From IMG/VR virus record IMGVR_UViG_3300034374_005944, positions 1 to 27,440 of that record: a stretch of 27,440 bases of DNA; one strand, 5' to 3'. Made by a program: the position numbers and the translations under genes. Every line of letters starts with the position of its first letter. Position 1 is the stretch's first letter. Below, piece after piece: positions 1 to 27,440 of this stretch. The notes under the pieces are model-generated. The model saw only the letters and a program-made list of their open reading frames with translations. It did no database searches and had not been told where the DNA came from. Source of the stretch: a virus.

Positions 1-61
1 TTTATTTGATGCACTATTGTAGCATTGTGTACAACATCCTTATAAACGAGTTTGAACGACT

Positions 62-83
62 GAGGCCCTATTATGGGCCTTTG
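62..83 (+). terminator. Palindromic GC-rich hairpin beside the portal 3' end, possible terminator
   Basis: AGGCCC (63-68) pairs perfectly with GGGCCT (75-80) around a six-base loop. On the plus strand it is followed by TTTGCGTTT, an interrupted T-run. On the minus strand, downstream of the portal stop, no T-run follows. As an intrinsic terminator it therefore fits rightward transcription entering from the left better than portal termination, though a bare hairpin could still protect the portal mRNA 3' end. The remainder of 1-96 contains no gene I can support. Confidence 0.4.
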
Positions 84-96
84 CGTTTATAATCTG

Positions 97-1467
97 TTAT
101 CCTTGTATATTTGTTGGATTGATACTGTTAATAATACTTTCTGCCTGCTGCCTTGATATACCAAACGACACAATTAATATTTCAATTGCAGACTCCTTGC
201 TCAATATTCCCTCAGCAACTTTCTCTGCAACTGTTACCATAGATGTAACTTGAGCTCCATTAAGAGCCTGTATTGCTCTCTCTTGCTCCTCTTGTTCTGG
301 ATACCCTAATACATTTCTTGCCTCATTAGAATCAATTACTCCATTCTGTACTAAGCTAACAACGGTTGCTGATTCGCTTGCCTTATCACTTTGTAGAACT
401 GGGATATGTGAGAAATCCGGCTTAATATAAAGTCCCTCATTGATTAGTCCTAACTGCTGAGAGATTGTTGCATACATTTGCTCAGTTTCGGGTATTATCG
501 TATCCTGGTAAGACATTCTCATTCCCTCTTTTACATTGGTAAAGGTTGCCCCGTTTGACTGAGAGAATAAATAATAAGAAAGGCCATATGCATCAATGAT
601 TGCCATTTTATCCTCTGTTAGCTCCTCAAATAACATTAGGTCCTTTGTAGGGTATGACATTGGAGTCCAATTTACATCTGCCTCAGTCATTACTAATTTA
701 TCTTTGCTCCTCCTTAACCAGTCTGCTTGAATCTCCTCACGTTCCTCCGGAGTCATTGGCAAAGCTCCTCCCATGTCTGACTTTTTTGATGATAGGATAC
801 CAATAGCTCCCATGTTCTCCAATATTACATTCCTTTTATTATAGGATGCCATGATATTAGATAGTGGGTATTTAAGCGTATCAATACGGTTGATAGGATT
901 AAGCAAGTTTATACCGTCGGGAGTATTTAAATAGATCATATCAGGAACTTCAATAGTATCGTACTTTTTAGAGTCATACCAAAATTGAAACTCCTTTATT
1001 AATCCATCCGTATCAAGTTGGTCCAAGTACTTACCAGTACCAACAATTTTAACTTTATTACTTGGTAAAGGAACAAGCAGGTTTCTAATATCAAATGACC
1101 GTTGTGGGCAGTAAGCAAAAGAATTGTTAAACAGTCCATCATTAACGGATAAAGAAAAAATTACATCTGCCCATGATTGAGTTGGGTTTGGATTATTTAT
1201 TAAATCAATGGCCCAATGAGATTCCACAGGGTTACCATCCATGTCGCAAAGTTTTGGTACTCCGCTGGACATCATGATAGCACGTTTATTAATAACTGTT
1301 CTCAGCTCAGGAATCTGTATATACAGTTCATAGGGTTTATCAGTATCAATCCAAGTTGGTTTAGTGTTGCCCCAAAATTGGTTAGTTTGTCGGGTTAGCA
1401 TTTTAATCAAGTTGTCATTTTTACCACTTGTCCACCCGAATATATTTGTCCAGAAGTTGTTTTGCAT
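97..1467 (-). CDS. Phage portal protein (HK97/SPP1-type)
   Basis: Encodes a 456-residue protein that would form the dodecameric ring at the capsid vertex through which DNA is packaged and ejected and to which the neck attaches. Support is the family-typical length and recognisable portal segments: an N-terminal NNPNPTQSW stretch (near residue 92), a central MTPEEREEIQADW region, and a C-terminal half with LFEELTEDK, YGLSYYLFSQ and an EGMRMSYQDTIIPETEQ helix typical of the clip/crown region. The ATG at 1467 begins just inside the short intergenic region shared with the protease gene. It is the only convincing minus-strand gene in the window and is divergent from the protease/capsid genes it normally accompanies. 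The large terminase is not here and may lie to the left. The family call is firm; the orientation is the odd part. Confidence 0.88.
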   Translation of the reverse strand: MQNNFWTNIFGWTSGKNDNLIKMLTRQTNQFWGNTKPTWIDTDKPYELYIQIPELRTVINKRAIMMSSGVPKLCDMDGNPVESHWAIDLINNPNPTQSWADVIFSLSVNDGLFNNSFAYCPQRSFDIRNLLVPLPSNKVKIVGTGKYLDQLDTDGLIKEFQFWYDSKKYDTIEVPDMIYLNTPDGINLLNPINRIDTLKYPLSNIMASYNKRNVILENMGAIGILSSKKSDMGGALPMTPEEREEIQADWLRRSKDKLVMTEADVNWTPMSYPTKDLMLFEELTEDKMAIIDAYGLSYYLFSQSNGATFTNVKEGMRMSYQDTIIPETEQMYATISQQLGLINEGLYIKPDFSHIPVLQSDKASESATVVSLVQNGVIDSNEARNVLGYPEQEEQERAIQALNGAQVTSMVTVAEKVAEGILSKESAIEILIVSFGISRQQAESIINSINPTNIQG

Positions 1468-1499
1468 ACAAAAATTTCTATAAATTACGTATCAATATC

Positions 1500-1531
1500 T
1501 TCAAAAATAGTTAATTTTAAAAATAAATTTG
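1500..1531 (+). promoter_or_regulatory. Candidate Bacteroidota-type promoter for the head genes
   Basis: TAAATTTG (1524-1531) matches the Bacteroidota -7 consensus TAnnTTTG exactly. A TTC (1500-1502) sits 21 bases upstream where the -33 TTG is expected, so the -33 element is one base off. Transcription would begin around 1537 and give a leader of about 28 bases before the protease ATG at 1565. It lies in the 97-base divergent intergenic region between portal and protease. Confidence 0.5.
1502..1509 (-). promoter_or_regulatory. Candidate -7 element for the leftward portal gene
   Basis: Read on the minus strand, 1509-1502 is TATTTTTG, an exact match to TAnnTTTG and about 35 bases from the portal ATG. 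I find no convincing TTG at the expected distance, so this is half a promoter. It overlaps the plus-strand promoter region, so the two directions could compete. Confidence 0.3.
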
Positions 1532-1564
1532 TTATTATAACAGAGTTTAAAAGTAAATAAATCA

Positions 1565-2317
1565 ATGAAAAGAGGGTTAAACCAATATACAATAAAGTCC
1601 TTTGATAATTCTATCAAGGATATTTCATTGGGAAAAAGAGAGGTTGCAATGTACCTATCCAAGTTTGATGTAATTGATTCGGACAATGACATGATTGTTA
1701 AAGGTGCATTTGAGAAAAGCATCAGAGAGAGGGGTCCAGGATCAGATTCAAATAGAAACATTGCATTTTTACGTTACCATGATTGGCAGCATCAGATTGG
1801 AAAGTTCCTAAAATTGGAGGAGGATAACAATGGCCTATTTGCAGTTGCTAAGTTATCTACATCCACAAAGGGCGAGGATGCGTTAAGAGATTACGAGGAG
1901 GGAATTATCAAGGAGCATTCTATTGGGTTCCAATATATGACTGATTCAGTTAAATGGATTGAGGAGAATGACAAAGGATATTACCGAATTGATGAGGTAA
2001 AATTATTCGAGGGTTCTGCAGTTACTTTTGGAGCCAACGAATTTACAGAGGTTTTAAGCGTAGGTAAAAGTGAGGATAAGGAAAATGCCTTAGAGAAACT
2101 TACAAAGGAAATTAACGTAGTAACAAAGGCCTTAATCAATGGTAGAGGTACAGATGAAAGGTTGTATAACCTGGAGATGAAATTAAAATATTTAAACTCG
2201 CGTTTAGTTGACCTTGCAACAATTAACTTTGTTTCGCCCAAAACAGAGGCAGTTAAGCAAGTCAATAATGAACAAAGTTTTAATTGGGCAGAGTTAAATC
2301 AATTGTTAAATAAGTAA
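1565..2317 (+). CDS. HK97-family prohead protease (peptidase family S78)
   Basis: A 250-residue serine protease expected to mature the procapsid by cutting the N-terminal delta/scaffold segment of the major capsid protein. The catalytic signatures are visible in order: His72 in FLRYHDW, Ser119 in KEHSIGF, and Glu149 in LFEGSAVTFGANE. Spacing is close to the His-Ser-Glu arrangement known from HK97 gp4. The C-terminal 90 residues are charged and helical and may be a scaffold-interaction tail. The ATG at 1565 is the first in frame, preceded by an A/T-rich leader without a Shine-Dalgarno sequence. It is followed 11 bases later by the capsid gene, the standard protease-capsid order. Confidence 0.9.
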   Translation: MKRGLNQYTIKSFDNSIKDISLGKREVAMYLSKFDVIDSDNDMIVKGAFEKSIRERGPGSDSNRNIAFLRYHDWQHQIGKFLKLEEDNNGLFAVAKLSTSTKGEDALRDYEEGIIKEHSIGFQYMTDSVKWIEENDKGYYRIDEVKLFEGSAVTFGANEFTEVLSVGKSEDKENALEKLTKEINVVTKALINGRGTDERLYNLEMKLKYLNSRLVDLATINFVSPKTEAVKQVNNEQSFNWAELNQLLNK

Positions 2318-2328
2318 AATTTAAAAAA

Positions 2329-3555
2329 GTGGAAAACGAAAAATTAACACCACAGGAAGTAATCGAAAAGTTCGAGAGCAAAATTGGAGAGGCTACTAAA
2401 GGATTAGTTAGCCAAGAATCATTAGAGGGATTAAAGTCAGAATTGGCAGAAATCAAGACATTAGCAGAAAAGGACAATACTACTGAGCTTAAAGCAAAGT
2501 TTGTTGAATTAGAGTCTGCAGTTGCAGGTTTAAAGGAGGCAAAAAAGAATGCTCCTGCTAAAAGAAAGTCATTGGTTGATTTATTATCAGAAAAAGCTGA
2601 TAAAATCAAGGAAGTAGTTAAGTCAGGAAAAGGAAAGGTTGAGATTGCTTTAAAAGCACAACAAGATCCTACTGATATTGGTACTCGTGATGATTATGCA
2701 ACAATCTTACCAGGTACTATTAAAAAGCCTGTAAGAGCTACAAGAATTGTTGACTTATTCAGACGTGTAAACGTATCAACTGAGTACATTAAGTACAGAG
2801 AGCAGGATGTTGTAACAAGAGATGCAAAAGTTGTTGTTGCTTGTGCTACATCTACATCGAATACTAAAACTACTTGGGTTAACAGAACAGTTCAGATCCA
2901 AAAAATCAGAGACTTTGTTGACATCTGTATTGATATGATTGAGGATTATTCATTCGTAGCGTCAGAGGTTGAGCAATTAGTTAATGAGTCAGTTAAGTTG
3001 AAAGAGGAGGCAGAAATCTTATTAGGTTCAGGTGATATCCTTTCTATTGATGTAATTGCATCTGAGTTTGATGCTGCTAACGTATTGGCACCATTTACTG
3101 GAGCGTTCCAATCTGCAACATTGGCTGAATTAACTGCTGCTATGAAAGCACAGATTTTTACTTTTGGTCAAGAAAATGCATGGGATGCTGATACAATTGT
3201 TATGAATTATAACGATTATGTTAAGTTTATGCACCAAAAGAATTCTCAAAACGATTACTTATTACCAAACTTTGTTATGCAAGGGGATGGAGTATTAAAC
3301 GGAATGAGAATTGTAACTTCTCCATTAGTAGCTGCTAATACACTTTATGTTTTTGATTCATCTAAGGGTGAGATTTTAGACAGACAAGGAGCTACATTAG
3401 AGATGAGCTACGAAAACAATGACAACTTCGAGCATGAGATTGTTACGTTGAAAGTAGTTGAAAGATTACAGTTCCATGTTGCTCAAATTAACCAAGATGC
3501 ATTCATGAAATGTACTGACATTACTGCTGCATTAACGGCTATTACTGCACCTTAA
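2329..3555 (+). CDS. Major capsid protein, HK97 fold with N-terminal delta domain
   Basis: A 408-residue protein. Residues 1 to about 105 are Lys/Glu-rich and helical, as expected for the delta domain that acts as internal scaffold and is removed by the upstream protease. The mature region begins around the KAQQDPTDIGTRDD segment. Family-typical features follow: the N-arm (LPGTIKKPVRATRIVDLF), a long spine-helix region with EVEQLVNESVKLKEEAEILLGSG, and a C-terminal P/A-domain part with VMNYNDYVKFM, MRIVTSPLV and LDRQGATLEMSYEN. The start is GTG at 2329; no in-frame ATG lies between the preceding stop and this codon, and the A-rich leader is like those of neighbouring genes. Probably the most highly expressed gene here. 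Confidence 0.9.
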   Translation: MENEKLTPQEVIEKFESKIGEATKGLVSQESLEGLKSELAEIKTLAEKDNTTELKAKFVELESAVAGLKEAKKNAPAKRKSLVDLLSEKADKIKEVVKSGKGKVEIALKAQQDPTDIGTRDDYATILPGTIKKPVRATRIVDLFRRVNVSTEYIKYREQDVVTRDAKVVVACATSTSNTKTTWVNRTVQIQKIRDFVDICIDMIEDYSFVASEVEQLVNESVKLKEEAEILLGSGDILSIDVIASEFDAANVLAPFTGAFQSATLAELTAAMKAQIFTFGQENAWDADTIVMNYNDYVKFMHQKNSQNDYLLPNFVMQGDGVLNGMRIVTSPLVAANTLYVFDSSKGEILDRQGATLEMSYENNDNFEHEIVTLKVVERLQFHVAQINQDAFMKCTDITAALTAITAP

Positions 3556-3574
3556 TTTTAAATAATTTAGAGTC

Positions 3575-3796
3575 ATGAAAAAGGTAAAATTGATAAGAGA
3601 TTACGGGAGCAATAAAAAGGATTCTGTTATCCAGGTAACTGAGGAGCAGGCATACTTTTTACTTACAAACTCAATTGCAGTTGTATCTGATTGTGGTTCT
3701 GATTGTGAGGAGTGCGAGGATTGTAAGAGCACAAAGAAAAAGAGAGCAACGGTTAAAAAAACGGTAAAAACAAAAAAGGCCCCTGCAAAAAAGTAG
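3575..3796 (+). CDS. Small head-associated protein with Cys cluster and Lys-rich tail
   Basis: A 73-residue protein directly after the capsid gene. Residues 1-39 (VKLIRDYGSNKKDSVIQV..EEQAYFLLTNSIAVV) look like the small beta-rich domain that often sits next to the capsid gene in phages. This is followed by four cysteines within eleven residues (CGSDCEECEDC) and then a strongly basic tail (KKKRATVKKTVKTKKAPAKK). The basic tail could bind packaged DNA or the capsid interior, and the Cys cluster could bind a metal or form disulfides; both are inference. The stop codon lies inside a stable hairpin. Function unknown; a head-decoration or connector accessory is the best guess from position. Confidence 0.7.
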   Translation: MKKVKLIRDYGSNKKDSVIQVTEEQAYFLLTNSIAVVSDCGSDCEECEDCKSTKKKRATVKKTVKTKKAPAKK

Positions 3797-3803
3797 GGGC
3801 TTT
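3776..3803 (+). terminator. Hairpin overlapping the stop codon, weak terminator or processing site
   Basis: GCCCCT (3779-3784) pairs with AGGGGC (3795-3800). Two inner pairs (one G.U) close a six-A loop, and outer A-T and G.U pairs can extend it to about 11 bp. Only three T's follow the stem, so termination would be inefficient. Partial termination or mRNA stabilisation downstream of the capsid gene is plausible. Confidence 0.45.
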
Positions 3804-3815
3804 ACCTAAAGTGAT

Positions 3816-4328
3816 ATGAGTTTATTAGGGATTACATACAACGACTTTGGAAAAGGCAAATTTGAGCTCCATCATGGGATGTATGAGCAGGCAAAAATCC
3901 AGGCATATATTGACAAGTACGAAAGACAGTATTTAGTTAAATTGTTAGGGGTTGAATTGTTTAATGAATTTGTTGCTGATTTAGTTGCAGGAGTTCCACA
4001 GTCAGCAAGATTTATAAAGGTTTATGAGTCTTTTGAGTATGATAATGTTGACTGTTATATTCATATTTCTGAGGGCATGATTGATATGATCAAGGGTTTT
4101 GTTTATTACCAGTATTTAAAGGATTTAACTAATACGGTTGCAGTTTCTGGGAATGTTAGACCTACGGGAGAAAACTCAGAAAATGTTAGTACATTAAATT
4201 CAATGATTTATACACGTTATAATGATAGTGTAAGGACTTTTAAGGCAATACAGTATTATATCTGTGATAATAGTTCAGATTATCTTAAATACAACGGTAT
4301 GAGCATTGGTTTAGCTTATTGGTTATGA
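3816..4328 (+). CDS. Putative head-tail connector protein
   Basis: A 170-residue protein of mixed alpha/beta composition, rich in Tyr. The N-terminal half contains IQAYIDKYERQYLVKLLGVELFNEF, a helical pattern resembling small head-completion (gp6/adaptor-type) proteins. The C-terminal half has helices suited to packing on the portal ring (MIDMIKGFVYYQYL, TLNSMIYTRYNDSVRTFKAIQYYI). Position between the capsid and tail-tube genes is where HK97-like phages encode adaptor and stopper proteins. No catalytic motif is visible. Its stop overlaps the next start as ATGA, indicating coupled translation. Assignment is by position and general appearance only. Confidence 0.55.
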   Translation: MSLLGITYNDFGKGKFELHHGMYEQAKIQAYIDKYERQYLVKLLGVELFNEFVADLVAGVPQSARFIKVYESFEYDNVDCYIHISEGMIDMIKGFVYYQYLKDLTNTVAVSGNVRPTGENSENVSTLNSMIYTRYNDSVRTFKAIQYYICDNSSDYLKYNGMSIGLAYWL

Positions 4329-5002
4329 TTGAGGCAAGTGAGTACATAAGAGGATTGGTTGAGAGCATTGACAATAGTATCATTGGGAGCTATGATGATG
4401 CTACTCAAAAAACTTTTGTATGTAACACTAAATGGGCCAGGGTTGGTAAGATAGTTACTGATTCACTTGATAGGGAGTTTAGGATTACCGAGATAGGTTA
4501 TGATGAGTACATAAAAGCTGAGCCATTAATTGATGGAGAGTTGGATGGTACTTTTTATTTGAAAAATCCTTTCTTTATTACAGGGACCAAGAGAGCTACA
4601 AATATGGAGTGGAATTTGGCAGATAGTAACCTGGAGAATAAATTGCCGTTGATTTGGTTATTAGAGGTAATAAGTGAAACGGGATACGGGAGGAGCTCTG
4701 CAGTTGAAAAGGATATTGATATTAGATTATTCTTTTTAGATGAGACTGATCCAAGCCAATACTACACAAAGGACCATAGAGAGCAGGTTGTTATACCTAT
4801 GCAAAAGTTAATGATTGAATTACTTGAAGTAATAGAGCAAAACAGATTGTATAAAACAGTAGAAAATTACCGTTATAAAACCTTTTCCCGTTTTGGAGTA
4901 GAGCAGGAAACAGGAGTTGTTCAAAATGTCTTAGATGCAAATTTATCGGGGGTTGCATTGGAAGTTACTCTGACTCGATATAAAGAAAATTGTAAATGTT
5001 AA
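4325..5002 (+). CDS. Hypothetical neck or tail-completion protein
   Basis: A 225-residue protein. I place the start at ATG 4325, which overlaps the upstream stop as ATGA, rather than at the in-frame TTG six bases earlier. The sequence opens with a helix (EASEYIRGLVESIDNSI), then beta-rich segments (KIVTDSLDREFRITEIGYDEYIKAEPL) and a middle region containing LPLIWLLEVISETGYG and DIDIRLFFLDETDP, and ends in a Cys-x-Cys motif. Position between connector and tail-tube genes suggests a tail terminator or head-closure role. I do not recognise a specific family. Confidence 0.5.
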   Translation: MIEASEYIRGLVESIDNSIIGSYDDATQKTFVCNTKWARVGKIVTDSLDREFRITEIGYDEYIKAEPLIDGELDGTFYLKNPFFITGTKRATNMEWNLADSNLENKLPLIWLLEVISETGYGRSSAVEKDIDIRLFFLDETDPSQYYTKDHREQVVIPMQKLMIELLEVIEQNRLYKTVENYRYKTFSRFGVEQETGVVQNVLDANLSGVALEVTLTRYKENCKC

Positions 5003-5015
5003 AAAATAAAAAGTT

Positions 5016-5924
5016 ATGATTGGTTGTAATTGTGATGCAGGTTTATCTAATACAGGTAGACCTAACTGTGTGCCAATTTTTGGTATCACATCGAGTTTTA
5101 TCATGGTTCCATTATTTGCGAATGATGGTTCAAGAAATGGTATTGATTTAAGTACTACGTTACCAACGTGGGCAGATTTAGTAAATGAGGCAGATTCTTC
5201 AAAAAGATGGTTCCCTTTACCTGCATTTGAGAATGTAGAATTACCAAAGGCTGATTCTCAGTTTGAGGAGTCTAATAGTGGTAGAATGGTATTCTTAAGA
5301 CAAGGTAAAAGAAGCTTTACAGGAGAACTTTGGGCAGAGGACTCAACTCCAACTTTCTTAGGTAAGTTACAAATGAACAGATGTGTAGACTTCGGGATGT
5401 ACATTGTTGATGTTAACGGTAACCTTATTGGAAGTGAGGAGGGAGGATACTTATATCCAATTCCTGTTGACAATCCGAGCTTTGACCCTAAGTTTGCTTT
5501 TGCTACTGACTCAACTACTCAAAAAATTATGTTAGGATTTGACTTTGACAGATTATTTGATGAGTCAACTATGTACATGATTAATGTAGAGGAGGCAGGA
5601 CAAGACTTTACTCAATTAGAGGGGTTAAAGGATGTTAATTTAATTAGCTTAGCGGTATCAACTACGACTGCTACTTTTACTGCTAAATTAGATTATGGAA
5701 CTGCAGTTAATAAGATCCTTTACAAAGGAGCTACGGCAACGGCAGATTGGTCAATTTATAACGTTACTCAGGATGTTACTTTTGCGCCTGATACAGTTAC
5801 AGAGAATCCAGATGGAACTTACTCCTTAGATTATTCTGTTGGTGGAACTGTTACTGGTGGAGATGTGTTAAAAGTTTCTGTTGCTAAGACAGGATATGAG
5901 GGTAACGCAACTGCAACTGCTTAA
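5016..5924 (+). CDS. Probable major tail (tube) protein with C-terminal Ig-like domain
   Basis: A 302-residue protein. The N-terminus carries a distinctive Cys motif, CNCDAGLSNTGRPNC (residues 4-18), a pattern I associate with tail proteins of Bacteroidota phages. Residues 20 to about 205 are beta-rich, compatible with a tube subunit. From about residue 208 the composition shifts to Thr/Ala/Val-rich strands (VSTTTATFTAKLDYGTAV, NPDGTYSLDYSVGG) resembling an Ig-like decoration domain, as on lambda gpV. The position between connector genes and the chaperone/tape-measure genes supports the tail-tube role. The gene overlaps the next start by one base (TAATG). A few of its features could also suit a capsid decoration protein, which I consider less likely. 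Confidence 0.65.
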   Translation: MIGCNCDAGLSNTGRPNCVPIFGITSSFIMVPLFANDGSRNGIDLSTTLPTWADLVNEADSSKRWFPLPAFENVELPKADSQFEESNSGRMVFLRQGKRSFTGELWAEDSTPTFLGKLQMNRCVDFGMYIVDVNGNLIGSEEGGYLYPIPVDNPSFDPKFAFATDSTTQKIMLGFDFDRLFDESTMYMINVEEAGQDFTQLEGLKDVNLISLAVSTTTATFTAKLDYGTAVNKILYKGATATADWSIYNVTQDVTFAPDTVTENPDGTYSLDYSVGGTVTGGDVLKVSVAKTGYEGNATATA

Positions 5925-6094
5925 TGGATATTAAGATTGGAAAATACTCATTTAGTGTTAAGACTCTAAAAAGCATATCAAAACAAACGGCTTTGAGTAG
6001 TTTTGTTTCAATTGATAGCAAGATAGTAGAAAGGGCATGGAATGAGGCAAATCCAAAGGCTAAAAAAAGGCCTCCAAAAAAAGCTAAGGAGTGA
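5924..6094 (+). CDS. Small basic protein after the tail tube gene
   Basis: A 56-residue protein read from ATG at 5924 (sharing the A of the previous TAA) to TGA at 6092-6094. It begins MDIKIGKYSFSVKTLKSISK, has a central SIDSKIVERAWNEANPKA segment, and ends in a run of Lys/Arg/Pro residues (KAKKRPPKKAKE). The gene fills the gap between the tube protein and a terminator with no spare bases, and codon use matches its neighbours, so I regard it as real. Position suggests a tail-assembly accessory, possibly a very short chaperone component. No family is recognised. Confidence 0.6.
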   Translation: MDIKIGKYSFSVKTLKSISKQTALSSFVSIDSKIVERAWNEANPKAKKRPPKKAKE

Positions 6095-6097
6095 TAT

Positions 6098-6124
6098 AAG
6101 GGAGGGCATTTGTCCTCCTTTTTT
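6098..6124 (+). terminator. Rho-independent terminator inside the structural operon
   Basis: AAGGGAGG (6098-6105) pairs with CCTCCTTT (6114-6121), with one G.U pair and an eight-base loop, and the T-run at 6119-6124 follows at once. It lies four bases after the 56-residue gene and just before the tail-chaperone/tape-measure genes. I see no good promoter in the 11 bases that follow, so read-through must feed the tail genes. This would lower their expression relative to capsid and tube proteins. Confidence 0.75.
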
Positions 6125-6135
6125 GTTTATAGGTT

Positions 6136-6579
6136 ATGATAGGAGAAACAGCAATAGATGAACATCTAAAAAAAACAAGGTTATTATTTGACTCTGTTGC
6201 ATGGTTAGATGCCCATACTTCCCAGGTTAAGGAGGATGTTTTAAACCTTATTAGAGAGGCCCAATTAATGGCTGAGGGGGTTGATGAGAACAATGAGATT
6301 ATTGGTACTTATAGCTTCATGACTGAGATAATAAGCGGAGGAAGAAAGCAGGAGGGAGACCCATATAACTTAAATGATACAGGGGAGTTTTTTAGGTCAA
6401 TGTATATTAAAGTTTTAGCGGATAGCATTATAATAGATGCTAACTACCAAAAAATGGAAGATAAAGATTGGTGGAGTATTAGTATATTAGGACTCACACA
6501 AGAAAACCTGGATAAATATGCTGAAATGGTTAAAGAGAATTACATCAAGTACGCAAGAAAAATATTGGAGCTCGATTGA
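6136..6579 (+). CDS. Hypothetical tail protein, candidate first tail-assembly chaperone
   Basis: A 147-residue, acidic, largely helical protein. Visible segments are EHLKKTRLLFDSVAWLDAHT, VKEDVLNLIREAQL, a possible substrate-contact segment YNLNDTGEFFRSMYI, and a C-terminal helix (LDKYAEMVKENYIKYARKILEL). It is two genes upstream of the tape measure, where siphoviruses encode the G/GT chaperone pair. Its last 62 bases overlap the next gene in the +1 (or -2) frame, and the overlap contains an A-run where slippage could fuse the two. The gp10-like head-completion family is an alternative. Function is inferred from position only. Confidence 0.5.
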   Translation: MIGETAIDEHLKKTRLLFDSVAWLDAHTSQVKEDVLNLIREAQLMAEGVDENNEIIGTYSFMTEIISGGRKQEGDPYNLNDTGEFFRSMYIKVLADSIIIDANYQKMEDKDWWSISILGLTQENLDKYAEMVKENYIKYARKILELD

Positions 6580-6997
6580 TGAGATGCCATTATACAATTG
6601 GATTAAGTGTAACAATGGAAAGTTAGAATACACGAGAATTGATAAAAAAGGGAGCAAGGTACAGGATTACATCCATTGGAAAAAACTGTATAATGAATAC
6701 CTTAAGGAGTTTGGATTAGATACGAGGTATAAAAAGTACCTGGATGCACAAAAGAAAAAAGCATTACTGCAGAGTGAGTATGTAATAACTAAGGAAAGGT
6801 TTAAGCTAACAGAAATTGAGATCCAGGAGCAAAGGATTAGAGATTTAGAGATACATTTTGCAGGAGGTAAAAAGATAGAAGTAATATTAACTTGGTTGGG
6901 TATGTTTTTAGGTTATAAAATTGACCAAAAAACTACAACTGTTAAAGAGTATTTTGTAATATTAGAGGAATATGGCAAAGCAAATAAAAAGGTCTGA
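6518..6997 (+). CDS. Hypothetical protein upstream of tape measure, candidate second chaperone
   Basis: A 159-residue basic, helical protein. The segment YWSSIDEMPLYNWIKCNNG, followed by a long Lys-rich helix (KKYLDAQKKKALLQSEYV, FKLTEIEIQEQRIRDLEIHF), looks like the core. The ATG at 6518 gives a 62-base overlap with the previous gene; the next in-frame ATG (6584) would cut into what looks like the core. It may therefore be translated by frameshift or re-initiation. Its end overlaps the tape measure start by 26 bases, implying tight coupling. Position directly upstream of the tape measure is that of the lambda T-type extension. Family not identified. Confidence 0.5.
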   Translation: MLKWLKRITSSTQEKYWSSIDEMPLYNWIKCNNGKLEYTRIDKKGSKVQDYIHWKKLYNEYLKEFGLDTRYKKYLDAQKKKALLQSEYVITKERFKLTEIEIQEQRIRDLEIHFAGGKKIEVILTWLGMFLGYKIDQKTTTVKEYFVILEEYGKANKKV

Positions 6998-9900
6998 GAT
7001 AGCAGAGCAGGACTTGTACAAAGATATTAGAGATTCTGCGGAAAAAACAATAGCTCATATAAACGAATTAAATGATTCTTTGAGCCAAACGGCTATTGTG
7101 GTTAAAAGAGAGTTGCAAAAGCCTCTGCAGGCTACTTTGGAAAGCATTAGTAATGTCAATAAATCTGTTGATATTATGAATGATACGATGGAGCAATCTA
7201 TTAAACTTGATAAGGCAAAGGCACAGGCAATAAAGGCTCAGATTGAAGCAGAAACCAAGTTAGAAAAGCTGGAGCAGGAGAGCATTAAAACTCAAATGCA
7301 AAAGAATAAACTTGAGGAGCAGGAATTAAAGATTGTAAAGGAACAAATAAGGCAGGAGGAAAAAGAGGAAAAGCAGAAAAAGAAAAATGTTGCTCTAACT
7401 CGTGAGGAGATAAAGGCAAAAATTAAGCTACAAAAGGCTACTGCTGAGCAAAAAAAGGCAATTGCAGATGAATTGATACTCCAGGATGAGCAAGCCGGAA
7501 CATTGGAGAAAATTGCAGCTAAGAGCAGGGTATTAAGGAGAGAAAGAGAAAAGTTAAACTTAGAAACTGAGGAGGGGAGACAAAGATTAAAAGAAATAAA
7601 TGATGAGCTTGACGAAAATAACGAGGTAATCAAGGAAAACTCTGATGCATTAAAGAAACAAAAGTTAAATGTAGGTAATTATACTGAGTCAGTTGAGAAA
7701 GCATTAGGGCCACTTGGCGATATGATAGGAGGGATTAAGGACTCCATTAATGGCTTAAAGGACCAAGCAAAGGCATTCATGATACAAGCAAAGGCTGCTG
7801 ATACATCTGCTAAAAAAATTAGGTTAGTAGGTAAGGCAGTTAAGGCCTCCGGTATTGCAATATTAATTACAATGTTGGGTTCACTTGTTAGCTCAATGGG
7901 AGATACCAGAGAGGGAGTGTTAAATATGCAGGGAACAATGGCAAAGGCCTCTGCAACTATATCTATGTTTGGTCAAAAGGTAATGGATTGGTTTGAGGGT
8001 ATTGGACTATCCATTGAACAAACAAAATTAGAGTTTAAAGATTTTTTTGGAATAGGAGACCAAAACGAAGTTGAAAAAAGATTATCTGAGATTGATAAAA
8101 GATTGGAGGAACTTGATAAAAAAGATTACTCTATTGGAGATGTGTTTGACCAAATTGATGAGACTATAAAAGCAACATTTGCTTACGAAAACGCATTGGC
8201 AAAAACGAGTGATGAAATTGAAAGGTTAAGAGGAGAGGAGGAACTGTTGAGCGAAAGGGCAGGAGATATGACTCTGAGTTTTAGACAACAGAGAGCTGCT
8301 CAGGATGAGTATAATAAAGTGGTTCAAGAGCGTATAAAACTTGAAAAGGTTTTAGTTCAACAGAATGTCGATGTAAAAGCCATGAAAATCAGAGAGGAAT
8401 TGTTGAACAAAGGGTATGATTACAATCTTCAACAAATTAAAAACCTTGAATTTTTGGATAATGAAAACGCAAAAATGAAAATTAACTCCGATACACTTAC
8501 TGAGTTAATGGATGCTAAAACAGAATTAATTGCAAAGGATAATGAATTAAACTCTGCATTGGCTAAGAATGCAATGGAGCAGAGAAATACGCAAAAGGAT
8601 GATTTTGAGAAAGAATTAGATTATGCAATAGATGCCTTTGATGTCCAAAAGTCAATCAATGAAAGGATTATAAGTAATGAAAAAACAACATTAGCAGAAA
8701 GGGCAGCATTAACAGAAGAAACAAGAGCATTGGCAGATAGTGCCTTTGCTAATCAAGTTAAGTTGGTCCAGGATTATACTAAGAAAAGGATTGATTTTGA
8801 CAAGTTATTACAGATGAATGATGAGGCTGAAATCCGTAGAACTTTAAAAAAGTATGATTTAAACGAAACCACATTAACAAGAATCCTGGAGATTCTTAAG
8901 GAGCGTAAAATTGTAGTTCAAGATTTATCTGATTTAGAGAATGAGACTGCACAAAAAACATTGGATAAAAACAGAGCAATTTTAGAAAGTGAGCAGGCTA
9001 TTGAGCAGGATAATTATGATTTAAAGGTTGAGTTATTACAAAAGGAGTTTGATGTTCAAAAGGATTTAAGAGAAAAGTCCTATGATGATGAAACCATAAC
9101 AGGGCAGGAGAGCATTAAGAAACTCAAAAATAGATTGGATGAAATTAAGGCAATCCAAATTAAACAATTAAAGGACCAAGCTGCTTATGATAGACAAGTT
9201 GCGGAGGAGGAGATTCTTGAGGAGGACCAAAAGGCAGCTAAGATTGAGGAGATTAACGAAAAACTTGCAAATGACATTATTCGATTAGAGCAGGATGTTG
9301 TTGATAAAAAAAAGGACCTTGATGATACTGATACTGAAAACAAGAAAAAGAAAGCAGAAAAGGATGCAGAGATAGCAAAGGAGGCTGCAGAGAAAAGGTT
9401 AGAGGAACAATTGTCAGTATTAGAGGCTTTAACTGATGCAAGTATAGCATTGGCTGATAAAAGGATTGCAAAGATAGATGAGGAGATTGCTGCATCTGAG
9501 AGGAGATATGATTCACTTGCTGCATTGGCTGAGAGTGGTAACATTTTAGCTAAGGAAAGCATGGCAGAGGAGGCAAAATTAATGGCAGAGCAGAACAGAA
9601 AAAGAGAGCAAATGGAAAAACGTAAACAACGTATCCAATTGGCATCTACTGTTTTGGAAACTTACTTGACTAATAGCCAAAACCCTGAGGTTAAAAACCC
9701 ATTGCGGAAAACAATTACTGATACTGTTTTATTAACTGAGTTTATTAAGAGTTTACCAATGTTTTTTGATGGTATTGAGGATACTGGAAAGAATGGTAGA
9801 GGAGTAGATGGTAAAGGTGGATTCCTTTCAATCCTACATCCAAATGAGAGAGTTGTACCAAAGAAAAACAATGACCTTATCGGTAATATGTCCAATGATG

Positions 9901-10148
9901 AACTTTCACAATTAGCATATAATTATCAAAACGGCCTTGTGAGGGATGTTGAGAGCGGTTTAGTGTTATCTAATGACTTAAGCGGAGTTAGTATATTAGC
10001 GGAGAAATTGGATAGCTTAGAGAGAGTTATTGCAAATAAACCCGAAACTAATATTCAGTTAGAGCAGATTGTTGATGGAGCAATGGCAATTTCAAGGACT
10101 ACAAAAAAAGGGAATACTAAGATTTATAACCGTTATAGAGTAGGATGA
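6972..10148 (+). CDS. Tail tape measure protein
   Basis: A 1058-residue protein that should set tail length and be ejected ahead of the DNA. Nearly the whole of residues 1-280 and 370-900 is charged coiled coil rich in Glu, Lys, Ala, Leu and Gln. A hydrophobic segment at about 287-309 (KASGIAILITMLGSLVSSMG) is the usual membrane-active part of such proteins. Near residue 949 the motif GGFLSILHPNERVVPKKN resembles the Gly-rich 'GGx..HPNERV' ending common to tape measures. Using the accepted ~0.15 nm per residue, the tail would be about 150-160 nm. It starts inside the previous gene and overlaps the next as ATGA. I see no lytic transglycosylase or peptidase domain. Confidence 0.9.
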   Translation: MAKQIKRSEIAEQDLYKDIRDSAEKTIAHINELNDSLSQTAIVVKRELQKPLQATLESISNVNKSVDIMNDTMEQSIKLDKAKAQAIKAQIEAETKLEKLEQESIKTQMQKNKLEEQELKIVKEQIRQEEKEEKQKKKNVALTREEIKAKIKLQKATAEQKKAIADELILQDEQAGTLEKIAAKSRVLRREREKLNLETEEGRQRLKEINDELDENNEVIKENSDALKKQKLNVGNYTESVEKALGPLGDMIGGIKDSINGLKDQAKAFMIQAKAADTSAKKIRLVGKAVKASGIAILITMLGSLVSSMGDTREGVLNMQGTMAKASATISMFGQKVMDWFEGIGLSIEQTKLEFKDFFGIGDQNEVEKRLSEIDKRLEELDKKDYSIGDVFDQIDETIKATFAYENALAKTSDEIERLRGEEELLSERAGDMTLSFRQQRAAQDEYNKVVQERIKLEKVLVQQNVDVKAMKIREELLNKGYDYNLQQIKNLEFLDNENAKMKINSDTLTELMDAKTELIAKDNELNSALAKNAMEQRNTQKDDFEKELDYAIDAFDVQKSINERIISNEKTTLAERAALTEETRALADSAFANQVKLVQDYTKKRIDFDKLLQMNDEAEIRRTLKKYDLNETTLTRILEILKERKIVVQDLSDLENETAQKTLDKNRAILESEQAIEQDNYDLKVELLQKEFDVQKDLREKSYDDETITGQESIKKLKNRLDEIKAIQIKQLKDQAAYDRQVAEEEILEEDQKAAKIEEINEKLANDIIRLEQDVVDKKKDLDDTDTENKKKKAEKDAEIAKEAAEKRLEEQLSVLEALTDASIALADKRIAKIDEEIAASERRYDSLAALAESGNILAKESMAEEAKLMAEQNRKREQMEKRKQRIQLASTVLETYLTNSQNPEVKNPLRKTITDTVLLTEFIKSLPMFFDGIEDTGKNGRGVDGKGGFLSILHPNERVVPKKNNDLIGNMSNDELSQLAYNYQNGLVRDVESGLVLSNDLSGVSILAEKLDSLERVIANKPETNIQLEQIVDGAMAISRTTKKGNTKIYNRYRVG

Positions 10149-11860
10149 AACATTATTTAAATGGGGTTCCTGTTAGCCCAAGAAACGTATTAGAGATTGG
10201 ATTGAATACTGATTATACGGGCAATCCTAATATGCTGCAGATTGATGCGGATACGGTTATACTTCCAAGAGAGGCAAGGGAGATAATTTTAAATCATATA
10301 TCAACTCAGGGAGTATTTGAGGGTATTCCCTATACTATTGTAACTGATAGCGGTATTACTTTAGAGTATTATGTTGATTTAGCAGAGGGAACTACTTACA
10401 GAGATTTTGAAATTGAGGTTAAGATTAAAAAGCGAAAAGCCTATGACAACTTTTTTGAGAATGCAGATGGCCTTTCATTTGAGTTAATGAATAGTAAAGG
10501 GGTTGTGTTTCCATTTGTTGATATACCCTATTTAATTATAGCTGATAATCAATTAGAGTTAGCAGTAACTTTGAGCCTTGCTACCTATGTAATGACAAAG
10601 GAGGCAATTCAAGCTACTAAGGACCTGGTAACTGCAACAAGGGATTTAATTGAGGCCACTACTCCGAATATCGGCCTGCCTCCTGCTCCATCATTAGGGG
10701 AAATTATCTCATTATCATTGGCCCTTGCTGCTCAGCTTGCTTATACTTTATCAGTTTATGCTGCATTGTACAAATTAGCACAGGATTTATTTGAGCTTTT
10801 ATTTCCTATTGTTAGATACAATAAAGGATGTACGATAAAAAACCTAATCCAAAAGGGATGTGAATACTTAGGTTATACTTTGGATTCTACTCTATTGGAT
10901 GAGTGGGATAAATTAACATTAATGCCTGTGCCATTGGTTAAGGGTAAAAAAGGAATATTCAACTTTTTAAAGAATGATCTTGCATTTAGTTTTACAAAGG
11001 GATACCCAACTGCCCAGGATACTGTTAGCACATTAGGAGAGTTGATTAAGGCCGTAGAACTTTGGTTCAATGCTCGTACAAAGGTTTATAATGGAGTTGT
11101 ACAAATTGAGAGGAGGGATTATTGGAAAAACATTTCAACAAATGCAATTCTGCCAGCTCTTAACATCCAGGATAAAAGGCAAGGAGAATATACCTTAAAT
11201 ACAATTGAGGCCTGGAAAAGAAGTTATATACATTACCAAGTTGATTACTCGGATATAAATACAATAGACTTTTTTGACCCTACGGATGCGGAGTACAGTA
11301 CTGAGCCATTAAGTGTAATTAATTCGGATTTGGTTACCATTAAAGGCTTAAATGATATCAATATACCGTTTGCATTAGGGATTAGAAAAAGCAGATTAAG
11401 TTGGATTGAGGAAATTGCAAAAGCATTCTTTGTTTTAATTGATGGAGTTACTGGTATTTTTGGAGGAGGAACAAACTATGTTGCTAAGATTAAAAACAGA
11501 ATAGGAGTAACACAATTAAGCCAGCAGTACTTTGGGGTTACTAAGGTCCTGTATGCTACGAATGGGAGGCAGCCTGAAAACTATGTTGACAAAATTAAGG
11601 CAAGTAATATTTACAAAAATTATCACAACATTGATGAGATTAATATAAATGGTTATAAGATTTACTCCGATGTTCCAATACGTTTAAAGTCAGATGAATT
11701 TGTATCTTTACTTGATAATAATTTTGCTTATATTAATGGAGTTTTATGTGAAATTCTAACAATCAGGTACATAGACGAGTTAAGCCAGGCAATTATTTCA
11801 TATAAAGAGCAATATGAATATGCGAGTGGCAAGGTTGAAATTATAGCAATAAATGAATAG
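10145..11860 (+). CDS. Baseplate or distal-tail type protein with hydrophobic helical region
   Basis: A 571-residue protein directly after the tape measure, the usual place of the distal tail protein or tail hub. The first 110 residues are beta-rich (YLNGVPVSPRNVLEIGLNTDY, EYYVDLAEGTTYRDFEIEVKIKKR), compatible with a hub fold. Residues about 128-222 are strikingly hydrophobic and helical (LAVTLSLATYVM, IISLSLALAAQLAYTLSVYAALYKLAQDLFELLF), unusual in a soluble tail protein and suggestive of a membrane-inserting or buried helical bundle. The remainder (225-571) is mixed alpha/beta and ends in beta strands. No enzyme motif is seen. Start overlaps the previous stop as ATGA. Confidence 0.6.
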   Translation: MKHYLNGVPVSPRNVLEIGLNTDYTGNPNMLQIDADTVILPREAREIILNHISTQGVFEGIPYTIVTDSGITLEYYVDLAEGTTYRDFEIEVKIKKRKAYDNFFENADGLSFELMNSKGVVFPFVDIPYLIIADNQLELAVTLSLATYVMTKEAIQATKDLVTATRDLIEATTPNIGLPPAPSLGEIISLSLALAAQLAYTLSVYAALYKLAQDLFELLFPIVRYNKGCTIKNLIQKGCEYLGYTLDSTLLDEWDKLTLMPVPLVKGKKGIFNFLKNDLAFSFTKGYPTAQDTVSTLGELIKAVELWFNARTKVYNGVVQIERRDYWKNISTNAILPALNIQDKRQGEYTLNTIEAWKRSYIHYQVDYSDINTIDFFDPTDAEYSTEPLSVINSDLVTIKGLNDINIPFALGIRKSRLSWIEEIAKAFFVLIDGVTGIFGGGTNYVAKIKNRIGVTQLSQQYFGVTKVLYATNGRQPENYVDKIKASNIYKNYHNIDEININGYKIYSDVPIRLKSDEFVSLLDNNFAYINGVLCEILTIRYIDELSQAIISYKEQYEYASGKVEIIAINE

Positions 11861-11862
11861 TA

Positions 11863-12075
11863 ATGGATTTTAATAAGATTGAAGAAAATATTAATAATTT
11901 GTCCAAGCAATTAGAGGAGTTAAATAATTTAACTAATCAGGCCTATTCAAATTTAACTCCAGAGCAATATGAGAAAGTAAAGCAGCATCAGATTGACTCA
12001 AATAAAATGCTAAAATTGTTTAAAGAGGGAGATATGAATGCATTGCAGGAATTAATTAATAAATACAAAAAATAA
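11863..12075 (+). CDS. Small helical hypothetical protein
   Basis: A 70-residue protein, almost entirely helical with Asn/Gln/Leu/Lys-rich heptad-like spacing (IEENINNLSKQLEELNNLTNQAYSNL) and a second short helix pair (QIDSNKMLKLFKEGDMNALQELI). It lies between two large tail genes, starting two bases after one stop and sharing the last base of its TAA with the next ATG (TAATG), so translation is probably coupled. A small tail-assembly or baseplate accessory is the best guess; I do not recognise a family. Confidence 0.65.
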   Translation: MDFNKIEENINNLSKQLEELNNLTNQAYSNLTPEQYEKVKQHQIDSNKMLKLFKEGDMNALQELINKYKK

Positions 12076-14393
12076 TGCCAGTAGTAGTATTAAATAGTGA
12101 GTATCAGGATGGCTTTGGATATGTAGGAAGTACTTATATATCCAATGCAGGGGATGTGAGTACATTGGAGCTTACGGTTGCTGAGTCAATTCGTGTTACT
12201 ACTGTTTCGAATCCTTTTACTTTTGACCCTATATTAAACATCCTTACAAGCCCTGCACAAAGTTGGTTAGATGAGGGGTTTAGGCCTGGAGATATTGTTG
12301 TTATTAGCAAGTATGATAGTGCAGGGGTATTGATTACAGGCCATGAAACTACGGTATCAAGTGTAACGGATACTGAGTTAAATGTTGATACATGGGCATC
12401 CGGGTTATTTTATGATATAACTGCAGGGGAAATAATGGTTGTGATACCATTAGATGCTCCTTTACCTGGTGGAGTTCCAAGAAAAAGAGAGGATTTATTA
12501 ATCGAATTTAACCACAGTTTAAACGATCAAATAGGAGCTTCGGGAAGTTTAATTGATGGAGAGATAACAAGGGCCTTTTTTTCAAACCTTTCTGCATTAG
12601 GAATAGGAGGCACACAAAGTGGCTCAATGGTTGGAAATGAGTCAGGGCAGTTTCTTCAATCGGTAGATATTGAATATACAGGTTTAAACGCGGATAGTTT
12701 TAACGAGTATAAATTAACTTTTGTATTTGCTAATAGCGGAATATATAACCAAGATTGGTTTAGTACGGGAGATTGCCTTAAAACGTTTGTTAAGGGTTTA
12801 TGGAGCAGTAAAGTTGGGGAGGTATTTGACAGAGCAGAGTTTAAATATGACCAAAGTGCAAATACGGGATGGTTTAATGAGGCCAATAATATAAGCATTC
12901 CAACGGGAGGGAGTGTTATTAGCGGAATTAGTGAATTACAGTATAATGTTACTCCTAATAATGTAAGTATTGAGGTCGATTTAGCAGGAACAAATATCAA
13001 TGATTTAGCCATTGGAGGAGCTTATGTTAGTATAGATGATGATTACTATAAAAACCAGGTCTATAATCAGAATAATTTGACTTATTTACTGCCTACAACA
13101 ACCATTGCAGCGGCAACAACTTATACATCCAATAATGGAGTAGGAAGTTACTCAGCAGGAGAGTGGGAAATTACTATTAATTCAATTACTCCAAGTGGTG
13201 GAAATGCCATTATTGACTTAGATTTTAGTTGCAATTCTACTCTGCAGGACTTTTTTGAGAGCAGAGATGAGGATGATAGACTGTTTTATTTATGGGTAAA
13301 GGTTGGAAATACTAACCTTTTAGCATATTCTACTCAGTTGGCTAAGGAATTACCTGTTGGAGGGCCATTGACCATGAATTCAGATTACGGATTTTTGGAC
13401 CACTCACAAAATAGTACATCCATTGCAGGGAGCCATACGGGATTTACAGGAGACACAGAGGATGATATTGCATATTATGGTACTTTCTACTTAGATTTAT
13501 TTAAAACTACGTATAGGGGCATTAATTTGCGTGTAGAGGCTTATAATACGGTTACAGAGGATTCATTTACATTACAACAGAGCAATTTCAGTTTTGGAGG
13601 AGTTACATACCAGGCAAGTACAGGTAAATATTTACTGAATGAAACTGCAACAATTAATACCGAGTTACCTACTACGAGCAATAAGAGAAATGCTGAGGTT
13701 AAATTAACGGGAGTTGTTGATATAACTCAGTATGAGGTATCTGTTTATTATCCATTCTTATTGAATTGGAAATATTGGTTGCCATTGTCGGGAGTTAGTA
13801 CAGACTTTGCTCCAAATGAAACACAAGATTGGGAGCAGTATGATAATCTTGCTAATTGGCAGATTAGAATGGTTGTGGAGCTGGATGATGATGGCCTTGC
13901 ATTTGTGCATACCAATACATTAATTGATAACCCGTATGATAACAATGCGGATGTTGATAGTGTAATTGAGTTAAAAAGGCAATCAGATAATTCAGTAGTT
14001 AGTATTATTCCAGAGGGAGAGTTATTGTATATTGAAAGTACCCATGAGCTTACAACGGGTAATTGGGATGTGCAAAAAGTATGGGGTATGATAACGGTAG
14101 AGCCAAAGGAGAGCAGCCCAAGATGGATTATGAGCACCATTGTACCATTTGATAACAATGCTTTAAATCCTTTGACTCCAATAAGCGGATTATTATTAAC
14201 AGTTGATTATTTAGCTGCAAATATTGTAACTTTAAAATGCAAGTTTGATCCAAGCAAAATTGATTTATCAAATGGAGTTAAAATAACTGCAAAAATTAAG
14301 CAGGTTTGTTTAGATATAACAGAGGTAAGTAAAGAAACAACATCCGATGAGGATAAGTATACAACGGATGATGAATTAAAAATATTAGCATAA
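12075..14393 (+). CDS. Large beta-rich tail/baseplate structural protein
   Basis: A 772-residue protein dominated by predicted beta structure and rich in Asn, Thr, Ser and Gly. Examples are FTFDPILNILTSPAQSWLDEG, FRPGDIVVISKYD, and long Thr/Asn-rich strands such as VTPNNVSIEVDLAGTNIND. There is no signal peptide or obvious catalytic motif. Position after the hub-like protein and before the fibre suggests a minor tail protein, baseplate ring or upper fibre component that connects tip to adhesin. Codon use is the GAG-rich style of the structural block throughout. The 11-base gap to the next gene contains no regulatory signal I can identify. Confidence 0.55.
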   Translation: MPVVVLNSEYQDGFGYVGSTYISNAGDVSTLELTVAESIRVTTVSNPFTFDPILNILTSPAQSWLDEGFRPGDIVVISKYDSAGVLITGHETTVSSVTDTELNVDTWASGLFYDITAGEIMVVIPLDAPLPGGVPRKREDLLIEFNHSLNDQIGASGSLIDGEITRAFFSNLSALGIGGTQSGSMVGNESGQFLQSVDIEYTGLNADSFNEYKLTFVFANSGIYNQDWFSTGDCLKTFVKGLWSSKVGEVFDRAEFKYDQSANTGWFNEANNISIPTGGSVISGISELQYNVTPNNVSIEVDLAGTNINDLAIGGAYVSIDDDYYKNQVYNQNNLTYLLPTTTIAAATTYTSNNGVGSYSAGEWEITINSITPSGGNAIIDLDFSCNSTLQDFFESRDEDDRLFYLWVKVGNTNLLAYSTQLAKELPVGGPLTMNSDYGFLDHSQNSTSIAGSHTGFTGDTEDDIAYYGTFYLDLFKTTYRGINLRVEAYNTVTEDSFTLQQSNFSFGGVTYQASTGKYLLNETATINTELPTTSNKRNAEVKLTGVVDITQYEVSVYYPFLLNWKYWLPLSGVSTDFAPNETQDWEQYDNLANWQIRMVVELDDDGLAFVHTNTLIDNPYDNNADVDSVIELKRQSDNSVVSIIPEGELLYIESTHELTTGNWDVQKVWGMITVEPKESSPRWIMSTIVPFDNNALNPLTPISGLLLTVDYLAANIVTLKCKFDPSKIDLSNGVKITAKIKQVCLDITEVSKETTSDEDKYTTDDELKILA

Positions 14394-14404
14394 ATTAAAC
14401 TATT

Positions 14405-16840
14405 ATGGCAGGAATAAAAATACATCAGTATCCATTAGAAAGGTTTACGTTTGGAGATGATGATTACTACGACATTGATTATTGGGATGGAGCAGCGTAC
14501 CAAACTGCAAAAATTAAGGGTAGCGTACTTAAAGCTGCTTTATCGGCAAATTTATTTACGGATGATTTAACTCTAAGTGCATCAAGGAATCAGGATTTGA
14601 ATTCACAACAATTCAAAATGAGGAATGGTGCATTACAGTTTGGAGAGGTTGGTGCAGGTTTAATTAGTTCATTTTTGGTTGAGTCATCAAATTTTGATGT
14701 AAGAACTGCTGACCCATTAGGAGACCATACAAGCCTTAATATTGGTGGCTCTGGGGGTACAATTCAAAACATTAGTGCAGGAGGCTCAAATATTGGTAAA
14801 ATACAGATAACCGGCCCATCATTATCGGGGGTATTTACAAGCGGTGGAGTTGGTCCAGTTGTATCTGCTAATCCATCATTGTATAGTGTTGTTAATGAAG
14901 ATCCAGGAACGGGAGATAAGACAACCATACTGCAAACTCATACAGATATTACTCAATTATCTGAGGATGCCACAAGGGCCACAAGGATATACCAAACAAA
15001 AGACACGTTACAGATTGCAAACTATTTAAATGTTGGAGGAGGAGACCAAATTACTTTACGTTGGGATAATACTCTTAATAATTTAGTTATTGAGGATGAT
15101 AGAACGACTAAAACGGGTATTGAGTACTATGCTGATTATTCAGGTAGTTTTACTGCAAGGTCATTAGTTGATAAGGGATATGTAGATGCTAATGCAGGAG
15201 CTTCGGAGTTAAATGATTTAACGGATGTAAATACGGGGCTGCCTGTTTCTCCTACAACTGCAGATGATGGAAAGCTATTATTTTATGATCATGCGGTTAA
15301 TGAGTTTATTACAGTTGATGCGGTAACTCATGGAACTGTAATTATAAACGGTAAAAAGTCTACTGCAGGAACTATTGCAAAGGGTACTCCTGTTTATTTA
15401 GTTGGCTTTGATGCTGATTTGCATACTGTTGAGGTTGCTGATGCTTCAAGTAGTGCAACTATGCCAATTATTGGTTTAGCTGCAGAGAACATGGATGATA
15501 CTAATAGTAAGCATATAACTACATTTGGAAAATTAACGGGAGTTGATACAACGGCAACAAGTGCCTTGAATCCAAATGGAGAAACCTGGGCAGTTAATGA
15601 TGCTCTTTATATGTCAACTACTGCAGGAGGATTTACAAAGGTTAGGCCTACGGGAGGAACTACGGAGATTCAGAGGATTGCAAAGGTTTTAAAGGTTGAT
15701 GCAACAGGAGGTCAGTTATTTGTATTTAATACGGCAAGGACTGCAGGATTACCAAATTTAGGTACTGATAAGCTATGGATTGGGGATGCTAATGGAATTC
15801 CTCAGGAGGTTGATAAGTCAACTATTGGCGCATCTATTTATACCCAAGACGATACTATTGGGAGTGGTCGTGTTGCTACTTTAACAGATACTTTAACTTT
15901 TGACTTAGGCGCGACTGTAACACTTTTACAGAGAGGAATAAAATTAGATGCTGACTCTATTTATTACACAGCAAGTTCAAGTTTACCAATATTTGAGGCT
16001 ACTAATAATAATGGGCAAATATTTAATTTAACTGCAAGTGGGTTTTTACAAACTTATTCGGATTTAGGGGGTACAATAGCCAGACTTTACGCCAGAGGTG
16101 GAACACAAGGTTTATCTTTAGGTTCAAATAGCACTACTTTAGCAGTAGAAATATTTAAAATTCAAAATACTTTTGCTGGTGGTAATGACTATTTTACTTT
16201 TGAAGTAGACCCTACTTTCAGTCAAATGTATATGGCTACGGGTGGAACTTTTGAACATTGGTTGAGAACGGGAACATCTGCACAAGCAACTTTTTTTAGA
16301 AATGGAATCAACGGTAGCGGTTTCAATGTTGGTGGAACGGGTGCAATAGGTTCTGAGAAAATATCACTACAAGGCAGAACACTTGTTCAAGGTGCAGATA
16401 CCTTATCAACGTCAACGGCTTTTGAAATATATGACGGAGATACAACGCCAAGCAAACTTTGGGATTTTAGAAATGATGGTAATTTAATTGGTAGTGGTAA
16501 AAGAATAACAAATACGATTGTAAATCCAACTGTTCAAGAAACAACATCAACGGCAACATTAACCATTAATGCTAACCAAGAAAATACTGGAGTATTAACA
16601 GCTCAGGCAGTTGCATTAACAGTTGCTAATCCTACGGGAACGGCAGTACAAGGTCAAAAGTTAGTTTACAGAATAAAGGATAATGGAACGGGCAGAGCAA
16701 TTACTTGGGGTGCAAATTTCAGAGCAATTGGAGTAACTTTACCAACGACAACAACGGCAAGTAAATTACTCTATGTTGGTTGTATTTATAATACTACGGA
16801 CAGTAAATGGGATGTTATTGCAGTAAATGAGGAGGCATAA
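14405..16840 (+). CDS. Tail fibre / receptor-binding protein, possibly mosaic
   Basis: An 811-residue protein with typical fibre composition (Gly, Thr, Asn, Ser; repetitive strands). The N-terminus (GIKIHQYPLERFTFGDDDYYDID) likely attaches to the tail. Residues about 100-470 are a Gly/Thr-rich shaft (GGSGGTIQNISAGGSNIGKIQITGP). Around residues 290-440 a compact domain has KSTAGTIAKGTPVYLVGFD and LAAENMDDTNSKHITTFGKLTGVD, like the short beta domains found between fibre segments. The C-terminal about 115 residues (ANPTGTAVQGQKLVYRIKDNGT, TTTASKLLYVGCIYNTTDSKWDVIAV) resemble a small terminal domain I recall from unrelated phage fibres. Codon use changes near 15840, consistent with recombinational exchange of the receptor-binding half. 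Confidence 0.75.
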   Translation: MAGIKIHQYPLERFTFGDDDYYDIDYWDGAAYQTAKIKGSVLKAALSANLFTDDLTLSASRNQDLNSQQFKMRNGALQFGEVGAGLISSFLVESSNFDVRTADPLGDHTSLNIGGSGGTIQNISAGGSNIGKIQITGPSLSGVFTSGGVGPVVSANPSLYSVVNEDPGTGDKTTILQTHTDITQLSEDATRATRIYQTKDTLQIANYLNVGGGDQITLRWDNTLNNLVIEDDRTTKTGIEYYADYSGSFTARSLVDKGYVDANAGASELNDLTDVNTGLPVSPTTADDGKLLFYDHAVNEFITVDAVTHGTVIINGKKSTAGTIAKGTPVYLVGFDADLHTVEVADASSSATMPIIGLAAENMDDTNSKHITTFGKLTGVDTTATSALNPNGETWAVNDALYMSTTAGGFTKVRPTGGTTEIQRIAKVLKVDATGGQLFVFNTARTAGLPNLGTDKLWIGDANGIPQEVDKSTIGASIYTQDDTIGSGRVATLTDTLTFDLGATVTLLQRGIKLDADSIYYTASSSLPIFEATNNNGQIFNLTASGFLQTYSDLGGTIARLYARGGTQGLSLGSNSTTLAVEIFKIQNTFAGGNDYFTFEVDPTFSQMYMATGGTFEHWLRTGTSAQATFFRNGINGSGFNVGGTGAIGSEKISLQGRTLVQGADTLSTSTAFEIYDGDTTPSKLWDFRNDGNLIGSGKRITNTIVNPTVQETTSTATLTINANQENTGVLTAQAVALTVANPTGTAVQGQKLVYRIKDNGTGRAITWGANFRAIGVTLPTTTTASKLLYVGCIYNTTDSKWDVIAVNEEA

Positions 16841-17124
16841 TGGAATACTGTATTTTAAATGAAATAAAGTTAGTTAGTGGAAATGTTAATTTTACTCCAT
16901 TGGGTTATTTAACCAATATGGAGGACTGTGCTTTAATCAATAGCAACTATGAGTCAACATATGGAAATTGGATTGATAACAATAGGGCAGATTTAGAGAG
17001 CGGGGCAATTAACATTTCCGTATTTTTTAATACTACTCCTGCAGTTTATGAGGTGCATCAAATTACCACATCTGTAGAGGGAATGGGATTAAATGAAATA
17101 ACTGATATAAACCCATACATATAA
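16840..17124 (+). CDS. Small protein downstream of the tail fibre
   Basis: A 94-residue protein starting at a TAATG overlap with the fibre gene and ending in another TAATG overlap with the next gene, so it is embedded in a coupled series. It contains IKLVSGNVNFTPLGYLTNMED and SGAINISVFFNTTPAVYEVHQITT, short beta strands with no catalytic motif. Position suggests a fibre assembly chaperone or a minor tip protein. Family not recognised. Confidence 0.55.
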   Translation: MEYCILNEIKLVSGNVNFTPLGYLTNMEDCALINSNYESTYGNWIDNNRADLESGAINISVFFNTTPAVYEVHQITTSVEGMGLNEITDINPYI

Positions 17125-17777
17125 TGGCATTAGTAGAGGGAAATAGAACAACAGATGTAAGAGTACCTGCAGGTAGCAGCTATTCATTTTCGCATAACCA
17201 AAATGTTGGTTCTGATGGTTGTTTGGTGGTTATTGTTGCTGCTCCTGCAGTATCAACAACTGGGGTTACTTATGGAGGTCAGGCAATGACCAATAAAAGA
17301 AATGAATCAACTTCTTATAGTACTAATTGGACAGTATGGGAATTAAAAAACCCTCCAACGGGTACTAATACAGTTGCGGTAACTTTAAGCGGTGGAAGTT
17401 GGAACAGTACATCAACAGCTTGTTATTCTTTTACGGGTTCAAATGGAGTTGGTAATACGGCTTACAATGGTACTCAAAGTAATCCATCAACTACAAGCCT
17501 TACAATATCTGCTAACAGTATGATATTAGGCTCGTGTATTGGAGGTAACGGTACTGCTGCATATATCGAGATTCCACAAGGCACAAGTAGACCTGTTGAC
17601 TGGAATCATAATATTAATAACTTTACATGGGGAGGTATTTCTCCAAGTTTAACGGCAGGAATTAAAACGATTGAGGGAGGTTCAACGGCAACAAGTAATA
17701 TATTAGGGATTGAGGTAACTGAATTGGCGGCTCCAAGTGGTGGAAGCTCTGGAAGTTGGTTTATGATTTTTGAATAA
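17124..17777 (+). CDS. Beta-sandwich adhesin-like tail protein
   Basis: A 217-residue protein, Ser/Thr/Gly/Asn-rich and almost all beta. The features AAPAVSTTGVTYGGQAMTNK, VWELKNPPTGTNTVAVTLSGG and ACYSFTGSNGVG fit a small secreted-type beta-sandwich that occurs in phage tail proteins and bacterial surface proteins. A Gly/Ser linker (PSGGSSGS) precedes a short hydrophobic C-terminus (WFMIFE). No N-terminal signal peptide, consistent with a virion component rather than a secreted protein. It probably contributes to host attachment next to the fibre. Confident as a gene; role inferred from composition and position. Confidence 0.6.
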   Translation: MALVEGNRTTDVRVPAGSSYSFSHNQNVGSDGCLVVIVAAPAVSTTGVTYGGQAMTNKRNESTSYSTNWTVWELKNPPTGTNTVAVTLSGGSWNSTSTACYSFTGSNGVGNTAYNGTQSNPSTTSLTISANSMILGSCIGGNGTAAYIEIPQGTSRPVDWNHNINNFTWGGISPSLTAGIKTIEGGSTATSNILGIEVTELAAPSGGSSGSWFMIFE

Positions 17778-17794
17778 TTAAATAAATAAGTAAA

Positions 17795-18145
17795 ATGGCA
17801 ATTAAAGTATTAAAGAAAGTAAATGGAATAACTGCAGATGTGAATATAACTGCAGATGCTTGTTATATCTTTTTAGATGTATCAACGGCAAGGTTATTAA
17901 CTGAGGGAGTAATTGATATTGATTACTCGTGCAGAATAGCAAAGGAGGATAGAGATAATGTAAATCTTAAACCGTTCAAGTTATTAAAAGAGGATGGAAC
18001 AAGAGTTATTAATATCATGGGATTTACTCCTACTACAGTAATTACTCAGGATAACTATGCAGAGCAATGTAAAATTGCATTTGTGCAAGAGTTCGGATGG
18101 GCTGAGGCAGATGTAACTATTGAGGATGAAATTGCAGAAATTTAA
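17795..18145 (+). CDS. Hypothetical tail-region protein
   Basis: A 116-residue protein with beta strands in the first half (MAIKVLKKVNGITADVNITADACYIFLDVSTARL) and mixed structure later (YAEQCKIAFVQEFGWAEADVTIEDEIAEI). Its leader, TTAAATAAATAAGTAAAATG, closely resembles that of the following small gene. I see no catalytic or membrane features. It lies between adhesin-type genes and the lysis genes and may be a minor virion protein. Codon use is that of the structural block. Confidence 0.55.
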   Translation: MAIKVLKKVNGITADVNITADACYIFLDVSTARLLTEGVIDIDYSCRIAKEDRDNVNLKPFKLLKEDGTRVINIMGFTPTTVITQDNYAEQCKIAFVQEFGWAEADVTIEDEIAEI

Positions 18146-18181
18146 CTATTTTAGGAAAATAAACATCTTAAATAAATAAAA

Positions 18182-18361
18182 ATGGAAGAAAACCAATTGA
18201 CACAGGAGCAGCAAGCATTAACATTGATTGTTAAAACTTTAGATCATTGCGTAACTAAAGGAGCGTTAAACAGAGTGGATGTATTGAATTATCATGCAGC
18301 TATTCAGATTTTAGAAAAAGCATTATTTGCTGAGGCTCCAGAATTAACTGTTGAGGAGTAA
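18182..18361 (+). CDS. Small acidic hypothetical protein
   Basis: A 59-residue protein from ATG 18182 to TAA 18359-18361. Two helices are predicted: ENQLTQEQQALTLIVKTLDHC and VDVLNYHAAIQILEKALFAE, with an acidic end (LTVEE). It fills the space between two longer genes, its codon use fits the block, and its A/T-rich leader (TTAAATAAATAAAAATG) repeats that of the gene before it. A small virion or chaperone protein is possible. The stop is a tandem TAATAA just before the next ATG at 18365. Confidence 0.6.
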   Translation: MEENQLTQEQQALTLIVKTLDHCVTKGALNRVDVLNYHAAIQILEKALFAEAPELTVEE

Positions 18362-18364
18362 TAA

Positions 18365-19240
18365 ATGAGTGATTGTACTACCATAGAAGAAAGAATCCAG
18401 GCAGCGTATAAGGCTATTAAATTACCTGTTGCAAAGGTAACTAATGAGTTTAGTGAGCCATTTCGATGTTGTGATGAAAAGCAGTTAGTTTTAGCTCACA
18501 CAACGGAAACGGAAAGTTACAAGAATGATGTAACAAGTGCATGGATTAAGCTGAGTGGTATTGCAGATACAGTTAATTTTAATCTTACTAAAAATGGGGC
18601 TGCAACTATGTATGCCCCGTTTAATACTGCTTTTGTTAGGGAGCCATTTGCTTGGTATGTAACCATTAATTGGAGGGATGTATTGGCATCTGATGGGATT
18701 GGTTGTTATAAGTTAGTGTTAGAATATTCAATTGGGGGTATTCCTGGTACTCTTACATGGGGTATTTATGACTTAAAAGAATACAGTTTAACGACTGCAA
18801 AGTATACTGCAAGGTTAAAAGCAAAATTTAATCTTAAGCATGAGATTGAGGGGATTGATTTCACAGATTCCAATGTTGTTGATACATTAAGATTCAATGG
18901 ATTTATAGGAGATAGGCAGCCTAATATGGAGATTGATAACTTGGTTTACCAGGATAGGACCATTAAAACGGTTGTTAGAGAAAACCTTAATACATGGCAG
19001 ATTAAAACAGATCCTTATACTAATTCAATTATTGATTTAATGACTGATTTATATCTGCTTAGTGAGAATGAGTTATTTATATCTGATTACAATCAGTTTA
19101 ACCATACGCATGAAATATTGGACCTGCCTGTAATTGTGCAGGAGAGTCCAGAGATTGATTACTTAGAGCAATACCAAAGAAAGGCCGTATTAACTTGTGT
19201 TGTTGGGGATAGGGTTGTAAACAAGAGAACATACTATTAA
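18365..19240 (+). CDS. Hypothetical tail-associated protein
   Basis: A 291-residue protein with a helical N-terminus (TIEERIQAAYKAIKLPV) followed by mostly beta structure: AWYVTINWRDVLASDGIGCYKLVLEY, GTLTWGIYDLKEYSL, FNLKHEIEGIDF. A central DRQPNMEIDNLVYQDRTIKTV and a conserved-looking C-terminus (KAVLTCVVGDRVVNKRTYY) are visible. It has several Cys residues but no classical metal motif. I have the impression of a structural family common in Bacteroidota phages but cannot name it. Likely a baseplate or tip component. Confidence 0.5.
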   Translation: MSDCTTIEERIQAAYKAIKLPVAKVTNEFSEPFRCCDEKQLVLAHTTETESYKNDVTSAWIKLSGIADTVNFNLTKNGAATMYAPFNTAFVREPFAWYVTINWRDVLASDGIGCYKLVLEYSIGGIPGTLTWGIYDLKEYSLTTAKYTARLKAKFNLKHEIEGIDFTDSNVVDTLRFNGFIGDRQPNMEIDNLVYQDRTIKTVVRENLNTWQIKTDPYTNSIIDLMTDLYLLSENELFISDYNQFNHTHEILDLPVIVQESPEIDYLEQYQRKAVLTCVVGDRVVNKRTYY

Positions 19241-19251
19241 AATATTGAGGG

Positions 19252-19554
19252 ATGAAAATTGAAGTTATTGGAAATTATATAATCATTACAAGAGATATTG
19301 CAGGAGTTACAAAGACTTTTGAGTATCCATTGAGCTGCAGTTTTTATTTCACAAGGTTTGGAGCTGGTGGATTAGAGAGCATTGAAATAGTAAATACTAT
19401 TAGTGATGGTAAAACATTTGTTTCAATTTCCGATATAAATTCAGGCCTGATATTAGATGCAGATAACTTGCCTTATACGTTACAAGGCCTATTAACTTTG
19501 GTGCAGGATAATACAGGAGCATTCATTGGTAGCAACGTAAAATTAACAGCGTAA
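19252..19554 (+). CDS. Hypothetical beta-rich protein before the lysis genes
   Basis: A 100-residue protein with alternating strands (MKIEVIGNYIIITRDIAGVTKTFEYPLSCSFYF and SDGKTFVSISDINSGLILD). It shares the last base of its TAA with the next ATG (TAATG). No signal peptide or TM segment. Possibly the last virion gene before lysis. Family not recognised. Confidence 0.5.
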   Translation: MKIEVIGNYIIITRDIAGVTKTFEYPLSCSFYFTRFGAGGLESIEIVNTISDGKTFVSISDINSGLILDADNLPYTLQGLLTLVQDNTGAFIGSNVKLTA

Positions 19555-19844
19555 TGGAAATAAATCTACTAACATTAGCAGGAGTTATAATGTCAATCTT
19601 ACTTGGTATTATTGGCTTTTTTTTGACAAGGTTAATCAATGATGTTAGGCGTTGCAGTATTGAGACAGGTAAGAATAAGGGGAGGATTGATTTAATTGCC
19701 AAGCAGCAGGAGAATGATGTTAAAAGGATTGAGCATACTACTCAGTTGGAGCTCCAGGCATTGACAAAGAATGTCAATCAGTTATCATCCAATGTACAAG
19801 AGTTGGTTGTTATATTAGCTCAGAATGGGATTAAACAAAAATGA
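19554..19844 (+). CDS. Membrane-anchored coiled-coil protein, lysis-associated
   Basis: A 96-residue protein with one N-terminal TM helix (about residues 6-25, LTLAGVIMSILLGIIGFFLT), a basic stop-transfer patch, and a long polar helix with heptad spacing (KRIEHTTQLELQALTKNVNQL). It lies immediately upstream of the holin candidate and overlaps it as ATGA. The architecture resembles XhlA-type or accessory lysis proteins; a holin partner or antiholin is possible. The TM and coiled coil are read directly; the role is inferred from the cassette. Confidence 0.6.
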   Translation: MEINLLTLAGVIMSILLGIIGFFLTRLINDVRRCSIETGKNKGRIDLIAKQQENDVKRIEHTTQLELQALTKNVNQLSSNVQELVVILAQNGIKQK

Positions 19845-20050
19845 AAGTTTGGCAATACATAAGAAAGCTAATAAGCAAAAATACAAGCGAGTCCAGCAAG
19901 AGATTCATTGCTTTATTTACTATTTTATTAGTGGCTTATGCAACATTGAGATATACAACAATTGATAACCTGGAGATTGTATTAGGGGAGTTATTGAGCT
20001 TTATTTTAGTATTATTCGGTGAAGCAGTATGGGAAAGTACAAGAAAATAG
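19841..20050 (+). CDS. Holin candidate with two transmembrane helices
   Basis: A 69-residue protein. After a basic, polar N-terminus (RKLISKNTSESSKR) there are two hydrophobic helices, about residues 21-38 (RFIALFTILLVAYATLRY) and 46-64 (LEIVLGELLSFILVLFGEA), and a short charged tail. This fits a class II holin with both ends in the cytoplasm. It would make inner-membrane lesions at the lysis time, releasing the endolysin encoded two genes downstream. It overlaps the spanin candidate by 22 bases and the previous gene by 4. Acidic residues inside the second helix are somewhat unusual. Confidence 0.65.
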   Translation: MKVWQYIRKLISKNTSESSKRFIALFTILLVAYATLRYTTIDNLEIVLGELLSFILVLFGEAVWESTRK

Positions 20051-20484
20051 CATTTTTTTTATCATTGGTTTTATTATCATCCTGCAGTCCGATAAAGAGA
20101 CATGCCAGGTTGGTTAAAAAGTACCCATTTGTACACAAAACAGATACGGTTGTTTTAGTGGATACTTTAAGCATAATAGTGCCAAAGGTACAACATGATA
20201 CAGTTATGCTCTTAGATAGCTTTATAATAGCCTTAAAAGATACAATAACAATTGAAAAGGACAGGCTAAAAGTACAAATACATCAAGTTCATGATTCTAT
20301 TTTTATTGATGCTAAATGCGATACGGTTTACCTGGATAAGGTTATTGAGGTAAAAGTGCCTGTAAAGTATTATGAGAGTTGTGATGAATTGACTTTTAAG
20401 GATTATTTAAAGTACGGAGGCATTTCCCTGCTTATATTAGTTTTAATTTTATCATTGGATAAGATTATTAAACTTTTCAAATGA
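20029..20484 (+). CDS. Putative unimolecular spanin (lipoprotein with C-terminal TM)
   Basis: A 151-residue protein with a type II signal: basic MGKYKK, hydrophobic IAFFLSLVLL, and lipobox LSSC with Cys19 as lipidation site. The central periplasmic part (20-125) is rich in beta-prone Val/Asp/Thr (KTDTVVLVDTLSIIVPKVQ, HDTVMLLDSFII). The C-terminus has a TM helix at about 128-148 (GGISLLILVLILSLDKII) and a basic end. An outer-membrane lipid anchor plus an inner-membrane helix in one chain is the defining architecture of u-spanins such as T1 gp11, which fuse the two membranes in the last lysis step. Position between holin and endolysin candidates supports this. An embedded lipoprotein of other function is the alternative. 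Confidence 0.7.
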   Translation: MGKYKKIAFFLSLVLLSSCSPIKRHARLVKKYPFVHKTDTVVLVDTLSIIVPKVQHDTVMLLDSFIIALKDTITIEKDRLKVQIHQVHDSIFIDAKCDTVYLDKVIEVKVPVKYYESCDELTFKDYLKYGGISLLILVLILSLDKIIKLFK

Positions 20485-21098
20485 GTACAAAAGTAAGATC
20501 ATATACGGATAAGGAGTTATTGGATAGGGTAAAGGAATTACCAAACTTTAAGAATATACCTAAACAAAGGTGGATATTGGGAGTTAGGTCCAATGAGGAT
20601 GTATTTAATAGCTATGATGATAAGTTTTATGAGTTTGAGGGGGAGAAGTTTATCCGAGTTCTAACGGGTACAACTAACGCAGGGAGCGGAGTTTTAAGGG
20701 GTGGATTCCTTAAGTATAATAAAAGAGGGGTTGCAGTATTAAAAGCAGATGAATGGTATTATAATGTGTGGAGCTATGGCCTGCATAGAGGTAAGATGCC
20801 TGCATTAATACAGAATGGCCGTAGGGTAAAGGTATACCGAGATGGCAATAAGAATACAAAGATTGAGCAGATTGGAGAGCCTGAGCTTGGATGGTTCGGT
20901 ATTAATTACCATACTAATACATATGATTTTAGTTTGGCTAATTTAAAGGTTGTTAAATGGGCCATTGGTTATTGGTCAGCAGGTTGTCAGGTAATTAATG
21001 ATAGAAAAAAGTACATTGATCAGATTGAGTATTACAAAAAAGCATTTCAGAGTGGAGAGCAGATTATGGTTACTTTCTGTTTAATCAATGAGTTTTAA
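20481..21098 (+). CDS. Endolysin candidate with YkuD-like active-site signature
   Basis: A 205-residue protein without signal peptide, needing a holin for export. The C-terminal half contains GINYHTNTYDF (His144) and, 22 residues later, YWSAGCQV (Ser166, Gly168, Cys169). This resembles the His...[S/T]xGC catalytic signature of L,D-transpeptidase/YkuD-type folds, in which the Cys acts on peptidoglycan stem peptides. Residues 100-125 (GLHRGKMPALIQNGRRVKVYRD) also have family flavour. The start overlaps the spanin candidate stop as ATGA and a strong terminator follows the stop by about 44 bases. Peptidoglycan cleavage is inferred from cassette position and motif; carboxypeptidase activity is an alternative. 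Confidence 0.65.
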   Translation: MSTKVRSYTDKELLDRVKELPNFKNIPKQRWILGVRSNEDVFNSYDDKFYEFEGEKFIRVLTGTTNAGSGVLRGGFLKYNKRGVAVLKADEWYYNVWSYGLHRGKMPALIQNGRRVKVYRDGNKNTKIEQIGEPELGWFGINYHTNTYDFSLANLKVVKWAIGYWSAGCQVINDRKKYIDQIEYYKKAFQSGEQIMVTFCLINEF

Positions 21099-21141
21099 AA
21101 TAGGTTTTCTTGATTTCTTCCATTGGTTATCAAGGTGTGTG

Positions 21142-21171
21142 GGGAGTGGCTTTTAGTTGCTCCCTTTTTTT
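21142..21171 (+). terminator. Rho-independent terminator closing the structural/lysis operon
   Basis: GGGAGTGGC (21142-21150) pairs with GTTGCTCCC (21156-21164) over nine positions, three of them G.U or U.G, around loop TTTTA. Seven T's follow (21165-21171) and a further T-rich run lies downstream. It sits 44 bases after the endolysin stop and upstream of the promoter of the next operon, so it separates late from early genes. Confidence 0.85.
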
Positions 21172-21197
21172 ATTTTAATTTTTTTTTGCTTTGATAG

Positions 21198-21227
21198 TTT
21201 GATATAGAAAATTATTTTATATATTTG
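21198..21227 (+). promoter_or_regulatory. Bacteroidota-type promoter of the early/replication operon
   Basis: TTTG at 21198-21201 (-33 element), an 18-base spacer, and TATATTTG at 21220-21227, an exact match to TAnnTTTG (-7 element). The expected start site at about 21232 gives a leader of about 22 bases to the ATG at 21254. The leader is A-rich with no Shine-Dalgarno sequence. Both elements and their spacing match the known consensus, and it lies directly after the late terminator. Confidence 0.8.
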
Positions 21228-21253
21228 GGTATAACTTTAAAAACATAACAATC

Positions 21254-21544
21254 ATGAGTTACTTAGAACTTCAAATTTTGAAAAAGGCTGAGAGCAGCTT
21301 TGCAGAAAACCCAGAGGCCAAAAGATTGGCAGTATTAGATATCTTAACAGACCTTGCATGGGAAATGTCAACGGTAAAAAAGATAATTGCAACGATTAAG
21401 GAGGATATTGTTAATTACTCGTATGGAACATTTGAGCATTATGTTAAGATCCGCAAAAAGGCATTAATAGAAAGAGAGGCAGAATTAAAAAAACTGCAGG
21501 AGTCATTCAATGAAGCATTACAAATCTTAAACAAAAAATCATGA
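21254..21544 (+). CDS. First gene of the early operon, helical hypothetical protein
   Basis: A 96-residue, almost entirely helical, charged protein. It begins SYLELQILKKAESSFAENPEAKRL, has a middle ILTDLAWEMSTVKKIIATIKEDIV segment, and ends in a coiled-coil-like KKALIEREAELKKLQESF. It is the promoter-proximal gene. Overlap with the next ATG is four bases (ATGA). No known domain is visible. Being first in the early operon, a regulatory or host-takeover role is possible but unsupported. Confidence 0.6.
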   Translation: MSYLELQILKKAESSFAENPEAKRLAVLDILTDLAWEMSTVKKIIATIKEDIVNYSYGTFEHYVKIRKKALIEREAELKKLQESFNEALQILNKKS

Positions 21545-21720
21545 AGCTATTTAGAAAATCAAGAGCAAAGAAAGTTGAGAAAACTTTACAGGATAATATT
21601 TTAGTGGGGCCTAAGGTCCTGGAGGATATTAAGAGATGGGAAACTCAGAAAAGTGATTTAATCATCCGTAGCAGCTTCAACAGAGAATTATATTATAAAC
21701 TATTAAGCCTTAAAAAATGA
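21541..21720 (+). CDS. Small basic hypothetical protein
   Basis: A 59-residue protein from ATG 21541 to TGA 21718-21720, overlapping both neighbours as ATGA. It is basic and helical: KLFRKSRAKKVEKTL, a central VGPKVLEDIKRWETQ, then SSFNRELYYKLLSL. The perfect tiling between adjacent genes and matching codon use support it as a real gene. Function unknown; a small nucleic-acid-binding or adaptor role is possible from its charge. Confidence 0.65.
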   Translation: MKLFRKSRAKKVEKTLQDNILVGPKVLEDIKRWETQKSDLIIRSSFNRELYYKLLSLKK

Positions 21721-22064
21721 TAGCAGGATTTGAAAACCAAACAGAGCCATTAAATGATTATGAGAGGGATGTATTACTCCCCGTAATAGTTCGAGGGCTA
21801 CAAACGAAATTAGGACGTAAAAAAGCCATAACTAATGCACAGATGATTGTAGCATTAAAAAATGCAGGGTATCATTCAGTAAATCAGCCGAGAATTAGAA
21901 AGATTATTAATTTCATAAGAATACAGGGATTGATAACTAATTTAATTGCCTCTAATAATGGTTATTGGATAGAGACTAATATTGATGAAAGGAGAAAATA
22001 TGTACAAGGAGTTAAGGACAGAGCACAGTCCATGTTGGCATCATTAAAAAACATTGAAATATGA
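21717..22064 (+). CDS. Winged-helix-like DNA-binding protein
   Basis: A 115-residue protein. The segment from about 36 to 92 reads as a winged helix: a first helix (NAQMIVALKNAG), a turn (YHSVNQ), a recognition helix (PRIRKIINFIRIQGLI), and a wing ending ASNNGYWIETN. It is followed by a basic helix (RRKYVQGVKDRAQ). Position third in the early operon suggests a transcriptional regulator or replication accessory. Start and stop are coupled to neighbours by ATGA overlaps. Confidence 0.6.
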   Translation: MIAGFENQTEPLNDYERDVLLPVIVRGLQTKLGRKKAITNAQMIVALKNAGYHSVNQPRIRKIINFIRIQGLITNLIASNNGYWIETNIDERRKYVQGVKDRAQSMLASLKNIEI

Positions 22065-22468
22065 AAAGGATTGAAGAAATTATCGAAGAATTAGCAGGAA
22101 ATTTAAAACTTAAATTATTGAATGGCGATTATAAGATTCTGCAAATTAAAAAGTATGAAAACAAAATTGAGGTTGATGGATTTGTTTTACATCTTCATGC
22201 CGATGTATCATACCCTGAACATGCATTTGGTATTTATGCCGGTTCAATTTTAGATACAAGGTTTTATAATTCTGACATAATGAAAGGAAAAAACAGAATA
22301 AAAATTGAAAAATTTTTTGATTTAGATTCTGAAACTTTACGTATGGATGCTTGGAAAGTTTGGAAGAAAAAGGAAAAAGAATACATGGAATTAAAAGGTA
22401 AAAGAGATAAGCAAAAGAAAATTAATGCGCTTAGAAAAGAATTAGAAGAACTTGAAAAAGATAATTGA
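22061..22468 (+). CDS. Hypothetical protein with GAA-biased codons
   Basis: A 135-residue protein. The N-terminal half has strands and short helices (IEEIIEELAGNLKLKLL, ILQIKKYENKIEVDGFVLHLHADVSYPEHAFGIYAG). The C-terminal third is a charged coiled coil (KKEKEYMELKGKRDKQKKI, LRKELEELEK). Glu is encoded by GAA almost every time (about 18 of 19 by eye), unlike the GAG-rich structural genes. It begins a block (22061-23370) of similar composition and may have been acquired together with it. Family not recognised. Confidence 0.6.
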   Translation: MKRIEEIIEELAGNLKLKLLNGDYKILQIKKYENKIEVDGFVLHLHADVSYPEHAFGIYAGSILDTRFYNSDIMKGKNRIKIEKFFDLDSETLRMDAWKVWKKKEKEYMELKGKRDKQKKINALRKELEELEKDN

Positions 22469-22470
22469 TT

Positions 22471-22707
22471 ATGACAGCAAAAAAATTTTTAGAAACTTTT
22501 TATGAAGAGCCATTACATATTGCAGATATTTTTGAAATGGAGGAAGTAGTTAATGTTATGGAAAGATATGCGTCTATGAAAATAGACGCTTATAAAGAAT
22601 GCTTTGAGCAATTTATTCCGATTGATAAATGGGATGAAGCTACAAGGTTTTTAAGTACCTATAAAGATGGATTAGCAGAGGATTTTGAAAAAAAAGAAAG
22701 ATTATGA
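22471..22707 (+). CDS. Small acidic hypothetical protein
   Basis: A 78-residue acidic, helical protein. I start it at ATG 22471, two bases after the upstream TGA, rather than at an in-frame TTG six bases earlier. Segments: TAKKFLETFYEEPLHIADIFEMEEVVNVMERYASM and KECFEQFIPIDKWDEATRFL. Stop overlaps the next start as ATGA. It belongs to the GAA-rich block. No family or function recognised; it could be an inhibitor or adaptor typical of early phage cargo. Confidence 0.55.
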   Translation: MTAKKFLETFYEEPLHIADIFEMEEVVNVMERYASMKIDAYKECFEQFIPIDKWDEATRFLSTYKDGLAEDFEKKERL

Positions 22708-22919
22708 CAAAAATTAATTATTTCAGAGAAGAATTAGCGGCTTTATTATCTAAATATGACGCTGAATTAAGTATTGATGATAATGGTAACTTTATAGAAG
22801 TGTATTTCTATGAAGAAAAGAAAACTTATAACATTTGTAAATCAATACCAGATTTAAAAAAAGAGAGTATTAATAGAATGGATTTAATTGCATCAGTAGA
22901 ATGTGGTAAAAAAGATTAA
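22704..22919 (+). CDS. Small hypothetical protein
   Basis: A 71-residue protein with an N-terminal helix (YFREELAALLSKYDAEL), a short beta hairpin (DDNGNFIEVYFYEEKKTYNI) and a final helix containing DLKKESINRMDL. It is ATGA-coupled to its upstream neighbour and ends two bases before the next ATG. Codon use is of the GAA-rich type. Family not recognised. Confidence 0.55.
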   Translation: MTKINYFREELAALLSKYDAELSIDDNGNFIEVYFYEEKKTYNICKSIPDLKKESINRMDLIASVECGKKD

Positions 22920-22921
22920 TT

Positions 22922-23158
22922 ATGACACAAAAAGAGAAAGCAGAAAGTTTAGTAAACCAATATAGAATGGTTTTAATGGATGAGGATACTGAATGCGGTA
23001 ATGAGATACTTTGTACTTCAATAGCGATTAAGAATGCATTAATTTCAGTTGATGAGATTATAAAAGAATTATCAACTATTCATTGTTGTGGTGAAAATGA
23101 TATTAATGATTCAATACAATACTATAAAGAAGTTAAACAAGAATTAGAAAAGTTATGA
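22922..23158 (+). CDS. Small protein, first of a tandem paralogous pair
   Basis: A 78-residue protein. It shares the frame 'M-T-[QT]-[KP]KEKA.SL...' at its start, '[A/C]..I.VDEI' in the middle and 'YYKEVKQELEKL' at its end with the next gene, so the two are tandem paralogues. The middle also holds Cys residues (DTECGNEILCTS, IHCCGEND) absent from the sister. I associate this small family with Bacteroidota phages and prophages; its function is unknown. Overlap with the next gene is ATGA. It belongs to the GAA-rich block. Confidence 0.6.
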   Translation: MTQKEKAESLVNQYRMVLMDEDTECGNEILCTSIAIKNALISVDEIIKELSTIHCCGENDINDSIQYYKEVKQELEKL

Positions 23159-23370
23159 AAACACCAAAAGAGAAAGCATTGTCATTACTTGACAAAATGG
23201 AAACACAAACATATTCGTATCAAGAATATGCAGGATCAAACCCAAGTACCGCTGAAATTGGCTATGAAGCAGGAAAGAAATGTGCATTGATTTTAGTTGA
23301 TGAAATTCTTATATATACAAATTACTCCCCATATTGGTTAGAAGTTAAAAAAGAATTGGAAAAGTTATAA
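23155..23370 (+). CDS. Small protein, second of a tandem paralogous pair
   Basis: A 71-residue protein that matches its upstream neighbour in order: TPKEKALSLLDKM near the start, GKKCALILVDEIL in the middle and YWLEVKKELEKL at the end. Its central segment (TQTYSYQEYAGSNPSTAEIGYE) differs and is more aromatic. Retention of both copies with a divergent middle suggests different targets. Glu codons are almost all GAA. Start overlaps the previous stop as ATGA. Function unknown. Confidence 0.6.
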   Translation: MKTPKEKALSLLDKMETQTYSYQEYAGSNPSTAEIGYEAGKKCALILVDEILIYTNYSPYWLEVKKELEKL

Positions 23371-23384
23371 AAACATATCATAAT

Positions 23385-23549
23385 ATGAGATACGCAAAAA
23401 AAATACTATTGGATGAGCTTAGAGTTATCCAAAACGCAATTAAGCATAGTGATTGGAGCCAGTATAAAGAGGCATTGAAAGTAAGAGAGGAAAAATGTAG
23501 GGATCTGGAGAGGGCAATAAAATTGATTGAGGAAAAAGAAAGTAATTGA
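23385..23549 (+). CDS. Small charged coiled-coil-like protein
   Basis: A 54-residue protein from ATG 23385 to TGA 23547-23549. It is nearly all helix (KKILLDELRVIQNAIKH, WSQYKEALKVREEKCRDL, ERAIKLIEEKESN). Here GAG outnumbers GAA, so it marks the return to the usual codon style after the GAA-rich block. No family recognised. Confidence 0.5.
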   Translation: MRYAKKILLDELRVIQNAIKHSDWSQYKEALKVREEKCRDLERAIKLIEEKESN

Positions 23550-23560
23550 AAATTTTAAAG

Positions 23561-23568
23561 TATATTTG
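23561..23568 (+). promoter_or_regulatory. TATATTTG -7 element abutting a start codon
   Basis: An exact TAnnTTTG match ends five bases before ATG 23573, so a transcript from it would begin at or near the start codon and be leaderless. The nearest TTG (23546-23548) is only 12 bases upstream, too close for the consensus. It may be chance in AT-rich DNA. Confidence 0.3.
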
Positions 23569-23572
23569 TAAT

Positions 23573-23710
23573 ATGGATAATTTTGTATCAGTAAAAGATT
23601 ATGCAAGTTATTATGGTATTTCTGTACAGGCAGTTTACCAAAGAATAGCAAAAAACACAGTTGTATATAAGAAAATTGGCAGTGTTTTCCTTGTAAAAAA
23701 AGAGGATTAA
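23573..23710 (+). CDS. Mini helix-turn-helix protein (excisionase/MerR-like)
   Basis: A 45-residue protein from ATG 23573 to TAA 23708-23710. FVSVKDYASYYGISVQAVYQRIAK is a compact HTH: a helix, a turn at YGIS, and a recognition helix (VQAVYQRIA). The end, VYKKIGSVFLVKK, is the short wing seen in excisionase and helix-turn-helix 17 proteins. That family's usual length (about 50-70 residues) fits. It could be a repressor, an excisionase, or a DNA-binding accessory to the replication genes that follow. No integrase is visible here, so excisionase activity is not supported. Confidence 0.7.
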   Translation: MDNFVSVKDYASYYGISVQAVYQRIAKNTVVYKKIGSVFLVKKED

Positions 23711-23769
23711 ATTTTTTTTGAATATAAGGTTTAAAATTTTAAAGATTGTAAACAATTAAATTAATAGAT

Positions 23770-23955
23770 ATGAAAGTAATTAAACATTATTTAAATGAGG
23801 ATGAGCATATTGAAATTATTAAAAGAGATAACTCAGAAAAAATTGATATAATAATTTATGATGCGGCTCCAGACTCATGTGGAACAAGTATGTTTTTATA
23901 TAAACAACAAGTTCTAAATCTTATAAAGGATCTAAAATATATTATTGGCGAATAA
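23770..23955 (+). CDS. Small hypothetical protein before the initiator
   Basis: A 61-residue protein with two beta strands (HIEIIKRDNSEKIDIIIYDA) and a C-terminal helix (YKQQVLNLIKDLKYII). It follows a 59-base AT-rich gap (23711-23769) with a run of eight T's but no hairpin and no full promoter that I can find. It stops one base before the initiator's ATG. Function unknown. Confidence 0.55.
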   Translation: MKVIKHYLNEDEHIEIIKRDNSEKIDIIIYDAAPDSCGTSMFLYKQQVLNLIKDLKYIIGE

Positions 23956-23956
23956 C

Positions 23957-24658
23957 ATGGAGGGATGGATTAAGCTGCATAGAAAGTTGTTAGAATGGGA
24001 GTGGTATGATGAGCCAAATACTTTCAGACTTTTTTTACATTGCTTGTTAAAGGCAAATCATAAGGACAAAAAGTATAGAGGAGATGTTATTAAAGCTGGT
24101 ACTTTTTACACATCCAGAGACCTACTTTCTAAGGAAACTGGGCTAACAGGTAGGCAGGTTAGAACTTCACTAAATAGGCTAAAAACGACCAACGAATTGA
24201 CCATTGAAAGTTCGAGGAAAGGAACAGTAATAGAGGTAGTTAACTATACCAAGTACCAAGTAGATGACCAACAGAACGACCAACAAACGACCAAGAGGCG
24301 ACCAACAAAAGGCCAACGAGCGACCACTAACAAGAATGATAAGAATGATAAGAATGATAAGAATAATAAAATAGAGTCTATCGACTCTACAAAATTAATG
24401 GCTTTTTTTAATGATACATTCAATAAAAAACATGAGGTATGTCCTCCAAAAACTATACAAAAATTTAGAAATTTGTTAAAGATGGGATTTACCAAAGGTC
24501 ATATTATGAGAGCAATGGTTACCGTAAGTAAAAATGATTGGCATATAAAAAATTATAATCATCAGATTACTATTGATTACTTTGCAGATGCTAATAACCT
24601 TAACAAGTGGGGTAATGAGGAGCCTCAGAAAGAATTAAAATATAATCCACATCTATAA
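23957..24658 (+). CDS. Replisome organiser / replication initiator (DnaD-type N-terminus), contains origin
   Basis: A 233-residue protein. I start at ATG 23957; an in-frame TTG 12 bases upstream would overlap the previous gene. The N-terminus (GWIKLHRKLLEWEWYDEPNTFRLFLHCLLKANHKDK) and following winged helix (TSRDLLSKETGLTGRQVRTSLNRLK... VIEVVNYTKY) match the phage replisome organiser N-terminal domain. Residues about 103-144 form a low-complexity linker rich in Gln, Thr, Arg, Asn, Asp and Lys; its DNA carries the iteron array, AT-rich repeats and hairpin. The C-terminal 90 residues (FNDTFNKKHEVCPPKTIQKF, GFTKGHIMRAMVT) likely contact the helicase. Expected role: bind the origin and load DnaB, encoded four bases downstream. 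Comparable to lambda O. Confidence 0.8.
   Translation: MEGWIKLHRKLLEWEWYDEPNTFRLFLHCLLKANHKDKKYRGDVIKAGTFYTSRDLLSKETGLTGRQVRTSLNRLKTTNELTIESSRKGTVIEVVNYTKYQVDDQQNDQQTTKRRPTKGQRATTNKNDKNDKNDKNNKIESIDSTKLMAFFNDTFNKKHEVCPPKTIQKFRNLLKMGFTKGHIMRAMVTVSKNDWHIKNYNHQITIDYFADANNLNKWGNEEPQKELKYNPHL
24265..24328 (+). repeat. Iteron-like array, six CGACCAAC-type words at 11-bp spacing
   Basis: Copies begin at 24265 (TGACCAAC), 24277 (CGACCAAC), 24288 (CGACCAAG), 24299 (CGACCAAC), 24310 (AGGCCAAC) and 24321 (CGACCACT). Intervals are 12, 11, 11, 11 and 11, close to one helical turn. An isolated exact copy lies at 24186-24193. The period is not a multiple of three, so successive copies are read in different frames and the pattern is not an amino-acid repeat. 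A single-face binding array for the initiator is the natural reading. Confidence 0.8.
24332..24367 (+). repeat. Four tandem 9-bp AT-rich repeats, candidate unwinding element
   Basis: AAGAATGAT occurs at 24332, 24341 and 24350, then AAGAATAAT at 24359 (one mismatch). They follow the last iteron by three bases and are AT-rich. Being nine bases long they also encode an (N/K/D) tripeptide repeat, so they could be just a protein linker. Position next to the iterons fits a DNA-unwinding element. Confidence 0.7.
24372..24389 (+). other. Perfect 7-bp inverted repeat beside the origin repeats
   Basis: TAGAGTC (24372-24378), loop TATC, GACTCTA (24383-24389). It follows the AT-rich repeats by four bases and has no T-run, so it is not an intrinsic terminator. 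It could be a protein-binding dyad or a primer/structure element of the origin. Confidence 0.6.
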
Positions 24659-24661
24659 ACT

Positions 24662-26029
24662 ATGGAACATAACATTTTTGACAAGGCTTTTGGCATAGCC
24701 TTAAATCTAAACAAAGAGGAGCAGAGTGAGTACATTAACCAAATGAAAGCTGAATGGTTTGAAAGTTTATTTCATAAAAATCTATTTAGAGCCATTACAA
24801 GCCTTGTTAGTGATAATCAGTATTTAGATATCATAAACATATCTCAATGGCTTAGAGAGAATAATTGCTTAGAAAAAGATACCATTGCTAAGCTGAGCAG
24901 GTTAACAACTTCTATTGAGTTCCATGAGACTCTAAACAAAGAGGGAGTATTGAATGAATGTTGGTATAAGTATTCGGTTAGGAAAGTTATGTTGATGCTG
25001 CAGAATGTCAATAATGAAGTAACGGGAGTTTCTCCGAGATCTCATTACATCCTGGAGGAGGTTAGTAAGATTAAGGACCTGTTAAGCGTAAATACTACAA
25101 TAAAAGAGGTTACTAACTTAGATAGCATTAATCATATATTGGAGAAACATGAGCAAGCAAAGTTAGGGATTCCTTTAGGCTTAGAATTGGGATGGAATGA
25201 TTTAAGAGGGCAGTTGATTCTGGAGCCTGATGACGTGATGATTGTTGGAGGTAGGCCGGCAATGGGTAAAACTGCATGGGCAGTTAGTTTGATTAGAAAC
25301 CTTTGTTTTAATGAGAATAGGGTTGTTGTGTTTTTTTCCTTAGAAATGGCCCATGATAGAATAGTGAGGAGGATTATAAGCAATGTATTGGGTATTAATT
25401 CTAACCATATTAAATACGGGCAATGCTCAGATATGGAGCTCCAAAGGATTGAGGATTTAAAAAGCAGTCCTGCATGGGATAACATTGTTATTTTTGATGG
25501 CAGCCATACAACAAAGGATATTGAGAGTAAATTGCAGTCTGTTAAGAATAAGGGCAAAGATGTTGGACTGTTTATGATTGATTACTTGCAAAAGATTATG
25601 CCAGGCAAAAGTGAGAACAGATACCAGGAGGTAACAAAGATATCCAATGATGTTAAGAGAATTGTAATGGCTCATAGAGTGCCTTGCATAGCATTGGCCC
25701 AATTGAGTAGGGATGTGGGTAGAACAGGAAAGAGGCCAAGTTTACCCGATTTAAAAGAGAGTGGAGAGATTGAGCAGGATGCAAGTATTGTTGGCTTTTT
25801 ACATAGGCCTGAGTATTACGACCAAACTGCAGATGAGAATGGGGAAAGCATGGAGGGAGTTGGAGAGTTTATTATTGCCAAGAATAGGGATGGAGCAGTA
25901 GGTATAACTAAAATGGATGTTGAGCTTGCAACATCGGAGTGGAATAACTATACAGAGAGGCAGACCATTGAGCAAAAGGTTGAGGATTATTATGCAGGAA
26001 TGACACCAAATAAAAATATACCTTTTTAA
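24662..26029 (+). CDS. dnaB: Replicative DNA helicase, DnaB family
   Basis: A 455-residue hexameric 5'-3' helicase. An N-terminal helical domain (1 to about 150) precedes the RecA-like core. The Walker A motif GGRPAMGKT is at 196-204 (Lys203, Thr204). Further signatures follow in order: FFSLEMAHDRIVRRI, the Walker B segment GLFMIDYLQKI, and the LAQLSRDVG / PDLKESGEIEQDAS motif with an acidic switch. The NRDG sequence (IIAKNRDGAVG) holds the expected arginine finger. Length is typical of DnaB. It begins four bases after the initiator's stop, as expected for a helicase loaded by that protein. Glu codons are mostly GAG. No intein or primase fusion. Confidence 0.95.
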   Translation: MEHNIFDKAFGIALNLNKEEQSEYINQMKAEWFESLFHKNLFRAITSLVSDNQYLDIINISQWLRENNCLEKDTIAKLSRLTTSIEFHETLNKEGVLNECWYKYSVRKVMLMLQNVNNEVTGVSPRSHYILEEVSKIKDLLSVNTTIKEVTNLDSINHILEKHEQAKLGIPLGLELGWNDLRGQLILEPDDVMIVGGRPAMGKTAWAVSLIRNLCFNENRVVVFFSLEMAHDRIVRRIISNVLGINSNHIKYGQCSDMELQRIEDLKSSPAWDNIVIFDGSHTTKDIESKLQSVKNKGKDVGLFMIDYLQKIMPGKSENRYQEVTKISNDVKRIVMAHRVPCIALAQLSRDVGRTGKRPSLPDLKESGEIEQDASIVGFLHRPEYYDQTADENGESMEGVGEFIIAKNRDGAVGITKMDVELATSEWNNYTERQTIEQKVEDYYAGMTPNKNIPF

Positions 26030-26041
26030 ATATAACAAATT

Positions 26042-26650
26042 ATGAAAGTTTTAAATTTATATGCTGGAATAGGTGGTAACCGTAGACTATGGGGAGATGA
26101 ACACGAAATAACAGCAGTAGAATTTGATGAAAAAGTAGCTGAAAAATATCAAGGGCTTTACCCTAATGATAAAGTTGTAGTTGCTGATGCTCATCAATAT
26201 TTGTTAGATCATTATACAGAATATGAAAATGGTTTTATTTGGACTTCGCCACCTTGTCAAACTCATAGCAAAGCTAATTATTTTATAAACTACATTACAG
26301 AAAGTAGATACCCTAAGATGGAACTTTGGCAAGAGATAATATTTTTAAAAACATTCTGTAAGGGTAAGTTTTGTGTTGAAAATGTAAAAGCATATTATGA
26401 GCATTTTATACCACCAACTGCAGAAATAGGAAGACATTATTTATGGGCTAATTTTGTAATACCACAAATAAAGCAGCCAAAAGGAGAAGTGGGCACAATG
26501 ATGAAACAATATGCAGGAACAAATAAGCATGCACATAGTAAACCATTAGCAGAGCGTAATATGGTAAATGCTGAGTTAGGCCTACATATTTTAGAAAGAG
26601 CTCAAGGAATTATTAAATCAAATTCAAGCAATCAAGGTAGTTTATTTTAA
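26042..26650 (+). CDS. Short C5 cytosine DNA methyltransferase
   Basis: A 202-residue protein with the C5-methyltransferase signatures: motif I (LNLYAGIGGNRRLWG, SAM binding), the catalytic motif IV TSPPCQTHS with Cys72, and motif VI ENV (Glu113-Asn114-Val115). GRHYLWANF near residue 140 takes the place of the usual motif VIII. It is far shorter than typical 300-400-residue enzymes, so the target-recognition domain must be small. Likely role: modify phage DNA against host restriction. About 13 of 17 Glu codons are GAA, whereas in the adjacent helicase GAG dominates, which suggests separate acquisition. Starts 12 bases after dnaB. Confidence 0.85.
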   Translation: MKVLNLYAGIGGNRRLWGDEHEITAVEFDEKVAEKYQGLYPNDKVVVADAHQYLLDHYTEYENGFIWTSPPCQTHSKANYFINYITESRYPKMELWQEIIFLKTFCKGKFCVENVKAYYEHFIPPTAEIGRHYLWANFVIPQIKQPKGEVGTMMKQYAGTNKHAHSKPLAERNMVNAELGLHILERAQGIIKSNSSNQGSLF

Positions 26651-27202
26651 ATGAAACCATTAAAGCAAAAAAAATGCAAAACGTGTGGAGTAATGTTTAC
26701 TCCTTACAAGTCAACTCAAAAAGTATGCAACTATAAATGTGCCATTGAGCATGCAAATTTAGAGATGAGAAAGCAGGCAAAAAAAAAGGCCAGGGCAGAG
26801 AGAAAGGAGTACTATGAAAAAAGCATGACATTAAGTGATTGGAAAAAGAAAGTGCAAACTGTATTCAATAAATATATCAGATTAAGAGATATAAACAGAG
26901 GTTGTGTAAGTTGTGATACTCCGCTACAGAATAGGAAGTTTGATGCAGGGCATTTTTACGCAACTACTTATGAGGGCCTTAGATTTAATGAGCTGAATGT
27001 ACATGGACAATGTGTACCCTGTAATAGGAATATGCATGGCAATATCCATGAATATAGGAAAAGGATAACAAACAGAATAAGCCAGGATGAGCTCCAATGG
27101 TTGGATGATAATAGGCATATCAAGCTAAAATTAAACAAGGTAGAATTGGAGGAGTTGTATAACCATTATAAACAAAAAATAAAAGATCATGAGAGAATTT
27201 GA
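26651..27202 (+). CDS. ninG: NinG/Rap-like recombination nuclease
   Basis: A 183-residue protein with an N-terminal zinc finger (Cys9, Cys12, Cys26, Cys30), a basic helix (KKKARAERKEYY), and a C-terminal HNH-like core. The core contains CVSC (85-88), DAGHFY (His101), CVPC (121-124) and NRNMHGNIHEY (His129, His133). This is the layout of lambda NinG (Rap), a structure-specific nuclease that resolves recombination intermediates and aids DNA replication/packaging. It follows the methyltransferase without a gap and overlaps the next gene by 14 bases. Length is close to family norms. Confidence 0.85.
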   Translation: MKPLKQKKCKTCGVMFTPYKSTQKVCNYKCAIEHANLEMRKQAKKKARAERKEYYEKSMTLSDWKKKVQTVFNKYIRLRDINRGCVSCDTPLQNRKFDAGHFYATTYEGLRFNELNVHGQCVPCNRNMHGNIHEYRKRITNRISQDELQWLDDNRHIKLKLNKVELEELYNHYKQKIKDHERI

Positions 27203-27440
27203 TGAGGTAGTCCAGGACTTGGATGATATTATAAATTGGTATAGGGAGCTGCCAATGGATTACACAGGTATAAATGATTTAATGTATCAGCGTATTCAGT
27301 TAGTTACCTTGTTATCCTTTTATGCATCCGAGTTGGGGCAGGTTCGGATAAATTGGAAAAATGCAGAGGCAGAGACAGAGAGATCCAAAAGAGAGCATAC
27401 AAAAAAGTACCTGGATGCAGGATTTCCGATGAGTAAGGCA
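27189..27440 (+). CDS. Hypothetical protein, truncated by the window end
   Basis: ATG at 27189 overlaps the NinG gene by 14 bases and the frame is open for 84 codons to the window edge. The start reads REFDEVVQDLDDIINWYRELP, followed by helices (NDLMYQRIQLVTLLSFYASEL) and a basic stretch (ERSKREHTKKYLDAG). Helical, charged, no motif recognised. Phage genes at this place after ninG often encode small recombination or replication accessories, but nothing here proves it. Confidence 0.6.
   Translation, partial: MREFDEVVQDLDDIINWYRELPMDYTGINDLMYQRIQLVTLLSFYASELGQVRINWKNAEAETERSKREHTKKYLDAGFPMSKA

Follow-up and report, generated by a model that had tools for sequence, protein, structure and literature searches.

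The six short direct repeats that run through the replication initiator gene of this phage are very probably the binding sites of the encoded initiator and, together with the AT-rich 9-mers that abut them, would form the phage origin. In comparisons across approximately 200 related phages, residues of the initiator change in step with the letters of the repeats. The identity of the array as a set of binding sites, which the preliminary description had already proposed, is well supported by this covariation, including in a hold-out set. The accompanying proposal, that the initiator gene upstream of dnaB contains an origin, gains support from the less stable DNA found directly 3' of the array.

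The window covers an entire IMG/VR virus record (27,440 bases) and represents a fragment of a phage genome that includes genes for capsid, portal, and replication proteins. The portal gene (97–1467) lies on the minus strand, opposite to almost every other gene in the record. The DnaD-like replication initiator gene (23957–24658, plus strand; ATG at 23957, 233 residues) is followed on the same strand by a gene for a phage DnaB-type replicative helicase (24662–26029; PF03796, E = 1e-61; PF00772, E = 2e-6). The gap between the initiator stop codon and the dnaB ATG at 24662 is three bases (24659–24661), not the four originally described. Beyond dnaB, a 202-residue open reading frame (26042–26650) resembles C-5 cytosine methyltransferases, but the match is confined to their N-terminal third (PF00145 positions 1–113 of 324).

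The initiator comprises a winged-helix DNA-binding domain, a disordered linker, and a small helical C-terminal part, and the array lies between the regions encoding the first and the last of these. Residues 1–138 give a profile match to PHROG 2514, "DnaD-like helicase loader" (E = 2e-33). No Pfam match was obtained for the protein, and RepA_N (PF06970) was also unmatched in 45 homologs. In the AlphaFold2 model, residues 11–100 have a mean pLDDT of at least 92 per block, while most of the linker (107–139) falls below 50. The recognition helix is confidently predicted at residues 65–77 and the preceding helix at 54–61. Fold comparison of the winged-helix domain highlights the RepA_N structures 4pql (Z score 9.0 over 84 residues) and 4pt7 (8.8 over 86). 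This match is not specific, since CRP-type winged helices reach a Z score of 9.6, on par with the RepA_N structures. The family profile found only weak winged-helix matches among sequences of solved structures (best E = 0.03), and Foldseek alone returned nothing for the domain with E < 0.001. Four homologous loci (L023, L025, L050, and L087) have initiator frames of just 122–130 codons, closing within the array or shortly past it and apparently lacking the C-terminal part; these are possibly split genes or frameshifts. In Cellulophaga phage phi18:3, a gene annotated as encoding a DnaA protein (502–969 of locus L083) lies 1.5 kb upstream of the array-bearing initiator.

The array consists of six CGACCAAC-like words within the initiator coding sequence, all on the plus strand. 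Iteron 1 (24265–24275; word TGACCAAC, unit TGACCAACAGA) starts 12 bp before iteron 2 (24277–24287; word CGACCAAC, unit CGACCAACAAA), and all later intervals are 11 bp. Iteron 3 (24288–24298) has the word CGACCAAG and unit CGACCAAGAGG, and iteron 4 (24299–24309) repeats the word and unit of iteron 2. Iteron 4 is the in-frame copy, in which T at the first base would give a TGA stop. Iteron 5 (24310–24320; word AGGCCAAC, unit AGGCCAACGAG) is degenerate, with two mismatches, but keeps G at base 2 and C at base 5, and iteron 6 (24321–24331; word CGACCACT, unit CGACCACTAAC) is a last, partial copy. A lone additional CGACCAAC is present at 24186–24193, 79 bp upstream of the array, within the part encoding the DNA-binding domain. 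The word starts and an independent tandem repeat call (TRF, period 11/22 at 24266–24326) confirm the original description of six words at 11-base steps with a first interval of 12. The accompanying statement that all sites share one face of the helix is close, given a spacing near one turn, although at 10.5 bp per turn successive sites drift by approximately 17 degrees.

The lag-11 self-match score of the window gene is 17, a value that was also the maximum reached by dinucleotide shuffles at any lag from 7 to 39 (500 trials). Shuffling of synonymous codons reproduced this score at lag 11 in just 5 of 20,000 trials, in agreement with the earlier claim of selection at the DNA level. None of 5,000 synonymous shuffles produced five NGRCCA words in succession at intervals of 11 bases.

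The same spacing recurs among homologs, where the signal is much clearer than in the window gene. In 125 of 164 non-redundant homologous genes the best non-triplet lag is 11, and in a further 11 genes it is 22; the gene downstream of the initiator, taken as a control, has no lag-11 preference. The 126 genes with strong arrays have a mean lag-11 score of 24.3, compared with 9.7 in their synonymous shuffles, and for 82 of them the observed score was never reached in 300 such shuffles. No 11- or 12-bp array above threshold was called in 18 of the 164 genes. Aligned in register, the words follow the general form [TC]RAC[CA]ARCARN, with 101 distinct words in the 126 arrays. The spacing is held while the word and the linker peptide drift, in line with the preliminary description, which had proposed comparing spacing with linker drift in related phages. 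The pitch is 12 bp in 16 of 146 called arrays, and several of these follow the same residue–base code as the 11-bp arrays (described below), indicating a pitch of about one turn rather than strictly 11 bp. The 12-bp arrays, among them those of loci L140, L151, L155, L159, L165, L170, and L434, many from Bacteroidales or Prevotella, have all copies in a single reading frame; L170 contains approximately nine near-perfect copies.

An arrangement particular to phages of Bacteroidota had also been suggested, which is not what the homologs display. By genome assignment, the array hosts include Bacteroidota, Bacillota, Pseudomonadota, Chlorobiota, Melainabacteria, Campylobacterota, Balneolota, Elusimicrobiota, and others, although many of these genomes are metagenome bins and the hosts are tentative. 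Named phages with arrays include those of Staphylococcus, Listeria, Pseudomonas, Vibrio, Cellulophaga, Lactobacillus, Salmonella, and Escherichia, and 11-bp repeats have already been published for gene 18 of phage L (PMC8022706).

Bases 2 and 5 of the word are constant inside arrays and variable among them. A covariation scan pairing all N-terminal-domain residues with all word positions, across 99 loci, identified one residue for each of these two bases. Residue 66 covaries with base 2 (Z = 24.2), where Gln is paired with A in 56 of 56 loci and Arg or Lys with G in 29 of 29. Residue 54 covaries with base 5 (Z = 24.4), with Arg paired with C in 59 of 62 loci and Leu, Ile, Tyr, or Val nearly always with A. 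The next-best residue column for either base has Z < 8. Gln–adenine and Arg/Lys–guanine pairings are classical protein–DNA contacts, and by our own alignment we take residues 66 and 54 to be equivalent to CAP Glu181 and Arg169. In the window, Arg66 (codon 24152–24154, plus strand), at the N-terminal end of the recognition helix, is predicted to set base 2 as G, and Arg54 (codon 24116–24118, plus strand), the first residue of the helix before it, to set base 5 as C. Every copy in the array obeys this code.

The code was examined further in 57 hold-out loci, for which the word register was assigned without regard to whether base 2 was A or G, or base 5 A or C. Blinding was partial because a register with both bases fully masked misplaces rotated words such as CAACTAACAAG. 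For residue 66, Gln was paired with A in 26 of 26 loci and Arg or Lys with G in 11 of 12 (Fisher p ~1e-8), and for residue 54, Arg with C in 26 of 30 and Leu or Ile with A in 20 of 25 (p ~3e-9). Four T calls look like register slips, and loci in which residue 66 is Ser, Asn, or Asp gave no clean base rule in this analysis. On a tree built without columns 66 and 54, residue 66 switches class 36 times. Among well-supported independent pairs, the base shifts the same way in six to seven of seven cases for residue 66 and the opposite way in none (p ~0.03), and the same way in four of four for residue 54 (p ~0.125); with so few pairs these values are modest. Given the number of changes on the tree and the concordance of the paired base shifts, common descent is not the explanation of the code. 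The covariation thus makes a docking code readable from sequence alone.

Directly beyond the last iteron, the window contains four AT-rich 9-mers, three copies of AAGAATGAT followed by AAGAATAAT (24332–24367, plus strand; identified by TRF), which form a probable unwinding element. They begin exactly 11 bp after the start of the last iteron, and the first AAGAAY likewise lies exactly 11 bases past the start of the last word in 57 of 82 homologs. Easily melted DNA adjoins the repeats in the homologs as well as in the window. Mean stability across the homologs is lowest in the 50 bp directly 3' of the array (-1.125 compared with approximately -1.27 kcal/mol per step), a stretch whose median stability rank is in the lowest 1.7% within 900 bp on either side. 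The 9-mers did not fit a DnaA-trio by eye.

Codon usage in this stretch is also distinctive. Lys-Asn pairs 3' of the array are encoded by AAGAAT in 232 of 246 cases, compared with 27 of 168 in the rest of these genes; in the downstream gene the count is 21 of 147. A particular sequence appears to be kept in the (AAGAATGAT)n stretch, beyond AT-richness, since AAA would give more AT. The Lys-Asn-Asp stretch, at 24332–24367 in the window and in homologs, keeps AAGAAT while the neighboring iteron word varies freely. Judged by this codon bias, the stretch is a second DNA-level element, and its constancy while the word changes could mean that the element is itself read, perhaps as a single strand.

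The window array belongs to a known kind, that of Salmonella phage L gene 18, in which six imprecise 11-bp repeats, TGTCCAACGGA, have been called the likely origin (PMC8022706). In Sf6, a putative origin of this form and pitch is annotated in the homologous gene. The initiators of phage L (gene 18), Shigella phage Sf6 (gene 43), and Escherichia phage HK022 (O) are homologous to that of the window, aligning over 97–98% of its N-terminal domain (E = 1e-6 to 7e-5), and as in the window the 11-bp repeats lie inside the gene with a DnaB-type helicase gene directly downstream. The enterobacterial phages differ in having short clusters of approximately three copies with a gap between, a different word, and no (AAGAATGAT)n.

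More distant systems share parts of this arrangement. In lambda, the origin also lies in the initiator gene, O, and its iterons are joined to an AT-rich region. However, the four lambda iterons are 18 bp long with starts 20, 24, and 23 bp apart, give no lag-11 signal, and serve a host DnaB loaded by P. Lambda iterons are thus longer and more widely spaced, as first noted, and the window spacing of 11 with one 12 does not fit the lambda type (approximately 18 bp at 20–24 bp spacing). RepA_N plasmid initiators (pSK41, pTZ2162; PLE RepA) bind repeats at their own origins (PMC7145576) and resemble the window initiator in their N-terminal winged-helix fold, but their repeats are described as semi-palindromic around a poly-A tract, in contrast to the plain direct repeats of the window. 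The replisome organizers of TP901-1, Tuc2009, and 80alpha are annotated replication proteins, and for Tuc2009 and 80alpha an origin within the gene is noted, but they have other DNA-binding domains and best lags of 15 or 30. Together with the phi11 initiator, they were rejected as precedents, having other DNA-binding domains and no 11-bp array.

Covariation reveals coevolution of a protein with its binding sites, not origin function as such, and the array sits within the replication operon. It could thus be an operator through which the initiator represses or times its own operon, with replication starting elsewhere. We consider this improbable, given the position of the array in the middle of the gene, the low-stability 9-mers at a fixed distance after it, and the annotation of the homologous sites in Sf6 and phage L as origins; repression from a downstream site is possible, yet needs no abutting unwinding element. 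Less probable again is binding of the repeats by some other host or phage protein, such as a partition or nucleoid protein. ParR-type partition proteins and RepB of pMV158 also use 11-bp direct repeats, but here the bases covary with residues in the recognition helix of the initiator in whose own gene they sit, across many host phyla.

The overlap of the array with coding sequence leaves a further mark. Units of 11 bases pass through all three reading frames, so that a word starting with TAA or TGA would produce an in-frame stop in every third copy. Among 61 arrays with such a stop-triplet word, 187 of 216 out-of-frame copies have T at the stop-forming base and none of the 73 in-frame copies does; 53 of the latter have C instead. 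The absence of in-frame T is imposed by coding, and the informative figure is the retention of T elsewhere. Read from these counts, the DNA word is maintained against the coding constraint and yields only where forced.

These patterns bear on whether the period is a by-product of selection on the peptide, a disordered linker rich in Asn, Gln, Thr, and Lys. The linker is indeed of low complexity, and the 12-bp arrays could be peptide repeats; the original argument that the spacing rules out peptide repetition accordingly stands for the 11-base arrays but not for the 12-bp ones (approximately one in nine array-bearing homologs). Selection on the peptide is nevertheless very unlikely as a general account: the 11-base signal is lost in synonymous shuffles, the frame cycles along the array, stops are avoided as above, the arrays use a great diversity of words (101 in 126), and the bases track the identity of residues in the DNA-binding domain. 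Least probable of all is a functionless minisatellite, for although slippage does generate tandem repeats, gain or loss of one 11-bp unit would shift the C-terminal frame, yet the last five copies keep the frame pattern 2-1-0-2-1 in 72 of 126 arrays (so slippage is not what keeps the copies alike), and the covariation with residues 54 and 66 on the tree contradicts it.

With the array read as initiator-binding sites within an origin, a mechanism can be proposed, in which we infer physical binding from the code and strand opening, helicase loading, and origin activity by analogy to lambda O, which binds iterons beside an AT-rich region. The winged-helix domain would read each word, with residue 66 of the recognition helix responsible for base 2 and residue 54 for base pair 5. 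Several initiator copies may bind head-to-tail, one per helical turn, in an assembly that would strain the DNA and help to melt the 9-mers just downstream. The remaining C-terminal part of the initiator could then recruit the phage DnaB encoded by the next gene. The GC skew of the window has no switch at the array and tracks gene direction only. A literature search, with subscription papers outside its scope, returned neither binding or footprint data nor mapped replication starts for any 11-bp-spaced member, and nothing on the 9-mer or on 11-bp phage iterons beyond phage L.

The cross-phyla pitch, the recognition code, the stop avoidance, and the conserved 9-mer were unreported in the literature searched (again with subscription papers outside it), and the code and the stop-avoidance pattern appear new. 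The evidence is about evenly balanced as to whether these loci represent a very widespread origin class, with hosts in at least eight phyla, in which an initiator filament of one turn per subunit forms on four to seven short words, with a simple two-residue code (66/base 2, 54/base 5) through which word and protein can coevolve and a (AAGAATGAT)n unwinding element conserved at the DNA level. For a large share of uncultured tailed phages, the origin location and the binding word would be predictable from one gene. The arrays also provide a natural data set of a DNA-binding protein and its sites changing together while the sites overlap the protein's own coding sequence, with the compromise between the two apparent at in-frame stop codons, and raise the testable question of what holds the AT-rich element to one exact sequence across phyla.
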